Source: Lysobacter soyae
GTDB lineage: Bacteria > Pseudomonadota > Gammaproteobacteria > Xanthomonadales > Xanthomonadaceae
DNA length: 64,000 nucleotides
Reading direction: 5' to 3'
Assembly (NCBI RefSeq): GCF_019551435.1
Contig: NZ_CP080544.1
Coordinates: 1 to 64,000 of the forward strand
In this document: piece after piece, positions 1-64,000 of the stretch
Position numbering within the stretch: position 1 is the first letter of the stretch
How the letters are laid out: every line of letters begins with the position of its first letter
Position numbers and translations under genes: made by a program
The notes under the pieces: generated by a model
What the model saw: only the letters and a program-made list of their open reading frames with translations
What the model was told of the DNA's origin: nothing
Databases searched by the model: none

Positions 1-83
1 CTCGGGTTGGTGATCAGGTTCCCACCATCTGGATCGAATCGAACAGGAAGGCTCCCCCAGAATGCTCAGAGATGGGTGTCTAA
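1..83 (+). CDS. 3' end of an unknown cassette gene (partial)
   Basis: An open frame beginning before the window (codons from position 3) ends at the TAA of the first attC R'' core (81-83). It reads about 26 residues ending in ECSEMGV. It is called only because the stop coincides with R'', the pattern of many genes in this array. No function can be assigned. Confidence 0.4.
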   Translation, partial: RVGDQVPTIWIESNRKAPPECSEMGV

Positions 84-185
84 CAAATCGTTCAAGCCGA
101 GACCGCTTCGTGGCTGCGTCAATATGTGGCAAATTGTCACATCGCCGCGGCCACAAATCGGTCCGGCTTAACTCAGGTGTTAGGG
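78..185 (+). repeat. attC site 1 (108 bp, long class)
   Basis: R'' GTCTAAC at 78-84 and R' GTTAGGG at 179-185. Inner arms AAGCCGAGACCG and CGGTCCGGCTT are complementary, with a second stem in the extended loop. Confidence 0.9.
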
Positions 186-193
186 CGCACGAG

Positions 194-580
194 ATGATAC
201 GGATCGGTCGGATTAAGCGCTGGGACAAATTCGCCCTTGTTGCGGTTCTTTTGTTTTCTCTCGGGGTACTCGTTGCGGCGCTTTTCTGCTTAGGCAAGCC
301 CATCTCTGCAAAACTTCTGACCACGCACGGCCTCGCACTCACAATTGCAGGGTTGCTTCAACTCGAGGTAAGCGGCCTCCTAGAGAACATCATGGATCGA
401 TTCAGCGACGAGAAAAAGTTTCTCTACGGCCCTCCGTCGCACATCATGCGCGAGATTTACAATGACCCAGACAGCTCAATTGGTGGTTTCATAGAGGATC
501 TGTTGTTCTACAAGCCACGCACCGGATTCTGGCTAATCGTGCTTGGGACTGCCGCACAAATACTGGGCGTGTGGATATGA
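194..580 (+). CDS. Cassette 2: small two-segment membrane protein, unknown
   Basis: The protein has 128 residues. An N-terminal hydrophobic segment (about residues 12-32) is followed by a second weaker one, a charged middle (DRFSDEKKFLYGPPSH) and a C-terminal hydrophobic stretch (FWLIVLGTAAQILGVWI), so two or three membrane passes are likely. The frame is open upstream through attC1, but the ATG at 194 is preferred: the AGGG of the attC1 R' core lies 8 bases before it and no better ribosome site exists. I do not recognise a family. Confidence 0.7.
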   Translation: MIRIGRIKRWDKFALVAVLLFSLGVLVAALFCLGKPISAKLLTTHGLALTIAGLLQLEVSGLLENIMDRFSDEKKFLYGPPSHIMREIYNDPDSSIGGFIEDLLFYKPRTGFWLIVLGTAAQILGVWI

Positions 581-587
581 GGGTGCG

Positions 588-647
588 CCCTAACAATTCA
601 TTCAAGCCGAACCCGCTTCGCGGGTCGGCTTAATTCAGGCGTTAGAC
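588..647 (+). repeat. attC site 2 (60 bp class)
   Basis: R'' CCCTAAC 588-594, R' GTTAGAC 641-647. The stem AGCCGAACCCGC / GCGGGTCGGCT closes on a TTC loop region. Confidence 0.95.
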
Positions 648-687
648 GATTCGCCAGCAATTTCGCATCTCACAGGGGAAAACAAGC

Positions 688-1017
688 ATGAGAACGCTGA
701 GTTTTGAAGGATTTTTGCATGACTTCGGGAATGTCGCGCCGAATACGATGAATATGTCGATCTACCGCGACAGATTTCACTGCGCTTGCGGACGGTCGCA
801 TTGGTTCGATGAATCCATAGACGTAGTTTGTCAAGGCAGCCGAATGAAGGTCATGGTCACTTGCCCAGAGGATCCCAGCTATATCATCAGCTTGAAGATC
901 AAGACCTTCATGCTGGTGAAGTTCAAAGGCTTTGACTCCCTTGCGGGGACGAGGATCTCTAGCAACGAAGACGCTTTGAGCTTCACCACGCTTCGCCAAT
1001 ACATGAGGCGCAGATAA
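688..1017 (+). CDS. Cassette 3, gene A: unknown soluble protein
   Basis: The protein has 109 residues and no signal peptide or membrane segment. A CACG motif near residue 33 and further Cys residues (VVCQGS, VTCPED) could bind a metal, but the spacing does not match a zinc ribbon I know. AGGGGA about 10 bases before the ATG is a good ribosome site. It is the first of two genes in this cassette; the next starts two bases after its stop, which suggests translational coupling. Function unknown. Confidence 0.65.
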   Translation: MRTLSFEGFLHDFGNVAPNTMNMSIYRDRFHCACGRSHWFDESIDVVCQGSRMKVMVTCPEDPSYIISLKIKTFMLVKFKGFDSLAGTRISSNEDALSFTTLRQYMRRR

Positions 1018-1019
1018 GT

Positions 1020-1364
1020 ATGGGCATTCTTATTCTTCTCCTTGTGGTCGGCGCCGTGGTGTATTTTTTTGCGTCCGCTAGGTCACGACGAGAAGCCGCG
1101 GTTGAATCCCGCGTCAAAAAGATGATTTCCGCTGGAGTAGGCTCAGCTACGTTTGCCGATCTCTACTACGAGGCTGCGAAGTCGTACGCCGTCTCTAAGG
1201 GCGCTAAAGCCGCAGATCACGAGAGCGCTGCGGCCAAGATCGTGATTGATGGGTGTGTCTACTTCGTTGTCTTTATGCGAGATTCCGGAGGCGGCACGGT
1301 CATTTCTGCCGAACGGGACTCTGATGTAACGAAGCGCATCCTCGACGACATGAGCCGCTGGTGA
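1020..1364 (+). CDS. Cassette 3, gene B: membrane-anchored unknown
   Basis: The protein has 114 residues. Residues 1-18 (MGILILLLVVGAVVYFFA) form one N-terminal anchor, followed by basic SARSRREAAVESRVKK and a soluble domain of about 80 residues ending RILDDMSRW. The ATG is two bases after the stop of the upstream gene, so the pair is probably co-translated. Two-gene cassettes are the exception in this array. No family recognised. Confidence 0.7.
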   Translation: MGILILLLVVGAVVYFFASARSRREAAVESRVKKMISAGVGSATFADLYYEAAKSYAVSKGAKAADHESAAAKIVIDGCVYFVVFMRDSGGGTVISAERDSDVTKRILDDMSRW

Positions 1365-1374
1365 CACAAGAATC

Positions 1375-1434
1375 GTCTAACAATTCGTCCAAGCCGACGC
1401 CGCTTCGCGGCGCGGCTTAACTCAGGTGTTAGGT
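1375..1434 (+). repeat. attC site 3 (60 bp class)
   Basis: R'' GTCTAAC 1375-1381, R' GTTAGGT 1428-1434. The stem AAGCCGACGCCGC / GCGGCGCGGCTT closes on TTC. Confidence 0.95.
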
Positions 1435-1439
1435 TGAAC

Positions 1440-2135
1440 ATGGGCTGTTTTCTCTTTAACAGTATTGATTGGGGAAAAGTCGCTGAGATTATCGCGACGA
1501 GCATTGCCACGCTGGCTGCAGCTTATTTCGGCGCTAAGTTTGCGTTCGACATGCAAACTAGGCGTGAATCGGCGAAAGAAATGCAGTTAAATATCGACAG
1601 CGCAAATGTAGCAATGTTTACTATTCGGCGGTTTAGGCAGTTCTTTGAAGCCCTCAAATCCAGTATCGAGAATGATGTAGATCCTTTCCTACAACACCAC
1701 CTCCTTCTAAAACCGTTTTCCACCGTCAACTGGGAGTACCCGCAATTTTCCTATGACTCATTAGCATTCCTTCTAAAAGGCAATGAGAGCGTTTTATTTA
1801 ATCTAGCAGCGCTTCAAAATGATATTTCATCGACCTTAGACATAACAAAACAACGTTCTGATATGCATTATTCAATCGTCCAGCCAGCCATTGAAAGAAT
1901 TCAGAATGAGAAAAATGGCGTGGGCGTACCTAGCGATCTAGCAATTATTCTGGCCGACAAACTCGGTCCGCGCATTGACGCCACAATGGAAAATCTGACC
2001 GAGGAAATGAAATCCGGAATCGCGAGTGTTATCGACCGATGCACAATTGTTGCCAATCAAATCGCAACCGCTCTCGAGACCTCATATCCGGGCAAGGTCA
2101 AGAAGCGTAAATGGAGTGCGGGCAGTTCAACCTAA
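1440..2135 (+). CDS. Cassette 4: membrane-anchored coiled-coil-like protein, unknown
   Basis: The protein has 231 residues from the ATG at 1440; an in-frame TTG at 1434 inside R' is less likely. One N-terminal hydrophobic segment (about residues 13-33, IIATSIATLAAAYFGAKFAF) precedes a largely helical charged region. The AGG of the attC3 R' core sits 6 bases before the ATG and looks like the ribosome site. The stop TAA is part of the attC4 R'' core. Composition is more A/T-rich than neighbouring cassettes. No family recognised with certainty. Confidence 0.7.
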   Translation: MGCFLFNSIDWGKVAEIIATSIATLAAAYFGAKFAFDMQTRRESAKEMQLNIDSANVAMFTIRRFRQFFEALKSSIENDVDPFLQHHLLLKPFSTVNWEYPQFSYDSLAFLLKGNESVLFNLAALQNDISSTLDITKQRSDMHYSIVQPAIERIQNEKNGVGVPSDLAIILADKLGPRIDATMENLTEEMKSGIASVIDRCTIVANQIATALETSYPGKVKKRKWSAGSST

Positions 2136-2237
2136 CACTTCGTTCAAGCCGACGCTGCTTCGTGGCCCGGCCTTTTGTGCTAGCTTCTAGCACAACGCTG
2201 TGCCACTACGCAGCGCGGCTTAACTCAGGCGTTAGGC
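2130..2237 (+). repeat. attC site 4 (108 bp, long class)
   Basis: R'' ACCTAAC 2130-2136, overlapping the stop of the preceding gene; R' GTTAGGC 2231-2237. The extended loop holds GTGCTAGCTTCTAGCACA-type inverted repeats. Confidence 0.92.
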
Positions 2238-2312
2238 ACGGTAGGAGCATCCAAATATTGTGATTGAAGAAAAGCTATTTGCAGCCACCTCTCATGTACG
2301 CACACCGCTCAC

Positions 2313-2627
2313 ATGTTTTTCGAAATAACGAGAGTCTTTGAAATGCTGGATTTCATATTTGTAATATCGCCGTTTATTGCTGCTTGGTGGTTGGCGGGTT
2401 GGCCAGGAAAAAACGATCCCACAGTCGTCAAGATGGCTGGCTTAAGTTTTATCTTATTCGGTGTCTCAATGTTTTTGAGAATGGCTATTTTCGGCAGACA
2501 GATGCCGGCTGGCAAATACACGGACAGCCTGATGAGTACATCGGGAACTATTGGCTTTTGTGTATTTATAGCAACGGTTGGCTTCCTAGTCTTATTTGTC
2601 CATCACTATTTTTCAAAGAAAGACTAA
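2313..2627 (+). CDS. Cassette 5: small integral membrane protein
   Basis: The protein has 104 residues with three hydrophobic segments, about residues 11-30 (MLDFIFVISPFIAAWWLAGW), 43-58 (LSFILFGVSMFLRMAI) and 78-97 (TIGFCVFIATVGFLVLFVHH), and a lysine-rich end FSKKD. Its codon use is A/T-rich compared with neighbours. The start is the only ATG giving the full first helix; the ribosome site is weak. The gene sits alone in a cassette with a non-standard attC. Function unknown. Confidence 0.6.
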   Translation: MFFEITRVFEMLDFIFVISPFIAAWWLAGWPGKNDPTVVKMAGLSFILFGVSMFLRMAIFGRQMPAGKYTDSLMSTSGTIGFCVFIATVGFLVLFVHHYFSKKD

Positions 2628-2931
2628 ACGAGTGTTGCTCATATATAAAAATATTTATAAGTCCTTTATGAAAACGTACCTTCGTTAAAGTCGGCTTGCG
2701 AAAAAATTTACTCTGTTAGCGGTGCTCATTTATATTCCGCACAAACAGCGTTCAAGGTAAGTTCGTGTTTGAGGTGTCAGGTTGTAGTTTTTAGTTCATA
2801 GCGACTGTGGAAAAGCTTCAGGTTTGTCGTGTATTGGAAGGCCTATGAGTTGAATGTAAATTGGGTTTTCGGCGAAGTGTGGTTTTTTGGTTGTCTTGTA
2901 TCGGGCAATATCACACTTTACTTATTAAGTT
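2628..2931. other. AT-rich noncoding stretch of cassette 5
   Basis: About 300 bases between the cassette 5 gene and its attC, much richer in A/T than the array (for example TATATAAAAATATTTATAAG near 2640-2660). No convincing ORF, hairpin-plus-T terminator or tRNA was seen. It could hold a promoter or RNA, but nothing in the sequence settles this. Confidence 0.5.
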
Positions 2932-2988
2932 GCCTAACAAGGTAATGTTGGCGGACGCCTAACGGCGCCGCAAATCTTGACGTTAGGC
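2932..2988 (+). repeat. attC site 5 (57 bp, atypical)
   Basis: R'' GCCTAAC 2932-2938 and R' GTTAGGC 2982-2988, but the arms differ from all other sites here. An extra GCCTAAC core lies inside at about 2956-2962, next to the palindrome GGCGCC. It is probably from another attC lineage or a rearranged site. Confidence 0.7.
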
Positions 2989-3033
2989 GTCTTAGGGGCA
3001 GCAAGGCCGTCCCATACAAGAAGCAGGGGAGCT

Positions 3034-3461
3034 ATGGGTTACTACATCAACCAAAAATGCGGAAGCTGCGGGAAGAGTCTCACAGGAGGGTATGTGAGCA
3101 ACTACTCCGGCATCGGGCAGCCATATATTGGCTGCCCCCGCTGCGGAACGATCAACGACAATTCTGATCGTGTAACGGAGTGGAAGTTAAAGTCATCTTT
3201 AGGAAAATCGGCATTTGTGCTCCAGCATGTATTTTCGGTTATTTTTACTATGGTTTTGGCGCAGCCATTCTTGGTGCAATCCTGCTTGGAGCCGAGGCGA
3301 TTAGTTCAATGACTGGATTCGTTGTCGTTATAGGCTGTAGCCTTGTGTTTGGCCTGCTGCGATTCTGGGTCAAGATCAATCGCGCAATAAAAGAGTCCGA
3401 TGATCGTATGAGTAACCCTGAGTACGTCGCCAAGCTTAAGAGGCTAGGAATCTCTCACTAG
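3034..3461 (+). pseudogene. Cassette 6: zinc-ribbon plus membrane protein, frameshifted
   Basis: The frame from ATG 3034 encodes an N-terminal zinc ribbon (CGSCGK and CPRCG) and runs to 3312, ending in an unlikely Arg-rich tail. A second frame (open from about 3180, stop 3461) encodes a hydrophobic region and a plausible end (SNPEYVAKLKRLGISH). One extra T in the T run 3242-3246 would join them as a protein of about 142 residues: ribbon, then membrane helices, then a charged tail. Either the cassette gene is broken or the run was miscounted. Function unknown. Confidence 0.65.
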
Positions 3462-3474
3462 TCATGAGGGCGAC

Positions 3475-3587
3475 GCCTAACAATTCGTTCAACCCGACAT
3501 ACCTCCGTGGCACGTGACTGAGGCTTTGCGCTACGCTAGCCTCAGTCCCGCACCACTACGGCATGCGGGTTAACTCAGGCGTTAGGC
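3475..3587 (+). repeat. attC site 6 (113 bp, long class B)
   Basis: R'' GCCTAAC 3475-3481, R' GTTAGGC 3581-3587. First of six nearly identical long sites (6, 9, 12, 13, 16, 17) with an internal CTGAGGCT / AGCCTCAG stem. Confidence 0.95.
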
Positions 3588-3616
3588 ATCTAATGGGACA
3601 TTAAGGCAGCTCAAAG

Positions 3617-3904
3617 ATGGAGCAAGACGTAACCATTCAATTTCGACCAGATTTTGCGGTCATTGTTTGTGACCATGTTTTTTCTGGCGCAAGCCCTGTG
3701 CTCCTCGTTGTTCGAGATGAGGAAACCTCTTGGCAGTTCCTCTGCGGCTCGGATGTAGATGCAGATGACTGTCATTCTGTTGGCGTCGGTCACCTGATCG
3801 CTCATGATGCTAGCCTTAGTCAAATGGCTGCCTTGCCCGCAGGCTTCTGTGCAGAACGGGAATCGGCATCTATGTCTTGGTCTATTACCAGCTTAGATGC
3901 CTAA
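3617..3904 (+). CDS. Cassette 7: unknown small soluble protein
   Basis: The protein has 95 residues, acidic, with no signal peptide or membrane segment. It contains alternating short hydrophobic stretches (FAVIVCDHVF, PVLLVVRDEE, SWQFLCGSD), suggesting a small beta-rich fold. The stop TAA lies within the R'' of attC7. The ATG at 3617 follows AGCTCAAAG, a weak ribosome site. The sequence is reminiscent of cassette proteins annotated only as hypothetical; I assign no function. Confidence 0.6.
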   Translation: MEQDVTIQFRPDFAVIVCDHVFSGASPVLLVVRDEETSWQFLCGSDVDADDCHSVGVGHLIAHDASLSQMAALPAGFCAERESASMSWSITSLDA

Positions 3905-3958
3905 CAATTCATTCAAGCCGACACCGCGTCGCGGCGCGGCTTAATTCAGGCGTTAGGC
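3899..3958 (+). repeat. attC site 7 (60 bp class)
   Basis: R'' GCCTAAC 3899-3905 (contains the stop of the preceding gene), R' GTTAGGC 3952-3958. Confidence 0.95.
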
Positions 3959-3976
3959 CCCACCCAAGGAGTCACG

Positions 3977-4330
3977 ATGTTCTTTAAGAAACTCGGCAGC
4001 AAGATCGCAACTTCCGTACTAATGTCGCGCAGCGGAAGCATTGTGGCTTCTCTGACAGGGGTAAGTCCCAGAGAGCTCCCCGGACCCGTGTACGAAAAGC
4101 TGTCAGAGTTCATCGCCGGCATCGAGCAAGATGTACTTGCCGGACATCAAGATCCACTAAATGACCATGAGGGAGCATTTCTCCAGCTCTTCTTCATTGA
4201 GCGGGTTTTAGAGGGCAATGAGCACGGCTCGTTTACCGTGGAAAGATTTAGAAATGCACGCACTCGCCTGTTTAGTGACCACAAAGATAAGATCAGGGGC
4301 GACATTTCCTTTCTGCCCTTCACAACCTAA
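3977..4330 (+). CDS. Cassette 8: unknown soluble protein
   Basis: The protein has 117 residues and is probably mostly helical, with no signal peptide. Notable stretches are SGSIVASLTGVSPREL near residue 20 and a charged C-terminal half (VERFRNARTRLFSDHKDKIRGD). AAGGAG 7 bases before the ATG is a good ribosome site, so the start is secure. The cassette has one gene and the stop falls 10 bases before attC8. No family recognised. Confidence 0.7.
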   Translation: MFFKKLGSKIATSVLMSRSGSIVASLTGVSPRELPGPVYEKLSEFIAGIEQDVLAGHQDPLNDHEGAFLQLFFIERVLEGNEHGSFTVERFRNARTRLFSDHKDKIRGDISFLPFTT

Positions 4331-4340
4331 TGGCCGTGGG

Positions 4341-4400
4341 GCCTAACAATTCATTCAAGTGGAAGCCGCTTCGCGGCTCCACTTAATTCAGGCGTTAGAC
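4341..4400 (+). repeat. attC site 8 (60 bp class)
   Basis: R'' GCCTAAC 4341-4347, R' GTTAGAC 4394-4400. The arm differs from the usual one (AAGTGGAAGCCGC / GCGGCTCCACTT) but keeps complementarity, so structure rather than sequence is conserved. Confidence 0.95.
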
Positions 4401-4404
4401 GCCA

Positions 4405-4944
4405 ATGAAGTCACTTCCGCTCTTTTCTTTCCTACTCGCAGGGTGCGCAAGCATTATTCACGTCGCCTCCCTGACGGAAGAGAAAGTATCGGTAGCGCGC
4501 GCGGCCTTAATTGATCTAATGGCCAAGGGATACGTTCTTTCGAAAGACGTGAACGAGGCAGTAGCAGTTTGTTTTCCCAGTCTGACAGACCCGCCAAAAG
4601 GTTTCTTGAGCTCAATAGATCGACCGAACTTGTTCCCTTGCTCGGCCTTGAACCGTGCCACGGCATCAGCGCCTCGCATTATTCGAGCGTCTCGGCGCCG
4701 AGCTACGCAATGCACGGTTGATTCGGTGACAATCGAAGCAGACGGCGAGACCGCCCTCGTAGTGGGTAGTTGTGTCGACCAGCCGTTATCGGGTGGCGGC
4801 TTTGTCGTCACTCTCAATAAGCAGGACAACATCTGGATCGTGACTGCGAATCACCCTACGTGGACCAGCATGTCGACAAGACGCCAGAGTCTCGAGTTGG
4901 CGTCTAACAATTCGTTCAACCCGACATACCTCCGTGGCACGTGA
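4405..4944 (+). CDS. Cassette 9: putative lipoprotein with attC-encoded tail
   Basis: The protein has 179 residues. A short signal peptide ends in a lipobox (FLLAGCAS, Cys 14), so export and lipidation are likely. The mature part has several Cys residues (CFPS, FPCSA, QCTVD, GSCVD) that could form disulfides. The frame does not meet the TAA in R'' and instead reads into attC9, adding NNSFNPTYLRGT before TGA at 4942-4944. The ATG lies five bases after the R' of attC8. Function unknown. Confidence 0.65.
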   Translation: MKSLPLFSFLLAGCASIIHVASLTEEKVSVARAALIDLMAKGYVLSKDVNEAVAVCFPSLTDPPKGFLSSIDRPNLFPCSALNRATASAPRIIRASRRRATQCTVDSVTIEADGETALVVGSCVDQPLSGGGFVVTLNKQDNIWIVTANHPTWTSMSTRRQSLELASNNSFNPTYLRGT

Positions 4945-5014
4945 CTGAGGCTTTGCGCTACGCTAGCCTCAGTCCCGCACCACTACGGTACGCGGGTTAA
5001 CTCAGGCGTTAGAC
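4902..5014 (+). repeat. attC site 9 (113 bp, long class B)
   Basis: R'' GTCTAAC 4902-4908, R' GTTAGAC 5008-5014. The preceding gene is translated through its first 43 bases. Confidence 0.95.
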
Positions 5015-5020
5015 GACCAG

Positions 5021-5539
5021 ATGACCACCAAGCCGCTTGACAGATTAATGTTTGCCCAGGGAGGCATTTGCTTCTTTTGCAACATGCCCCTTCCAAAAGC
5101 AGACGCTAGTGTCGAGCATCTTGTTCCTTCCTCCCGCGCCGGAAGCAACAGCGATGACAACTGCGTTGCCTGCTGCAAAGCAGTCAACGCGCTCTTTGGC
5201 AGCATGTCGCTTAAAGAGAAAATTCGCGTTGTTCTGAATCAGAACGGCAAGTTCGTCTGTCCAAATGGCAATGGCAAAGCACAGCCTTCGCCTGTTGCTC
5301 CGGCTAAAGCTGCTCCCGTTCCACCAAAGATCGACAACTATGCAGTTGTTCTCGCAGATCTTAAAAAGCGCGGCGCGTCTCGACCGAGGAAAGTCGAGAC
5401 ACTCAAAAGCACCATTCGTGCAACTGTCAAGAACGCAAAGAGTTCCATCACGGAGCCGCAGCTGGAAACACTTATCAAGCACTTGCAGGTCAACGGTAAA
5501 GTCATCATTGCTGACACAAAGGTCAGCTACTCGCTATGA
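5021..5539 (+). CDS. Cassette 10: HNH-type endonuclease-like protein (copy 1)
   Basis: The protein has 172 residues. Residues 15-60 resemble an HNH (beta-beta-alpha-metal) motif: C17-x2-C20, then EH (32-33) in a VEHLVPSSRAGSN context, then N47, C48, C51 and N56. Known HNH proteins cleave DNA as restriction, homing or defence enzymes; that role here is inferred. A Pro/Ala-rich linker (about 86-103) leads to a basic helical C-terminal domain of about 70 residues. A second copy, about 90% identical, lies at 8430-8948. The start follows R' by six bases. Confidence 0.75.
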   Translation: MTTKPLDRLMFAQGGICFFCNMPLPKADASVEHLVPSSRAGSNSDDNCVACCKAVNALFGSMSLKEKIRVVLNQNGKFVCPNGNGKAQPSPVAPAKAAPVPPKIDNYAVVLADLKKRGASRPRKVETLKSTIRATVKNAKSSITEPQLETLIKHLQVNGKVIIADTKVSYSL

Positions 5540-5541
5540 TC

Positions 5542-5601
5542 GTCTAACAATTCATTCAAGCCGACGCCACTTCGCGGCGCGGCTTAATTCAGGCGTTAGC
5601 C
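5542..5601 (+). repeat. attC site 10 (60 bp class)
   Basis: R'' GTCTAAC 5542-5548, R' GTTAGCC 5595-5601. Confidence 0.95.
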
Positions 5602-5617
5602 ACCGGGAGTGGAGTAA

Positions 5618-6466
5618 ATGGCAGCTCGCAAGAAAAGCACGAAACGCGCGACAAAGAAGGTGGCGAGAAAGAGAGCGGAGACGCCACCTGAAAGTTGCTT
5701 CGTCATCATGCCCTTTGGCGGTTGGCTAGACGACTACTACTCGGACATCTATTGCTCGGCGATTGAGGAAAGCGGGCTGAACCCGCAACGGGCGGACGAT
5801 CTATTCCGCCCAAGCACCATCATCAACGACATCTGGGACTACACAAAAAAGGCCAAGGTTCTACTCGCAGACCTAACTGGAAAGAACCCCAATGTGTTCT
5901 ATGAGCTGGGGTTGGCGCATGCGATCGCGAAGCCGGTAATACTGATCGCGGAATCGATGGAAGACATCCCTTTTGACCTTCGAGCGCTCAGAGTCATTCT
6001 GTATGACAAGAACGCGCCAAATTGGGGCGAGATACTCCGTCAGAAGATTGTTGCTTCTCTCAAGGAAGTACTCAGTGCTCCAGCCGAAGCGGTCCTGCCC
6101 ACGTTCTTGAATGTGAAAGGCTTAGGGGCGAAGACGTCCGTTTCGCAGGATCAGCTCGATCTGATCGAGATCAAGCAAGATCTGGACATGCTCCGCCGCG
6201 AGATCCGGACCCAGCAATCACGGTCCACACACATAGATGCCGTGGAAGCCAAGTCGCTGCTACGGACACTTGTCAGCCATGGCTCGAGCGACGAGGACGT
6301 GCTAAGGCGTCTTTCTCGCCTTGGAGCGCCCGAAGACTGGATACGTGATGAGCTAAAGAGGGAACGAGATAGCGTGGAGCGCAGGCGTCGTCTCATCGCT
6401 CAGCGTCTCCATGACCAAAGAGAGAAGGCGCAAGCGGGCCCCGGCCACGGCACGAAAGACGCGTAG
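5618..6466 (+). CDS. Cassette 11: nucleoside 2-deoxyribosyltransferase-like / TIR-like protein
   Basis: The protein has 282 residues. After a Lys/Arg-rich start (1-22), residues 27-130 carry the motifs of the nucleoside 2-deoxyribosyltransferase-like fold: CFVIMPFGG (27-35), RADD (58-61), a DI helix near 71, LLADLTGKNPN (82-92) and FYELGLAHA (94-102), with E96 as the expected catalytic Glu. The remainder (about 180-282) is charged and probably helical or coiled. Related domains split NAD or nucleotides as effectors of retron and other antiphage systems; that role here is inference. The ribosome site GGAGTGGAG is good. Confidence 0.75.
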   Translation: MAARKKSTKRATKKVARKRAETPPESCFVIMPFGGWLDDYYSDIYCSAIEESGLNPQRADDLFRPSTIINDIWDYTKKAKVLLADLTGKNPNVFYELGLAHAIAKPVILIAESMEDIPFDLRALRVILYDKNAPNWGEILRQKIVASLKEVLSAPAEAVLPTFLNVKGLGAKTSVSQDQLDLIEIKQDLDMLRREIRTQQSRSTHIDAVEAKSLLRTLVSHGSSDEDVLRRLSRLGAPEDWIRDELKRERDSVERRRRLIAQRLHDQREKAQAGPGHGTKDA

Positions 6467-6472
6467 CCCTGT

Positions 6473-6532
6473 GGCTAACAATTCGTCCAAGCCGACGCCG
6501 CTTCGCAGCGCGGCTTAACTCAAGTGTTAGAC
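6473..6532 (+). repeat. attC site 11 (60 bp class)
   Basis: R'' GGCTAAC 6473-6479, R' GTTAGAC 6526-6532. The R'' core mirrors the GTTAGCC that opens the same cassette. Confidence 0.95.
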
Positions 6533-6534
6533 GC

Positions 6535-7179
6535 ATGAAGCACATTCTCGCGACTTGGTGCATATTCCTTCTCGCTCTTCCGGCAGGTGCCACAAAGGTG
6601 AGGCCCGTCTCTCTCACCGAGCTCACAGAGAACTCTGAACTAGTCGTCTACGGCCAGATCCAGCTGGGTCAGATCATCGCCGGTGACTGCGGCGTGCGTT
6701 ATGTCGTCAAGATTGAAGAAGCCTACAAGGGGCGTTTAGGGCCTGACACGTCCCTTCTTTTCTCGTCAGACAAGCCATTGCTCACCGGATCGCGGTACGT
6801 TCTTTTCCTGAGCAAGGAGTCAGAAGCCTTCGATCCGATTCTTTCAACGAACTCGTTCGGGCCGCGTCCGGATCCTGAGCGCGTCAAAGTTTGCCAGCGA
6901 AACCGTCCGCTCTACACCGTCAATGTCTGGGGCACCGGCGCGCTGGAAGTCACAGGAACTTATGCATCGGCAGCAAAGGTGGCGGTGTTTGATGACTTCA
7001 TGATTCTTATGCCCAAGGGAGCTAAAGTCGGGAAGCTAGACTCGAGCGAGCGCTACGACGTGGAACGTGATACAGGCAGCATCGAGTTTGGCATTCTCCG
7101 TGGCCTGCTAAAGCGCAATCCTAATCCAAAACGTGCGCCTAACAATTCGTTCAACCCGACATACCTCCGTGGCACGTGA
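6535..7179 (+). CDS. Cassette 12: secreted protein of unknown function with attC-encoded tail
   Basis: The protein has 214 residues. A signal peptide of about 19 residues (cleavage near PAGA-TKV) is followed by a domain resembling exported proteins with ELVVYGQI and AYKGRLG stretches and few cysteines, probably periplasmic. The ATG is two bases past R', leaving no room for a normal ribosome site inside the cassette. The frame enters attC12 and ends NNSFNPTYLRGT at TGA, exactly the tail of cassette 9. Function not recognised. Confidence 0.7.
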   Translation: MKHILATWCIFLLALPAGATKVRPVSLTELTENSELVVYGQIQLGQIIAGDCGVRYVVKIEEAYKGRLGPDTSLLFSSDKPLLTGSRYVLFLSKESEAFDPILSTNSFGPRPDPERVKVCQRNRPLYTVNVWGTGALEVTGTYASAAKVAVFDDFMILMPKGAKVGKLDSSERYDVERDTGSIEFGILRGLLKRNPNPKRAPNNSFNPTYLRGT

Positions 7180-7249
7180 CTGAGGCTTTGCGCTACGCTA
7201 GCCTCAGTCCCGCGCCACTACGGCATGCGGGTTAACTCAGGCGTTAGGC
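7137..7249 (+). repeat. attC site 12 (113 bp, long class B)
   Basis: R'' GCCTAAC 7137-7143, R' GTTAGGC 7243-7249. Translated in part as the tail of the preceding gene. Confidence 0.95.
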
Positions 7250-7267
7250 GGCACACCAGCATCAAGG

Positions 7268-7660
7268 ATGACCATGCAACCACTGCTCGCTACAGCGGCA
7301 ATTCTCGCACTGGTAACAGGTGTAGTTCATTCGTTTCTGGGTGAGCGGTTGATTTTCCGCCAGCTTCGGGTGGCCTCAATCGTCCCCACGCTGCCCGCTC
7401 CGCCTTTGCAGAATCGACATGTTCGTATCCTGTGGGCCACGTGGCATTTGGCGTCCGTCCTTGCATGGGCATTTGCCGGATTGCTTTGGCAACTTGCAAG
7501 AGCTTCATTACCGTCATTGTCAGCTCAGTCGGTGCTCATGGCTGCAGCAGCGGGTTTCATAGCAGGTTCGCTGCTCGTGCTTTTTGCAACGCGCGGCCGC
7601 CATCCAGGCTGGATTGCGCTAGCGGTAGTCGGCGCCTTATCCTGGGCAAGTGCCGCCTAA
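7268..7660 (+). CDS. Cassette 13: four-helix integral membrane protein
   Basis: The protein has 130 residues with about four hydrophobic segments (residues 5-25, 55-77, 87-108, 114-128), a conserved-looking VVHSFLGERLIF after helix 1 and HxxH-like RILWATWHLA at helix 2. It may belong to a family of small cassette and chromosomal membrane proteins of unknown function with an H-x-LGE motif. The stop TAA is in the R'' of attC13. Confidence 0.7.
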   Translation: MTMQPLLATAAILALVTGVVHSFLGERLIFRQLRVASIVPTLPAPPLQNRHVRILWATWHLASVLAWAFAGLLWQLARASLPSLSAQSVLMAAAAGFIAGSLLVLFATRGRHPGWIALAVVGALSWASAA

Positions 7661-7767
7661 CAATTCGTTCAACCCGACATACCTCCGTGGCACGGGACTG
7701 AGGCTTTGCGCTACGCTAGCCTCAGTCCCGCGCCGCTACGGCATGCGGGTTAACTCAGGCGTTAGGG
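7655..7767 (+). repeat. attC site 13 (113 bp, long class B)
   Basis: R'' GCCTAAC 7655-7661, R' GTTAGGG 7761-7767. Confidence 0.95.
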
Positions 7768-7782
7768 CCCACAGCAAGCAAC

Positions 7783-8358
7783 ATGGCTACTGATCTTTAT
7801 CCACTAACCACCGCCAAGCTCGAGGAGCTCTCTCGTCCGACGAGCGAAAGAATCATGAAGTGGCGGTTCTTCAACGCCCAGAAAGGCATTGAAACAACCA
7901 AACAGGATGGTTCGGCTGTTTCAATTCATGGTGTCAAGTACGCGGGTTCTGTCCCGCTCGTCTACTGGTCTGGCTTCTTTGAGCCATTCATGGTCCACGC
8001 CGCATCCGAGACTTTTAGATGGGTGTCTGATCACTGCAAAGCAAATCGTCTTGATCCGGCTCCGCACATTGATGAAGCGCGCCTGCTCATTCATGGATTC
8101 ATTAGAAAGAGCTACAAAGACATCGCTCGAACTGACCAGCTCCTGCGGGGCAACGGGTTCCCGGACACCGTCACCCCACGGGACGTTTCGGGCAAGGAGC
8201 AAGCCGTGTGTGATCACGTAGATCAACTAGCCAAAGCCTATCTTCTATCCGGTCCACCGATCGCGCTGGCAAACGAAGACATCCTGGAGCTAAAGCCCAA
8301 CTTGTGGGGGATCGGCCTCAATCTAAACGCCGCATGGCGTCGCTTCAGGGCTAAGTAG
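7783..8358 (+). CDS. Cassette 14: unknown soluble protein
   Basis: The protein has 191 residues with no signal peptide or membrane segment, and is probably mixed alpha/beta (GVKYAGSVPLVYW, DEARLLIHGFIRKSYKDIAR, PNLWGIGLNLNAAWRRF). No catalytic motif was recognised. The ATG at 7783 follows AGCAAGCA, a weak ribosome site, 15 bases past R'. The stop lies five bases before attC14. It fills its cassette and is intact. Confidence 0.7.
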   Translation: MATDLYPLTTAKLEELSRPTSERIMKWRFFNAQKGIETTKQDGSAVSIHGVKYAGSVPLVYWSGFFEPFMVHAASETFRWVSDHCKANRLDPAPHIDEARLLIHGFIRKSYKDIARTDQLLRGNGFPDTVTPRDVSGKEQAVCDHVDQLAKAYLLSGPPIALANEDILELKPNLWGIGLNLNAAWRRFRAK

Positions 8359-8363
8359 GTGGG

Positions 8364-8423
8364 CCCTAACAATTCATTCAAGCCGAACCCGCTTCGCGGG
8401 TCGGCTTAATTCAGGCGTTAGAC
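8364..8423 (+). repeat. attC site 14 (60 bp class)
   Basis: R'' CCCTAAC 8364-8370, R' GTTAGAC 8417-8423. The arms are identical to attC2. Confidence 0.95.
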
Positions 8424-8429
8424 GACCAG

Positions 8430-8948
8430 ATGACTACAAAGCCGCTTGACAGATTAATGTTCGCCCAAGGAGGCGTTTGCTTCTTTTGCAACATGCCCCT
8501 TCCAAAAGCAGACGCTAGTGTCGAGCATCTTGTTCCTTCCTCCCGCGCCGGAAGCAACAGCGATGACAACTGCGTTGCCTGCTGCAAAGCAGTTAATGCG
8601 CTCTTTGGCAGCATGTCGCTTAAGGAGAAAATTAGAGTTGTACTGAATCAGAACGGCACGTTCGTATGTCCAAATGGCAATGGAAAAATACAGCCTCCGC
8701 TTGTTGCTCCGCCCAAAGCCGTTCCAATACCTCCAAAAGTTGACAACTATTCAGTTGTTCTCGCAGACCTGAAAAAGCGTGGCGCTTCCCGCCCGAGAAA
8801 AGTCGAGACACTCAAAAACACCATCCGTGCAATTGTAAAGAATGCAAAGTCCTCCATTACGGCGCCGCAGCTGGAAGACCTCATCAAGCATTTACAGGCC
8901 AACGGAAAAATCAAGATTGCTGACACAAAGGTCAGCTACTCGCTATGA
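8430..8948 (+). CDS. Cassette 15: HNH-type endonuclease-like protein (copy 2)
   Basis: This is a 172-residue homologue of the gene at 5021-5539 with the same length and HNH-like residues (C17, C20, E32, H33, N47, C48, C51, N56). By eye, 17 residues differ; only one of those lies in the first 76 residues, so the nuclease half is nearly unchanged and the linker and tail have diverged. Both cassettes start GTTAGACGACCAGATGAC, but this copy is followed by a long attC and copy 1 by a 60-bp one. A DNA-cleaving role is inferred from the motif. Confidence 0.75.
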   Translation: MTTKPLDRLMFAQGGVCFFCNMPLPKADASVEHLVPSSRAGSNSDDNCVACCKAVNALFGSMSLKEKIRVVLNQNGTFVCPNGNGKIQPPLVAPPKAVPIPPKVDNYSVVLADLKKRGASRPRKVETLKNTIRAIVKNAKSSITAPQLEDLIKHLQANGKIKIADTKVSYSL

Positions 8949-8950
8949 TC

Positions 8951-9061
8951 GTCTAACAATTCGTTCAACTCGAACTTACTTCGCTCCGCCAATCACATGG
9001 CAAATAATCTTGCCACGTGATTGGCTACACTACGCAAGTCGAGTTAACTCAAGCGTTAGGC
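8951..9061 (+). repeat. attC site 15 (111 bp, long class)
   Basis: R'' GTCTAAC 8951-8957, R' GTTAGGC 9055-9061. The inner extension (CCAATCACATGGC ... CACGTGATTGG) is different from class B. Confidence 0.93.
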
Positions 9062-9071
9062 GGGCAATCAC

Positions 9072-9389
9072 ATGTCAATCGCGATACTGATAGGGCTCGC
9101 ATTTGCCACCGCTGTCATCGTTTGGGCCGTTCCCAGAAGCAAAGCCACTAAAATTGCTGCAGAGCGTGACGCACGCCTGGTTAGAAGGCAGGCCGCAATT
9201 CAGTCTGCGATTGACCAGGCCGGGACTGTGCTCAAAGATCCGAACACATCCTTAGAAATCGGTGAGGCTGCTGCAGCCAATGTGCTCGCTGAACTTCGCT
9301 CACTGAATCAGGATGGAGGCTTGGATGATCTGATCGCTGACACGCAGGAATTCATTACAGAGTGGCGTTCATCCCGCTCGCCTGCCTAA
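9072..9389 (+). CDS. Cassette 16: membrane-anchored helical protein
   Basis: The protein has 105 residues. One N-terminal helix (residues 2-21, SIAILIGLAFATAVIVWAVP) is followed by a basic patch (RSKATKIAAERDARLVRR) and an Ala-rich helical domain. The topology suggests an inner-membrane anchor with a cytoplasmic tail. The stop TAA lies in the R'' of attC16. The ATG is 10 bases after R'. Function unknown. Confidence 0.7.
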   Translation: MSIAILIGLAFATAVIVWAVPRSKATKIAAERDARLVRRQAAIQSAIDQAGTVLKDPNTSLEIGEAAAANVLAELRSLNQDGGLDDLIADTQEFITEWRSSRSPA

Positions 9390-9496
9390 CAATTCGTTCA
9401 ACCCGACATACCTCCGTGGCACGGGGCTGAGGCTTTGCGCTACGCTAGCCTCAGTCCCGCACCACTACGGCATGCGGGTTAACTCAGGCGTTAGGC
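9384..9496 (+). repeat. attC site 16 (113 bp, long class B)
   Basis: R'' GCCTAAC 9384-9390, R' GTTAGGC 9490-9496. Confidence 0.95.
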
Positions 9497-9499
9497 ATC

Positions 9500-9919
9500 A
9501 TGTGGAAGAAGTTCGCGCTTTCAATATTGATCTTCGCCTTTTACGGTTGCGCAGCTAAGGATTGGGGTGCTCGCCAAGCGTTTCCTAATCATCAGCAGCT
9601 CGTGGGCGTTTATTTTTGGGGGGACGGCATGGGCGCAAATGAGGTACTGACCCTCCACAGCGACGGGACATTTACGCAAGAATTTCCAGGCCACCTAACT
9701 CAGCAGTCCACGAGCCTTCGCGGCGTTTGGAGGTCCAGAGAGAAGCATGTCTTTTTCTACTCTCCAGATGGCACGTTCCCGCCACGTAGAGGCGGCCTCA
9801 CGTACGGAGAGACATTCTTCTTTGAGGGAAAACCAGCATTCGTCGGTGAAGCCGATATCGGGAAAAAGGGTGTTTCACGAAGTTGGGTCTATAAGTGGCA
9901 ACGTCGCCCTGATGCCTAA
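9500..9919 (+). CDS. Cassette 17: putative lipoprotein
   Basis: The protein has 139 residues. A signal peptide with a lipobox-like FAFYGCAA (Cys 17) points to a lipidated envelope protein. The mature domain looks beta-rich (LVGVYFWGD, EVLTLHSDGTFTQEF, GVWRSREKHVFFYSPDGTF), like small proteins that report a value against a baseline fold; no family is named. The ATG is three bases after R', with AGG of R' as the only ribosome-site candidate. The stop TAA is in the R'' of attC17. Confidence 0.7.
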   Translation: MWKKFALSILIFAFYGCAAKDWGARQAFPNHQQLVGVYFWGDGMGANEVLTLHSDGTFTQEFPGHLTQQSTSLRGVWRSREKHVFFYSPDGTFPPRRGGLTYGETFFFEGKPAFVGEADIGKKGVSRSWVYKWQRRPDA

Positions 9920-10026
9920 CAGTTCGTTCAACCCGACATACCTCCGTGGCACGCGACCGAGGCTTTGCGCTACGCTAGCCTCAGTCCCGCACCACTACGG
10001 CATGCGGGTTAACTCAGGCGTTAGGC
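9914..10026 (+). repeat. attC site 17 (113 bp, long class B)
   Basis: R'' GCCTAAC 9914-9920, R' GTTAGGC 10020-10026. Confidence 0.95.
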
Positions 10027-10041
10027 TGCGGAGAGACATTA

Positions 10042-10413
10042 ATGCAACCTCAAGCAGAGAACCCATGTAATTGGAGATTGTCGATCCTCTTACATGCAGG
10101 TTACACACTTAGGCTCTCTGACAGTCCTAAAGACACGCTTGACTTACGCCATCCGTCACGACGCATAATCCCTGCAGGTGACGCGATGTTGTACCTACTT
10201 CCAGATGGCTCAATCTTGACAACCAGGTCAGATAGAGATGGGCTCCCAATAACCATCGCTGCTGATGATGACCAAGGATTCCGCCTACTTCTTTCAGGAG
10301 TGCCAACACCAACGTGGTGGGAGATCAACCAGGACAAATTTATTGATCGCTGTGTCCAAGCCGGGCTAGTGGTCGCCCTTCTCCTTGTGCTGTTCTTTAG
10401 CCGCACGCATTAA
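10042..10413 (+). CDS. Cassette 18: tail-anchored protein of unknown function
   Basis: The protein has 123 residues. A soluble N-terminal domain of about 100 residues is followed by one C-terminal hydrophobic segment (about 105-119, AGLVVALLLVLFFSR), so a tail-anchored topology is likely. GGAGAG 7 bases before the ATG is a good ribosome site. No motif was recognised. Confidence 0.7.
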   Translation: MQPQAENPCNWRLSILLHAGYTLRLSDSPKDTLDLRHPSRRIIPAGDAMLYLLPDGSILTTRSDRDGLPITIAADDDQGFRLLLSGVPTPTWWEINQDKFIDRCVQAGLVVALLLVLFFSRTH

Positions 10414-10423
10414 TGGGGCCGCA

Positions 10424-10483
10424 GCCTAACAATTCATTCAAGCCGACGCCGCTTCGCGGCGCGGCTTAACTCAGGTGTTAGGG
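10424..10483 (+). repeat. attC site 18 (60 bp class)
   Basis: R'' GCCTAAC 10424-10430, R' GTTAGGG 10477-10483. Confidence 0.95.
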
Positions 10484-10489
10484 GGACTG

Positions 10490-11272
10490 ATGTCGCATAC
10501 GCAACAAGTCGAACAATCCGCTTCCGCTGTTCGTCGCATGTGGGAGCGGCACGGAATCAAGCAACCACTGCGCTTCGTTGCCTTTTGCTTGAGCATGCTC
10601 CCAATTCCGGTCATACAACAGGTCGGTCAAGCCGTCGACCGGCATCTGTCGGACAAGGACTTAGACGATCGGCTTCAAGGCTTGTGGGACAAGGTTGTGG
10701 CCCTCAATGCGGCAGCCCAGACGGCGGAGACCGTCGAGGATGCAGTCATTGAAGTCGCCCGAGCCGTTGAATCCAGTCCTGAGCTACAGCAAGAAACACG
10801 CGCGTTACTGCAGCAGCTAGGCATCCAGCAGAAAGAATTCATCGCTATAGCGGAAGATGGTAGTTTCCAAAGCATTCTTAACTCGCTCGTCGTCGCAGAA
10901 TCCGCCGTTTTCTCTTCGCGATCAGGTGCTACGACGAGCATCGAGGGGGCGACAGTTCAAGCGGACCGAACGCTCCTCCACTCAACTGGAGGAAGCAAAA
11001 ACTACGTTAGCAACAGTACGTTTCAAGGCGTTGGCGGGTCCGTCGGCATGCAAGGCATTTCCACACAAGGAAACATCACGGTGCAAGGCAGCTCGGTAGG
11101 GTTTGGGCCGAACTCTTCCCTCAGCTTCGGCGGAAATCCTTACCTGGTTTCTGGAAAATGCCCGAACTGCGGCACCTTGAATCAGGCAGATCGACGCCAG
11201 TTGACGGGGTACACCCACATCCAGTGTGCGGGCTGCAAGGCAGCACTGCCCTTTAGCTTGCAGTCCCTCTAA
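10490..11272 (+). CDS. Cassette 19: helical domain, Gly/Ser/Thr repeat region and zinc ribbon
   Basis: The protein has 260 residues. Residues 1-120 are helical and charged with one hydrophobic patch (VAFCLSMLPIPVIQQV). Residues about 140-215 are rich in Gly, Ser, Thr and Val with short beta-repeat-like units (SIEGATVQAD, GNITVQGSSV). The C-terminus has a zinc ribbon, CPNCG then CAGCK about 27 residues on. The ATG at 10490 is chosen because GGGGG of the R' region lies four bases before it. The stop TAA lies in the attC19 R''. It may bind nucleic acid or protein; function unknown. Confidence 0.7.
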   Translation: MSHTQQVEQSASAVRRMWERHGIKQPLRFVAFCLSMLPIPVIQQVGQAVDRHLSDKDLDDRLQGLWDKVVALNAAAQTAETVEDAVIEVARAVESSPELQQETRALLQQLGIQQKEFIAIAEDGSFQSILNSLVVAESAVFSSRSGATTSIEGATVQADRTLLHSTGGSKNYVSNSTFQGVGGSVGMQGISTQGNITVQGSSVGFGPNSSLSFGGNPYLVSGKCPNCGTLNQADRRQLTGYTHIQCAGCKAALPFSLQSL

Positions 11273-11326
11273 CAATTCGTCCAAGCCGACGCCGCTTCGC
11301 GGCGCGGCTTAACTCAGGTGTTAGAC
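11267..11326 (+). repeat. attC site 19 (60 bp class)
   Basis: R'' CTCTAAC 11267-11273, R' GTTAGAC 11320-11326. Confidence 0.95.
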
Positions 11327-11332
11327 TTTGGA

Positions 11333-11677
11333 ATGAATATCCTCGATATCCAAGGAATGCTAAAGGCCTGGGCCTCTGCAAACACCCGCGTTGCACGGCT
11401 CTGGATTTTTGGAAGTCGTGCGAAAGGAACATCGAGACCTGACAGCGATATAGATATCGCTATAGAGCTCAACTTAGGCCTCAATGGACGATCAAGCGAG
11501 ACGTCAGAATTTATTTTTGCTACATGGGCTTTTGAATCCAACCCCTGGAAAGAGCAGCTCGAACTGTTGACGAAACTTCCAGTCGACCTACAGCTTTACG
11601 ACGGGCAAGAAACGCCAACGATTCAGTGTGGAGTGAACGATGGCGGCTTGCTCGTATTCGATCGCTCCAAAGTCTAA
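11333..11677 (+). CDS. Cassette 20: MNT-family minimal nucleotidyltransferase
   Basis: The protein has 114 residues. It has the hallmark G27-S28-R29-A-K-G and D39-x-D41 motifs of the polymerase-beta-like minimal nucleotidyltransferase fold, followed by DIAIE. MNT proteins often act as antitoxins that add nucleotides to a HEPN toxin; here no HEPN partner gene is in the cassette, so the role is open. The ATG at 11333 follows TTTGGA. The stop TAA lies in the attC20 R''. Confidence 0.85.
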   Translation: MNILDIQGMLKAWASANTRVARLWIFGSRAKGTSRPDSDIDIAIELNLGLNGRSSETSEFIFATWAFESNPWKEQLELLTKLPVDLQLYDGQETPTIQCGVNDGGLLVFDRSKV

Positions 11678-11783
11678 CCATTCGTTCAAGCAGACGTTGC
11701 TCCGTGGTCGCTTCGGCGTGGTACGCTCACGCTACCACGCCGCCTCGCCCACTGAGCAACGCGGCTTAACTCAGGCGTTAGGT
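11672..11783 (+). repeat. attC site 20 (112 bp, long class)
   Basis: R'' GTCTAAC 11672-11678, R' GTTAGGT 11777-11783. The extension has a GGCGTGGTA / TACCACGCC stem. Confidence 0.93.
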
Positions 11784-11796
11784 GCAATTGGAAAGT

Positions 11797-12255
11797 ATGT
11801 CGTTAGCCAAAGCACAAATCGGCAAGTGCGGCGAGCTTCTGGTGCAGTACCAGCTACTACTGCGTGGCATTGAGTCAGCTCCAATGAGCACCGACACAGG
11901 CATTGACCTTGTCACTTACTCTCCCAAGCTACCTCACCCCATCACAGTTCAAGTCAAGACCAACCTTCAATCTAAACCTGGAGGCGGCAAGGGCAAGCTC
12001 GCGCTTGACTGGTGGGTTCCAAATGACACACCCGCTCATTACGTCGCGCTCGTTGACCTTTCCAGTGAGAACATTTGGTTCATGTCGCCTGCCGAGCTCC
12101 GTATTCACGCACAGCAGCAGCCGGCTGGCCGGCTTCACATCTACATGTACACGGACCCATCTGCTCAGCCTCGCCGCTCAGATCGTCTGGCACACTTGCA
12201 TGAGTTCGAGCATTTCAAGCTCGCCAACCGGGTGTCCGCCGTCTATGGCACCTAA
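11797..12255 (+). CDS. Cassette 21: PD-(D/E)XK-like nuclease-fold protein
   Basis: The protein has 152 residues. The order E13 (IGKCGELLVQYQLLLRG), D37 (TGIDLVTYSP) and Q52-V-K54 (ITVQVKTN) matches the core of small restriction-endonuclease-like proteins, in which E, D and QxK bind metal and cut DNA. No target-recognition domain is visible. A GTG at 11782 inside R' is in frame, but the ATG at 11797 with GGAAAG before it is preferred. The stop TAA lies in the attC21 R''. A defence role is possible but inferred. Confidence 0.75.
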   Translation: MSLAKAQIGKCGELLVQYQLLLRGIESAPMSTDTGIDLVTYSPKLPHPITVQVKTNLQSKPGGGKGKLALDWWVPNDTPAHYVALVDLSSENIWFMSPAELRIHAQQQPAGRLHIYMYTDPSAQPRRSDRLAHLHEFEHFKLANRVSAVYGT

Positions 12256-12309
12256 CAATTCATTCAAGCCGACGCCGCTTCGCGGCGCGGCTTAATTCAG
12301 GCGTTAGGC
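12250..12309 (+). repeat. attC site 21 (60 bp class)
   Basis: R'' ACCTAAC 12250-12256, R' GTTAGGC 12303-12309. Confidence 0.95.
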
Positions 12310-12323
12310 AAGGCAGAAAGACT

Positions 12324-12905
12324 ATGGGCGACTGGGATTTTCTTTACGAGATGAATGAGCGCGGCTATAGCGCCGAAGAAATCGCCGACGCTGCCGGGTG
12401 TGGCGTAGCACCTTGGCAGTGGAAGTACGTTGATCGGGAGTGGGTTGACTCCCAACTCAAGGACACACCAGAAGATGACGTTTATTCCATAGAGCCATGC
12501 GAACCGTTTGAGAGCAGAGACGGCTTTCCCTACAGCATTCTGGAGCAAACAGAAATCTTCCAAGAGCTAGTAGAGTGCGCTGCACGGCACTTCGAGAACA
12601 TAGGCAGATACTTGCAAATTTGGGGTGAGTTGGGAGAAATCTACGCTGAGATCAAGTTCGGGCTTCGCCGTCACGGCACTCACACGCCTGGATCTGATGG
12701 CACAATCGACCGCAAGCTCGTTGAGGTAAAAACCATTTCACCCGAGAAATCTAACGATCGTGTGGTAGTCAAGAGTCAAGGCGACTTTGAGCAATTGCTA
12801 ATTGTCCGGATTGATCAAGATTTCCAATTTCAAGGCAAGCTCTTCGACAGGAGCGAACTCAAGGGTGACGCCGGCAAGTTCCTCAGGGGGCGCCTGAAGG
12901 TATGA
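12324..12905 (+). CDS. Cassette 22: PD-(D/E)XK-like protein
   Basis: The protein has 193 residues. The N-terminal part has a helix-turn-helix-like stretch (GYSAEEIADAAGCGVAPWQW). The C-terminal half has E105 (WGELGEIYAEIKFG), D129 and E134-V-K136 (KLVEVKTIS), the pattern of a restriction-endonuclease-like fold. It is unlike the preceding cassette protein in sequence. Possible roles are nuclease or nuclease-derived DNA binding; neither is shown. AGGCAGAAAG 7-16 bases before the ATG provides a ribosome site. Confidence 0.65.
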   Translation: MGDWDFLYEMNERGYSAEEIADAAGCGVAPWQWKYVDREWVDSQLKDTPEDDVYSIEPCEPFESRDGFPYSILEQTEIFQELVECAARHFENIGRYLQIWGELGEIYAEIKFGLRRHGTHTPGSDGTIDRKLVEVKTISPEKSNDRVVVKSQGDFEQLLIVRIDQDFQFQGKLFDRSELKGDAGKFLRGRLKV

Positions 12906-12915
12906 CGCGCGCCTT

Positions 12916-12975
12916 GCCTAACAATTCATTCAAGCCGCCGCTGCTTCGCGGCTCGGCTTAATTCAAGCGTTAGGT
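12916..12975 (+). repeat. attC site 22 (60 bp class)
   Basis: R'' GCCTAAC 12916-12922, R' GTTAGGT 12969-12975. Confidence 0.95.
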
Positions 12976-13013
12976 GTCATTACGAGGTTTCCTTCCCATT
13001 TTGGAGAAGTTCG

Positions 13014-13253
13014 ATGAAGCGCCCACTAGTATTAATTTTAGCAATCTCGGCTAGTTTCGCCATTAGTTCTTGCGCCACCGCGAATTCCAACGCATCCGTG
13101 AACAAGGGCCTAAGGGCTATACCACAACGCGACGCACAGCTTCGCAAGCTCGAGGTGCGCGCCCTTTCGTACCAACGAGCTTTGGATCGCGCCGAAAGCA
13201 ATCGTGCGGCGCAACAAGGTACTCGTACGCAACCTCCACCGACTCCGCGCTGA
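13014..13253 (+). CDS. Cassette 23: small lipoprotein
   Basis: The protein has 79 residues. The signal peptide ends in a lipobox (FAISSCAT, Cys 20). The mature part is short, basic and Gln/Arg-rich with a proline end (TQPPPTPR). GGAGAAG before the ATG supports the start. Probably an outer-membrane or periplasmic lipoprotein of unknown role. Confidence 0.7.
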   Translation: MKRPLVLILAISASFAISSCATANSNASVNKGLRAIPQRDAQLRKLEVRALSYQRALDRAESNRAAQQGTRTQPPPTPR

Positions 13254-13254
13254 C

Positions 13255-13368
13255 ACCTAGCAATTCGTTCAACCCTACAAGTCTCCGCTCCGCAAGAATG
13301 GGGCTCTTACGCTATGCTCGCCCTATTCCCGCTGCGCTACGCAATGCGGGTTAACTCTGGTGTTAGGC
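13255..13368 (+). repeat. attC site 23 (114 bp, long class, degenerate R'')
   Basis: R' GTTAGGC at 13362-13368 is intact, but the R'' core reads ACCTAGC (13255-13261) instead of ACCTAAC. Arms are CAACCCTAC and related, with a weaker match than class B. Confidence 0.85.
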
Positions 13369-13394
13369 CGCACATGAAGCATCAGGAGACATTG

Positions 13395-13781
13395 ATGAAA
13401 ATTCTCCATTTCGCCGCAGCGATCCTTATCCTGATTTCGCCCGTCGCTTCTGCCCAGAACCTTGACGCAACACAGCAGTACAAGAGATGTCCGGCAAACG
13501 CTGCCTCAATGGCTGACAGCCGCCGCTGCGACTCAGAGGAGCTAGATCGGCAAAAGGCTCTGCTCACCGCTGAGTACAAGATCATCACCGCTGGTGCCAG
13601 TCCATCCGCAACAGCCAATCTCGACAAGGCGCAGAAAGCCTGGGTCACGTATCGTGACCTCGACTGCAAGGCCAAGAGTTCCGCTATACCCGGCAGTGGG
13701 GCATCGGATGCGTACTTTGAGTGCATGCTGCAGCACATCCGAGTTAGAAAACTGCAGCTAGAGAACTACTGGTCGCTCTAG
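13395..13781 (+). CDS. Cassette 24: secreted LprI-like (DUF1311) protein
   Basis: The protein has 128 residues with a signal peptide of about 20 residues (cleavage near ASAQ). The mature domain has the conserved pattern of the lysozyme-inhibitor LprI N-terminal / DUF1311 family: paired cysteines (KRCP, RRCD), AWVTYRDLDCKAKS and a late C in FECMLQHIRVRKLQL. Some family members bind lysozyme in the periplasm, but most are uncharacterised. AGGAGA six bases before the ATG at 13395 favours it over the in-frame ATG at 13374. Confidence 0.8.
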   Translation: MKILHFAAAILILISPVASAQNLDATQQYKRCPANAASMADSRRCDSEELDRQKALLTAEYKIITAGASPSATANLDKAQKAWVTYRDLDCKAKSSAIPGSGASDAYFECMLQHIRVRKLQLENYWSL

Positions 13782-13786
13782 GTGCG

Positions 13787-13837
13787 GCCTAACATTTCAT
13801 TCAAGCCGTGGCCGCTTCGCGGCCCGACTCAATTCAG
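13787..13837 (+). repeat. attC site 24, left part (interrupted by IS110 element)
   Basis: R'' GCCTAAC 13787-13793, then arms to CAATTCAG at 13837. The missing R' (GCGTTAGGC) is at 14934-14942, on the other side of the insertion. Joining 13837 to 14934 gives 60 bp, the standard length of this class. Confidence 0.9.
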
Positions 13838-13858
13838 CAACTGTCCTCCGACGAACGG

Positions 13859-14782
13859 TTAAATTGCCATTGCAGATGCCTCCGCGAGCTCATCCCGCCG
13901 GCGCGCATTGACGATACCCAGAAGCTTTTGCATGCAGGCCACAAGCGCCACTTTTCCAACCTTCGCCCTAGCTCGTAGCTGTTGATAGTGCGCTTTCATT
14001 TCCGGACTCCACCGAACTGAAGATAAGGTTGCCAAATACAGGTCGACTCTTATGTGGGATCGGCCGCCTCGCACCCGTCGTTTGCCTTGAGTCTGACGGC
14101 TATCCTTTGCCAAGGGCGCAACCCCCACCAACTTGCAAATCTGTTGCCGGTTCATCAGTCCCAGCTCTGGAAGACACGCCAGCATGGTTGCTTGGAACAC
14201 AGGACCCAGCCCTTTCCTGTCACCGAGTGAGGGCGTGCGATGCGCGCTGACAATCCGCTCGATTTGATGTTCGACGGCGACCAATTCACGCTTCAATGCG
14301 GCGAGCGTCTTCGCAATTGACACCCTGATGTGCGCCGGAGACATCGCAGATTGCTGCCGTTGCATTTGTATCATCTTAACGACTTGGCTACGGCGTCTCG
14401 TCCACTCGGAGAGTGCTTTAATCCAAGGCTCCGGCAATGCGTGCCTGCGTAAGCGATCGGCGAACATTCCCGCCATAAGACACAGTAGACGCGCGTCTAT
14501 CTCGTCGGTTTTTGCCAACTCACCTGTTGCACTGGCGAAGTTCCGCGCTTGCCTTGGGTTCACCCGGGCGACCCATAGTCCCGCTTCGCCCGCAGCCTCG
14601 AGAAAAGCATCCTCGTAACCGCCCGTCGCTTCCACGATGGTGCGCTCTACACCTTCCTCCACCAGTCGTCGCATGGCCTTGGCGAGGCCCGCCTTTGTGT
14701 TCGGGACCTGCAGAACCTTCTGACCTCCCGAAACTGCGATATCAAGGAACCGCTTACCCACATCGACGCCCGCTGCCTTCAT
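13859..14782 (-). CDS. IS110-family transposase (DEDD recombinase)
   Basis: The protein has 307 residues. The N-terminal RuvC-like DEDD domain shows D7 (GVDVGK), E51 (IVEATGGYE), D93 and D96 (KTDEIDARLL). The C-terminal transposase_20 domain shows GLGPVFQATMLACLPELG, then KLVGVAPLAKDSRQ with S228 as the likely catalytic serine, then GKRRVRGGRSHIR. Known enzymes of this family recombine DNA guided by a structured RNA from the element. The gene appears intact, though shorter than many relatives. Confidence 0.95.
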   Translation of the reverse strand: MKAAGVDVGKRFLDIAVSGGQKVLQVPNTKAGLAKAMRRLVEEGVERTIVEATGGYEDAFLEAAGEAGLWVARVNPRQARNFASATGELAKTDEIDARLLCLMAGMFADRLRRHALPEPWIKALSEWTRRRSQVVKMIQMQRQQSAMSPAHIRVSIAKTLAALKRELVAVEHQIERIVSAHRTPSLGDRKGLGPVFQATMLACLPELGLMNRQQICKLVGVAPLAKDSRQTQGKRRVRGGRSHIRVDLYLATLSSVRWSPEMKAHYQQLRARAKVGKVALVACMQKLLGIVNARRRDELAEASAMAI

Positions 14783-14932
14783 CCCTATTCTCCGCTAGAG
14801 TAGGTCTATCGAGAGCAATCACGTCCTGGCCCACGCTTATGAATTCGAGGGAAACCTCTAGCAACTGTTCGGGCGTAAAGACGTGAGACCCGACGTGCGG
14901 TCCATGCTGTTTTCCGGTGGTCTGAACACCAA
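14783..14932 (-). ncRNA. Candidate bridge RNA region of the IS110 element
   Basis: Noncoding DNA upstream of the transposase. AGCAACTGT at the element's 3' junction (13836-13844) recurs here at 14860-14868. Positions 14868-14882 read TTCGGGCGTAAAGAC, close to the attC end TTCAGGCGTTAGAC. The minus strand of 14828-14846 reads AATTCATAAGCGTGGGC, close to AATTCAAGCGTTAGGC. Such matches to donor end and target are what bridge RNA guide loops should show. Function is inferred from the family, not demonstrated. Confidence 0.45.
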
Positions 14933-14933
14933 A

Positions 14934-14942
14934 GCGTTAGGC
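14934..14942 (+). repeat. attC site 24, right part (R' core)
   Basis: GCGTTAGGC, the displaced end of the interrupted attC; last integron core site seen in the window. Confidence 0.85.
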
Positions 14943-14981
14943 GCGCGCTTATCAAACGATCGCCACAGTCAAAGGATTTCC

Positions 14982-16007
14982 GTGCTAAAAAAATTGGTTT
15001 TAATGGCTGCGCTAGTGACGCTTACCTCATGCGTTACAGTCCCACAACAATCTATAAGTAGAAATATCCCCACCGGTTTCAACGGTATCGCCTTATATGC
15101 GAAAAGCACACGGGACATTGGGAGATATTACTCATATGGATATGCCAATTTGGAAGCACGCACTCCTTTCACACTGGATACAAGGTTTCAGATAGGCTCT
15201 GTATCTAAATTTTTAACGACTCTGGTCGTGCTACGACTTGCGGATAAGGGAAAGCTCACGCTTGACCAACCAATTGGCACTGTATTGACGTCAATTCCTG
15301 GCAACACCGGGCGATTGGTCACGATTCGAAACTTGCTCAGCAACACGAGTGGAATTCCTGATGGGGCCACAGCAGCCTTAAGGAAGGATCCTTCTGTAAG
15401 ATCTTCCACTGCGGGGGCCATGGAATCATATCCATTGTGGGCCAACGGCACTCTTAATTTCGAACCAGGAAAGGGGTGGGATTATTCCGTCACCAACTGG
15501 ATACTTGTCAGAGCGATCATTGAAACAGTGTCAGGCGCCAGCTTTACGGATGCTGTGAGGGCTGAGCTAACTCTACCGCTAGGCCTCAGAAATACGGGAA
15601 TTCCTGCAATGTCTTTTCCAGAATCAAACTTTGACGCTGGAAATTATTCGGCAATTGATTCGTCTCCCTCCCCAAGCTATATACCTCCTTTTGCCGCAGC
15701 ATCAGGATCATTCTTCAGTTCTGTCTCAGATTTAAGATTGATCATGGATGGAATTTATTCTGGCAAATACATATCTACAAATCGGATACGCGAGCTTGAG
15801 ACTGTCAACTTCACTTCTCAAAATTACGCCTTAGGCGGACGCGTCGAAGTTCAGAATGATGTGTTGGTTCTTAAAGAGGCGGGTAAGACTGGCAACTATC
15901 GCGCTCTCGTGACCTTTGTCCCAAGCAGCGGCGAGTTCAGGGCAATTTTGAACAATACTGGCCTCGACCAAGATCTACTTGAAGAAATTGCCAAAAAGCT
16001 CGATTGA
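14982..16007 (+). CDS. Serine beta-lactamase-fold lipoprotein (class C / esterase family)
   Basis: The protein has 341 residues from a GTG start (AAAGGA five bases before it). The signal peptide has lipobox LTSC (Cys 17). S73-V-S-K76 is the SxxK motif (FQIGSVSKFLTT), Y168-S-V stands where YxN is usual, and K302-T-G (EAGKTGNY) is the third motif. The family includes class C beta-lactamases, D-Ala-D-Ala peptidases and esterases. The missing Asn in YSV argues against calling it a resistance gene. It follows the last R' core but has no attC behind it and is A/T-richer than the chromosome. Confidence 0.85.
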   Translation: MLKKLVLMAALVTLTSCVTVPQQSISRNIPTGFNGIALYAKSTRDIGRYYSYGYANLEARTPFTLDTRFQIGSVSKFLTTLVVLRLADKGKLTLDQPIGTVLTSIPGNTGRLVTIRNLLSNTSGIPDGATAALRKDPSVRSSTAGAMESYPLWANGTLNFEPGKGWDYSVTNWILVRAIIETVSGASFTDAVRAELTLPLGLRNTGIPAMSFPESNFDAGNYSAIDSSPSPSYIPPFAAASGSFFSSVSDLRLIMDGIYSGKYISTNRIRELETVNFTSQNYALGGRVEVQNDVLVLKEAGKTGNYRALVTFVPSSGEFRAILNNTGLDQDLLEEIAKKLD

Positions 16008-16411
16008 TTCTCAAGCGGGTCCTAGAGTTTCCAAATCAGGGAAGAGAATAAATACGTCACGTTGACGAAGCCCGTTGTTTGTACTGTTGCTCGTTCCGCT
16101 TCCGGTTGCGGCAAAGCCTCTGTTGGGTTTTGCTGTCTCCTTCAAGACAGATGGATTTTCAGCAAAACACTGACCGGTGGGGAAGTCATTTCTGCGCGGC
16201 CGAGCAGCCCGGCCGCCAGCGCTGGTTTAGGGATGAGTTCTACCCCGAAATCACGGACGATCTGTTCGCGTTCTTCCCTAACCAGCCCCGACAAACAAAG
16301 CTCTACCTCGCGCCCGGTCGGTCATAGCAAATTGTGGCGCTTGATAGCGAGGGTCGAGTGTTGTCCAAGCGTATAGTCAAGCTATCGAAATGAGCGTTGA
16401 GGATCAGACGC
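16008..16411. other. Junction between cassette array and conserved chromosome
   Basis: About 400 bases without a secure gene and without attC. A + strand ORF at 16151-16327 (58 codons, beginning MDFQQNTDRWG and including FRDEFYPEITDDLFAFFPNQP) may be a gene remnant, but I cannot place it in a family. No terminator or RNA is evident. Confidence 0.5.
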
Positions 16412-16990
16412 ATGGAAGAATGGATTTCTCACGGCTTTCGTTTGGCGTGGATTTGCCTGGCCGCGTATTGGATTTGGAGTGCGCGCAAGCTTAAACGCAC
16501 CCAACGCACCGAACCCAAGCTGTTGCAGCTCGCGCTTTATTGGACGCCACTGATCATTGCCGGGCTGCTGCTCGGACCGGGCGAATGGTTTACCGGCAGT
16601 TGGCTGCGCGAGCGCTTCGTTCCGCATGGGCTCTGGGTCAAGGAGATCGGGCTGGCGCTCACCGTCGCCGGCGTTTCGATCGCGTGTTGGGCGCGACATA
16701 TTCTCGGTCGCAATTGGAGCAGCGTGGTCCAAATCAAACAAGACCATGAGCTCATTGAAGCCGGCCCCTATCGCCGTGTTCGCCATCCCATTTACACCGG
16801 GCTGCTGCTCGCCATTCTCGGCACTGCAGTCGGCGCAGGCGATTGGCGCGGATTGCTGGCCTTGCTGATTGTGTTTGTATCGTTCTGGAACAAATACCGG
16901 CACGAAGAGCGATTTCTCAGCGAGCAATTCGGCCAGAAGTATCTCGACTACATGCAGCGCACCAAAGCGCTGATCCCCGGGGTGTTTTAA
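16412..16990 (+). CDS. Isoprenylcysteine carboxyl methyltransferase-family membrane protein
   Basis: The protein has 192 residues with about four or five membrane segments. The C-terminal half holds the ICMT/PEMT signature: LIEAGPYRRVRHPIYTGLL (RHPIYTG at 124-130) and the late E-E-x-F motif (HEERFLSEQFG). The family uses S-adenosylmethionine to methylate isoprenylcysteines or lipids; in bacteria the substrate is usually unknown. The ATG at 16412 is chosen over an in-frame TTG at 16397. First recognisable gene of the stable chromosome. Confidence 0.85.
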   Translation: MEEWISHGFRLAWICLAAYWIWSARKLKRTQRTEPKLLQLALYWTPLIIAGLLLGPGEWFTGSWLRERFVPHGLWVKEIGLALTVAGVSIACWARHILGRNWSSVVQIKQDHELIEAGPYRRVRHPIYTGLLLAILGTAVGAGDWRGLLALLIVFVSFWNKYRHEERFLSEQFGQKYLDYMQRTKALIPGVF

Positions 16991-17017
16991 ACCCTGCCGC
17001 TCACCGGAATCCCGCCC

Positions 17018-17380
17018 ATGCAAATCTTGGCCACCGTCCTGGTCGCGTTTGTCGCCCTGCTCCATGTCTACATCTTGATGCTGGAAATGTTTTGGTGGAC
17101 CTCGCCAAAGGGCCGCCGCGCTTTCGGAACGACTGAGACTTTTGCCGAACAAACCAAAGTGCTGGCCGCAAACCAAGGCCTCTACAACGGCTTTTTGGCC
17201 GCCGGTTTGTTCACCGGTCTCGCCCTTGGCGAAGATGGGCGGCTGTTCAAGCTGTTTTTCCTCGGCTGCGTGATTGTGGCCGGTATCTACGGTGGCCTGA
17301 CCGCGTCGCGCAAAATCCTGTTCATTCAGGCACTTCCGGCCGTTTTAGCCTTGATTTGCGTGGTTTTCAGTCACGGCTAA
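17018..17380 (+). CDS. DUF1304 integral membrane protein
   Basis: The protein has 120 residues and four membrane segments (about 5-25, 52-70, 77-93, 100-117). Conserved family features visible are the HVYILMLEMFWW segment, NQGLYNGFLAAGL and FIQALPAVLAL. DUF1304 proteins are widespread inner-membrane proteins of unknown function. It lies 27 bases after the preceding gene on the same strand. Confidence 0.9.
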   Translation: MQILATVLVAFVALLHVYILMLEMFWWTSPKGRRAFGTTETFAEQTKVLAANQGLYNGFLAAGLFTGLALGEDGRLFKLFFLGCVIVAGIYGGLTASRKILFIQALPAVLALICVVFSHG

Positions 17381-17480
17381 TGGCTTCGCCGCCGGTACAC
17401 GATAGACTGGTCTGATCGTCGCTAATTCCGCCGTTTTGGCGGTTTTCGGCGCCATTGGAATAGATTTTCGGAGAACCGCA

Positions 17481-17888
17481 GTGAAGCTTCCATCCATCAT
17501 CATCACGCAGCAGGACGCTGACCGCCTCGAAGCCATTTTGGAGCGTTTGTCGGAACAAACCTTCCCCGGCAAGGAAAGGCTTGAAGCCGAATTGGATCGC
17601 GCCACCATCGTGAGCGCGCGTGATGTGCCGGCCGACATCGTCACGATGAATTCCACCGTGTTGTTTCGCACCGGCGAAGGCAAGGAATTCTCTTTGAAGT
17701 TGGTCTATCCGAAGGATTCCGACGGCTCGCCGGACAACATTTCCATCCTCGCGCCGGTCGGCAGTGCGCTGCTGGGCCTGAAGGAAGGCGACACCATTTC
17801 CTGGCCGATCAACGGGGGCGCCAGCATGGATGTGCAGGTGATTCGCGTCACGGAACAGCCCGAGCGCGACGGCAATTTCGCTGCCTGA
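17481..17888 (+). CDS. rnk: Rnk-type regulator of nucleoside diphosphate kinase
   Basis: The protein has 135 residues starting at a GTG (17481) that gives the usual MKLPSIIITQQDADRLEAIL start; GGAG precedes it. Residues about 50-125 form a GreA/GreB C-terminal (FKBP-like) domain. Rnk binds RNA polymerase and in other proteobacteria affects nucleoside diphosphate kinase levels. The upstream in-frame ATG at 17436 has no ribosome site. Confidence 0.85.
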   Translation: MKLPSIIITQQDADRLEAILERLSEQTFPGKERLEAELDRATIVSARDVPADIVTMNSTVLFRTGEGKEFSLKLVYPKDSDGSPDNISILAPVGSALLGLKEGDTISWPINGGASMDVQVIRVTEQPERDGNFAA

Positions 17889-17991
17889 CCGGATTCCACA
17901 ACGCCGACGGTGCGGTCACCCTATGCGCGCCGGAACACCCGGTGCCGCTGGGTACGCGTTGGCTCTGAATTGAATTGCGAGGAGTCTGCAC

Positions 17992-18342
17992 ATGCGTTTG
18001 GAAAAAGTTTTCGCGATTAAATGGGCGAGTCTCTATCCGATGTATGTGAAGAAGGTGGAGTCAAAGGGCCGCACCGAGGCCGAGCTGATTGAAGTCATTC
18101 GATGGTTGACCGGCTATTCCGCCGCCACGTTGAAGAAACTCGGCAGCAGCGAGACCGATTTGGAAACCTTTTTCGCCAAAGCCCCGAAGTTCAATCCCAA
18201 TGCCGGATTGATTACCGGCGTGGTCTGCGGCGTGCGCGTTGAAGAGGTGGCCGATCCGTTGATGCGCAAGATCCGCTACATGGACAAGCTCATCGACGAG
18301 CTCGCCAAAGGCAAAGCCATGGAAAAAATTCTTCGCGCTTGA
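17992..18342 (+). CDS. DUF2200 protein
   Basis: The protein has 116 residues, cytoplasmic, helical. It matches the DUF2200 pattern ([68 protein letters not shown]). Family function is unknown. GAGGAG before the ATG secures the start. Confidence 0.9.
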
Positions 18343-18397
18343 GCCGCCATTTCTGGGCATACTGCTTCAACGACTCACTCATTCACCGGGACCCTTC

Positions 18398-18772
18398 ATG
18401 AAACGTGTCACAGGCATTGGCGGCATTTTCTTCAAATCCAAAGACCCGAAAGCCTTGGGTGAGTGGTACAAAACCCACCTCGGCATGGATGTCACTGAAT
18501 GGGGTGGCGCGATTTTTCCCTGGGGCGGTGAAGGCAGCAGCGAAGGCATGACCATCTGGTCAACCTTTTCCGAAAACAGCGACAAGATGGCACCGAGCAC
18601 GGCACCCTTCATGATCAACTACCGCGTGGACGATTTGGACGCGCTGATGGCGGCCTTGAAATCCGAAGGCTGCCAAGTCATCGATAACACCGAGCCGTCC
18701 GATTTCGGCAAGTTCGGTTGGGTGATCGACCCTGACGGCAACAAGATCGAACTGTGGGAGCCGCCGGCCTGA
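18398..18772 (+). CDS. VOC-family (glyoxalase/bleomycin resistance-like) protein
   Basis: The protein has 124 residues and a single vicinal-oxygen-chelate domain with paired beta-alpha-beta-beta-beta modules: GIGGIFFKSKDPKALGEWY at the start, an inner INYRVDDLDALM, and the end DPDGNKIELWEPP with the metal-ligand Glu. Substrate unknown. It is convergent with the diguanylate cyclase gene two bases away. Confidence 0.9.
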   Translation: MKRVTGIGGIFFKSKDPKALGEWYKTHLGMDVTEWGGAIFPWGGEGSSEGMTIWSTFSENSDKMAPSTAPFMINYRVDDLDALMAALKSEGCQVIDNTEPSDFGKFGWVIDPDGNKIELWEPPA

Positions 18773-18773
18773 G

Positions 18774-19799
18774 TCAGGCCGTGCGTGCCGCCTTGCGTTG
18801 ACGCTTGGCGGCATACATGGCGGCATCGGCGCGCGCGATGATGGCTTCGGGCTCACGCTCATCGGCGTCTGCAAACACCAAGCCGATGCTGGGGCCTTCG
18901 TAATCGAGGGTCTGCGACTCCAGTTGGAAGCGTCCGCGTGTGGCGTCTTGCATACGCGCCATTAGCGCATCGACGCTGTTGTCATCATCTACATCCATAT
19001 TGCCGACCACCACGAATTCATCGCCGCCCAATCGCGCGGTGAAGTCATCGCCGCGATGGCAATTGGCCAACGCGCGTGCCATGACCGCCAGGAACTGATC
19101 GCCGACTTCGTGGCCATAGTCGTCATTGATTTTCTTGAAGCCGTCCAAGTCGATGAATGCGACCCAGACGCGGCCACCCAAGCGGTCGCGCAGGTGCAGG
19201 CGTCGCGCCAAGGTATCGAGGAGTGCGCGCCGGTTCGGCAAGCCCGTCACGCTGTCGGTGAGCGAATGATGGGTGAGTTGTTTGTTGGCAACCTGCAGTG
19301 CCTGCATCAATCGCTCGCGTTCCAGCTGTTGGCCGATCAAATGCGAGAACAGCCGCAGTACGCGTTCGGCGCCGGGCTGCAGCGGTTTGCGTTCGTCGCT
19401 GGCGGCACACAAGGTGCCTTGCAATGTGCCGTCGGTGGTTCGGATCGGTGTGCTGGCATAGGTGGCAATGCCCAGCGCCCTTGCCGCATCCGAGTCACCC
19501 CAGCAGCCGGCGACATCGTCGGTATAGGCGCGGCCTTCATCCAAGGCGCGTTTGCACAAGGTGTCATGCCACGGCACGGTGATGCCTTCGGGAATCACCA
19601 AGCGCCGGGAATTGCGTGCGTACACCACGTGCTGCACACCTTCCGCTTCATCAATGGTGGTCATGTAGGTGGAATCGAGGCCAGTCACTGCTTCCAGCAA
19701 CTCGAGCAAAGGCCGCACCAAATCTTCCAACGACTTGGCTTGCACGATCGAATCGGCGAAGTTCGCCAGGAAGTCTTGCTGTGTGACGGTTTGCATCAC
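18774..19799 (-). CDS. Diguanylate cyclase with GAF sensor domain
   Basis: The protein has 341 residues. Residues about 10-160 form a GAF domain; residues 175-340 a GGDEF domain with the active-site GGDEF at 258-262 and an inhibitory RxxD site (RGDD, 249-252) five residues upstream. It should make cyclic di-GMP from GTP under product inhibition. There are no membrane segments, so it senses a cytoplasmic signal. Confidence 0.95.
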   Translation of the reverse strand: MMQTVTQQDFLANFADSIVQAKSLEDLVRPLLELLEAVTGLDSTYMTTIDEAEGVQHVVYARNSRRLVIPEGITVPWHDTLCKRALDEGRAYTDDVAGCWGDSDAARALGIATYASTPIRTTDGTLQGTLCAASDERKPLQPGAERVLRLFSHLIGQQLERERLMQALQVANKQLTHHSLTDSVTGLPNRRALLDTLARRLHLRDRLGGRVWVAFIDLDGFKKINDDYGHEVGDQFLAVMARALANCHRGDDFTARLGGDEFVVVGNMDVDDDNSVDALMARMQDATRGRFQLESQTLDYEGPSIGLVFADADEREPEAIIARADAAMYAAKRQRKAARTA

Positions 19800-19842
19800 C
19801 GGATCATAGTCAATTCAGGCTGATGGCGCATCGCGCCTTAAA

Positions 19843-20226
19843 ATGGGCAACACCCCCATCACGGCAGTCGCCTTGCTCGAACTCGACACCAATTGGCATT
19901 ACGCGCAATCCGACGGTCGCCAGCACTATTTGCTGAAGGCGAAGCACGGACGGCGTGTGATCGGGCGGGCGCACGGTTGGTTCGCGCCGAACGCGAGTTT
20001 CGTGCTTGAAAAGATCGAACTGGATCAACGCCATCGTTCGAAAGGCTTCGGTACTTCGATGATTGCGTGCTTGCGCGCTCAGGCGCGTGATCAACGCTGC
20101 ACGCGTTTCGTCTTCGCCGGTGTCATGCGCAACAACGCCGGTGCCATCCGTCTGTATGAATCCATGGATGCGGTGGTGAACATCCTGAGCGACGAGCGCT
20201 GCGAATACATCCTTTCTCCCCCATAA
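19843..20226 (+). CDS. GNAT-family N-acetyltransferase
   Basis: The protein has 127 residues with the GNAT core: VLEKIELDQRHRSKGFGTSM carries the acetyl-CoA pyrophosphate loop (RHRSKGFG), followed by FVFAGVMRNNAGAIRLYESM. Substrate not predictable. It lies 10 bases before the DUF924 gene and may be co-transcribed with it. Confidence 0.9.
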   Translation: MGNTPITAVALLELDTNWHYAQSDGRQHYLLKAKHGRRVIGRAHGWFAPNASFVLEKIELDQRHRSKGFGTSMIACLRAQARDQRCTRFVFAGVMRNNAGAIRLYESMDAVVNILSDERCEYILSPP

Positions 20227-20236
20227 GGACAGCCAG

Positions 20237-20770
20237 ATGATCAATGACGTGTTGAAATTTTGGTTCGAAGAAACGAAGCCCGAGCAATGGTGGAAAGTTG
20301 ATGCGGACTTCGATGCGACCATCAAGTCACGTTTCGGTAGCGTGCTGTCGCAAGCGGCAGCGGGTGAATTGCATACCTGGCGCATTGAGCCGCGCGGTCG
20401 CTTGGCGGAAATCCTGGTGCTCGACCAGTTCTCACGTAATGTCTATCGCGGCACACCGGGGGCGTTCGCCCAAGACGGCATGGCCTTGGTACTAGCGCAG
20501 GAAGCCGTGGCGATTGCCTCGCTAGAGGCATTGACCCCGAAACAGCGCCCCTTTTTGATCTTGCCTTATATGCACAGCGAATCTGCGGTGATTCATGCCG
20601 AGGCGATGCGCTTGTTTGAGCAGTTCGCGCCCGACAATCTGGATTTTGAAGTGCGACACAAAGCCATCATCGATCGCTTCGGTCGCTATCCGCATCGCAA
20701 TGCGCTGCTGGGGCGTGAGTCCACCCCGGAAGAGCTTGAGTTCTTGAAGCAGCCGGGTTCGAGTTTCTAA
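20237..20770 (+). CDS. DUF924 protein
   Basis: The protein has 177 residues, helical (TPR-like fold). Family marks: VLKFWFEETKPEQWW at the start, LAEILVLDQFSRNVYRGTPGAF, LPYMHSES and the end FGRYPHRNALLGRESTPEE. Family function is unknown. AAGGACAG precedes the ATG. A terminator follows. Confidence 0.9.
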   Translation: MINDVLKFWFEETKPEQWWKVDADFDATIKSRFGSVLSQAAAGELHTWRIEPRGRLAEILVLDQFSRNVYRGTPGAFAQDGMALVLAQEAVAIASLEALTPKQRPFLILPYMHSESAVIHAEAMRLFEQFAPDNLDFEVRHKAIIDRFGRYPHRNALLGRESTPEELEFLKQPGSSF

Positions 20771-20784
20771 CCGTAAAAAGAAAA

Positions 20785-20805
20785 GGGCCGATCCAAGATC
20801 GGCCC
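20785..20805. terminator. Terminator hairpin between convergent genes
   Basis: Inverted repeat GGGCCGATC-CAA-GATCGGCCC, with T-rich DNA to the right and A-rich DNA to the left, between the DUF924 gene (+) and the M28 peptidase gene (-). It probably serves both. Confidence 0.8.
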
Positions 20806-20830
20806 GTTCTTAATGTCGCGGTGACGTCGC

Positions 20831-22435
20831 TCAGTTCTCAACCAACTGCTTGCGCGGGAAGCGTTGCTTCATCATCGCCGCGTTATAAGCGAACGAGGCA
20901 ACAATCGCCGACGCTTGCTTGAGATCCGGCTCGGAGATGTGGTCTTGCACGTCGAGGTGCGTGTGGTGCACGTGGCTGAAATAGTCCAGACCGTCTTGCA
21001 CGAACTGGAAGCCCGGCAAGCCGACTTGATCGTACGAGATGTGGTCGGTACTGCCGGTGTTACGTTGGGTGACAACGGTGGCGCCGACATCATTGAACGG
21101 CTTCAACCATTCTTCGAAGATCGGAGCGGCCGCAAGGTTTTCCTGGCCGTACACGCCGCGGATTTTGCCGCTCCCGTTATCGAGGTTGAAGTACACCGAT
21201 AGCTTGTCGTAATCGGCCATGCGCTGCAGCTTGCCTTTGTTCGTGCGCAGCGAACGCGGAATATTCTTCTCGGCCGGATCGGTCGGTTCGGGATATTTCG
21301 CGAAGTGCTTGGCCACATAGGCTTGCGAGCCGACCAGACCTTGTTCTTCACCAGTCCACAGACCGACGCGGATGGTGCGGTTGGGTTTCGCGCCCACGGC
21401 CTTCAGGATGCGCATGGCTTCCATCATCACCGCAACGCCAGCGCCGTTGTCGGCCGCACCGGAACCGGTGTGCCAGGAGTCCATGTGCGCACCGATCATC
21501 ACGATTTCATTGCGGTTCGGGCCGGTGCCCGGGATTTCAGCAATGGTGTTGAAGGCCGGCTTGTTGGTGTCGTCGGTGAAGCGGGCGTCCGATGCCACTC
21601 GCAGGCTGACTTTCTCTTTGTCGGCCAGGGCGCGCATCACGGTGTTGTAGTGTTCGGCGATCATCACGAACGCCGGTACGCCGACCGACTCGCCGGCTTT
21701 GCGCGAACCGCCACCCATGACGCGAACAATGCCGTCGTTCCAGCTGCTGATCGACATCGTGGCGAGCACGCCTTCATCAATCAGGAATTGGTTGAGCAGC
21801 GGGGTGAACTCGGCGCGCTCGCGGAAACGCTTCATCATCGCTTCCGGTGATTCATCGCCAGCCGGACGGCTGACCGGCACCGGCGAAGACGCGATTTCCT
21901 CCAGCGACGCTTTGTCGTGACGTTGGAAATCGGATTTTTCGTTCGGCTTGTACGGACGCAGATCGTCCAAGAACACGATCTTGCCGCGCAGTTTGCCTTT
22001 GAATTTTTCGAGGTCGGCCTTGGAAGCCAGCTTGGCGACCATCGCCTCGCCTTCGACCATGCCGTTGGTGCCCGGCGTCCAGGCTTTCGGCAGCGCATGC
22101 AACGGCATGGCGCGGGGCACGGTCATTTCAACGTGCGCGTCGGTAAAGACCCAGCCGCGACCGAAATCTTCAACGGCTTCGTCGTGCACATTGGCCAGAC
22201 CCCACTCGGTGAACTTCTCACGCGTCCAGGCATTGGCGGCGTACATGGAGGGCGAGTTGGTCAGACGCGGACCGATGACATCGGTCAGGTGATTCAACGT
22301 TTTCAACACTTGCGAGCGTTGGAAGGCTTCGGCGCGAATGCGGCCGGTCATATCCATATCGACGGACTGCGCGTGCGCAATCCCGACACCTGCGATACCT
22401 GCGGCAAGCGCAAGCGTTTTCAATGCATTTCTCAT
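20831..22435 (-). CDS. Secreted M28-family zinc metallopeptidase
   Basis: The protein has 534 residues from the ATG at 22435 (a TTG 21 bases upstream is also in frame). A signal peptide ends near HAQS. A PA-like domain precedes the M28 catalytic domain, which shows IGAHMDSWHTGSGAADNGAG (His and Asp zinc ligands) and TGEEQGLVGSQAY (catalytic and ligand Glu). The family comprises aminopeptidases and carboxypeptidases; a periplasmic or secreted role in peptide degradation is likely. Common in Xanthomonadaceae. Confidence 0.9.
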   Translation of the reverse strand: MRNALKTLALAAGIAGVGIAHAQSVDMDMTGRIRAEAFQRSQVLKTLNHLTDVIGPRLTNSPSMYAANAWTREKFTEWGLANVHDEAVEDFGRGWVFTDAHVEMTVPRAMPLHALPKAWTPGTNGMVEGEAMVAKLASKADLEKFKGKLRGKIVFLDDLRPYKPNEKSDFQRHDKASLEEIASSPVPVSRPAGDESPEAMMKRFRERAEFTPLLNQFLIDEGVLATMSISSWNDGIVRVMGGGSRKAGESVGVPAFVMIAEHYNTVMRALADKEKVSLRVASDARFTDDTNKPAFNTIAEIPGTGPNRNEIVMIGAHMDSWHTGSGAADNGAGVAVMMEAMRILKAVGAKPNRTIRVGLWTGEEQGLVGSQAYVAKHFAKYPEPTDPAEKNIPRSLRTNKGKLQRMADYDKLSVYFNLDNGSGKIRGVYGQENLAAAPIFEEWLKPFNDVGATVVTQRNTGSTDHISYDQVGLPGFQFVQDGLDYFSHVHHTHLDVQDHISEPDLKQASAIVASFAYNAAMMKQRFPRKQLVEN

Positions 22436-22501
22436 GACGACCCCAAGTACAGACAACCTTTGAGTCTAGGTATCCGCCGGTGCTGCGGCGGGTGCCTAAG
22501 G

Positions 22502-23359
22502 TCATGGATTCGGCTCAGTGTTCTCAAATGTGCGCATGATCACGCTTGCGATGTCGGCGGGCATTTCCATGTGCAAATGATGGGTGCCTTCGAACAAGGC
22601 GAGGCTGCCCTGCTTGAGCTGCGCGACATAGCGTTGGCGTACATCGTCCGGCAGATAGGGCTGCGCCGGCGTGGCGAAGATCACCTGGGTCGGGCAGTCG
22701 ATATGGGCGAGCACGTCTTCGATTTGCGCATCGACCGGTCGCAGCCACGTCGGCACGGTGAGCCGTTGGTCGGTGCGCCATTGGAAGCCGCCCGGCACGG
22801 TTTTCAGGCCGCGCTCCACCAACAGTCTTGCTGTCGGCTCGCTCAAACTGTTGGCGACCATGCGCGCTTTGATGGCGGGCGCGATGTCCGGAAACACGCG
22901 CAGCGATCGCGTCGCCATGGCACGCGACGAGGCCACCGATTCGCGCATGCGTTGCGCGGTGTTGCCGGCGTCTTCCGCCAAGCCGCCCAAGGCTTCGATG
23001 CACACCAGCGACAGCACCCGCTCCGGTGCGCTGGCCGCCACCAAACTGGCAATGCCTGCGCCCATCGAGTGGCCGAGCAAATGGAATTCGGTCCAGCCGA
23101 GCGCATCGGCGATATCAAGAACGTTGAGTACCGCCAATTCGAAGGTGTAAGCGACGCCGAGCGGTAGATGGGCACTGCTGCCGTGTCCCGGCAAATCCAC
23201 CGCCACCAAATCGAGATCGCGCAGATGCGGCGCCATCGGCACGAAGCTCGCGGCATTGTCCAACCAACCATGCAGCGCCAGCACTTTTGGTGCGCCGGCT
23301 TCACCCTGGCGGAGGCCCGTGATCTTGCCGATCGGAATCTCAATCTCGAAGGCGTTCAA
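22502..23359 (-). CDS. Alpha/beta hydrolase
   Basis: The protein has 285 residues. The oxyanion-hole region HGWLDNAASF comes early, the nucleophile elbow is GHSMG near residue 96, and the catalytic His is likely in EGTHHLHM near the end. Substrate unknown; possibly a lipase or esterase of the MhpC-like group. Its ATG overlaps the stop of the ferrochelatase gene by four bases, so the two are translationally coupled. Confidence 0.9.
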   Translation of the reverse strand: MNAFEIEIPIGKITGLRQGEAGAPKVLALHGWLDNAASFVPMAPHLRDLDLVAVDLPGHGSSAHLPLGVAYTFELAVLNVLDIADALGWTEFHLLGHSMGAGIASLVAASAPERVLSLVCIEALGGLAEDAGNTAQRMRESVASSRAMATRSLRVFPDIAPAIKARMVANSLSEPTARLLVERGLKTVPGGFQWRTDQRLTVPTWLRPVDAQIEDVLAHIDCPTQVIFATPAQPYLPDDVRQRYVAQLKQGSLALFEGTHHLHMEMPADIASVIMRTFENTEPNP

Positions 23360-24327
23360 GGCTGTGCTTCCCGGGCAATTTGCACCAGTGCATCGGCGTG
23401 CGCATCACTGTCGTTGAGACAGGGAATGTAATTCAGGCGTTCGCCACCGGCCTGTTTGAAAATCTCGGCATTGGTGTCGGCGATTTCTTCGAGCGTTTCC
23501 AAACAATCCACGGCGAAGCCCGGACAGATCACATCGACGGTTTTGACGCCCGCCCTGCCCCACTCCTCAAGGGTGGTGACCGTGAACGGTTCGAGCCACT
23601 TCGCGCGACCGAATCGCGATTGGTAGGTCAGCGTGATGTCATCGCGTTGCAGACCTGCGGCGCGTGCAATTTTGCGCGTACCGGCTTCGCAGTGCGTGGC
23701 ATAAGGATCGCCTTTGCGCACCAAGGCCGCCGGAATGCCGTGAAACGAAAACATCAATTTGTCGGCACGGCCGTGCGCACGGTGATGGGCACGCAATTGA
23801 TCGGCCACGGCCTGCACCCACGCCGGATGGTCGTGATAGTCGGCAATGATCTTGAACTGCGCATCCGCAAAGCGCGGCGCCAAGGCATGGATGCGATCTT
23901 CCACCGAAGCGGTGGTGGTGGTCGAATACTGTGGATACAACGGCAACACGGTGAACGCACGCACGCCTTCGTCATACAGTCGGGCGATGGTCGTATCCAT
24001 ATTGTTGCTGCCGTAACGCATCGCCAGGGCCACGCGCGTGTCGGAAAGTCGCTGCGCGATTTTGGCGGTCAACGCTTCGCTCAACACTTTCAAGGGCGAG
24101 CCGCCATCCATCCAAATGCTTGCGTATTTTTCCGCCACCGGTGCACAGCGCTTGGGCAGAATCACGCGATTGAGCAACGGCGACCAAATAAAACGCGGAA
24201 TGGCGACCACGCGCGGGTCCATCAAAAATTCGGCCAAGTAACGCCGGACCGATTCCGCATCCGCCTGATCCGGTGTGCCGAGATTGACGAGTAAAAGGGC
24301 GTTTTTCACAGATTTGGCAGGTTCCAT
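23356..24327 (-). CDS. hemH: Ferrochelatase
   Basis: The protein has 323 residues. It inserts Fe2+ into protoporphyrin IX, the last step of protoheme synthesis. Visible marks are LLVNLGTPDQ at the start, the LPLYPQYSTTTTASV segment, SFHGIPAALVRKGD with the active-site His, TYQSRFGRAKWLEP and CPGFAVDCLETLEEI with the conserved Glu. Full length for the family. Confidence 0.97.
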   Translation of the reverse strand: MEPAKSVKNALLLVNLGTPDQADAESVRRYLAEFLMDPRVVAIPRFIWSPLLNRVILPKRCAPVAEKYASIWMDGGSPLKVLSEALTAKIAQRLSDTRVALAMRYGSNNMDTTIARLYDEGVRAFTVLPLYPQYSTTTTASVEDRIHALAPRFADAQFKIIADYHDHPAWVQAVADQLRAHHRAHGRADKLMFSFHGIPAALVRKGDPYATHCEAGTRKIARAAGLQRDDITLTYQSRFGRAKWLEPFTVTTLEEWGRAGVKTVDVICPGFAVDCLETLEEIADTNAEIFKQAGGERLNYIPCLNDSDAHADALVQIAREAQP

Positions 24328-24430
24328 TTAGCGCACTAGCTTAACGCGCGACAGGTGCGGCTGCCGTGTTCGGTTTACCCCCCGCGCCGCAACGCTTAGC
24401 ATCAAGGTTTCGCACGCAAATGGATGACTC

Positions 24431-25318
24431 ATGGATTTTCGCGCTGCCACCCCCGCTTTCCGTTGGCTGCTGCCGACACTGCTAGTCGCCGGCGGCTTGG
24501 CGGCAAGTTCTGGCGCCCAAGCGAAAGACAAGCTGGATGACGCTGCCCGTGCGCAGCGCGCGGTGCAGGTGTTGCGCGATATCCAAGCCATTCCCGAATC
24601 GGCAATTCCGGATCGTTTGTTTGATGAAGCCCGCGCCGTGGTGGTGGTGCCGGACACGTTGAAGATCGGCTTTATTTTCGGCGGTCGTCGCGGTGAGGGG
24701 TTGCTCTCGGTGCGCCGCCCGGATGGCAGCTGGTCGGCGCCGTCCTTCGTCAAACTCACCGGCGGCAGCATCGGTCTGCAGGCCGGCGTGCAATCGGCGG
24801 ACATCGTGATGGTCTTCCACACCGATCGCGGTTTGGACAGCATTGTGGCCGGCAAATTCACCCTCGGCGCCGATGCCGGCGTGGCGGCGGGCCCTGTGGG
24901 CCGCACGGCCTCGGCCTCGACGGATGAACAGTTGAAGGCGGAAATTTGGTCTTGGTCGCGCGCCCGCGGCCTGTTTGCCGGTGTGTCGGTGGACGGTGCC
25001 GCGCTGTCAATTGACGACGCCGCGAACCAACGCATGTACGGCCAAGGCAGTACGCCGCGGATGATTTTTGAAGGCCGTACAGCCGTGCGCACCCCGAATG
25101 CGTTGGTGGATTTCAGCGATACGATCGAAGAAGCGGCAGCCGCCGCACACAGCCGCCGCGCCGTCAGTGATGCGCCGGTGGCCGCCAGCGCCACACCAAC
25201 GGTAGCACCCGCCGCTACCGCGGCACCGGTAGCAGCGCCGGAAACGCAAACCGCGGCGCCGGCCGCAAGCAGCGCGGTCACCACCGAAGCCCTGCCCGAG
25301 CCGGCCAAAAAACCCTGA
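24431..25318 (+). CDS. SYLF-domain (YSC84-like) lipid-binding protein, secreted
   Basis: The protein has 295 residues. A signal peptide (about 1-35, ending GAQAKDK) is followed by a SYLF domain: VLRDIQAIPESAIPDRLF, AVVVVPDTLKIGFIFGGRRGEGLLSVR, FVKLTGGSIGLQAGVQSADIVMVF and the later WSRARGLFAGVSVDGA. A Pro/Ala/Thr-rich tail of about 60 residues ends the protein. SYLF domains bind phosphoinositides in eukaryotes; the bacterial role is unclear. Confidence 0.9.
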   Translation: MDFRAATPAFRWLLPTLLVAGGLAASSGAQAKDKLDDAARAQRAVQVLRDIQAIPESAIPDRLFDEARAVVVVPDTLKIGFIFGGRRGEGLLSVRRPDGSWSAPSFVKLTGGSIGLQAGVQSADIVMVFHTDRGLDSIVAGKFTLGADAGVAAGPVGRTASASTDEQLKAEIWSWSRARGLFAGVSVDGAALSIDDAANQRMYGQGSTPRMIFEGRTAVRTPNALVDFSDTIEEAAAAAHSRRAVSDAPVAASATPTVAPAATAAPVAAPETQTAAPAASSAVTTEALPEPAKKP

Positions 25319-25370
25319 GCCCGAAGGGGCGATGCGGTATCCTTTGCGCTCGAATTGAAGAGGATTTGCC

Positions 25371-25559
25371 ATGAGTATTGGGCACTGGATTGTCGTGCTC
25401 GTCATCGTCTTGCTGGTGTTCGGCACCCGCCGTCTAACGAGCGGCGCGCGTGACCTCGGCAAAGCCGTGAACGAGTTCAAGAAGGGTGTGAACGGCGAAG
25501 AAGAGCCGAAGACGCCGCCGTCCGAAAAGACGGACGATTCGAACTCGAACACGCCGTAA
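25371..25559 (+). CDS. tatA: Twin-arginine translocase subunit TatA
   Basis: The protein has 62 residues. One N-terminal helix (about 4-19, [16 protein letters not shown]) precedes the amphipathic helix ([19 protein letters not shown]) and an acidic tail. TatA oligomers form the path for folded proteins carrying RR signal peptides. It is first of the tatABC operon; GAGGATT precedes the ATG. Confidence 0.95.
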
Positions 25560-25574
25560 TCGCGACCCCCGACA

Positions 25575-25868
25575 ATGTTCGAGGTGGGTTTCAGCGAGAT
25601 GCTCTTGATCGGCATCGTCGCGCTGATCGTGTTGGGTCCGGAAAGATTGCCGCGCGCCGCGCGCATGGTCGGTCTGTGGGTGCGCCGCATGCGCGCCTAT
25701 TGGTTTTCGATGCAGGCGCAGTTGGAACAGGAATTGGCCGCGGAAGATATGCGCAAGGCGATGCGTGAAGCGCAGGCATCGCTGGACGAGATGAAGGCCA
25801 AGCTCAACGCACCGCTGGAAGCGCCCGACACGACGACACCGGAAAAGAAAGATGACGACGCCGTCTGA
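25575..25868 (+). CDS. tatB: Twin-arginine translocase subunit TatB
   Basis: The protein has 97 residues, with the typical MFEVGFSEMLLIGIVALIVLGPERLP start (helix, then the GP hinge) and a long amphipathic charged region. It works with TatC to recognise twin-arginine signal peptides. Its end overlaps the start of tatC by 17 bases. Confidence 0.95.
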   Translation: MFEVGFSEMLLIGIVALIVLGPERLPRAARMVGLWVRRMRAYWFSMQAQLEQELAAEDMRKAMREAQASLDEMKAKLNAPLEAPDTTTPEKKDDDAV

Positions 25869-26613
25869 CGCGCCGATGTTCGGCGGCATGGTGGCGCATT
25901 TGTTGGAAATGCGAAAACGCCTGCTGCGTGCATTGGCCGGGTTCGCTTTGGTGTTGTTGGCGCTGCTGCCGTTTGCCAATCGTCTGTACACCCTGCTCTC
26001 CGAGCCTTTGTTGCGGGTGATGCCCAAGGGCGGTCAAATCATTGCCACCCAAGTGGCGTCGCCGTTTGTCACGCCGTTGAAGCTGGCGTTCTTCGTCGCC
26101 TTGATGATTTCCATGCCTTGGCTGCTGTACCAAGCCTGGGCGTTTGTCGCACCCGGCTTGTACAAGCGCGAACGCAAGTTGGCCGTGCCGATGTTGGTGG
26201 CCGCGCTGGGTTTGTTTTACGCCGGTTGCGCGTTCGCTTATTACTTGGTGTTGCCGGCGGCCTTCGGATTTTTATCCAAGACCTTGCCGCCCGGCGTGGC
26301 GATGATGACGGACATCTCCGCCTATCTCGATTTTGTATTGGTGATTTTTCTCGCCTTCGGGCTGAGTTTTGAGTTGCCGATTGCCTTGTTGGTGGCGGTC
26401 TTGCTCGGCGTGGTCACGCCGAAGCAGTTGGCGGACTGGCGCGGTTATGCGGTAGTGGCGATTTTCATCGTCGCGGCGGTGATCACGCCGCCGGATGTGG
26501 TGTCGCAATTGTTGCTGGCGATCCCCCTGATCGCGCTGTATGAAATCGGCTTGTTGTTTGCGCGGGTGATGCACAAGTCGCGCGCCGCGGAACATGCAGA
26601 CAACATCACCTGA
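25852..26613 (+). CDS. tatC: Twin-arginine translocase subunit TatC
   Basis: The protein has 253 residues with six membrane helices. Family motifs: HLLEMRKRLLRAL near the N-terminus, SPFVTPLKLAFFVALMISMPWLLYQ and the FGLSFELPIALL segment. TatC is the signal-peptide receptor of the Tat system. Its stop overlaps the start of the RDD gene by 20 bases. Confidence 0.97.
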   Translation: MTTPSDAPMFGGMVAHLLEMRKRLLRALAGFALVLLALLPFANRLYTLLSEPLLRVMPKGGQIIATQVASPFVTPLKLAFFVALMISMPWLLYQAWAFVAPGLYKRERKLAVPMLVAALGLFYAGCAFAYYLVLPAAFGFLSKTLPPGVAMMTDISAYLDFVLVIFLAFGLSFELPIALLVAVLLGVVTPKQLADWRGYAVVAIFIVAAVITPPDVVSQLLLAIPLIALYEIGLLFARVMHKSRAAEHADNIT

Positions 26614-27193
26614 TTCGCGTCTGCCCGGCAAACCGGCCGGCTTTGTGTTGCGCGCCTGCGCGTGGTGCATTGATGCGGCGATTGTCTTGCCGTTGGTTTG
26701 TCTTGCTACTTACTTGTGCACGGATCCCGCTGCGATCTGGCAGGCGTTTCTATCGTTGCACAGGCAGGTGTCGAAGCAGGCGGCGATAGCCGCGTTCGAC
26801 GGGCTCGATTTCATCAGTTTTGTTCAGTCGCTGCTGAGTGGCGCAAACATCCAAGCCGATGCGCGGCAACTGGCGACACGGCTCTTACATATGACCTTCG
26901 TCTTCATCGCCGGATTCGCATTGGCGTCCGGCCTGCTGAATGTCTGGGGGGAAACGCGCGCTGCTCGCGGCTCCATCGGCAAACGCCACGTGGGTTTGAT
27001 GGTGGTGGATGCCGACAGCGGCCAAGGCTTGTCGGTCTCGCGCTCGGTGCTTCGCCAATTGGCCGCATCACTGTCCTGGTTTAGCTTGAATTTGGGCCAC
27101 CTGATGGCGGCCCTGCCTCCGGATCACACGACGCTGCACGATCGCTTGACGCGAACGCGCGTGATTATTCGGGTGCCTTCATCTCGCAATTGA
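26594..27193 (+). CDS. RDD-family membrane protein
   Basis: The protein has 199 residues. It starts in an RDD-like way (GFVLRACAWCIDAAIVLPLV) and has the later GSIGKRHVGLMVVDADSG and SVLRQLAASLSWFSLNLGHL segments, with three membrane helices. RDD proteins are poorly understood; some are transporters. It follows tatC with overlap and ends convergent with, and overlapping, the VOC gene by 29 bases. Confidence 0.85.
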   Translation: MQTTSPDSRLPGKPAGFVLRACAWCIDAAIVLPLVCLATYLCTDPAAIWQAFLSLHRQVSKQAAIAAFDGLDFISFVQSLLSGANIQADARQLATRLLHMTFVFIAGFALASGLLNVWGETRAARGSIGKRHVGLMVVDADSGQGLSVSRSVLRQLAASLSWFSLNLGHLMAALPPDHTTLHDRLTRTRVIIRVPSSRN

Positions 27194-27581
27194 CCATCCA
27201 CGGCACGCCGAACTGATCGACGCACATGCCGAAGCGTTGCGCCCAGAAGGTTTCTTCCAACGGCATGGTGACGGTGCCGTTTTCGCTCAGGCCGGCGAAA
27301 AAACGTTCGGCGTCGGCGACGTTTTCCGCGTTGACGCTCAGGCTGAACCCGCCGAGGGGTTTCAAATATTCCGGCGGGCAGTCGGCACCCATCAAAATCG
27401 CACCGTCGGGAAATTGCAGCGTGGCGTGCATGACGTCATCAGGCTTCATGCCGGGTGCTTGGGCATTTTCCGGTGATTCGCCCCAAGTGTGGGTAAACAG
27501 CAATTTCGCGCCGAGCACGCGCTGATACAAATCAAACGCCTTGCGGGTGGTCCCGGAGGGAAAGTTTAAGTACGGATTCAT
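27165..27581 (-). CDS. PhnB-like VOC-family protein
   Basis: The protein has 138 residues. It has the PhnB/3-demethylubiquinone-like VOC pattern: NPYLNFPSGTTRKAFDLYQRVLGAK, DVMHATLQFPDGAILMGAD, GGFSLSVNAENVADAERFF and the end WAQRFGMCVDQFGVPWMVN. Substrate unknown. It is adjacent to the GFA gene on the same strand. Confidence 0.9.
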   Translation of the reverse strand: MNPYLNFPSGTTRKAFDLYQRVLGAKLLFTHTWGESPENAQAPGMKPDDVMHATLQFPDGAILMGADCPPEYLKPLGGFSLSVNAENVADAERFFAGLSENGTVTMPLEETFWAQRFGMCVDQFGVPWMVNCEMKAPE

Positions 27582-27607
27582 GATCGGTTTCCTGTATGGG
27601 ATGGGAA

Positions 27608-27955
27608 TTAGAAACTGCGACCGTCCACTTTATTGACCGGGATCGAATCGATGTCTTCGTTTTCAATACAGCGCACGTTGACGGCATAGAGCGACGTCCC
27701 GTCTTCCGCATGACCACGACCAAAGGCTTGGCAGCCGCAGGTCTTGCAGAACTGATGGTCGATGACGTGCTTGTTGAATTGGTACGTGGTGAGCGCATCC
27801 GCACCTTGCAGCAAGCTGAACTCAGTTTCCGGCACGAACCACAGCTTGAAACCCTTCCGTTGGCAGTGCGAACAATTGCACTCCATCACAGATTCCGGCG
27901 TGCCTTGCACTTCGAACTTCACTGCCCCGCAGTGGCAACTGCCCTGAAGACTCAT
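27608..27955 (-). CDS. GFA-family (glutathione-dependent formaldehyde-activating-like) protein
   Basis: The protein has 115 residues and the zinc-binding Cys set of the GFA/CENP-V fold: SCHCGAVKFEV, ECNCSHCQRKG and CKTCGCQAFGRG. Family members use glutathione or bind zinc, but most have no assigned substrate. AAGGAGTTG before the ATG secures the start. Confidence 0.9.
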   Translation of the reverse strand: MSLQGSCHCGAVKFEVQGTPESVMECNCSHCQRKGFKLWFVPETEFSLLQGADALTTYQFNKHVIDHQFCKTCGCQAFGRGHAEDGTSLYAVNVRCIENEDIDSIPVNKVDGRSF

Positions 27956-28045
27956 TGATTCAACTCCTTGATCGAACGCCAGGCGACGGCGAACCCTGAC
28001 TGTAGGCGCAAGCCTGTTATCCAGACGCGAAACCCGCGGCCGGCC

Positions 28046-28693
28046 TCATACGGTATCGCGATTCTTGCCTTTCCATCCCGCGTACCAGGCGCGGATACGC
28101 GCCATGTCGGCCTCGAAGTCGTCGCTAAGCTTCACGGTCGGGCCGATGCCGATGATCTTATCGGGATAGTGGAAGTACTCGAGGATGACCGGAACGTTGG
28201 CTTCGTGGGCGATCTTCCAAAAGCCGGATTTCCATTTCTCGACTTTCTTGCGGGTCCCTTCCGGCGCGATGCCCAACCAGAAGGCGTCGGCATTCTTCAT
28301 TCTTTCCACCGTCTGACCGACGAAACCGCCGGGCGCGTCGCGATCTATGGCGATCACTCCCAAGGCGCACAGGATCGGGCCGGCCGGCCAGAAAAACAAC
28401 TCCTTCTTGGCGAGAATGCGGATCTCGAGCCCCATGGCCATTTTTGCCGCAAAGCCCCAGACGCCGTCCCAATTCGACGAGTGCGGCGCGCCGATCAAGA
28501 CCGCCCGGCGCACGTCGGGCATCTCGCCCACCATGCGCCAACCGCCCAGCTTCAGCAGACTGCGACCGAACCAACGGCTGAAACGGTTCGGCGCGACGCG
28601 CGGCGCGTTCGGCGGCAAGCTCAACACGTTGCCATCCGGTGCCGGTGTCGGCGGATGCGAGCCGACCGCCGGCAGTGCTTCAATCCCAATCAC
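28046..28693 (-). CDS. PlsC-like acyltransferase
   Basis: The protein has 215 residues. The HxxxxD acyltransferase motif is in GAPHSSNWDGVWGF, followed by KKELFFWPAGPILCALGVIAIDR and EGTRKKVEKWKSGF (EGTR motif). It probably transfers a fatty acyl group to lysophosphatidate or a related acceptor at the inner membrane. Its start overlaps the end of the arfB gene by 14 bases. Confidence 0.85.
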   Translation of the reverse strand: MIGIEALPAVGSHPPTPAPDGNVLSLPPNAPRVAPNRFSRWFGRSLLKLGGWRMVGEMPDVRRAVLIGAPHSSNWDGVWGFAAKMAMGLEIRILAKKELFFWPAGPILCALGVIAIDRDAPGGFVGQTVERMKNADAFWLGIAPEGTRKKVEKWKSGFWKIAHEANVPVILEYFHYPDKIIGIGPTVKLSDDFEADMARIRAWYAGWKGKNRDTV

Positions 28694-29084
28694 GTCGCGT
28701 CCTTTGTTGTTTCAATTGGCCGGCTTTCTTTTTGCTGTCCAGCCGTCGTTCCTTCGATGCGCGCGTCGGCTTGGTGGCCACGCGCGGCTTTTGCACTTCG
28801 AATCCGTGCGCGATGAATTGCATCAACCGCTCACGCGCATCTTCGCGGTTGCGGTCTTGCGTACGAAAGCGCTGCGCATGAATCACCAGCACGCCTTCAT
28901 CGGTCAGACGTCGATCGCGTCGCGCCAACAAGCGTGCGCGCACCGGCTCGCTCAACGAGGGTGAGCCCGCCACATCAAAGCGCAGTTCGACGGCCGTGGC
29001 GACCTTGTTGACGTTCTGTCCCCCCGCCCCGGAAGCGCGCACAAATCGCTCTTCGATTTCAGGTTCGATCTTCTCGATACGCAT
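28680..29084 (-). CDS. arfB: Alternative ribosome-rescue factor ArfB (peptidyl-tRNA hydrolase)
   Basis: The protein has 134 residues. The GGQ catalytic motif is in ASGAGGQNVNKVAT (about residues 18-26), followed by a basic C-terminal tail (KKAGQLKQQRTRRD) that enters the empty mRNA channel of stalled ribosomes. Length fits the family (YaeJ). It lies 10 bases after truC on the same strand. Confidence 0.95.
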   Translation of the reverse strand: MRIEKIEPEIEERFVRASGAGGQNVNKVATAVELRFDVAGSPSLSEPVRARLLARRDRRLTDEGVLVIHAQRFRTQDRNREDARERLMQFIAHGFEVQKPRVATKPTRASKERRLDSKKKAGQLKQQRTRRDWD

Positions 29085-29093
29085 GCGTCGAGT

Positions 29094-29831
29094 CTAAACG
29101 AGCGGCATGTCACTGTGCGATGGGAACAGGGCCAGGGCTTTGTTGAATTCCCCTTCGGTGGGCACCCGCACTTCAATCAGCTCACCGCTATAGGGATGCC
29201 GGAAGCGCAGCATTTCGCAATGCAGCAACATCCGGTGGATGCCCTGCATGCGGAAGTTGCGGTTGTGCCGGCCGTCGCCGTGACTGGTGTCACCGATCAT
29301 GTGATGAAAGGCGTGTTTGAGATGCCGACGGATCTGCCGGAAGCGTCCGGTCTCCGGCATCGCGCGCAGCAAGGCATAGCGCGAGGTCTCGTGGTGCGCC
29401 GAAGGCAGGGCCAATTCGCAGCGGTCCAGCGTCTCGAAATGCGTGATCGCCGGTTTCTTCTGCGGCTTGCCGGGGCCGCCATCCAAAGGATGGTCGATGG
29501 TGAACGCATCCTCAGCCGGCCAGCCGCGGCAAACGGTCAGATAGGATTTTTCCACTTCGCCGGCCATCCAGGCCTTGCCGAGCAATGAAGCGGTGTCACG
29601 GTCGAGCGCCACCAACAAGGCGCCGCTGGTGGCACGATCCAAGCGATGGACAAGAAACACCGGACAGCCGAGTTGCTCGCGCAAACGGTCTGCCGCGAAA
29701 TCGGACTCGCCACGCGCCAGTGCACTGTCGTGGACCATCAATCCCGGCGGCTTGTTGACCACGACGAACTGCGGATCGTGATGGACGATGGGCAATGCGG
29801 TGTTTGGCGCGTGGTTTGGCGCGTCACTCAT
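29094..29831 (-). CDS. truC: tRNA pseudouridine(65) synthase TruC
   Basis: The protein has 245 residues, RluA-family. The catalytic Asp is in FLVHRLDRATSGALLVA; VVVNKPPGLMVHDS opens the domain and FRQIRRHLKHAFHHMIGDTSHGDG is typical of TruC, including the HMIGDT-type core. It modifies U65 of tRNA; a 23S rRNA enzyme is the alternative. No S4 domain is present. Confidence 0.88.
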   Translation of the reverse strand: MSDAPNHAPNTALPIVHHDPQFVVVNKPPGLMVHDSALARGESDFAADRLREQLGCPVFLVHRLDRATSGALLVALDRDTASLLGKAWMAGEVEKSYLTVCRGWPAEDAFTIDHPLDGGPGKPQKKPAITHFETLDRCELALPSAHHETSRYALLRAMPETGRFRQIRRHLKHAFHHMIGDTSHGDGRHNRNFRMQGIHRMLLHCEMLRFRHPYSGELIEVRVPTEGEFNKALALFPSHSDMPLV

Positions 29832-29865
29832 GGTTCTGTCGTTTCACCGAAGTCGGACAGTTGAC

Positions 29866-31536
29866 TCAACGGCGATTGCGCCGCGGCCACGCCGCCACAA
29901 TCGCCCATAGTCCGCCGAGACCGGCGATCCACACCGAGACCGGTGCGCCCAGCATGCGCGGGCCACCGGCATCCAACGCATAGAGCAGCGCTGCGGCGAT
30001 CAACAAGCCGGTGCCGAGAATGGCCGACACCATCCGTTTTTGCATGGCGTGCAAATCATTGGACACGCGGGTGAGGTCGTCGGAGCGCATGCGGATTTCG
30101 TGCTTGCCTTCGACCTGCTGACGCAGCCAGGCATGAATCAGCGTCGGCATTTCCGGCGCGTGGGTGACGAGCTCGGGCAATCGCTTGGCGAACTCCGCAC
30201 CGAGACGGCGCGGACTATAGCGTTCAATCAAAATGCGTTCGAGCACCGGACGTGCGACGGCCCAGATATCGATTTCCGGATCGAGCTGACGGCCGACGCC
30301 TTCGATGTTGAGCAAAGTCTTTTGCAACAGGATCAGTTGCGGCTGCAGCGTCAGCTCATACCGCTGCGCCATCTTGAACAACTTGGCCAAAACTTCCGCC
30401 AAAGAAATCTGCGAGAGCGGACGGGTGAAGTAAGGCTCGCAAATACCGCGCGCCGCCGCTTCGAGTTCATCAATACGCACATGCCCCGGCATCCAACCGG
30501 CTTCGACATGCAGCTCGGCAATGCGTCGGTAATCGCGATTGAAAATCGCCATGAAGTTTTCGGCAAGGTAATACTGGTCCTTGCTGGAGAGCTGACCCAT
30601 GATGCCGAAGTCCAGCGCGATGAAACGCGGATCGCGTTTGCGGCTCTCGGCGTCATCCACCCAGATGTTGCCCGCATGGGCGTCGGCGTGGAAGAAGTTG
30701 TCGCGGAACACTTGCTGATAAAAAACGCGCACGCCTTTTTCCGCCAATCGTTTGCGGTCAATGCCGAGATTGTCCAGCGTCATCACGTCATCGGACGGAA
30801 TGCCATACACGCGTTCCATGGTCAGCGCGTGATTGGCGGTGTGCGTCCAAATCACTTCGGGCACATAGAGGTCGGGCGAGTTCAACCAATTGCGACGCAG
30901 CACGGCGGCGTTGCCGGCCTCGCGCTGCAGATCGAGTTCTGCCTGCAAGGTGGCATCGATTTCGCTAACGATTTCACGCGGGCGGATTTTGTCGGCGTTG
31001 GGATGGGTGCGTTCGACCACGCCTGCCAATGAGCTCAACAGCTCCACGTCGGCTTGGATCTGCTTGTCGATATTCGGACGCAAGACTTTGACCACGACCT
31101 TGCGACCGTCGTGCATCGTCGCCGCGTGCACTTGCGCGATTGAAGCCGATGCCAAGGGCGTGGTATCGAAATCGGCAAAAGCGTTTTCGATGGGCATCCC
31201 CAACGAGCGTTCGACAATGCGTTTGGCTTCCTCGCCATCGAACGGCTTCACCTGCGCTTGCAGCAGGGTTAATTCATTGGCGATGTCTTCGGGAATCAAG
31301 TCACGACGCGTGGACAGGATCTGACCGAACTTGACGAAGATCGGGCCGAGTTCTTGCAGCGCCAAACGCAGGCGGACGCCACGCGGCAATTCGGCGATGT
31401 CGGCCGAGGCTTTGGGCACCAAGGGGCGCGCCAACTTCAACCAAGCTTCCGCACGCGTGTCGTCCAACAAAGCGTCAAGGCGATAACGCAGCAACGTGCG
31501 GACGATGCGCCAGGCGCGACCGACACCGAGACTCAT
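29866..31536 (-). CDS. ubiB: UbiB, atypical kinase-like ubiquinone biosynthesis protein
   Basis: The protein has 556 residues. The N-terminal KxGQ motif is in [16 protein letters not shown]; then the Ala-rich loop ([13 protein letters not shown]), the K of VVKVLRP, the [11 protein letters not shown] catalytic loop and LDFGIMG. Two C-terminal membrane helices anchor it (about 510-550). UbiB is an ATPase needed for coenzyme Q production. Its start overlaps the end of ubiJ by four bases. Confidence 0.95.
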
Positions 31537-32198
31537 GATTTCGGTCCCACTTGCAGGCGGTCAAAACGTGCCTGCAGACGCTCGGCGTCATCGCGCAGAT
31601 GATCCACATCACTGTAGAACGCGCGAAGCTCTTCCTTGCCGACCACATCACGGCTTTCTTCGGTCAGAAAGTCAGCGGAATCACGCGCGAAGCCGCGGGC
31701 GAATTCGCGTGAGCCCCGCAATGCCGCGGCCAGCGCGTTGGCGATTTGCACACCCATGACATCACCGAATACACGCGTGAAGGGTTGCACCCAATCCGGA
31801 TCGAAGCGTTCGGCCATACGTTGCAGACGGCGCGCCAGTTCGGCATCGCCTTCAACGCGCATCGCGCCCAATGGCGCGGCATTGCGACCGCGCATGAACG
31901 GCAGCTGCCCGAGCACGCCGGCCAAGGTGCTGCGCACTGACAAATCGGCGCGATCCGCATCTTCGACCGGGCCGACTTCAAGTTGGTTGTCGCGAACACG
32001 AATCTGCAAAGCCAAGGACGGATTCTGCAATTGCAGTGCCACCGTGCGGCCATCCAATGCGGGCAAGGCCGCGCGCGTTTCGGCGTCGAGTGCGAGCGCG
32101 CGATTCAGCGCGACTTCGAGCAAGCGCCCGGCCGGAACTTTCCAGTTCGGCAAGGCGAAAGAAAAACGGGCGGCGGCATTTTCAAAGGGACTGACCAT
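31533..32198 (-). CDS. ubiJ: UbiJ, SCP2-domain ubiquinone biosynthesis accessory factor
   Basis: The protein has 221 residues. An N-terminal SCP2 lipid-binding domain (about 20-125, ending [15 protein letters not shown]) is followed by a helical C-terminus. With UbiK it organises the soluble Ubi complex on lipid intermediates. It overlaps ubiB by ATGA and starts nine bases after the stop of the oleD gene, so this block may be one transcript. Confidence 0.9.
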
Positions 32199-32207
32199 AG
32201 GCGCATT

Positions 32208-33206
32208 CTAACGAGTGCCGTGCCACGCCATGCGAACGCGCGCCAGACCCTCAGCCATCGAGACTTGCGGCACGTAACCGAAATCACGTGTCGCCGGCGC
32301 CATGCTGTACCAATGCGTAGTGGAGAGCTGCTCGGCCAGGAAGCGTGTCATCGGCGGTTCGCCTTTACGTTTGAACAATCGCCACACCACTTCGCTGACC
32401 GCGCCGACACCATAGGCCAATGCAAAAGGAATTTTGCGCGTGACCGGCGGCTCGCCTGCCGCTGCCAGCAGATCATTCAAGAGCACTGACATCTTGCGCG
32501 GTTCCGCATTGCTGATGAAGTACGCCTTGCCGGCGCACGCGCTGCCAACGTCCAAGTGATCGAGCGCATTCAAATGCGCCTGCGCCGCATTGTCGACGTA
32601 GGTGCAATCCACTTCGTTGTCGCCACTACCGACAATCGCCAACTTGCCTTGGCGCGCGCGATCGACCAAGCGCGGCAGGATCTGCGTATCGCCCACGCCC
32701 CAAATGAGTCGTGGCCGCAAGGCGACGACCGCCAAGTCGGGGCCGTTGGCTGCCAGTACCTCGACTTCCGCGATTTGCTTGGTTGCCGCATAGGGCGCTT
32801 GGAAATGCGTGCCGTAAGGGACGGCATCGGCGGTGCCGCCGGCGACCGGGTGCGTGGCGCGATGGGTGACGCTCGGCGTCGAGGTATAGACCAGTTTGCG
32901 AATGCCGTTTGCCTTGCAAGCGGCAACGACATTGCGGCTGCCGATCACATTGGCTTGGTAGTAGCTCTCGTAGCTGCCCCATGCACCGGCTTTGGCGGCG
33001 TTATGGATGACGGCCTCGCAGCCGGCCATCGCCGCGCGAACGGCGTCGGCGTCTTGCAGGTCCCCTTGGATTTGTTCGACGCCGATGGCATCCAAAGCCG
33101 GGTAATGGCTTCGACTGAAGCTGCGCACCTCGTCTCCGCGTGCCCGCAACGCTTTGCACAACGCTTGACCCAAAAATCCGCCGCCGCCGGTGACCAATAC
33201 CTTCAA
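32208..33206 (-). CDS. oleD: OleD, NAD(P)H-dependent 2-alkyl-3-ketoacid reductase
   Basis: The protein has 332 residues from a TTG start (AAGGA before it) that gives [17 protein letters not shown], the expected short-chain dehydrogenase start. The longer upstream frame only shadows oleC. The YxxxK motif is in [10 protein letters not shown]. OleD reduces the beta-keto acid made by OleA to a beta-hydroxy acid in long-chain olefin synthesis. The TTG overlaps the oleC stop by four bases (TTGA), coupling the two. Confidence 0.93.
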
Positions 33207-34855
33207 CGGGAAATCCTTACGTGTTTTGCCGCCCACAATGCCAACTTCTCGCGACCGATCTTCGCGTTGTGGCGGATATCCACCGGGAAAGGCTTGGGAT
33301 ACAACAGGAAATGTTCGACACGTGCGGTGAGCACCGAGCCGTTGGCCAGATGTCGCAATTCGTCTTCGATGCGCTTCCACGCGCTCGCAGGTGTGCCTTT
33401 CGCCAGTTCCACACACAGAATTGGCACTTGCGCCCCTTTGTTGCCGATGCCGACCAGCGCCGTGCGTGCGACCTCGGGATGGGTGTTGAAAACCGGTTCG
33501 ATTTGCTCGGTGCACAACGTCAGGTCACGACTGACCACGACACGCTGCGTCTTGCGTCCGCAGAACCACAGCCGTCCTTCTTTGTCGAAGTAACCGAGAT
33601 CGCCCATGCGATGCACGATGCGTTTGCTGTTGTCTTGCAGGGTTTCTTCGATCTTCGCGATTTTGGTTTGCGCATCGCGATTGAAATAGGTGTCGGTCGC
33701 GGTCGGACCGGCCACCGTGATTTCGCCGACGATGCCTTGCGGCACCACGCGTACCTGCTTCCAAGTGTTCAACGCGTCTTCGGTGATGTGGATGATGCGC
33801 ACTTCATTGGGCGCAACCGGCCGACCCACACAGGTGCCCGCACCTTGTTCGGTCATCGGACGAAGTTGCAGCAATTCGCGGCCTTCGATGAGGGCGACCG
33901 GCAAACATTCCGTGGCGCCGTAGGGCGTCCAAAAGCGTGCGTCATCGGGCAAGAGTTTCAGCAGGCCCGCCACCACATCGGGCGGCACCGGTGCGCCTGC
34001 GCTGGTGACGCGTTTCAAGCCGGGCAAAGCTTTGCCATGCTCGACAAGCACGCGCATCAAGGCCGGCGAGCCGAACAGTTGATCGACGTCGAAGGCTTGG
34101 ATGGCGGACAGCAATTTGCGTGCATCGGCCGCGGCAGGCCGGGTCGGATCCATGTCGGGAATGATGGCGCTGACGCCCAATCCCGGATCGAACAGCGCGA
34201 ATGGCGGGAAGGTCGGCATATCGACGCCGCCCGCTTGAATATCCAACCCCTCACGCAGCATGTCGAGTTGCGCCAGGAAATGCCGATGGCGATAGACCAC
34301 GCCTTTGGGCACGCCAGTGGAGCCGCTGGTGAACAGGATGGCGGCGACATCGTTCGCTTTCGGCGCCTCGACGGTCAACACGCGATTGTGACCGTGGAAC
34401 TCGAGGTCTTCAAACGTGGTGTCGGCAAACATCTTCGGTGCGCCCACGCACACGGTTTTCTTTGCCGTCTTGGCCCAGCCGTAGAGCTTGCGTCCGAGCA
34501 GCGCGAGCGGGATGCCGATGAAGGCGTCCGGTGCCGCTTCGTTCAAGCAGGTCTTCAAGGCCTTCTTGTCGATGCCCGGATCCACCAGCACCGGCACCGC
34601 GCCGAGACGGAACAGCGCGAACATCAGAATGAAAAACTCGAAGGTCGGTCGCACCATCACCACGACGCGCATGCCGGGCTTGATCCCGAAATCATTCAAG
34701 CCGTAGGCCACATCATCGCTGCGTTGGTGCAGTTGCTTGAAGGTCAGGGCGGACCGGTAGCGCCCGTCCTTGCCGGGAATGCGCATCGCCACCGTCTCCG
34801 GTTGCGCGGCGGCGATGGCCTCCAATCTCGCGGTCAACGTGGGCGCGTCATTCAT
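33203..34855 (-). CDS. oleC: OleC, beta-lactone synthetase (AMP-ligase family)
   Basis: The protein has 550 residues from the ATG at 34855. The AMP-binding P-loop is [21 protein letters not shown] and the adenylate motif is [11 protein letters not shown]. OleC activates the beta-hydroxy acid with ATP and closes a beta-lactone, which OleB decarboxylates to the cis-olefin. Length and order with oleD fit the Xanthomonas cluster. Confidence 0.95.
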
Positions 34856-34900
34856 CGCCGCATTGTCGCAGGCAACGGCGCTTGGCTGCAAAATATCCAC

Positions 34901-35260
34901 ATGTCCCCCCTCGCTCATCCATGCTTGGCTTGCGGCGCGTGTTGCGCGGCGTTTCGTGTGGCCTTCCATTGGTCTGAAGCCAATGATGCGCCCGGCGGCA
35001 CGGTGCCGGTCGATCTGACCGTGGCATTGCGAACGCATGAGCGTGCAATGCGCGGAACCGATTCAACGTCTCCGCACTGTATTGCACTGGAAGGAAAAGT
35101 GGGTGAAGCCACGCGATGTTGCATTTATCATGCACGCCCGTCACCCTGCCGATCGGTGCAAGCGTCTTGGGAAAACGGTGCGGCCGATCCGCATTGCGAT
35201 CGCGCGCGGCAGCGCTATGGCTTACCGGTGTTGACGGCCGACGACTGGGTCGGGCGTTAA
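34901..35260 (+). CDS. YkgJ-family cysteine-cluster protein
   Basis: The protein has 119 residues. Conserved Cys residues: PCLACGACCAAFRV at the N-terminus, then ATRCCIYHARPSPCRSV, the signature of the Zn/Fe-chelating YkgJ (CxxxCxxC) family, whose function is unknown. It sits on the + strand between oleC and oleB, divergent from oleC and overlapping the 3' end of oleB by four bases. A much longer upstream in-frame extension is antisense to oleC and not used. Confidence 0.85.
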   Translation: MSPLAHPCLACGACCAAFRVAFHWSEANDAPGGTVPVDLTVALRTHERAMRGTDSTSPHCIALEGKVGEATRCCIYHARPSPCRSVQASWENGAADPHCDRARQRYGLPVLTADDWVGR

Positions 35261-36156
35261 GCGGCGCGATCGAGGAACGTGCGAATTTGCGGCACGATCA
35301 CTTCGTGCTTGTCTTCGAGCACGTAATGCCCGGCGTCTTGGAACGGATGTTTCTCGGCGTCGGGCCAAGCGCGATCGAACACGTCGTAGAAGTGTTTGTC
35401 GAAACAAAAATCGCGTAAGCCCCAAGCGATGTAGGCCGGCAGCGTGGCATAGCCGGGCAAGGCGCGTTCGGTGGCTTCGATCAAGGGCCAGGCGCGATCG
35501 GCGTTGCTTAATGGAATGTCTTGCATGAAGCGAAGCGTGGAGATGGCATTGCGCCAACCGTCATAGACATGCGTGTAGGCCTGTCTGATGTCAGCGGAGA
35601 GTGTGCGCTTCGTGCCGAAGTGCGCGGCGCCGCGTGCGAACAAGTTGAACCGGCGAATCAAATAACCTCCCACGCGCGAATGCCGGCCCATGGCGATTTG
35701 CCAGGGCATGGCCTTCGCGTTGGGCAAAGGAAATGCCGAGGTGTTGGTCACGACCCAACGCGCCACGCGTTCGCGGTGGGTGAGCGCCCACGCAGACCCG
35801 ATCATGCCGCCCCAGTCGTGCACTGCCAGCGTGACTTTGCCGTCGATACCTGCGTGCTGCAGCAGGGCATCGAGATCGTCGACGCGCGACTGCAGGGTGT
35901 AGTCATAGCGAGGCTGCGCGTCGGGCGCATCGTCGGGCTTGTCGGACAGACCCATGCCGACGTGGTCGGGCACGATGCAACGATATCGGTCGGACAGACC
36001 GGCGACGAGATGGCGCCAGTAGTAACTCCATGAGGGATTGCCGTGCAGCATGACGACGACATCTCCGTCGCGCGGGCCCTCGTCGAGATAGGACATCTCG
36101 ATCCCTTGGCGCACTTCGAAGCGCTTCGGGGTGAACGGATAATCCGGAAGATTCAT
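35257..36156 (-). CDS. oleB: OleB, beta-lactone decarboxylase (haloalkane dehalogenase-like)
   Basis: The protein has 299 residues, alpha/beta hydrolase fold. The nucleophile is D114 in AVHDWGGMIGSA, the oxyanion region LHGNPSWSYYW, and the catalytic His H277 in DAGHYVLED. It turns the beta-lactone from OleC into a long-chain cis-alkene plus CO2. It lies directly after oleA on the same strand. Confidence 0.93.
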   Translation of the reverse strand: MNLPDYPFTPKRFEVRQGIEMSYLDEGPRDGDVVVMLHGNPSWSYYWRHLVAGLSDRYRCIVPDHVGMGLSDKPDDAPDAQPRYDYTLQSRVDDLDALLQHAGIDGKVTLAVHDWGGMIGSAWALTHRERVARWVVTNTSAFPLPNAKAMPWQIAMGRHSRVGGYLIRRFNLFARGAAHFGTKRTLSADIRQAYTHVYDGWRNAISTLRFMQDIPLSNADRAWPLIEATERALPGYATLPAYIAWGLRDFCFDKHFYDVFDRAWPDAEKHPFQDAGHYVLEDKHEVIVPQIRTFLDRAA

Positions 36157-36178
36157 GCGTGCCGGGATGCGCGCCGTC

Positions 36179-37195
36179 TTACCAAACCACTTCCGACATG
36201 GTGCAGTTGAGGCCTGACCCGATGCCGAGCAATGCGATGCGATCGCCCTTCTTCAATTGCCCCTTGGCTTTGAGCTTGGACAACACGATCGGCACCGAGG
36301 CCGGACCGATATTGCCGAACTCACCGAAGATGGTCATGACTTTGGCCGGGTCGATGCCCAACTTTTCAATCATGCTTTGGGTGTGCACGCGACTGACTTG
36401 GTGCACCACGAACTGGTCGAGCTCACCCACGACCCAGCCCAAGCTGCTGACCGCGGCTTGGAAGGTTTTGTAGGCCAACTGCATGCCTTGAATCAACAAC
36501 TGACGCGTGTCGGTGACCATGCGATCGAGATTGCCGCGGCAGAGCGTGTTCCACTCGGTGGCGGAACGGCTGACGCCGCCTTTGTAGCGCGGTGCATCCG
36601 GGGCGAGACGGGTATGCGACAACACCATCGCAGCCGCGCCGGAGCCGAGCGTCAGCGTGGCCAATTCGTTGCGGAAGTCTTCGTCGGTGGCGGTGTCGCT
36701 CTTCATGCGTTCGAGCGTCTTGCGATAGGCAAGGTCGGCGGTTTCGCCATCGACCACCAGGGCGTATTCGATTTCGCCGCGCTCGATCATGCGCGCGGCC
36801 AAGTCCATGCCGTTGATGAAGGCAAGACAGGCGTTGGCGATGTCGAAGTTTTGGCAGATGTCGGACACCTTCAGATTGCCGGCGACGATGCTGGCCGTCG
36901 ACGGTTCGAGGTAGTCACGGCTGACCGAAGTGTTGACCAACAAGCCGACTTTGCTGGCATCAATGCCGGCATCGGCCAGTGCCAAACGCGCGGCTTCGGT
37001 GGCGGCGTCGGAGGCGAGACGTTCTTCACCCCAGAGACGGCGCGCATTGATGCCCGCGATGTCTTTCAGCACATCGGTGCGGATGCCGAGGCGATCCAAC
37101 GTGGGCTTCAGTTCAGCGTTGATTTCATCCGAAGTGACGGAGACCGGCGCGTCCACATGGGACAGTCCGGCAATGGCGACGTTTTGAAAGAGCAT
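36179..37195 (-). CDS. oleA: OleA, thiolase-fold Claisen condensing enzyme
   Basis: The protein has 338 residues. Key residues line up with the studied Xanthomonas enzyme after a 20-residue offset: E97 (DYLEPSTAS), C123 (IANACLAFING), H265 (FVVHQVSRVHTQ) and N295 (GEFGNIGPAS). It joins two fatty acyl-CoA molecules to a 2-alkyl-3-ketoacid, the first step of olefin synthesis. First gene of the cluster. Confidence 0.96.
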   Translation of the reverse strand: MLFQNVAIAGLSHVDAPVSVTSDEINAELKPTLDRLGIRTDVLKDIAGINARRLWGEERLASDAATEAARLALADAGIDASKVGLLVNTSVSRDYLEPSTASIVAGNLKVSDICQNFDIANACLAFINGMDLAARMIERGEIEYALVVDGETADLAYRKTLERMKSDTATDEDFRNELATLTLGSGAAAMVLSHTRLAPDAPRYKGGVSRSATEWNTLCRGNLDRMVTDTRQLLIQGMQLAYKTFQAAVSSLGWVVGELDQFVVHQVSRVHTQSMIEKLGIDPAKVMTIFGEFGNIGPASVPIVLSKLKAKGQLKKGDRIALLGIGSGLNCTMSEVVW

Positions 37196-37260
37196 CGAAT
37201 CCGACTGGAAATTGAGGCAAGTCCGCTAGTTTACCGTGTTCACGGGCCAGGCCACAGCAA

Positions 37261-37282
37261 AACGCCCCTTTTCAGGGGCGTT
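37261..37282. terminator. Terminator hairpin between the DUF4156 gene and oleA
   Basis: AACGCCCC-TTTTC-AGGGGCGTT forms a strong hairpin downstream of the minus-strand DUF4156 gene and upstream of oleA. It separates the ole cluster from the gene before it. Confidence 0.7.
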
Positions 37283-37315
37283 CGGCGTGTTTGGATCAGG
37301 GTTTCCAGACGTCCA

Positions 37316-37633
37316 TCACGGACAGCGATACACCTTGAAGCGCTGCTCGCCCATTTCCGGGCCGGAAACCGCGACCACCGCGTTGCCGCCTTGTTTGGCG
37401 GCCTCGTTGCGGGCCAAGGTTTCCAGCTCGTCCTTGACGCGCAGGGCGTTGCGATCAATGGGGCCGACGTTGCCGGTGACCGAGACCTCGACTTCCGAGA
37501 GCTCGGTGCAGCCGGCCGGCGCCGCGCTCATCACGCGGACGCCAGTCGCGGCCCGATCCAACGGTGCCAAGGTGCAGGCGGACAAGGCAAGGACGGCCAG
37601 CGAGACCGTCGCCATGGCGCGCAGCCGGATCAC
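37316..37633 (-). CDS. DUF4156 lipoprotein
   Basis: The protein has 105 residues. The signal peptide has a lipobox (VLALSACTL, Cys 20). The mature domain matches the DUF4156 pattern (GCTELSEVEVSV, LRNEA-like ARNEAAKQGGNAVVAV, late YRC). A probable envelope lipoprotein of unknown role. Its start overlaps the stop of the M16 peptidase gene by four bases. Confidence 0.85.
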   Translation of the reverse strand: MIRLRAMATVSLAVLALSACTLAPLDRAATGVRVMSAAPAGCTELSEVEVSVTGNVGPIDRNALRVKDELETLARNEAAKQGGNAVVAVSGPEMGEQRFKVYRCP

Positions 37634-40485
37634 TTTTTGGCCACCGGATTGCCGTCGGCATCGATGACCGTGACCTCGCCGAGGTTCAGGGCACGCACGC
37701 CGGCTTCAATCTTCGACAAGTCACCGACCACAACCCAGGTCAGGCTGTCGGGGTGGATGATTTCCTTGGCGGCCGCATTGATCGACTCCAGCTTTTGCGC
37801 TTCGAGCTCACCCTTCAGGGTTTGCACGTAGTTGTCCGGACGGTCGTACAACTGGTTGCCGACCAGCGTGCTCATGACGGCATCAATGGTTTCGTATTGG
37901 CCGGGCATGGCGCGGATCGCGTTGTTGTTGATCTTGTCTTGCTCGGCTTGAGTCAGCGGCTTGTCATTGCGGATCCAGTTCACTTCCTTGACCATTTCCG
38001 CCAGCGACTCGGCGGTCTTGTCGGTTTGCACCGGCGCGACCATGCGGAACAGACGCTCGTGCTGGGCGTTGCCGATACTGCTGCGCGCACCGTAGGACCA
38101 ATGCTTGTCTTCGCGCAGGTTCATGTTGAGGCGCGAGGTGAAGGCGCCACCGAATGCACCGTTCATGGTGTTGATGTCGAGGTTGTTCTTGACGCCGGTG
38201 GGCGGTGCGATATCGCCTGCGATCACAACCGATTGCTGTGCACCCGGCTTGTCGACGAGGAACACGCGCGGCTTGGTTTGGCGCTTCGGCATGTTGAAGT
38301 TCTTGGTGCCACGGGCCACATCGGCCGGTTTCCAATCGCCGAAGGCCGCGTTCAATTCGCGGGTGATTTCCGCCATGGTGGTGTCGCCGGCAACGATGAT
38401 CGTGGCGTTGTCCGGACGGATCCACTTCGACGTCCAGTTTTGGATGTCGTCACGGGTGATCGACTTTACCGAGGCGGTGGTGCCCGAACCCGTACCCGGC
38501 ACGGCATACGGATGGCCTTCGCCGTACACCAAAGGTGCCAAGAGGCGCGCGGCGATTTGGTCGGGCTCGGTCTTTTCTTGTTCGATTTGCGCCAACCATT
38601 GGCCGCGCAGACGTTCGATGTCGGCGCTGTTGAAGGCGGCATGACGCACCACGTCTGAGACCAATTCAAGCGACGGCTTCAAATTCGACTTCAGCGCGTT
38701 GACGGTGACGGTGCAGGTATCGAGGCTGCAGCCGGTGCCGAGGTTCAAGCCCAAACGCTCGCGATCTTGCGCGATTTGCGTGGCGGAACGCTTGGCGGTG
38801 CCTTCATCCAACATGCCGGTGGCGAAGCTGGCGAGGCCGAGTTTGCTGCCGGCATCGCTGGCGGCGCCGGAATCAAACAACACGTTCATGGCGACGACCG
38901 GCACCGAATGGCGCTCGGCCAGAATCACTTCGATGCCATTGTCGAGCTTGCCGCGCTGCACATTCGGGAAGCTGATGTCCGGGAACGAGGTCACGGCGGG
39001 AACGCCCAGTTTGCGATCCAGCGACGACGGCGTGGCTTTGAACTTGTCGGTCGGCGCACCGGCGATATCGGCCGGACGCTTGCCTGCCGGCAGCGGCGTG
39101 ATGGTCGGTTCTTTCGGCGTGCCGTTGGCCGGCACCACGGTGATGGTGTAGTCGCCCTTGCTGATCCATTTCTGCGACGCCTTCAGCACGTCCGCCGCGG
39201 TGGCGCTTTGGTTCCAATTGAAGGTGCGCTTCCAGTTGTTGGCATCGCCCAAATACAGTTCGGATTCGGCCAACAGGTTGGCCTTGGTGTTGATGCGCTC
39301 GAGGCTGCGCGTCATCGAGGCGCGATTGGCGACCTTGATGCGATCGAGTTCGTCTTGGGTCGGCCCGTCTTTGAGGAACTTGGCCCATTCTTCGGCGATC
39401 ACGGCCTCGACCTTGGCCGGATCGACGCCCTTCTTCACGTCAGCGGTCAATTGGAACTGGCTGGCCAATTGGAACGGGGTGATGCCGACGCTGACGCTGT
39501 CCGCCAATTTGTCTTGGAACACCAGGCGTTGATACAGGCGCGAGGTCTTGCCGCCGCCGAGCACGTCACCGGCGATATCGAGCAAGACGTAATCACGTTC
39601 GCTGCGCGCCGGCACGTTCCATTCGCGGTAGATGCGGGTTTGCGCTACGCGATCTTCCATTTGGTTGCGGCTGGATTTGGCGCGCGGCGCCGTCCATTCA
39701 GCCTGGCGCGCCACCGGTTGGCCCGGGGCGATATCGCCGAAGTACTTCATGACCTTCTCTTTAGCGGTCTTGGCATCGATGTCGCCGGTCAGCACCAACA
39801 CTGTGTTGGCAGCGCCGTAGTAATCGCGGAACCAATTCTTGACGTCTTCAAGCGACGCGGCATTCAAGTCGTCCATCGAACCGATGGTGTCGTGGTGATA
39901 GGGATGGTTGGCCGGGAAGGTTTCCGGCAGCATCACTTCATCGACACGGCCATAGGGCTGGTTTTGCCCTTGGCGTTTTTCGTTTTGCACGACGCCGCGC
40001 TGCTCATCCAGCGTTTTTTGATCGATCGCGCCGAGCAAGTGGCCCATGCGGTCGGATTCCATCCACAGCGCCATGTCGAGCGCGGTGGTCGGCACCACTT
40101 GGAAGTAGTTGGTGCGATCGAGCCAGGTGGTGCCGTTGATGTTGCTGACGCCGGCCTTTTCGAACGGGCCGAAGTATTCGCCCGGATGGTTCTCGGAACC
40201 GTTGAACATCAGATGTTCGAACAAGTGGGCAAAGCCGGTCTTGCCTGCGGGTTCGTCCTTCGAGCCGACGCGGTACCAAACATGCAGCGCGACGACCGGC
40301 GCCTTGCGATCTTCATGCACGATGACCTTCAAACCATTCGGCAATGTGAACTGGGTGGCCGGAATGGCGAGCTGTCCCGCGCCGCTTTGCGCCTTGGCCG
40401 GCTGTGCGGCGAGGGCGGGATTCATCGAGACAAGCGCTGCACCGAGCGCGATGGCGAGTGAGGCGGGACGAAGCTTCAGATTCAT
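37630..40485 (-). CDS. M16-family zinc metallopeptidase, tandem-domain, secreted
   Basis: The protein has 951 residues from the ATG at 40485. A signal peptide (about 28 residues, ending LAAQ) is followed by two M16 halves. The first carries the active HxxEH motif (FAHLFEHLMFNGS); the second lacks it, as usual for the pitrilysin/PqqL type. It is expected to degrade peptides in the periplasm. Full length for the family. Confidence 0.93.
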   Translation of the reverse strand: MNLKLRPASLAIALGAALVSMNPALAAQPAKAQSGAGQLAIPATQFTLPNGLKVIVHEDRKAPVVALHVWYRVGSKDEPAGKTGFAHLFEHLMFNGSENHPGEYFGPFEKAGVSNINGTTWLDRTNYFQVVPTTALDMALWMESDRMGHLLGAIDQKTLDEQRGVVQNEKRQGQNQPYGRVDEVMLPETFPANHPYHHDTIGSMDDLNAASLEDVKNWFRDYYGAANTVLVLTGDIDAKTAKEKVMKYFGDIAPGQPVARQAEWTAPRAKSSRNQMEDRVAQTRIYREWNVPARSERDYVLLDIAGDVLGGGKTSRLYQRLVFQDKLADSVSVGITPFQLASQFQLTADVKKGVDPAKVEAVIAEEWAKFLKDGPTQDELDRIKVANRASMTRSLERINTKANLLAESELYLGDANNWKRTFNWNQSATAADVLKASQKWISKGDYTITVVPANGTPKEPTITPLPAGKRPADIAGAPTDKFKATPSSLDRKLGVPAVTSFPDISFPNVQRGKLDNGIEVILAERHSVPVVAMNVLFDSGAASDAGSKLGLASFATGMLDEGTAKRSATQIAQDRERLGLNLGTGCSLDTCTVTVNALKSNLKPSLELVSDVVRHAAFNSADIERLRGQWLAQIEQEKTEPDQIAARLLAPLVYGEGHPYAVPGTGSGTTASVKSITRDDIQNWTSKWIRPDNATIIVAGDTTMAEITRELNAAFGDWKPADVARGTKNFNMPKRQTKPRVFLVDKPGAQQSVVIAGDIAPPTGVKNNLDINTMNGAFGGAFTSRLNMNLREDKHWSYGARSSIGNAQHERLFRMVAPVQTDKTAESLAEMVKEVNWIRNDKPLTQAEQDKINNNAIRAMPGQYETIDAVMSTLVGNQLYDRPDNYVQTLKGELEAQKLESINAAAKEIIHPDSLTWVVVGDLSKIEAGVRALNLGEVTVIDADGNPVAKK

Positions 40486-40566
40486 GTGCAATTAAGACCC
40501 GAGGGAAACCCCAAGGGTAGCGCGAACCGACTTTTGGCACACTAGGTCACAAGTCAGGGAAATCCG

Positions 40567-41034
40567 ATGTTGCACGTCATCCTCCACCAGCCCGAAATTC
40601 CGCCCAATACCGGCAATGTGATCCGGCTCTGTGCCAACACCGGCGCGCAGTTGCATCTGGTCGAACCGCTGGGCTTCAAGATCGACGACAAGCAGATGCG
40701 TCGGGCAGGTTTGGACTATCACGAATTCGCCCGGATGCAAGTCCACCCGGATTTGGCAACGGCGCTGGCCGTGATCGCGCCGCCCCGACTGTTCGCCCTC
40801 AGCACACGTGGCCGGGCGCGCTACGACCAGGTGGTGTGGCAGCCGGGCGATGCGGTCTTGTTCGGCAGTGAGACGGCCGGATTGCCGCAGGCGGTGCTGG
40901 ACAGCCTGCCCGCCGAGCAGCGTTTGCGCGTGCCGATGCGCCCCGACAACCGCAGCCTGAACTTGTCGAACACCGTGGCCGTGGTGGTGTTCGAAGCTTG
41001 GCGGCAAATGGGCTTCGAAGGCGCCGCAATCTGA
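40567..41034 (+). CDS. trmL: tRNA (cytidine/uridine-34 2'-O)-methyltransferase TrmL
   Basis: The protein has 155 residues, SPOUT fold. Motifs: [19 protein letters not shown] at the start, FGSETAGLP in the middle and [23 protein letters not shown] at the trefoil knot. It methylates the wobble ribose in tRNA-Leu species. It is divergent from the M16 gene and convergent with trpA. Confidence 0.95.
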
Positions 41035-41207
41035 ATCGTGAGTGACCACCTACGGCACAGAATGTGCGTCAGATCACTATCTGGACTTTCGGCATAGGCA
41101 ATGCCTAACACCTAGGGACATACTGGCGTTGCCGGTGGCTCAAGACTCCCCTCTAGCCACCGTGCCGATGCGTCGTCACCTCCCTCCCCGGCGACGTATT
41201 CACCCCG

Positions 41208-41240
41208 CAAGGCCCGGCTCCCCCCGGGCCTTGTTTTTTT
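41208..41240. terminator. Terminator between trmL and trpA
   Basis: CAAGGCCCGG ... CCGGGCCTTG followed by a run of seven T. It ends + strand transcripts and, less strongly, the trp operon from the other side. The 170 bases between trmL and this hairpin show no gene. Confidence 0.85.
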
Positions 41241-41249
41241 GTCCGGCAT

Positions 41250-41993
41250 TTATTCCAAGAGCGTGGCAAAGGCTGCGGCCGGCGAGTCGCTTACGGCCAA
41301 CTGTTTGACCAAGGCCGAGCCGACAATTGGAACCACACCCATGGCGCGCACACGCGCCAAACTCTGCGCATCGCCGAGGCCGAAGCCGACGGCCAGCGGT
41401 CGTGTGGTCAGGGTTTGCAGGTCGGCCACGCGCGTCGCGATGTCGTCGAATTGGTGGGTGTTGTCACCGGTGATGCCAAGCCGCGCCACGACATAGGCGA
41501 AACGTTGTGCAAAGGGCGCGACAGCGCCCGGATCGGCGCGTTCTTCCAACAACTGTCGGGCACGTTCGAGCGAGGTGGTGGGCGTCAACAGCGGCACCAG
41601 CGGATAGCCGGCCGCTCGCAGTGCTTCTTCGAATGCCGGCTCTTCACCGAAGGGCAGATCGACCACCAGTAATGCGCGTACGCGCGTCGGACGCAGCAGT
41701 GCTAACAAGTCATTCAAGCCGACTTGCAACAAGGGATTGAGATAGCTGAAGAGAATGATGTCCGGCGTGTCTTCAACGCCGGCGAGCCCCTCCAGCACAT
41801 TGCGCAAGGTGGTGCCGTTGTCGATCGCCGCATGCGCGGCCGCTTGCAGCACCGGGCCGTCGGCGATCGGGTCGGAATGCGGAATACCGAGTTCGATGGC
41901 CGCGATGCCGCAGGCTTTGGCCGCAGCGAGTTGTTCAATATGTGCATCGCGCGACGGATATCCCGCCATGATGAAAGGCAGCAAGGCGCTCAT
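41250..41993 (-). CDS. trpA: Tryptophan synthase alpha chain
   Basis: The protein has 247 residues. It splits indole-3-glycerol phosphate to indole. Marks: PFIMAGYPSRDAHIEQL, ELGIPHSDPIADGPVLQAA (catalytic Glu region) and the late VGFGLGDAQSLARV. Last gene of the operon; its start overlaps the trpB stop by four bases. Confidence 0.96.
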   Translation of the reverse strand: MSALLPFIMAGYPSRDAHIEQLAAAKACGIAAIELGIPHSDPIADGPVLQAAAHAAIDNGTTLRNVLEGLAGVEDTPDIILFSYLNPLLQVGLNDLLALLRPTRVRALLVVDLPFGEEPAFEEALRAAGYPLVPLLTPTTSLERARQLLEERADPGAVAPFAQRFAYVVARLGITGDNTHQFDDIATRVADLQTLTTRPLAVGFGLGDAQSLARVRAMGVVPIVGSALVKQLAVSDSPAAAFATLLE

Positions 41994-43174
41994 TGCAAAC
42001 CTCCGATGCGTGATTGATAGGTGCCAAGGTCTTTGTCACCGCGCCCGGACAGGCCGAGCAGCACGTCGGACACGCCCTCGTCGGCAAGTCGTTGCAGCAT
42101 GGCCAGCGCGTGGCTGGATTCCAATGCCGGCAGGATGCCTTCCAAGGCACAGAGTTGTTGTGCCGCGGCCAAGGCTTGCGCATCGCTCGCGCGCCACACT
42201 TCAATGCGGCCATCGCGCGCATGCGCGGCAATTTCCGGCCCGAGTGCGGGGTAGTCGAGACCGGCACTGACCGAGGCGGTTTCCGCGGTATGGCCATAGG
42301 CGTTTTGCAGCAGCAGGGTTTTGCAGCCATGCAAGACACCGACGGTGCCGCCATCCAAACGCGCCGCGTGTTCGCCCAGGGCCGTGCCATGTCCGCCGGC
42401 TTCGACGGCAATGCGGCGCACGTCGTCGTCGATGAAAGGCATCAACAGGCCGCTGCTGTTACTCCCGCCGCCGACACAAGCGATCACCGCTTGCGGCAAC
42501 TCGCCGACACGTTGCACGTACTGCGCCCGCGCTTCTTCGCCGATCACCGTTTGCAGGCTGCGCACGATGGTGGGGAAAGGATGCGGACCGAGCGCGCTGC
42601 CGAGAATGTAGTGCGCCACATCGCAACGCGCCGCCCAGGCACGCAACGCGGCATTCACCGCTTCCTTCAAGGTGCCCTGCCCGCTTTCGACGCCGACCAC
42701 CGTCGCGCCGAACATGCGCATGCGTGCCACGTTGGGCGCTTGTCGCGCCATATCGGTGACCCCCATGTACACCGTGCAAGGCAACCCCAAGCGCGCGCAC
42801 GCGGCCGCCGTGGCAACACCGTGTTGGCCTGCACCGGTTTCCGCGATGATCTCCTTCTTGCCCATGCGCAGGGCAAGCAGCGCCTGACCCACGGCATTGT
42901 TGATCTTGTGCGCGCCGGTGTGACATTGGTCTTCGCGCTTCAAGAACAAACGCTTCAAGCCGACGGCTTGCGCCAAACGAGGCGCCTCGGTCAGCGCTGT
43001 CGGCCGGCCGACGAAATCACGCAGCTGCGCGAGCAGCGTCGTTTTGAATGCGGGATCGGCCATGGCCCCGATGAAGGCTTGCTCGAGTTCCAGCAAGGGG
43101 GTCATCAAGGTTTCCGGCGCGTAGCAACCACCGAATTGGTCGCTGCCGAAGCGGGTGGGAAGTTCAAAGTGCAT
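41990..43174 (-). CDS. trpB: Tryptophan synthase beta chain
   Basis: The protein has 394 residues from the ATG at 43174. The pyridoxal-phosphate Lys is in HTGAHKINNAVGQ; ETGAGQHGVATA and CVGGGSNSSGLLMPF bind substrate and cofactor phosphate. It makes tryptophan from indole and serine. The start overlaps the trpF stop by 11 bases. Confidence 0.97.
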   Translation of the reverse strand: MHFELPTRFGSDQFGGCYAPETLMTPLLELEQAFIGAMADPAFKTTLLAQLRDFVGRPTALTEAPRLAQAVGLKRLFLKREDQCHTGAHKINNAVGQALLALRMGKKEIIAETGAGQHGVATAAACARLGLPCTVYMGVTDMARQAPNVARMRMFGATVVGVESGQGTLKEAVNAALRAWAARCDVAHYILGSALGPHPFPTIVRSLQTVIGEEARAQYVQRVGELPQAVIACVGGGSNSSGLLMPFIDDDVRRIAVEAGGHGTALGEHAARLDGGTVGVLHGCKTLLLQNAYGHTAETASVSAGLDYPALGPEIAAHARDGRIEVWRASDAQALAAAQQLCALEGILPALESSHALAMLQRLADEGVSDVLLGLSGRGDKDLGTYQSRIGGLQ

Positions 43175-43787
43175 AGTCGTGGACCTTGCTAACAAATTGA
43201 TTTAGGCGATGGGCATCCTTGATGCCCGGCGAAGACTCGAGACGGCTGGCGGCATCAAAGCCCGCCAAGTGTTTCAGGGCTTCGGTGGGAAGCTGTGCGA
43301 CGCGTGATGCGATGGCGTCTGCGTCCATGCCGCCGGCCAGCAAATGCGGACCCGGTGGTGGATGGGCGGCGGCATGCGCTTGACCGGAGCCGCCATGCAC
43401 GCCGGTTTGCGCGCGGGCGGTTTCCCAGATGTAAAGATCTGCAGGGATCGGCGCTTGATCCGGCACATCCGGCCAAGGCAGCAGGACTTCATAACCGGCT
43501 GCTTGCAAGGCGCGCACGCCGTCGGCGCGGCAGGCGTCCGGCAAATAAGGCTGTACACGAGTGAGCGGAAGTTGCCGCAGTTGTTGCAGGATGTCGTCCG
43601 GCTGTTCCGCCACCATCACCAAGACGCCTGCCGAACCGGCCAAGGGCGCGAGCGTGGTGAGCGCGTCGCAGTGTCGGGGACTTTGCGGGTAATGCACGAA
43701 GCCGATCAGATCGGCGCCGGCACTGCGGGCGACGGCCACATCTTCCGCGCGTGTGAGGCCGCAGACTTTGGCGCGCATCCGACTCAT
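43164..43787 (-). CDS. trpF: Phosphoribosylanthranilate isomerase
   Basis: The protein has 207 residues. Marks: KVCGLTRAEDV with the catalytic Cys, DLIGFVHYPQSPRHCD, and the late LLAGGMDADAIASRV and GFDAASRLESSPGIKDA. It converts PRA to CdRP. It stands alone, not fused to trpC as in enteric bacteria. The start overlaps trpC. Confidence 0.95.
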   Translation of the reverse strand: MSRMRAKVCGLTRAEDVAVARSAGADLIGFVHYPQSPRHCDALTTLAPLAGSAGVLVMVAEQPDDILQQLRQLPLTRVQPYLPDACRADGVRALQAAGYEVLLPWPDVPDQAPIPADLYIWETARAQTGVHGGSGQAHAAAHPPPGPHLLAGGMDADAIASRVAQLPTEALKHLAGFDAASRLESSPGIKDAHRLNQFVSKVHDYAL

Positions 43788-44596
43788 GCGTAAGCCGCTT
43801 CGAGGAACGCGCGCGGGTTGTCGCTGCGCATCAAGGCTTCGCCGATCAACACCGCATCAAAACCTTGCGCGAACGCATCCTTGATATCTTGCGGCTCACG
43901 CAAACCGGATTCGCGAATCAGCAAGGCGTCGGGAAATGCGTCGCGCAATGGCGATGCATCGGGGCTGCCGATGGCGAAGCTCGCCAGATCACGCGCATTG
44001 ATGCCGATGAGTTGCGCACCGGCGTCGCGGGCGAAAGCGATTTCGCCCAGATCATGCAATTCGATCAACGGCTCGAGGCCGGCCTGGCGTGCGGCCGCGG
44101 CAAACTGCGCCGTGTAGCCTTTCAGCACGCGCGCGATCAAGAGCACGGCTTCGGCGCCGCTGGCTTGTGCTTCTTGCAGATGCGCGGCGCCCATCACGAA
44201 GCCTTTGTAAATGCGTGGCATTCCATAGCGTGCCGCGGCACGCACGTCTTCCACGCTGCCTTGAAACAGCGCCGGCTCGGCCAATACCGATACGCAAGCG
44301 GCGCCACCGGCTTGATAGGCGCGCAATTGTGTATCGAAGTCGCGGTCTGCGGCAAAGGCGCCGAGCGACGGCGAGGCGCGTTTGAATTCCGCGATCACGG
44401 CACCTCCGCGGCGTTGTTTCGCGTCTTGCAATGCGGCGGCAAAACGTCCTGCGCAAGGCCGCGCTTCCAAAGCTGCCGGTTCGGTCTCCTTCATGCGTTG
44501 CGCTTCGGACAAGACCACGCGTCCCAGGTGTGTGCTGCCATCCAAACCGGCGATGGCCAGCACTTGCTCCAATTCGGGCAAATCGAAATCACGCAT
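43784..44596 (-). CDS. trpC: Indole-3-glycerol phosphate synthase
   Basis: The protein has 270 residues. Motifs: AVIAEFKRASPSLGAFA with the catalytic Lys, ACVSVLAEPALFQGSVEDV, LIGINARDLASF and LIRESGLREPQDI. It closes the indole ring. It overlaps trpF by ATGA-type coupling and trpD by eight bases. Confidence 0.96.
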   Translation of the reverse strand: MRDFDLPELEQVLAIAGLDGSTHLGRVVLSEAQRMKETEPAALEARPCAGRFAAALQDAKQRRGGAVIAEFKRASPSLGAFAADRDFDTQLRAYQAGGAACVSVLAEPALFQGSVEDVRAAARYGMPRIYKGFVMGAAHLQEAQASGAEAVLLIARVLKGYTAQFAAAARQAGLEPLIELHDLGEIAFARDAGAQLIGINARDLASFAIGSPDASPLRDAFPDALLIRESGLREPQDIKDAFAQGFDAVLIGEALMRSDNPRAFLEAAYA

Positions 44597-45620
44597 GAGG
44601 CATCTCCCGTTGGAACGGCGCCGTGAACCCGCGCTTCAATGTCTGACGTGACTCTTGCAAGCTGTCCTGGAGTGCATCCAAGGATTGGTCCCGATGCAAC
44701 AGCAGGCCCAAGGCGGATTGCAAGGCGACGGCATCGGCCACATCGGCATTGAAGTCCGGATGGGATTCACCTTCAAGCAAACCAGCGGCGACGCGAATCG
44801 CTTCGTCTTTGCTCTCGACGCGCAGGGCGTGTTGGGCGGGCATGACCATGCCCAGTTCCCTCGGCACCAACGTTTTTTCTTCGAACACGCGGTCGCCGCG
44901 CACTTCGACGACAAAGCTCGGCCCTTCGATCGAGAGTTCATCCATGCCGCGACCCTCCGCCGACAAACCGTGCACAACGAATGCGCGTTCGATGCCTTGC
45001 ATGGCCAGCGCCTGCGCCATCGGTTGCATCAAACTGCGACGGCTCACGCCGAGGACTTGCAAGGGCGGGCGCGCCGGATTCAACAGCGGCCCAAGCACAT
45101 TGAAGATGGTCGGGATGCCCAAGCGGCTGCGGATCTCTTTCAAGCGGCCGAGCAAAGGGTGGTAGCGCGGTGCGAACAAAAAGGCGAAACGGTGTTGCAC
45201 CAAATCTTCCGCCAGCGCCTGCGGCGTGCGATCCAGTTGATAGCCCAGACCTTCCAACACATCAGCGCTGCCGCACAAGGATGTCGCGGCACGGTTGCCG
45301 TGTTTGGCGACCGGCACACCCAAATGTGCGAGCAGCAGTGCGGCGAGCGTGCTGAGATTTGCCGTGCTCGCACCGTCACCGCCGGTGCCACAGGTATCGA
45401 GCACGCGCAGGCCGGGACGCTCGAAAGTTTGCGCGACTTTCAGCAGTTCATCAGCGAAGGCATAGAGCTCTTCGGCGCGCGGTTCGCGTTGCGCCATGAG
45501 CGCCAGACAGGCGCCGACCAACAACGGATCGGTGTCCTGATCGATGTACATGCGCATCAATTCCGCCGCGGTCTGCGCGGGCAAAGGCTGGATCGGGTTG
45601 TGTGTGGTCAACAAAGTCAT
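44589..45620 (-). CDS. trpD: Anthranilate phosphoribosyltransferase
   Basis: The protein has 343 residues from the ATG at 45620. The PRPP loop is LDTCGTGGDGASTANLSTL; KHGNRAATSLCGSADVLEGLG follows. It joins anthranilate to PRPP. The longer upstream frame only shadows trpG. The ATG overlaps the trpG stop by four bases. Confidence 0.96.
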   Translation of the reverse strand: MTLLTTHNPIQPLPAQTAAELMRMYIDQDTDPLLVGACLALMAQREPRAEELYAFADELLKVAQTFERPGLRVLDTCGTGGDGASTANLSTLAALLLAHLGVPVAKHGNRAATSLCGSADVLEGLGYQLDRTPQALAEDLVQHRFAFLFAPRYHPLLGRLKEIRSRLGIPTIFNVLGPLLNPARPPLQVLGVSRRSLMQPMAQALAMQGIERAFVVHGLSAEGRGMDELSIEGPSFVVEVRGDRVFEEKTLVPRELGMVMPAQHALRVESKDEAIRVAAGLLEGESHPDFNADVADAVALQSALGLLLHRDQSLDALQDSLQESRQTLKRGFTAPFQREMPHA

Positions 45621-46192
45621 GCGTGAATTCCGGACAAACGTAGGAAGTTGCGGAGGAGCTGTGGCCCATCCGGGGTGAGGATGCTTTCGGGGTGGAACTG
45701 CACGCCCCAGCGCGGCAGCTGCACATGTTCGACCGCCATGATTTCGCCCGCGTCGGTGTGGGCGGTGGCACGCCAACACGCGGGCAAGGTGGTCGGTTCG
45801 GCAATCAAGCTGTGATACCGGCCGACTTGCATGGGCTGTGGCAAGCCTGCGAAGAGACCGCTGCCGGCGTGCGTGACCGGCGTGCGTTCGCCATGCAGGG
45901 GCTCGCGCGCGTGCGTCACTTTGCCGCCTGCGCCGGCCACCAAGGCCTGTTGCCCGAGGCAGACACCGAGCACAGGCGTGGTGATATCGCTAGCCGCCAC
46001 TTGCATATGTGGCGCGCAATCTTCCGGGCGACCCGGACCGGGCGAGAGCACGATTGCGTCAGGTGCCCGCGCTTGGATGCCGGCCAAATCGATCGCATCA
46101 AAGCGGACGACCTCGACCTCGCTGCCGATCATTTGAAAGGCCTGCACCAGGTTGTAAGTGAAACTGTCGAGCGCGTCGATGAGCAGGATCAT
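45617..46192 (-). CDS. trpG: Anthranilate synthase component II (glutamine amidotransferase)
   Basis: The protein has 191 residues from the ATG at 46192. Class I amidotransferase triad: Cys in GVCLGQQALV, His and Glu in QFHPESILT. It feeds ammonia to TrpE. In many proteobacteria it also serves folate synthesis (pabA). It overlaps trpE by four bases. Confidence 0.95.
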   Translation of the reverse strand: MILLIDALDSFTYNLVQAFQMIGSEVEVVRFDAIDLAGIQARAPDAIVLSPGPGRPEDCAPHMQVAASDITTPVLGVCLGQQALVAGAGGKVTHAREPLHGERTPVTHAGSGLFAGLPQPMQVGRYHSLIAEPTTLPACWRATAHTDAGEIMAVEHVQLPRWGVQFHPESILTPDGPQLLRNFLRLSGIHA

Positions 46193-47586
46193 GCGTTCGC
46201 CTCCTTCATCAAGTGCGTGAGCGACACGCCGAGCGCCTGTGCCGGCGCGGCCATTTTGTGCAGGGTTTCCAAGTATTCGGATTCGGGATCGCTGGCGCGG
46301 ACGATGCCGGCACCGGCCTGCAGCCATGCGCTGCCGTTGGCATAGATCGCCGTGCGCAGGATCAAGGCACTGTCGAGTGCACCATCCGGCGACAGGCGAA
46401 TCAACGCGCCGCCATAGGGGCCGCGTGCGTCGTCTTCCATTTCGCGGATGCGTTGCGCCGCGCGGATCTTCGGTGCACCGCTGACGGTCCCGGCCGGAAA
46501 CGCCGAGGCCAACACGTCGAGTGCGTCTAACGCGGGTTGGATGCGTGCTTTGACGGTGGTGGTGATGTGCAACACGTGACTGGTGCGTTGCAGGGCCAAC
46601 GGTTTTTCCACGCGGACGCCGCCGGGAATCGCCACGCGACCGAGATCGTTGCGGGCGAGGTCGACCAACATTTGATGTTCGGCCAGTTCTTTCTTGTCGG
46701 CGACGAGTGCTTCGAAACGTTGCTGGTCTTCTTCGACCGATTCGCCACGGGTGACGGTGCCGGCAATCGGCAAAGTTTCGGCTTCACCATCGGCAACACG
46801 CACCAACATTTCGGGCGAAGCACCGGCTAGGGAAATCTCGTGCCACTCCATGAGGAAGCCGTATGGACTTGGATTGAGGCGACGCATGCGGCGATACGCG
46901 GTCAACGGTGACGGCGGTGCATCGACACGCAAGCGCTGGCTCGGTACCAGTTGATAAACGTCGCCTTCTTTGATGCGTTGCAATGTGTTTGCCACGCGTT
47001 GCTTGAAGTCTTCGCGCGAGATCAAGGCGTGCACGGTCGGTTGTCCCACCTCCTCGCGCGGCAACACCGGTTGATACAGCGCGATGCGCATTTGCCGGAT
47101 CTTTTCGCGCGCGTCGTCGAGGGAGTCGGCACGCACCTGCAATTCCGCGACTTGATGCAGGTGATCAAACACCACAGCGGCATCGAAGCGCTTGGCATGC
47201 ACGCTGGGCAAACCGAAGCCGTTCTTGGCCGGAAAACCGATGCTGGCTTCGTTGGCCGCCAAAGCCTCGAAGCCCACGTAGCCGGCGATACCGACACCGA
47301 CCGGCATCGCCGAACGCGTGTCCTCCGGCAACTCGGAGTCTTCCATCAAGCTGCCGCGCGACGGGTCGGGGGTGCCCGCCAACGCACGTAGTGCCTCGAC
47401 CCAACCGCGCTCACCGACGCCGAGCCGGACTTCACCCGCGCCCTCGAGCAACACAAAGCTATGCCGGCCCACACGCTCGCCTTGGTCGGCACTTTCCAGC
47501 AGCAGGCTGGCGCCGTGCGAACGCAAGGCGAGATAGGTCCCCAAGGGCGTGATCAGGTCGGCGGGGAGTCGATAGCGCAGCAGCAT
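46189..47586 (-). CDS. trpE: Anthranilate synthase component I
   Basis: The protein has 465 residues. The chorismate-binding domain shows MEWHEISLAGASPEMLVRV, PIAGTVTRGE, HQMLVDLARNDLGRV, FPAGTVSGAPKIRA and the end GAGIVRASDPESEY. An LLLESA-type N-terminal segment (SLLLESADQGER) is the tryptophan feedback site. First structural gene of the operon, behind the leader and attenuator. Confidence 0.96.
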   Translation of the reverse strand: MLLRYRLPADLITPLGTYLALRSHGASLLLESADQGERVGRHSFVLLEGAGEVRLGVGERGWVEALRALAGTPDPSRGSLMEDSELPEDTRSAMPVGVGIAGYVGFEALAANEASIGFPAKNGFGLPSVHAKRFDAAVVFDHLHQVAELQVRADSLDDAREKIRQMRIALYQPVLPREEVGQPTVHALISREDFKQRVANTLQRIKEGDVYQLVPSQRLRVDAPPSPLTAYRRMRRLNPSPYGFLMEWHEISLAGASPEMLVRVADGEAETLPIAGTVTRGESVEEDQQRFEALVADKKELAEHQMLVDLARNDLGRVAIPGGVRVEKPLALQRTSHVLHITTTVKARIQPALDALDVLASAFPAGTVSGAPKIRAAQRIREMEDDARGPYGGALIRLSPDGALDSALILRTAIYANGSAWLQAGAGIVRASDPESEYLETLHKMAAPAQALGVSLTHLMKEANA

Positions 47587-47619
47587 GGCGTTCCTTCAAG
47601 TAATTTCAAGCAATAAAAA

Positions 47620-47642
47620 AGCCCGGTCTTTTGGACCGGGCT
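47620..47642 (-). terminator. trp operon attenuator terminator
   Basis: On the minus strand AGCCCGGTC-CAAAA-GACCGGGCT is followed by a T run, about 35 bases before trpE. The segment CCCGAGCC overlapping its 5' arm can pair instead with GGCTCGGG (about 47687-47694) just past the leader's Trp codons, which would block the terminator. Confidence 0.85.
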
Positions 47643-47667
47643 CGGGAGGTGTTGAACAAGCGGGCGC

Positions 47668-47760
47668 TCAAGCGCCTGCCGAAGCCCCCGAGCCACAACG
47701 CCACCAACCGCGCAGTGCTGCGCTGTTTGCGAGGGTTCCGTGGTTGCAGAGGGAGTTCAT
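47668..47760 (-). CDS. trpL: trp operon leader peptide
   Basis: A 30-residue open frame, ATG at 47760 and TGA at 47668-47670, with two tandem tryptophan codons (TGG TGG at 47701-47706) in the stretch LRGWWRCGSG. It ends 26 bases before the attenuator hairpin. Ribosome stalling at the Trp codons when charged tRNA is scarce would favour read-through into trpE. An in-frame ATG at 47769 overlaps the gpsA stop and could extend it by three residues. Confidence 0.8.
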   Translation of the reverse strand: MNSLCNHGTLANSAALRGWWRCGSGASAGA

Positions 47761-47768
47761 GTCGTGCA

Positions 47769-48827
47769 TCAAACCGCAGAGGCGGCAGGTTTGTCAACCT
47801 GGCCTTGGAAAAGTGTTTCCGGATATTCGGGTTTTTGATCGCGCGACAGCAATCGTTGCAGGCCTTCGACCGGTGAACACTCACCATGCAGAACGGCTTG
47901 CACGCCTGCGGTGATCGGCAGATCGATGCCTTCACGTTGCGCGAGACGCATCACTTCGTCGGCGGTTTGAATGGATTCGACCACTTGGCCGATTTCACGC
48001 ACGGCCTCTTCGATGGATTTTCCGCGACCGATGGCAAGACCGAGCCTGCGGTTGCGCGAGAGATCACCGGTGCAGGTCAGTACCAAATCGCCGAGGCCGG
48101 CGAGGCCCATCAAGGTTTCCGGTTTGGCACCGATGGCCGCGGCCAAACGCAGCATTTCATTCAAGCCACGCGTAATCAAACCGGCACGCGCGTTAAAGCC
48201 GAGATTCATGCCATCGGACACACCGGTGGCCACGGCGAGTACGTTCTTCATCGCACCGCCAAGCTCAGCGCCTTTCATGTCATCGCCGGTATAGGCGCGG
48301 AAATCACTGCCGTGCAAGATCTCTGCGACCTGTTGGGCAAAGGCCTCGTCACCATGCACCGTCAGTGCGGTGGGCAGACCTTCGGCAACTTCTTTGGCGA
48401 ACGACGGGCCGGTGACCACTGCCAGCGGCACATCGGCACCGACCACAGACTCCGCCACTTCATGCAAGAAGCGACCGCTGCCCGGCTCGAAACCTTTGGT
48501 GGCCCAAGCCACGCCGGTGTCCGCTTTGCGATGCGGCGCCAAGGCGTGCAAGGTTTCCGCGAATGCGTGCGAGGGCACCACGACCAATAACAAATCGGCC
48601 TGGGCGACGCTGTGTTCGAAATCGGTACTGGCACGCAGATTCGACGGCAGCACGATGCCCGGCAAGTAACGCGGGTTCTCGTGCCGACGATCGATGGCAT
48701 CGATGATGGTGGCATCCCGTCCCCAGAGGGTGACGGGATGACCGTGCCGCGCAATCAACGCGGCGAGTGCCGTGCCCCACGAACCGGCACCGAGGACGGT
48801 GATGCGGGGCGCGTTTTCCGCCGTCAT
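47769..48827 (-). CDS. gpsA: NAD(P)H-dependent glycerol-3-phosphate dehydrogenase
   Basis: The protein has 352 residues. It makes sn-glycerol 3-phosphate for phospholipids. Marks: the Rossmann [18 protein letters not shown], the catalytic Lys in [30 protein letters not shown] and [21 protein letters not shown]. It follows secB by three bases, as in many gammaproteobacteria. Confidence 0.96.
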
Positions 48828-48830
48828 GGA

Positions 48831-49349
48831 TCAGGCGTTTCCTGCGGTCTCCGTGCCGCTGGCCAAAGCCGGGGCACCTTCCGCGCGTTGTTGCAAGCTT
48901 TGGGCGTACAGCGCGTCGAAGTTGATCGGCTGCATGTAGAACGGCGGGAAGCCACCGGCGACGATCATGTCGGAGATGGATTGACGCGCGTACGGGTACA
49001 GGATGTTCGGGCAGTGGGCGCCGAGCATGGCGTCGAGGCCTTGGGCGTCGAAACCTTGCAGGCCGAAGATACCGGCTTGTTGGACTTCGGCGAGGTAGGC
49101 GTTCTTGCCGTTCATCGTGCAGGTGATGGTGACCGTGAGGACCACTTCGTACACGTTTTCAGCAATTTGACCCATGCGCTGCGCCAGGTTCATTTGCAGT
49201 TCCGGCTGGCCTTGTTCGGTGAACACTTGCGGCGCATTCGGCACTTCGAACGAGATGTCGCGGGTGTAGATCTTTTCGATCATGAAGGTCGCGCCGGTTT
49301 CTTCTGCCGGGGCTTCTGCGCCGTTCAAGGCGATGTTTTCGTCGGACAT
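48831..49349 (-). CDS. secB: Protein-export chaperone SecB
   Basis: The protein has 172 residues. The SecB core is intact: [52 protein letters not shown] and [29 protein letters not shown]. It keeps precursors unfolded for SecA. An Ala-rich tail follows the core. Confidence 0.97.
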
Positions 49350-49431
49350 GTTCGTTCCTGATTGCTTGTATTGGGTGAAAGTCGGGATTATCGCATGGGG
49401 CGCTTTTGCGCCCGCTTTTCGTAACTTGGGG

Positions 49432-49875
49432 TCAGTTACGGCCTTTTACCAGTGGCAAATCGGCGCTTTGCCACGCGCCGATGCCGCCGTCGAGCACGGA
49501 GACGTGCTTGAAGCCGGCTTTGACCAAGCGCTTGGCGGCGTCCGACGCAGTGTTGCCGGCTTTGCACACCAGCACGATCGGCAGATCTTTGACGTTGGCA
49601 AGCAGCTTGTTTTCCGGGTCAAATTGGTTCATTTGCACGTTTTTCGCGCCCGAAATGTGCCCTGCTTGAAAGTCGCTGGCCGAGCGCAAATCCACCACCA
49701 AGGCGTTCTCATGATTCATGAGACGGGTCATGGTGGCCGGATTGATGCCCTTGAAACCTTGGAACAGGCGCATGATCTCGGTCACGATCAGGGCCAAGGT
49801 GAGGCCTACGAAGGCCATCGAAAGGAGCGCATTGCGCCCCGCAAAATCTATGATTTCTTGCACGTTTTCCGCCAA
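49432..49875 (-). CDS. Membrane-anchored rhodanese-domain protein (YibN-like)
   Basis: The protein has 147 residues. One N-terminal helix (about 17-36) precedes a rhodanese domain with active-site Cys in [16 protein letters not shown] and the end [12 protein letters not shown]. YibN-like proteins sit upstream of secB in many gammaproteobacteria; the substrate is unknown. Confidence 0.9.
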
Positions 49876-49928
49876 ATGGAATCAGGGCCGGGGCAAGGAT
49901 TGTCCCCTACCCGCGCCGGATTGCCAAC

Positions 49929-50348
49929 TTAGCGGCCGTCCCAGAAGTTCGGCAGACCGCTGGTGACCCACCAGGCTTTGTTCTCGGCATCGAAATGCCA
50001 GCGCTCGACATAGCTCACATTTCGCGCCGACATGTCCTTTTTATTGACCACAGTGATGTCGATATTGCGCTCGAAATCTTCCGGGCCCAGGGTGTTGGCA
50101 TCCACGACCGTGTAGCCGGTGACTTCGACCAATTTGTGACGACTGATCTCGAGATCGGTGAGCGCATGGCGGCTGCGATAGTCGGGATCGAGCTGCTTCC
50201 AAGCGCCGGCGACATCGCCCCAGCGGATGGCGGCGGTCCACGCATATTGCGCGCGTTCCAAGGCGGTGGTTTGGCGTTTGCCTTCTGTGGCACAACCGCC
50301 AAGGCCAAGCACCAGTGCCAAAGCCAACAACCATTTCATCGATCGCAT
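49929..50348 (-). CDS. Putative lipoprotein, unknown
   Basis: The protein has 139 residues. A signal peptide with lipobox (VLGLGGCAT, Cys 19) is followed by a small mixed domain including AQYAWTAAIRWGDVAGAW and a Trp-rich end (RWHFDAENKAWWVTSGLPNFW), reminiscent of the NTF2-like fold. Function unknown. Confidence 0.8.
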   Translation of the reverse strand: MRSMKWLLALALVLGLGGCATEGKRQTTALERAQYAWTAAIRWGDVAGAWKQLDPDYRSRHALTDLEISRHKLVEVTGYTVVDANTLGPEDFERNIDITVVNKKDMSARNVSYVERWHFDAENKAWWVTSGLPNFWDGR

Positions 50349-50379
50349 GCAACAGCTCCGTGGGCGTTCGCGTTTGATC

Positions 50380-50829
50380 TTACTTGATGATCGCGGCGTA
50401 TACCGCCGACATCACCGCGCCGGTAATGCCGTCGGTGCCTTCGATTTTTGCCTCGGTGCACACGCGCACCTTGCCGCGGCGACGCAATTGCAGGGCCAGG
50501 CTTTCGAATGAATTGGAGGCAAGCCACACCGTTGCGGTCATGTCGCTTGTCACGGTGCGGCTGAAATGCGCGTTGGATTCGGTGACATAGACGTCGGGAA
50601 AGATTTCGCCGTCAATCAGGTTCTGACTGACCAGCAACCAGCCGGCGATGGTCATGAGCGATGTCATCGAACCGCCGAACGCGGTGTTTTTATCGTTCAA
50701 GTTCGCGGCGATCGGCGCGGCAATCTTGAGTTGCCGGCCGTCAAAATCGAGCAACCGTGCCTGCATATGTTGCAAGGGCACCATCGCATGAAAATTGGCC
50801 AGCAATCTCGGGTCGATCTGAACGGTCAC
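50380..50829 (-). CDS. YiiD-type thioesterase (hotdog fold)
   Basis: The protein has 149 residues from a GTG at 50829 with AGAGAG before it. The thioesterase signature is AANLNDKNTAFGGSMTSLMTIAGW. The family is putative acyl-CoA thioesterases. An upstream extension in the same frame overlaps the hemD start and is not used. Confidence 0.85.
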   Translation of the reverse strand: MTVQIDPRLLANFHAMVPLQHMQARLLDFDGRQLKIAAPIAANLNDKNTAFGGSMTSLMTIAGWLLVSQNLIDGEIFPDVYVTESNAHFSRTVTSDMTATVWLASNSFESLALQLRRRGKVRVCTEAKIEGTDGITGAVMSAVYAAIIK

Positions 50830-50865
50830 GCTATGCTCTCTGTTTACCGCATCCACACTCGGACA

Positions 50866-51681
50866 ATGAATCCACAGGCCACTTGGCATTTGCTGTCTAC
50901 ACGCCCCGACGCATTGAATGCCCCGTTGTCTCACGCGGTATCAAGCGCCGGCGGGTCTTTGATTCCGCTGGAATCGATGGACATCGAAACGCGATTGACG
51001 GACGACACTGTAACGCGTTTGCTTTCGGCATTGCGCGAGTCGGTGGTGGTTTTCACCAGCCCGACGGCGGTGAATGTGGCCGCGGAGGTGCTGGATTTGC
51101 CAGGCGCATTGAACCGACGTGTCGTGGTGGCGACCGGCGCGGGCACGCAAAAAACCTTGGTGAATCGCGGTGTGCGCCAGGCGCGCGCGCCCGATCGCAT
51201 GGACAGCGAAGGCATGCTCGGCATGCCGGTGTTGACCGATGTGGATGGTGTCGGCATCGGTTTGGTGACCGGCGAAGGCGGCCGCGGCATGCTACAGCCG
51301 AGATTGATTGCGCGTGGTGCACGCGTCACACGTGCCGATATTTATGCGCGTGTGCCGCGCACGATCAGCGCCGCCGAATGGGATCGCGTGTGCGCGGCAG
51401 AGGGCATGCGGATTCTCGCGATCACCAGTGCTGAAGCGTTCGAAGCCTTACTGCCACAGATACCCGAGGCGGCGGATTTTGCGCAGTGGCGATTTGTGGT
51501 GGGGAGTCAGCGGTTGATGGAGAGCGCCTCACCCGCCCCCTTTGGGGGCACCCTCTCCATCAAAGATGGAGAGGGACAGCTCTCCCTTCTCCACGCGGTG
51601 GAGAAGGGTTTTTGTGCGGTGGCGCGGTCGCCGATGCCTGAGGACTTGGTGCACGCGGCACTCGCGCTATTGGAAACCTAG
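50866..51681 (+). CDS. hemD: Uroporphyrinogen-III synthase, with palindromic insert
   Basis: The protein has 271 residues. It closes the tetrapyrrole ring with inversion of ring D. The family is weakly conserved; marks are LLSTRPDALNAPLSHAV, VVFTSPTAVNVA, VGIGLVTGEGGRGML and TSAEAFEALLP. Codons for about 25 residues before the end derive from three palindromes (51535-51608) that keep the frame. Called by pattern and length. Confidence 0.85.
   Translation: MNPQATWHLLSTRPDALNAPLSHAVSSAGGSLIPLESMDIETRLTDDTVTRLLSALRESVVVFTSPTAVNVAAEVLDLPGALNRRVVVATGAGTQKTLVNRGVRQARAPDRMDSEGMLGMPVLTDVDGVGIGLVTGEGGRGMLQPRLIARGARVTRADIYARVPRTISAAEWDRVCAAEGMRILAITSAEAFEALLPQIPEAADFAQWRFVVGSQRLMESASPAPFGGTLSIKDGEGQLSLLHAVEKGFCAVARSPMPEDLVHAALALLET
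51535..51608. repeat. Three tandem palindromes inside hemD
   Basis: 51535-51549 (GCCCCCTTTGGGGGC), 51551-51575 (CCCTCTCCAT ... ATGGAGAGGG) and 51584-51608 (CCCTTCTCCAC-GCG-GTGGAGAAGGG). They resemble the repeated extragenic palindromes of Xanthomonadaceae, here within a coding frame. Confidence 0.8.
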
Positions 51682-51725
51682 CGCGAACGCCTATCACGAC
51701 GGCGATGGCCGCCGTCGCGCGTTGA

Positions 51726-53003
51726 TCAGCGTTCGAGAATCGCGACGACGCCCATGCCGCCTGCGGTGCAGATGCTCACCAAGCAACGACCACCACCGCG
51801 CTGCGCCAATTCCTTGGCAGCCGTGGCAATGATGCGCGCACCGGTCGCGGCGAACGGGTGACCGGTGGCCAAGGACGAACCGTTCGGGTTCATCTTGTTG
51901 CGATCAATAGCGCCTAACGCACCCGGCAAACCGAGACGCTCCCGGCAATAGGTGTCGTCTTCCCATGCTTTCAAGGTGCACAAGACCTGTGCGGCAAACG
52001 CTTCGTGGATTTCGTAGAAATCAAAGTCCTGCAAGCTGAGGCCGTTACGGGCAAGCATTTCGGGGACGGCAACCGTCGGCGCCATCAACAAACCTTCGCC
52101 GCCGACAAAATCCACCGCGGCCGATTGCGCATCACGCAAATAGCAAAGCGGTTCGATATTGTGCGCGCGTGCCCACTCGTCGCTAGCCAACAAACAGGCG
52201 GATGCGCCGTCGGTGAGCGGCGTTGAATTGCCGGCGGTGAGTGTGCCTTTACCAGAGGTGCGATCGAACGCGGGTTTCAAGGTGGCCAATTTTTCGACAG
52301 AGGTATCGGGGCGCAGGATGTTGTCACGCGTGACGCCGCGGAACGGCACCACGAGATCGTCGAAGAATCCGCGCTCATAGGCGGCGGCCAGTTTTTTGTG
52401 CGAACTGGCTGCGAGCGCATCTTGGTCTTCGCGCGTGATGCCCCATTCGCGCGCCATGTCTTCGCAATGCTGACCCATCGACTTTCCGGTACGCGGCTCG
52501 GCCACGCCGGGGAAAGACGGTTTGAGTGCACCGAAGCGGAATTTGCTGAAGGCTTTGAGTTTGTCGATGGGCTTCTTGGCCGCGTTCGCATTTAACAAAA
52601 TGCGACGCAGCTTTTCGCTGTAGACAATCGGCACATCGGAGGTGGTGTCTGAACCGCCGCCGATCCCGGCCTCGATTTGACCGGTGGCGATTTTGTTGCC
52701 AATCGCCACCAACGCATCCAACGAGGTGCCGCAGGCGCGCTGCAGCGTGATGGCCGGTGTCAGCGGTGACAAGCCGGACGACAGCACGGCTTCGCGCGCG
52801 AGATTCCAATCCGACGAATGTTTGATGACGGCACCCATGATGACTTCGCCGAGCACTTGCCCTTGCAGGCCGAATTTTTCGACGGTTGCGCCCAGCGCAC
52901 GGATCGACAGACCCAAATTGCCGACGTCGGCATAGGCGGTGTTCTGCCGACAGAACGGGATTCGGCTACCACCGAGTACAGCCACGGGTCGCAGGGTTTT
53001 CAT
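51726..53003 (-). CDS. fadI: Acetyl-CoA C-acyltransferase (thiolase)
   Basis: The protein has 425 residues. The acyl Cys is in LQRACGTSLDALVA, the His in NPNGSSLATGHPFAATGARI and the second Cys in SICTAGGMGVVAIL. It cleaves or forms 3-ketoacyl-CoA in beta-oxidation. No fadJ-like partner gene is beside it, so the fadI symbol is by similarity. Confidence 0.85.
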   Translation of the reverse strand: MKTLRPVAVLGGSRIPFCRQNTAYADVGNLGLSIRALGATVEKFGLQGQVLGEVIMGAVIKHSSDWNLAREAVLSSGLSPLTPAITLQRACGTSLDALVAIGNKIATGQIEAGIGGGSDTTSDVPIVYSEKLRRILLNANAAKKPIDKLKAFSKFRFGALKPSFPGVAEPRTGKSMGQHCEDMAREWGITREDQDALAASSHKKLAAAYERGFFDDLVVPFRGVTRDNILRPDTSVEKLATLKPAFDRTSGKGTLTAGNSTPLTDGASACLLASDEWARAHNIEPLCYLRDAQSAAVDFVGGEGLLMAPTVAVPEMLARNGLSLQDFDFYEIHEAFAAQVLCTLKAWEDDTYCRERLGLPGALGAIDRNKMNPNGSSLATGHPFAATGARIIATAAKELAQRGGGRCLVSICTAGGMGVVAILER

Positions 53004-53102
53004 CTCACTGTCCTTTTCATGGTTCGGGCCGGCGTGTTTGCACGGCAGTCACATACAATTAAAGCCTATTCAGTCGGTTTTCCGAAGCGCGCGCACTGCA
53101 AG

Positions 53103-53987
53103 ATGACAAAAAATAACCACCGCTCCGTGCGTTGCCTCATTGCCCTTGAACTCGCGCCGGGTACGCAACCCGAACATGCAGCCCTGAAGCGTACGGAAGC
53201 CGACGCGCTGGCCGGCTTGCTGGCGCACGATTTGAGTTTGTTGGTGCCGGAAATCTCGCGCTTTGATCTGACCTTGGTCGCCGCGCATTTCGACCCGGCG
53301 GAAGCCGTGCGTCCGGGCTGGCCGCTGCATCAACGATTGATTGAACTGCATGCGCGTGCGCCGGGCAAAACGCCCGATGCGCGTTTGATCGCACTGGGCG
53401 CCGATGACAACGGCGCGATTCCGCAACCGCTGCAGTGCGATGCGGATTTGGTCGGTGGCGCACTGCGCGTGATGCCTTTCTTGCTGACAGCGCCGGCATT
53501 GGACGGCGATGCCGTGGCGGTGCTCGAAGACACGCTGGAAGCGCAATTACTCGAGCGCGGCATGGCGCGTGCGGAGACGGCGTTGTTTTTGCAAAACGCG
53601 CTCGGTGCGCGCATTGAACACGTGCGTTATCTGACGCTGAACGATCTGATTGCCATGACATCGATGCAGTACGCCAACATGGGTTTGGAACACGTTTGGC
53701 CGTTGATCGAATCGGCGCTGTTCGCGCCGGAAGAAACCGTGTGGCTGGATCAAGCGCCGGAACCCTTGATCAAACTGGCCGATGGCGAAGCGCACCTGGC
53801 GTTGTTCACGCCTGAAGCTTGGCGTGCGCATTACGGGGATTCGAATGACGACGAACAGCGTTTGGCGCGTGTTCTCAAATACTTCGAAGCACGGCAACGG
53901 CAAATCGCCGCGGTGCTTGAAACCCACGGCATTCCCGTGGTCTTCGACTGCTGCGCGGGCAGCACTGACGCCCGCGCGCAGCTTTGA
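53103..53987 (+). CDS. Conserved protein of unknown function
   Basis: The protein has 294 residues with no signal peptide or membrane segment. It is rich in Ala and Leu (LIALELAPGTQPEHAALKRTEADALAGLLAH; FLQNALGARIEHVRYLTLNDLIAMTSMQYANMGLEHVWPLIE). The style matches proteins found across Xanthomonadaceae, but I cannot name a domain. The ATG at 53103 is chosen; the longer frame upstream overlaps the thiolase gene. Confidence 0.75.
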   Translation: MTKNNHRSVRCLIALELAPGTQPEHAALKRTEADALAGLLAHDLSLLVPEISRFDLTLVAAHFDPAEAVRPGWPLHQRLIELHARAPGKTPDARLIALGADDNGAIPQPLQCDADLVGGALRVMPFLLTAPALDGDAVAVLEDTLEAQLLERGMARAETALFLQNALGARIEHVRYLTLNDLIAMTSMQYANMGLEHVWPLIESALFAPEETVWLDQAPEPLIKLADGEAHLALFTPEAWRAHYGDSNDDEQRLARVLKYFEARQRQIAAVLETHGIPVVFDCCAGSTDARAQL

Positions 53988-53990
53988 GTC

Positions 53991-54530
53991 TTATTTCAGC
54001 GTGATCACACCGCAGGCGATGCGGTCGCCCGAGTTGCCGGACGGCTGCGTGGTGTAATCATCCGGCTTGGCATGCACCACCAACGCCCGGCCATTGATAT
54101 CGGTTGCACTGCCATTGCCCAAGCCGACATTCTCGATATGGAAGCTCACACGTGCGCTGCCGTTCTCATCCGATTTGATGTTGTCCATGTCGCCGGCATG
54201 ATGCGCGGCAGACTCGGCGCTGCCATGCGGCTGCGCCGTCGGATTGAAGTGACCGCCCGCACTCGTTGCATCAGCGGCGCTGCAATCGCCCTTTTCATGC
54301 ACATGAAAACCGAAGGATTGATTGGGTGCCAAACCGGTGAGCGTGCCCATGACGTGCACGCCGTTGCCCATCGTCATCATTTCGAGGGTGCCGGCGACTT
54401 GGCTGCCGGATTTCGCCGCCATCACGGCGCTCGCGGCCTTGTCGGCGCTGCCCGCCCGGGACTTGCTGTCAGGTGCGGCGCAGGCGGAAAGCGCGAGAAC
54501 GACGGCACTGGTCAAAAGCAGGTTTTTCAT
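53991..54530 (-). CDS. sodC: Periplasmic Cu/Zn superoxide dismutase
   Basis: The protein has 179 residues from the ATG at 54530. A lipobox (VLALSACAA) indicates a lipoprotein. Metal ligands: FGFHVHEKGDCSAADATSAGGHFNP, then HHAGDMDNI with Asp/His, and the late GDRIACGVI with Cys and Arg. It protects the envelope from superoxide. Confidence 0.95.
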   Translation of the reverse strand: MKNLLLTSAVVLALSACAAPDSKSRAGSADKAASAVMAAKSGSQVAGTLEMMTMGNGVHVMGTLTGLAPNQSFGFHVHEKGDCSAADATSAGGHFNPTAQPHGSAESAAHHAGDMDNIKSDENGSARVSFHIENVGLGNGSATDINGRALVVHAKPDDYTTQPSGNSGDRIACGVITLK

Positions 54531-54581
54531 GATGCGGACTCCTTGAGCTGGAAGTTGCATTCAAACATGCAGCCTGTGCAC

Positions 54582-55985
54582 TCAATCTGACGATGAGGGC
54601 GGCCGCAGGGATCCGAGCTTGCGCGTCAGGGTATTGCGGCCGAGTCCCAGGCGTTGCGCGGCCTCGCTGCGATTGCCGCCGGTGAGACGCAAGGCTTCCT
54701 GCATGAGGATGTCGTCCAGCTTGGCGCGTGCCTGCGCGTGCGGCGATGAAAGGCCTTCGCGCAGCGCTTCGGATGCCCAGAGCGCCAAGGCATTTTCCCA
54801 AGCGCTGCCGGTCGCCGGGGTTTGGCGATGCATCACCGCATCGACCTCATGCACGCCGATCTGATCGGAGGCCGCCAATGCGGTGACACGCCAACACAGG
54901 TTTTCCAACTCACGCACATTGCCGGGCCAGTCATACGCCTGCAAGCGCTTCAATGCACCGCGATCGAATTGTTTTTTCCGCACGCCCATGGTGGCCGCAC
55001 AGGCCGCAAGAAAGGCATCGGCCAATTCGGGCAGATCGGATTTGCGTTCGCGCAAGGGCGGCACCACCACGCGAATCACGTCCAAACGGTGCAACAGATC
55101 GGCGCGAAAACGGCCTTCTTGCACCAAGCGTTCCAGCGGTTGATGCGTCGCCGCGATGATGCGCACATCGACGCCAATCAATTCACGGCCGCCAACGCGA
55201 AAAAACTCCCCTTCGGAGAGCACGCGCAGCAAGCGCGTTTGCAAGGCTGCCGGCATGTCGCCGATTTCATCCAGGAACAAGGTGCCGCCGTTCGCTTGTT
55301 CAAAGCGACCGATGCGTTTTTGCTGCGCGCCGGTAAACGCACCGGCCTCGTGACCGAAAAGTTCGGATTCCAACAACTCGGCTGGAATTGCCGCGGTGTT
55401 CAACGCAATGAACGGTGCACGGGCGCGCGGCGACTCGTGATGCAGGGCGCGTGCGATGAGCTCTTTGCCGGTGCCGGTCTCACCGGTGATCAGCACACTC
55501 ATGGCGGTTTGGGCGGCACGCCCCAAGGTGCGGAACAAGGCTTGCATCGCCGGTGCTTTGCCGATCAATTGCGGCACGTCGACCGTTTCTTGGGCCTCCG
55601 GCGGTGTTTCATCGCGCGTCGATCCCAGCGCCCTTTCCACCACACGTAGTGCTTCATCGAGATCGAAAGGCTTGGAAATGAAATCGTAGGCACCGCTGCG
55701 AAACGCGCTGGCGGTGGACTTCACATCGGTAAAGGCACTCACCACGATCACCGGAATATCGGCGTGCGCCGTTTTGAACCGCGCAAGAAAACTCAAACCA
55801 TCCTCACCCGGCATGCGCACATCGGTCAGTAGAAGTCGCGGACTGCGACCTTCGGTCAATGCGCGTTCGACCTCTGCGGTTTGCGAAAAGGATTCGACCT
55901 TGTATCCGGCATCCGCCAACGTCGTGGACAGAACAAAACGCACGGCTTGTTCGTCGTCGACCACCCAAATGTCTTGATCAGCCAT
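54582..55985 (-). CDS. ntrC: Nitrogen regulator NtrC (sigma-54 activator)
   Basis: The protein has 467 residues from the ATG at 55985. The receiver domain has D10, D11, D55 (LLLTDVRMPG) and K105. The AAA+ domain has Walker A GETGTGKE (168-175) and GAFTGA (215-220), which contacts sigma-54. A Fis-type helix-turn-helix ends it (RSEAAQRLGLGRNTLTRKL). It acts with NtrB; the start overlaps ntrB by eight bases. Confidence 0.96.
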   Translation of the reverse strand: MADQDIWVVDDEQAVRFVLSTTLADAGYKVESFSQTAEVERALTEGRSPRLLLTDVRMPGEDGLSFLARFKTAHADIPVIVVSAFTDVKSTASAFRSGAYDFISKPFDLDEALRVVERALGSTRDETPPEAQETVDVPQLIGKAPAMQALFRTLGRAAQTAMSVLITGETGTGKELIARALHHESPRARAPFIALNTAAIPAELLESELFGHEAGAFTGAQQKRIGRFEQANGGTLFLDEIGDMPAALQTRLLRVLSEGEFFRVGGRELIGVDVRIIAATHQPLERLVQEGRFRADLLHRLDVIRVVVPPLRERKSDLPELADAFLAACAATMGVRKKQFDRGALKRLQAYDWPGNVRELENLCWRVTALAASDQIGVHEVDAVMHRQTPATGSAWENALALWASEALREGLSSPHAQARAKLDDILMQEALRLTGGNRSEAAQRLGLGRNTLTRKLGSLRPPSSSD

Positions 55986-57015
55986 CTCGGTCATCGCTCT
56001 CGGCATAGGGCAAAGTGAGGGTGAACACGGTGTGGCCGGGACGTGATTTGTAACTGACGGTGCCGCCGTGCTCGCGTGCCACTTGCTGCGCGAGCGCGAG
56101 ACCGAGGCCACTGCCTTCGGCGCGACCGGTCACCAACGGCAGAAACACTTGTTCGGCCAAGGATTCGGGCACGCCGTTGCCGTCGTCGACGATATCGAGC
56201 CGGAAACACAGGGCGTGCGGCACATCGGCAATCCGGACGCCGTGTTCGGCACGCGTACGCAAAATCACTTGGCTGGATCCGGCTTCGATGGCGTTGCGCA
56301 CCAGATTCCAAACGGCTTGGGTCAGACGATCGGCGTCGCCTTCGATATCCGGGAGACTCGGGTCGTAGTCGCGATTGATTTTGACCGACCAGCCGGCATC
56401 GTTCTCAGCGAGGCGTTGCACGCGATCGAGAATGGCGTGCAGGTTCAACAAGGTGTGCGGCGTTTCCGCCTGTGGCGAGATCAATCGATCCAACATCTGC
56501 GTGAGTCGGTCGACTTCGGATTGGATGAGACGCGTCAGTTCTTCGTTGCGTGTTTCATCGCGATGGCGTGAGAGCAATTGCGTGGCACCGCGAATGCCGG
56601 CCAATGGATTGCGCAGTTCGTGCGCCAGGCCTTTCATCGCCGCCGCAATCGCGGCCGACAGCGCCTCGCCGCTGGTGGCGGTGGAGAACTCGTCAACCGG
56701 ATGCGCTTCGAGCAAAAAACCCGAAGGCGTTCTCGCCACCCAGACATCAGCAAAACGGGTCAATGGCAGGCCGGGCATCGCGAACGCCACCCGATGCAAC
56801 TTCATCGGTGGCGTTTCCGGTTGTAGATCGGCAAGCGCGTCGGTCAAACGACGCGTCTGCATTTCCAATGCGGTCAGCGGTTGATTGAGCAGCCGCCGTT
56901 GACCGACTTGCAGCCAACGCGCGAAGGCCGGGTTGGCATGTTGGATGATGCCGTCGGCATCGCAGCACACCACCGGGGTTTGCAGGTCGTCAGTGTGGGC
57001 GATCGGGACGGTCAT
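55978..57015 (-). CDS. ntrB: Nitrogen sensor kinase NtrB
   Basis: The protein has 345 residues from the ATG at 57015; a GTG at 57033 is in frame. An N-terminal PAS domain (about 10-110) is followed by HisKA with H132 in GLAHELRNPLAGIRG, and a HATPase with NLVRNAIEAG and GSGLGLALAQQVAREHGG. There are no membrane segments. It phosphorylates NtrC under nitrogen limitation, under PII control. Confidence 0.96.
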   Translation of the reverse strand: MTVPIAHTDDLQTPVVCCDADGIIQHANPAFARWLQVGQRRLLNQPLTALEMQTRRLTDALADLQPETPPMKLHRVAFAMPGLPLTRFADVWVARTPSGFLLEAHPVDEFSTATSGEALSAAIAAAMKGLAHELRNPLAGIRGATQLLSRHRDETRNEELTRLIQSEVDRLTQMLDRLISPQAETPHTLLNLHAILDRVQRLAENDAGWSVKINRDYDPSLPDIEGDADRLTQAVWNLVRNAIEAGSSQVILRTRAEHGVRIADVPHALCFRLDIVDDGNGVPESLAEQVFLPLVTGRAEGSGLGLALAQQVAREHGGTVSYKSRPGHTVFTLTLPYAESDDRDG

Positions 57016-57060
57016 TGCACCATTATGGGGCACAGCGCCGCCCGATCGCGCCTTGGCGGA

Positions 57061-59139
57061 TTAGCGCCAGGTCAACTTGATCCACACGGTTCGACCGGGT
57101 TCGTTGATGCGCACCGGATCCGCCGTATAGCCAAAATCGACACTGCCGGTTCGGTTCAAATGTTCGCTGTAAACCCGATTGAAGGCGTTGTCGATGCCAC
57201 CGCTGAGCGTCAGTGCGTTGCTGAGCTGCCAATGGGCATTGAGTGCCCATGTGCTGAAGCCGCGACTGGCATCGATATCCCGACCGACCACATTGCCCTG
57301 GCCCGGCGCAATGCGGTCTTGCCCGCGTACACCGCGACCGAGCAACGACAGGCCCCAGCGATTTGTTTCATAGGCCAAGGTCCATCGCGCCTCCAACGGC
57401 GGGATTTGTCCCAGCGGTGTATGACTGTCGCTATGCTCGCCCCAGGCGTAGGCAACGCTGCCTTCGGTGCGCCAATGCGAGGCAATGCGCCAGCTGCCAC
57501 CGGCTTCCAGGCCGTGGATGTTGGCATCGATCTTGTTCGCGCGGGTGCTGCGCATCATGCCCATGGGCAGATCGGAGAATTCGATGTAGTCGTGAATTCG
57601 GCCGATGTAACCGTTGGCCCAAAGCGACACGGTGCGCGTTTGGTAGGCGAAACCGACATCCCATTGTGTGGTTTGCTCCGGCCGTAACGCGCTGAACGCG
57701 TTAACGCTTCCCACTGGACCGAGGGTGGCGGAGAACAGCTCCCAATAGTCGGGCATGCGTTCAACATGACCGAGGCCGGCATACCACTGCAATGCCGCGC
57801 TTGAATTGCTTTCGATTCGGAGGAAGCCGCTGGCCAAGGTGGCTTGACGCGTTTGTCCCCGGGTCGGGTTGGGACGCGGCATCATACCGTCGGTCATGGC
57901 GCGCAGATCTTGCACCGTTGCGCGATCACCGCGCGCACCGAAGACGATTTGTGCGGTGTTCGCGCCTTTCCATGTCGCTTCCACGAAGAGACCGGAGTTG
58001 GCGAGTCGCGCATCGTCGACCCAAGGCAGTTGTTCGGGCGGTGTGTCCGGACCCCCGACACGACTGCGGTGTTCACTGCGACTGAAATCGCCACCGGTCG
58101 CCAGGCTTAGCCGGCCGAGTTGCCAACTCAGCGCCACACGTCCGCCCGTTGTCGTGCGGTCAACATCGGCGTACATGGGCATGGCCATCATGCTCTTCGG
58201 GTTCGGCGTGCGAAGACTGTAGTTGTCCATGATGTGGTCGGCGCGGTTGTAGTAGAGCGAGGCTTCGTAGCCCGCCAACACCCCTTGCATACCGGTGGTA
58301 CGCGCCTGCAGCGAGAGATGCTCGCGCTTGAATTGACGGCCATCCATGCCGCGCCCGGCGTACTTGGCTTCGCCGTCACCGCTGCCGGCATTGAGTTGGA
58401 TGACCGTGTCGTCATCCGGCGTGTAGCCGAGGCTGACGTCCGCGTTCCATTTCTTCCATGCGGAAGGCACGATGTCGCCGTTGCCATCGGTGTAGTCGTC
58501 GGCTTGCGAATGGTTGGCGGTTGTACGCAAGAAAACAAGTGGTTTGCCCATGCGCAGATCGACGGCCGCGTCGCGGCGATTGAAGGCGCCCGCCATCAGG
58601 CTGCCTCCGCCTTCAAAAGGCGATTCGGTCATGCGTTTGCCGAGGCGGTCGAAACGGATCGTGCCCGCAGAGGCACCAGGGCCCCAGAGCACGGTTTGCG
58701 GCCCCTTCACCACGATCAATCGATCGAAGTTTTCCGGTGAGACATAAGACAAGGGATTGTCCATGCGCGCCGGACATCCACCGGGCATGGTGCCTTCGTC
58801 GGTGAGGATGTTGAGGCGTGAGCCGTGCATGCCGCGCAGCACCGGATCGCCATTGGTGCCGCCGTTACGAATCGCATTGAAGCCGGGAACCGTTTTCAAA
58901 TAGTCGGCGCCGTCACTGGCGGGCACCGGTTGCCGCGGCAGTTTTGTTTCCAGTTCGAAGGTGAGTGGCGACACCGGCGCTGCGGTCACCACCACTTTTT
59001 CAAGTGTGACTGCCGGCGCTTCCACGTGTTCGGTATCGGAGGGATTTTGTTGGGCCAAGGCCGGCATCGTCGCCAGAGCCATGGCCACAGCCAACGACAG
59101 GCGTGCGCGTGCGCGCGCCGCCCTGTTCAAGGTATTCAT
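57061..59139 (-). CDS. TonB-dependent copper receptor (OprC/NosA-like)
   Basis: The protein has 692 residues. After a signal peptide (about 29 residues, ending LAQQ), the plug domain shows VVVTAAPVSP as a TonB-box-like start, then GDPVLRGMHGSRLNILTDEG, GGCPARMDNPLSYVSPENFD, typical of the copper-receptor type. The C-terminal beta-barrel ends in VWIKLTWR with the terminal aromatic. Several Met-rich loops (KSMMAMPMYAD, DGMMPRPNP) suit Cu ligands. It may take up copper or a copper chelate. Confidence 0.88.
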   Translation of the reverse strand: MNTLNRAARARARLSLAVAMALATMPALAQQNPSDTEHVEAPAVTLEKVVVTAAPVSPLTFELETKLPRQPVPASDGADYLKTVPGFNAIRNGGTNGDPVLRGMHGSRLNILTDEGTMPGGCPARMDNPLSYVSPENFDRLIVVKGPQTVLWGPGASAGTIRFDRLGKRMTESPFEGGGSLMAGAFNRRDAAVDLRMGKPLVFLRTTANHSQADDYTDGNGDIVPSAWKKWNADVSLGYTPDDDTVIQLNAGSGDGEAKYAGRGMDGRQFKREHLSLQARTTGMQGVLAGYEASLYYNRADHIMDNYSLRTPNPKSMMAMPMYADVDRTTTGGRVALSWQLGRLSLATGGDFSRSEHRSRVGGPDTPPEQLPWVDDARLANSGLFVEATWKGANTAQIVFGARGDRATVQDLRAMTDGMMPRPNPTRGQTRQATLASGFLRIESNSSAALQWYAGLGHVERMPDYWELFSATLGPVGSVNAFSALRPEQTTQWDVGFAYQTRTVSLWANGYIGRIHDYIEFSDLPMGMMRSTRANKIDANIHGLEAGGSWRIASHWRTEGSVAYAWGEHSDSHTPLGQIPPLEARWTLAYETNRWGLSLLGRGVRGQDRIAPGQGNVVGRDIDASRGFSTWALNAHWQLSNALTLSGGIDNAFNRVYSEHLNRTGSVDFGYTADPVRINEPGRTVWIKLTWR

Positions 59140-59193
59140 GTGTACTCCAAATTCTGTGACTGCAGGCAGGCGCCCGCAAAAAGGTGTCAGGAA

Positions 59194-59583
59194 TCAGGCG
59201 TACAGCGGTGGCCCTCGAGAGCCGAGCGATGTGGCAGGCGCGGGTATATGCCGGCGTACATGCAGCAGGGGCAAGCGCAGGCGTACGAACGGCAGGAAGA
59301 GCGCGATGAAGATCGCAACCGCGAGCAGCGCGGTGCCGCCCAGCAGTGCGCAGTAACCGCAGGCGGCTTCGTGCTTGCCGACCGGCGTCGCTTCCTTGTC
59401 GTGAATGCTCATCGGCAGGCTGATGTACTGCATGCCGACTTTCGTGCACATCGCTTCGACGATGTTGCCGACCGGGTTCGACGGTTCGGCCAGCATTCGG
59501 CTCACTCCCGGGGCAAACGCCATCAGCATTGCGGCGAGCAATGCGAGTTTGATCAGCAACGGATGGTGGCGGGCGTTCTGCAC
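59194..59583 (-). CDS. DUF2946-like small membrane protein
   Basis: The protein has 129 residues from a GTG start (59583). An N-terminal hydrophobic segment (LIKLALLAAMLMAFAPG) and a second one (ALLGGTALLAVAIFIALFLPF) flank a region with EAMCTKVG and CGYCALLGG. DUF2946 proteins lie next to copper receptors in other genomes and may handle copper; the role is unproven. Confidence 0.75.
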   Translation of the reverse strand: MQNARHHPLLIKLALLAAMLMAFAPGVSRMLAEPSNPVGNIVEAMCTKVGMQYISLPMSIHDKEATPVGKHEAACGYCALLGGTALLAVAIFIALFLPFVRLRLPLLHVRRHIPAPATSLGSRGPPLYA

Positions 59584-59590
59584 GTGGCGA

Positions 59591-60085
59591 CTATACGCGA
59601 GCTTTTGCCACGATGGACCAAGTGAAGACGAAGCGTGCCACTTCGGTGCCGTCTGGCATGCGGCCGACGGTTTCAAGCGGCAGCAGGACAGCTTCGCCGG
59701 TACGCACGGCTTCATCCACGGCAGCGCGAATGGCAGCGCCGCCTACGCAGGTGAAGCTGGCCTTCGCCGTGGCCCGGACGAGAAATTCAGCTTCCGCGCG
59801 CTTCACCAACATGCCGGTCTTTTGCGGCAAGCCTTGCAGTTCCGCCATCACCATCGCGCCTGTGGAGAGCTCGGCCGCCATCGCGAGTGCGGCGAAATAG
59901 GTGGATTTGAAAGGATTGGTCGAACGCCATCCGTGCGGAACACTAACGGCACAGGCGTCCGCGCTGATTGATTCAATGCGCAATCCGGCCAACAGCGCCA
60001 ACGGCAGCTTGAACAACAGGAAGGCGCGAAACGCCCAACGCCCTTGAATGCGTTTGCGAAATTGCTCGGCTGCCGTGCGTTCCAC
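59591..60085 (-). CDS. DUF4442 (hotdog-fold) protein
   Basis: The protein has 164 residues. The pattern is that of the DUF4442 hotdog family, with FKSTYFAALAMAAELSTGAMVM. Members are likely acyl-CoA thioesterase-related. It ends seven bases before the DUF2946 gene begins on the same strand. Confidence 0.85.
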   Translation of the reverse strand: MERTAAEQFRKRIQGRWAFRAFLLFKLPLALLAGLRIESISADACAVSVPHGWRSTNPFKSTYFAALAMAAELSTGAMVMAELQGLPQKTGMLVKRAEAEFLVRATAKASFTCVGGAAIRAAVDEAVRTGEAVLLPLETVGRMPDGTEVARFVFTWSIVAKARV

Positions 60086-60150
60086 GTCGATACTGTCTCG
60101 TATTGCTTCCTGTGGCCATCATAACAAGGCAGTTTTGCCCGACGCACAAA

Positions 60151-60175
60151 AAAGCCCCGCGCTTGGCGGGGCTTT
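60151..60175. terminator. Terminator downstream of glnA
   Basis: AGCCCCGC-GCTTG-GCGGGGCT hairpin flanked by A-rich DNA on the left and TTTC on the right, between glnA and the DUF4442 gene. On the minus strand it ends glnA transcripts with a T run. Confidence 0.85.
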
Positions 60176-60194
60176 CTCGCGAGCCTCGTGAGGA

Positions 60195-61604
60195 TCAGAT
60201 CGTGTAGTACATCTGATATTCCAGCGGGTGCGTGGCCGCGCGGAACGCAGTGACTTCCTTCGACTTCATCGCGATGTAGCCGTCGATGAAGTCATCGGTG
60301 AACACGCCGCCGGCCTTGAGGAATTCGCGGTCTTTGTCCAAAGCTTCCAGGGCTTGGTCGAGCGAATGGCAAACGGTCGGGATGTTCTTTTCTTCTTCCG
60401 GCGGCAAGTCATACAAGTCTTTGTCGCTCGGGCTGCCGGGATCGATTTGGTTCTTGATGCCGTCAAGACCCGCCATCATCAATGCGGCAAAGGTCAGGTA
60501 ACCGGTGTTCATCGGATCGGGGAAGCGGATTTCAATGCGGCGCGCTTTCGGATTCGAGACATGCGGAATGCGGCAGGAGGCCGAACGGTTCGAGGCCGAA
60601 TAGGCCAACATCACCGGGGCTTCATAGCCCGGCACCAAACGCTTGTAGGAGTTGGTGGTGCTGTTGGCGAAGGCGTTGATGGCACGTGCGTGCTTGAAGA
60701 TGCCGCCGATGTACCACAGCGCCATTTGCGACAGACCGCCGTAGCCGTCACCCGAGAACAAATTCTGGCCGCCCTTGGCCAAAGACATGTGCACGTGCAT
60801 GCCGCTGCCGTTGTCGCCGACGATCGGCTTCGGCATGAAGGTCGCAGTTTTGCCTTCGCGATGCGCGACTTGCTTGATGATGTATTTCATCGTGAGCAGG
60901 TCGTCGGCTTTCTTCACCAAGGTGTCGAAACGCGTGCCGATTTCGCATTGGCCGGCGTTGGCGACTTCATGGTGATGCACTTCGACTTCGATGCCGGTTT
61001 CGGTCAGCACTTTGCACATGTCGGCGCGGATGTCGTGCAGAGAATCGAGCGGTGCGACGGGGAAGTAACCGCCTTTCACCATCGGACGGTAGCCGTGGTT
61101 GCGTCCGTCGTAGTCACGACCCGAGTTCCAATGCGCTTCTTCGGAGTCGACTTGGAAGAAGGTGTGACCCATTTCGTTCGCAAAACGCACCGAGTCGAAA
61201 ATGAAGAACTCGGGTTCCGGACCGAAGAATGCCTGCTCGGCGATGCCGCTGGCTTTCAAATAAGCTTCGGCACGGCGTGCGACCCCACGCGGATCGCGCG
61301 AATAGGCTTGCATGGTGGTCGGGTCGAGAATGTCGCAGGTCAGCACCAGCGTCGGATGCATGGTGAACGGATCGACGAAGGCGGTGCTCGCGTCAGGCAG
61401 CAGGACCATGTCCGAGTTTTGAATACCGCGCCAACCGGTGATCGAACTGCCGTCAAACATGCGGCCGTCTTCGAACAGGCTTTCATCGACGATGTGAGCC
61501 GGGAACGTGACGTGGTGCTGGACGCCGCGCATGTCGGCGAAACGCAAATCGACGAATTCGATGGCGTGGTCTTTAACGAGTTTCAGAACGTTTTCGATGG
61601 ACAT
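60195..61604 (-). CDS. glnA: Glutamine synthetase, type I
   Basis: The protein has 469 residues from the ATG at 61604, the usual length. It makes glutamine from glutamate, ammonia and ATP. Marks: [35 protein letters not shown], and the adenylylation-site Tyr in [15 protein letters not shown], which marks the GSI-beta class controlled by GlnE. Upstream lie a sigma-54 promoter and an NtrC site. Confidence 0.97.
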
Positions 61605-61635
61605 GGCGGACTCGGTAGAAGGGATGCATGAGATA

Positions 61636-61653
61636 AAGCAAAGCGCATGCCAA
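61636..61653 (-). promoter_or_regulatory. Sigma-54 promoter of glnA
   Basis: On the minus strand TTGGCATGCGCTTTGCTT matches TGGCAC-N5-TTGCW: GG (-24) and GC (-12) are ten bases apart. It lies about 32 bases before the glnA ATG. Confidence 0.75.
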
Positions 61654-61734
61654 GCTTGAATGGCACGCAAGCGCTTGATTTATATACTTCACCGCCACGA
61701 GATCCGTCTGTTTCGCACCAGAACGGGCGGCAAT

Positions 61735-61751
61735 TGCACCATGTCGGTGCA
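61735..61751. promoter_or_regulatory. NtrC binding site upstream of glnA
   Basis: TGCACC-ATGTC-GGTGCA is a perfect TGCACC-N5-GGTGCA NtrC operator, about 100 bases upstream of the sigma-54 promoter. A weaker site, CGCACC-AGAAC-GGGCGG at 61714-61730, lies 21 bases away, two helical turns. Confidence 0.85.
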
Positions 61752-61772
61752 ACTTGTCTTATTCCGTGTGAC

Positions 61773-62282
61773 TCAAGCCGCGGGGGCAGCGGCGCCCGCG
61801 TAACGCATGGCAACGTCACAGCGTTCGTAGCGTGTGCCATAGCGCGCGGCGATGTCCGGATCGTGGACAAAGCCGAGTTTCTCGTAGAGATGAATCGCTG
61901 CGGCGCAACGTTTGTTGGTCAGCAGATAGAGCGGATCGGCGCCCATCTCAATGCCGCGCGCAATCCCATGCTGCAACAGGAATTCGCCGGCTTTCTTACC
62001 GCGCGCCGATTCACGCACGCCCATCTTGGTCAGCTCGATGCCGCCTTCACCCGTTCGTTGCAACGCACAGGTGCCGACCACACCGAGCCCGTCGATTTCG
62101 GCGAACAAGATGTCGCCGCCGGGCGCGATGATTCGGGCACGCGGATTCTCCAGCACCTCACGATCGGTGTCCTCGAGTTTGAACATCGAGGTGATCCATT
62201 CGACATTGATGTCGTGGAATTCACCGGCCAACTCGTCTGTAAAACGAATCAGCCGGACATCCTGAGGTGCGTCGTTCGCCAT
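61773..62282 (-). CDS. GNAT-family N-acetyltransferase
   Basis: The protein has 169 residues. The acetyl-CoA loop is in KMGVRESARGKKAGEFLLQHG, followed by ALYLL-type strand (DPLYLLTNKRCAAAIHLYEKLGF). Substrate unknown. It starts two bases after the RND gene ends, so the two may share a transcript. Confidence 0.9.
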   Translation of the reverse strand: MANDAPQDVRLIRFTDELAGEFHDINVEWITSMFKLEDTDREVLENPRARIIAPGGDILFAEIDGLGVVGTCALQRTGEGGIELTKMGVRESARGKKAGEFLLQHGIARGIEMGADPLYLLTNKRCAAAIHLYEKLGFVHDPDIAARYGTRYERCDVAMRYAGAAAPAA

Positions 62283-62284
62283 GC

Positions 62285-64000
62285 TCAGCCTGCTTTCTTT
62301 TCCGCGGGAGCCGATTCGGATTCCAGGCGATCGCCCAGCATCCAGCGCACAGCGACGTAGAACACCGGGATGAACAGCAGACCGAGCACCGTCGCGAACA
62401 CCATGCCGCCGATCACACCGGTACCGATGGCGTGACGCGCGTTGGCACCTGCGCCGGTAGAGATGGCCAGTGGCACCACGCCGGCGATAAAGGCCAACGA
62501 GGTCATCAAGATCGGTCGCAAGCGCAGACGTGCCGCTTCCAGCACTGCCGCACCCAAGGGCTTGCCTTCCTGACGCGCGAAGATCGCGAACTCGACAATC
62601 AAAATCGCGTTCTTGGCGGCCAGGCCCATCACCGTGATCATTCCGATCTTGAAGTAGATGTCGTTGGGCAAACCACGCAGCATCGAGAAAATAACCGCGC
62701 CCATGATGCCGATCGGCACCACCAACAACACCGCGATCGGCACCGTCCAGCTTTCATACAGGGCGGCGAGGCAGAGGAAGACCACCACGATCGACAACAC
62801 CATCAGCATGGTGGTTTGGTTGCCCGACAAAATTTCCTGATAGCTCTGACCGGCCCAGTCGTAACCGAAGCCTTGCGGCAATTCCTTCTCGACAATGCGC
62901 TCCATCGAATTCATCGCATCACCGGAGCTGTAGCCCGCCGCCTGCTGCCCCACCACTTCAATGGCGGCAAAGCCGTTGTAGCGCTGCAGTGCCGGCGGTG
63001 CGACCTGCCACTTGGAATGCACCACGTTGGACAACGGAATCATTTCGGCGACCCCGGTGGCATCCTGCGTCGTCGACGGCGTGTAGAAATGCGACAAGGA
63101 TTCCGCGCCGGTGCGATAGGCACCTTCCGCTTGCATGGTGACGCGTTTGACGCGGCCGCCTTGTACGAAGTCATTGACATACACCGGCGCCAGCATCAAC
63201 TGGATGGCGCTGTAAATGTCACCCACCGACAAGCCCATGGCCTGTGCTTGCACGCGATCGACATCGAGTTTCAGCTGCGGCGCATCGGCCAACAGGTTCG
63301 GGCGCACCGCCATGAGCGATTTGTCTTGGCTGGCCTTGGCCATCAAGGTGCCCAATGCCTGACCGAGCGCTTCACGCCCGGCGCCACTGCGATCTTGCAA
63401 GTACATGTCGAAGCCGCCGAACTGACCGAGGCCGCTGACGGTCGGCAAGTTCATGACGAACACTTGCGCGTCACGAATGCCGAACATGGCACCGTTGGCC
63501 TTGCCGATGAACTCGGTGGCGGTGGTGTCACGGTCTTTCCAATCTTTGAGCTTGATGAAGCCCATGCCGACGTTTTCGCCCTGCCCCATGAAGCTGAAGC
63601 CCGCCACTTGCATGACGCTTTCAAACTCGGGTAGTTTTTCCAGATTGCTTCGCACGTCTTCGAAGACCGCTTCCGTGCGGCGCAAGGTGGCACCGGCAGG
63701 CAACTGCACCATGACCAAGGCATAGCCCTGATCTTCTTCAGGCAGGAAGCTGCCTTTCATCTTGCTGAAAAGAAAGCCGCCTACGATGGCGAGCGCGAGG
63801 AACACCACCATCCAACGCGGCGTATGCCGGATAGCGCTGCCGATGTGCCCGACGTAAGTGCTTTGCACTTTGTCATAAATGCGGTTGAAGCCGCGGAAAA
63901 TCGGATTGCGGCTCTCGTGATTCGTAGTCGGCTTGAGCAAGCTGGCACACAGCGCCGGCGTGAACCCCAAGGCCAGAAATGCCGAGAAGAACATGGCAAT
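62285..64000 (-). CDS. RND multidrug efflux transporter, HAE1 family (5' end beyond window)
   Basis: About 570 C-terminal residues are visible; the N-terminal part lies past 64000. Marks of AcrB/MexB-like pumps: FTPALCASLL, GSFLPEEDQGYALVMVQLP, YDWAGQSYQEI, IGMITVMGLAAKNAILIVEFA, SLAFIAGVVPLAISTGAGANARHAIGTGVIGG. Expected to export drugs by proton antiport with a fusion protein and TolC-type channel encoded further right. Confidence 0.93.
   Translation of the reverse strand: MAMFFSAFLALGFTPALCASLLKPTTNHESRNPIFRGFNRIYDKVQSTYVGHIGSAIRHTPRWMVVFLALAIVGGFLFSKMKGSFLPEEDQGYALVMVQLPAGATLRRTEAVFEDVRSNLEKLPEFESVMQVAGFSFMGQGENVGMGFIKLKDWKDRDTTATEFIGKANGAMFGIRDAQVFVMNLPTVSGLGQFGGFDMYLQDRSGAGREALGQALGTLMAKASQDKSLMAVRPNLLADAPQLKLDVDRVQAQAMGLSVGDIYSAIQLMLAPVYVNDFVQGGRVKRVTMQAEGAYRTGAESLSHFYTPSTTQDATGVAEMIPLSNVVHSKWQVAPPALQRYNGFAAIEVVGQQAAGYSSGDAMNSMERIVEKELPQGFGYDWAGQSYQEILSGNQTTMLMVLSIVVVFLCLAALYESWTVPIAVLLVVPIGIMGAVIFSMLRGLPNDIYFKIGMITVMGLAAKNAILIVEFAIFARQEGKPLGAAVLEAARLRLRPILMTSLAFIAGVVPLAISTGAGANARHAIGTGVIGGMVFATVLGLLFIPVFYVAVRWMLGDRLESESAPAEKKAG

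Follow-up and report, generated by a model that had tools for sequence, protein, structure and literature searches.

The short reading frame with two adjacent Trp codons that lies between gpsA and trpE raises the question of whether it belongs to an attenuator that senses tryptophan, and of where transcription of such a leader would begin. Within the window (the whole 64-kb stretch of DNA that was analysed), the minus strand carries, in this order, secB, gpsA, the leader, trpE, trpG, trpD, trpC, trpF, trpB and trpA, after which a trmL-like gene follows on the plus strand. The complete set of seven trp genes is present in the order EGDCFBA, as the preliminary description of this locus had read it. 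The genes are located as follows:

48831..49349 (-): secB, upstream of gpsA
47769..48827 (-): gpsA, glycerol-3-phosphate dehydrogenase
46189..47586 (-): trpE
45617..46192 (-): trpG
44589..45626 (-): trpD
43784..44596 (-): trpC
43164..43787 (-): trpF, with its best NCBIfam match below the family cut-off
41990..43174 (-): trpB
41250..41993 (-): trpA
40567..41034 (+): trmL-like gene, the far border of the operon

In our reading, to which we assign a probability of roughly 0.78, the leader is a ribosome-mediated transcription attenuator of a horizontally acquired trpEGDCFBA operon, and it would act in response to tryptophan. The earlier interpretation of the region as having the layout of trp attenuation is supported.

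Leader elements and their conservation

The leader holds a frame of 30 codons with TGG TGG, which had been noted from the window sequence and which is conserved in relatives, followed by a terminator and a pairing that competes with it. The sequence of this leader ORF, trpL, is MNSLCNHGTLANSAALRGWWRCGSGASAGA, and the following elements were assigned:

47668..47760 (-): trpL leader ORF, ATG at 47760, stop codon at 47670-47668, 30 codons, predicted to start at or beside the 5' end of the transcript
47701..47706 (-): tandem Trp codons TGG TGG, the single codons at 47706-47704 and 47703-47701
47687..47694 (-): segment 2, GGCTCGGG, 5' arm of the antiterminator, from conservation and folding
47639..47646 (-): segment 3, CCCGAGCC, common to antiterminator and terminator, from conservation
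47619..47643 (-): intrinsic terminator hairpin followed by a T run, from a terminator scan and conservation

The terminator is composed of GAGCCCGGTC-CAAAA-GACCGGGCTT plus the T run. In the antiterminator, GGCTCGGG (47694-47687) pairs with CCCGAGCC (47646-47639), and because the 3' part of CCCGAGCC is also the 5' arm of the terminator, the two helices are mutually exclusive. The 64-kb window contains 23 short ORFs (8-40 codons) with an in-frame TGG TGG; a terminator-like site at most 160 nt past the stop codon is found for two of them, and only trpL precedes trp genes. A 29-codon TGG TGG frame at 51428-51517 (+), after which a weak terminator-like site follows, overlaps an ORF at 50566-51681 (+) and is probably a chance occurrence. 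Taken alone, the leader of the window has an ordinary fold stability (z -0.85, with 40 of 200 shuffles as good). Since this single leader folds no better than its shuffles, the structural case was built on relatives.

The comparison was performed with 34 distinct leaders (14 found by TrpE and 20 newer ones from a scan of Acidobacteriota), namely that of the window and 33 others. All 34 have a length of 29-30 codons, and in 33 of them the Trp codons, two or three in number, fall inside a span of three positions; in L073 these codons are four codons apart. Downstream of the leader, trpE was seen in all 14 TrpE-found cases and in 19 of the other 20. The peptide varies widely except in the Trp cluster and the Arg and Gly-Ser region that follows it. 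Both the terminator and the competing pairing of the preliminary description are there: across the 34 leaders, pairing is kept in 339/339 cells of the 10-bp terminator and in 271/272 of the 8-bp antiterminator, one pair being broken in L118, while control helices that were slid along the leader pair in at most 58% and at most 59% of cells. As features by which membership of the attenuator class was judged, the locus has a short ORF with clustered end-product codons upstream of a biosynthetic operon, as well as a mutually exclusive antiterminator and intrinsic terminator that are predicted and conserved, with thin covariation.

Covariation support is thin for both helices, and it amounts to few events because the leader rows are related to each other. 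Two pairs in the terminator and two in the antiterminator are changed on both sides, and G-U pairs are seen in L114, L116, L122 and L127. In L115, a C-G pair of the core antiterminator helix GGCTCGG:CCGAGCC has become U-A, and the terminator takes an A-U pair at this place. The double-sided changes in the terminator do not exceed those of shuffles (487/500). With all 34 leaders, the antiterminator has a covariation score of 0.143, little above its slid versions (up to 0.131), and with the set of 14 leaders three slid versions (0.144-0.148) outscored it (0.124). An RNAalifold analysis of the 14 leaders returned a local helix within segment 2 and not the pairing of segments 2 and 3 (2:3). This choice was set aside because 2:3 and the terminator cannot share one structure and because 2:3 is kept in 112/112 cells on these 14 leaders.

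The promoter and the end of gpsA

The leader ORF starts 8 nt past the gpsA stop codon TGA (47771-47769), within a few bases as had been stated before. Further upstream, an ATG at 47769-47767 overlaps this stop codon and shares the frame of the leader, which makes 33 codons the longest reading of trpL from an ATG. The elements at this junction are:

47792..47797 (-): -35 hexamer TTGACA, within the last gpsA codons, from the comparison of leaders
47768..47773 (-): -10-like hexamer TTTGAT, 18 nt past the -35, containing the gpsA stop codon, a weak TATAAT match with T at position 2
47767..47769 (-): in-frame ATG further upstream that overlaps the gpsA stop (TGATG), a possible restart site for ribosomes on read-through mRNA
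47772..47807 (-): last 12 gpsA codons, in the place of the S or SRA at which GpsA of relatives ends; the trp -35 lies within them, and they extend into the -10

TTGACA is found 35-39 nt ahead of the leader ATG in 34/34 distinct leaders (14/14 leaders of the first set and 24/24 rows of the second, with four genomes common to both), and its spacing is kept also where no gpsA match flanks the leader (L034-L039 and L062-L073). A TTTCAT-like hexamer was seen by eye in relatives, 17-18 nt past TTGACA and ending 5-9 nt before the ATG. A consensus promoter scan of positions 47400-49500 reported no promoter, TTTGAT included, and the trp promoter was recognised solely through comparison with relatives. 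Because its -10 is without the usual A at position 2, this promoter may be weak or may be read differently. The usual spacing of sigma-70 promoters would put the start of transcription on or next to the leader ATG, and from the spacing of TTGACA we infer a start at or next to this ATG. AGGA, GGAG and GAGG, the three motifs looked for, are absent from the 18 nt that precede the leader ATG in all 34 leaders. With TTGACA only 35-39 nt before the ATG and no motif resembling a Shine-Dalgarno sequence, the leader mRNA is probably leaderless, and trpL would probably be translated as such.

The end of gpsA itself differs between genomes. Among the 16 genomes of the genus with a readable gpsA end (G015, cut by its contig, was left out of this count), 14 encode a GpsA that terminates in TLFS or TLFSRA. 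In the window and G011, TLF is followed by 12 residues, and the DNA coding for them includes the trp -35 and reaches into the -10. G006 and G004 have the operon at another place; their gpsA and trmL-like genes adjoin each other, the aligned ends being separated by 187 and 184 nt, and in the window and G011 the operon sits between these two genes. In G013 a distance of about 7.5 kb, which contains other long ORFs, separates the two genes, and the stretch fetched from G009 stops at the end of the contig, without trmL. In six other carriers (L034-L039), the flanks of the operon gave no match to gpsA or secB. Because gpsA and trmL adjoin in two relatives and no gpsA or secB match flanks the operon in these six carriers, the operon was probably placed between gpsA and trmL in the common ancestor of the window lineage and G011, its promoter being absorbed into gpsA.

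The preliminary description had left two sources for the transcript, a promoter inside gpsA or read-through from secB-gpsA, and of these the promoter in the 3' end of gpsA is favoured by the conservation of TTGACA, with gpsA nearby or without it. That the attenuator acts on secB-gpsA read-through mRNA, without a dedicated promoter and with ribosomes restarting at TGATG, is rather unlikely. The overlap of the gpsA stop with an in-frame leader ATG in both the window and G011 is in line with such read-through, as are the weak -10 and a terminator scan that found none between gpsA and the leader on this strand, but leaders without gpsA in their flanks keep TTGACA and its spacing to the ATG, and the window keeps them although gpsA had to accept them as extra codons. 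Relatives without an upstream gpsA also keep the terminator, the ORF, the Trp codons and the pairing, which makes it hardly credible that the hairpin is a mere terminator of gpsA and the ORF with Trp codons a product of chance. A terminator past gpsA would be expected anyway; yet among the 23 TGG TGG ORFs of the window just one is found in such a setting, and the comparison already contradicts this explanation.

Folding of the switch and comparison with known attenuators

Geometry and folding were analysed for 30 leaders; L114, L116, L118 and L127, in which the exact motifs are absent, were left out. The last Trp codon starts exactly 9 nt before segment 2 in 30/30 leaders, and the stop codon lies 24-30 nt past the start of segment 2, within the antiterminator loop. 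For nascent RNA that reaches the end of segment 3 and is free of ribosomes, folding predicts 2:3 with a probability of 0.93-1.00 (mean 0.99) and upstream pairing of segment 2 with a mean of 0.005. A 1:2 protector hairpin is absent from the predicted nascent RNA in 30/30 leaders. The leader of E. coli, cut after segment 3 and used as the sole control, gave a minimum-energy fold that holds its hairpin, which we take to be the 1:2 hairpin. Since 2:3 forms in the nascent RNA and segment 2 hardly pairs upstream, a default-on switch with two states is predicted. At full-length equilibrium, segment 3 pairs downstream with a probability of 0.57-0.71 in 28 of the 30 leaders (0.67 in the window), 0.71 being the maximum possible; the exceptions are L126 (0.36, with a partial terminator) and L111 (0.04, terminator absent).

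The ribosome was taken to cover 13 nt from its A site. When it is placed on the first Trp codon, segment 2 is nearly all free and 2:3 forms in 14/14 leaders folded. When it is placed on the last Trp codon, a shortened 2:3 survives in seven of the 14 and is lost in five, and for the window and G011 a different pairing register of segment 3 is predicted. Stalling on the first Trp codon is thus predicted to matter most. With this footprint a ribosome at the stop codon would cover segment 2 only partly, so timing must do part of the work.

In the mechanism that we propose, the promoter within the 3' end of gpsA would start transcription on the leader ATG or right beside it, and the 30-codon trpL would be translated as a leaderless mRNA. 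If Trp-tRNA is short, the ribosome would wait on the first Trp codon with nearly all of GGCTCGGG free ahead of it; GGCTCGGG could then pair with CCCGAGCC, which would prevent the terminator and allow trpEGDCFBA to be transcribed. If Trp-tRNA is plentiful, the ribosome would move over GGCTCGGG while segments 3 and 4 are being made, so that the terminator would form and transcription would end about 145 nt from its start. A read-through mRNA from secB-gpsA would meet the same attenuator. Because no 1:2 hairpin is predicted, untranslated leader RNA should read through by default, unlike that of E. coli.

A search of the whole window at Rfam gathering scores gave no match. Against RF00513 (Trp_leader), the leader of the window reached 30.9 bits (E 1e-4 in a 271-base search, model positions 1-100), the gathering score being 41. 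With RF00513, a search of 25,891 bases, made up of the loci of eight relatives plus E. coli, gave a match at E 0.01 for E. coli alone (93.1 bits). The 1:2 protector hairpin is a defining feature of RF00513. The trp attenuator of E. coli (trpL, RF00513) resembles the one described here in its leader peptide with tandem Trp codons, in the opposition of antiterminator and terminator and in its position before the trp operon, whereas here the score is below gathering, no 1:2 hairpin is predicted, the stop codon lies in the antiterminator loop and the start is probably leaderless. In E. coli, moreover, trpGD and trpCF are fused, whereas they are separate genes in the window. The attenuator should work like classical trp attenuation, yet by score it stands outside RF00513.

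Leaderless trp leaders have been described in other bacteria. In Sinorhizobium meliloti, as outlined in PMC7298713, the transcript of trpL-trpE(G) begins at the trpL ATG and can adopt two mutually exclusive structures. It is alike in the leaderless trpL start, which in the window is predicted, and in the two-state switch; it differs in that a 14-aa peptide precedes trpE(G) only, whereas 29-30 codons precede a complete operon here, and the likeness is one of layout. The hosts of the present attenuator are Gammaproteobacteria and Acidobacteriota. The trpL1 leader of Streptomyces lividans encodes a leaderless peptide with a Trp run and is subject to Rho-independent termination, according to the outline in PMC8079986, and differs in its 18-aa peptide before a single trpE. 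Classical trp attenuators with shared complementary triples for antiterminator and terminator have been predicted in Corynebacterium and Streptomyces; the pairing motif of these Actinobacteria is summarised as gGCC-rGCy-GGCC (PMC1262725), compared with GGCTCGG-CCGAGCC here. Among the titles and opening lines of abstracts in the open literature, no account of this attenuator or of the transfer of this operon was found.

Two of these systems suggest other ways in which the leader could work. A classical attenuator of the E. coli type, with a 1:2 hairpin and with termination when the leader is left untranslated, is unlikely. The full-length fold of the window does pair part of the leader region with segment 2, but in nascent RNA 2:3 wins in 30/30 leaders (P at least 0.93), with hardly any upstream pairing of segment 2, and the minimum-energy fold of the E. 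coli control does show its hairpin. By analogy with rnTrpL and peTrpL of Sinorhizobium meliloti, the attenuated RNA of about 145 nt and the peptide of 30 amino acids might also act in trans. The predicted layout matches the one outlined for that species, a small leaderless ORF ending in an intrinsic terminator (PMC7298713), but such a second role is very unlikely, as the peptide varies widely apart from its Trp cluster and the Arg and Gly-Ser stretch after it. The default-on attenuator acting in cis is the reading that we retain.

Distribution and origin of the operon

The TrpE protein of the window was compared with 60 related genomes. It is 85% identical to that of G011, 67-74% to those of G002, G004, G006 (Lysobacter silvestris, now Solilutibacter), G007, G014 and G015, and 38-40% to those of eight more genomes of the same genus. 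The transferred TrpE type is carried by 8 of the 17 genomes of the genus, and in the seven other carriers within the genus all seven trp genes are colinear (split over two contigs in G014). Two of the related genomes (99% complete), G020 and the remaining genus member G001, gave only a PabB-level match to a TrpE query of the transferred type and may be without trpE. A contig search with seven TrpE sequences identified 12 loci: six that are taken to be those of G002, G004, G006, G007, G014 and G015, one of Lysobacteraceae bacterium CU05-9 and five of Acidobacteriota. At the five acidobacterial loci (labelled Acidobacteria, Holophagaceae and Geothrix rubra), TrpE is 63-67% identical, the same leader is present and the gene order is the same as far as the contigs or stretches go.

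A covariance model, R1, was made from the 14 leaders. It scored 112.5 bits on the leader of the window and gave no match on five native trpE loci; on the E. coli leader it matched the terminator part only, with 13.8 bits. A scan of the family with R1 gave a match in 62/247 genomes, six of them above 100 bits. The other 56 matches, with at most 36.4 bits and mostly at the terminator end of the model, were set aside; four of these low-scoring loci (L080, L084, L087 and L095) had no match to the trp, gpsA and secB proteins of the window. Among Acidobacteriota, R1 matched in 23/297 genomes with 57-113 bits. In a draw of 60 Acidobacteriota genomes, which overlaps the 297, a TrpE match at E 1e-60 was obtained in 43. 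Four of these 43 have a TrpE that is 64-67% identical, with an R1 match in 4/4, and the rest range from 35 to 44%.

A TrpE tree was made from 59 rows, 32 of which are of the transferred type and group as a single clade with a branch of 2.09 (support 100/100); L117, L142, L149 and L152, with rows of fewer than 300 residues or short loci, and the partial L072 were left out. Within this clade, a starred group (100/99) unites eight Lysobacteraceae rows, and its neighbour is one acidobacterial row (84/81, unstarred). The remaining acidobacterial rows surround the Lysobacteraceae clade, and the larger clade is mainly acidobacterial. The tree program warns that long branches meet at the base, L145 with this clade among them, so that joins there may be false; the separation of the clade is plain from identity too, at least 63% compared with at most 44% to other TrpE.

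From these sequence comparisons, a transfer of the operon between two bacterial phyla is well supported. The switch, the promoter and the seven genes appear to have travelled together, and Acidobacteriota are the likely donor. No vehicle was found among phage and plasmid records (24 and 677 records), the best TrpE match being below 60% in every record. We lean towards regarding the leader as a member of an uncatalogued attenuator family for which the host supplies only ribosomes, RNA polymerase and Trp-tRNA. A cassette of promoter, leaderless leader, default-on two-state attenuator and seven genes would have moved between Acidobacteriota and Lysobacteraceae. Behind gpsA in the lineage of the window, its -35 and -10 would have become the last codons and the stop of gpsA, and one stretch of DNA would serve as the end of a protein, as a promoter and as a second start of the leader.

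When a biosynthetic operon is transferred, a repressor that is encoded elsewhere stays behind; here the control lies in cis and would travel with the genes. This would explain how the pathway can stand in for the native trpE type and yet still be regulated. For Gammaproteobacteria, the locus could also provide a natural setting in which to test attenuation that would lack a 1:2 hairpin and use a leaderless leader, and it appears to be a case of an incoming promoter that was absorbed into the coding end of a resident gene.

Two further observations concern the family. Lysobacteraceae bacterium CU05-9 (L067), which belongs to another genus, shares operon and leader with the carriers described above; in the tree its TrpE is placed among the rows of the genus, on a long branch and with weak support, which hints at another transfer inside the family. 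The native trpE of Lysobacteraceae is preceded by a Trp-rich ORF of its own, TGGCGATGG, found in 10 of 11 family members (L015, L016, L020, L023, L024, L026, L027, L029, L030 and L031) and in none of three members of other families. Eight of these ten ORFs carry TGGCGATGGTGG (W R W W), and many start shortly past a TA(A/C)AGTAG-like stretch. A scan of 20 regions found no intrinsic terminator. In L030, as seen by eye, the ORF crosses the start of trpE in another frame. The ORF upstream of native trpE may sense tryptophan separately, with a read-out at the level of translation.
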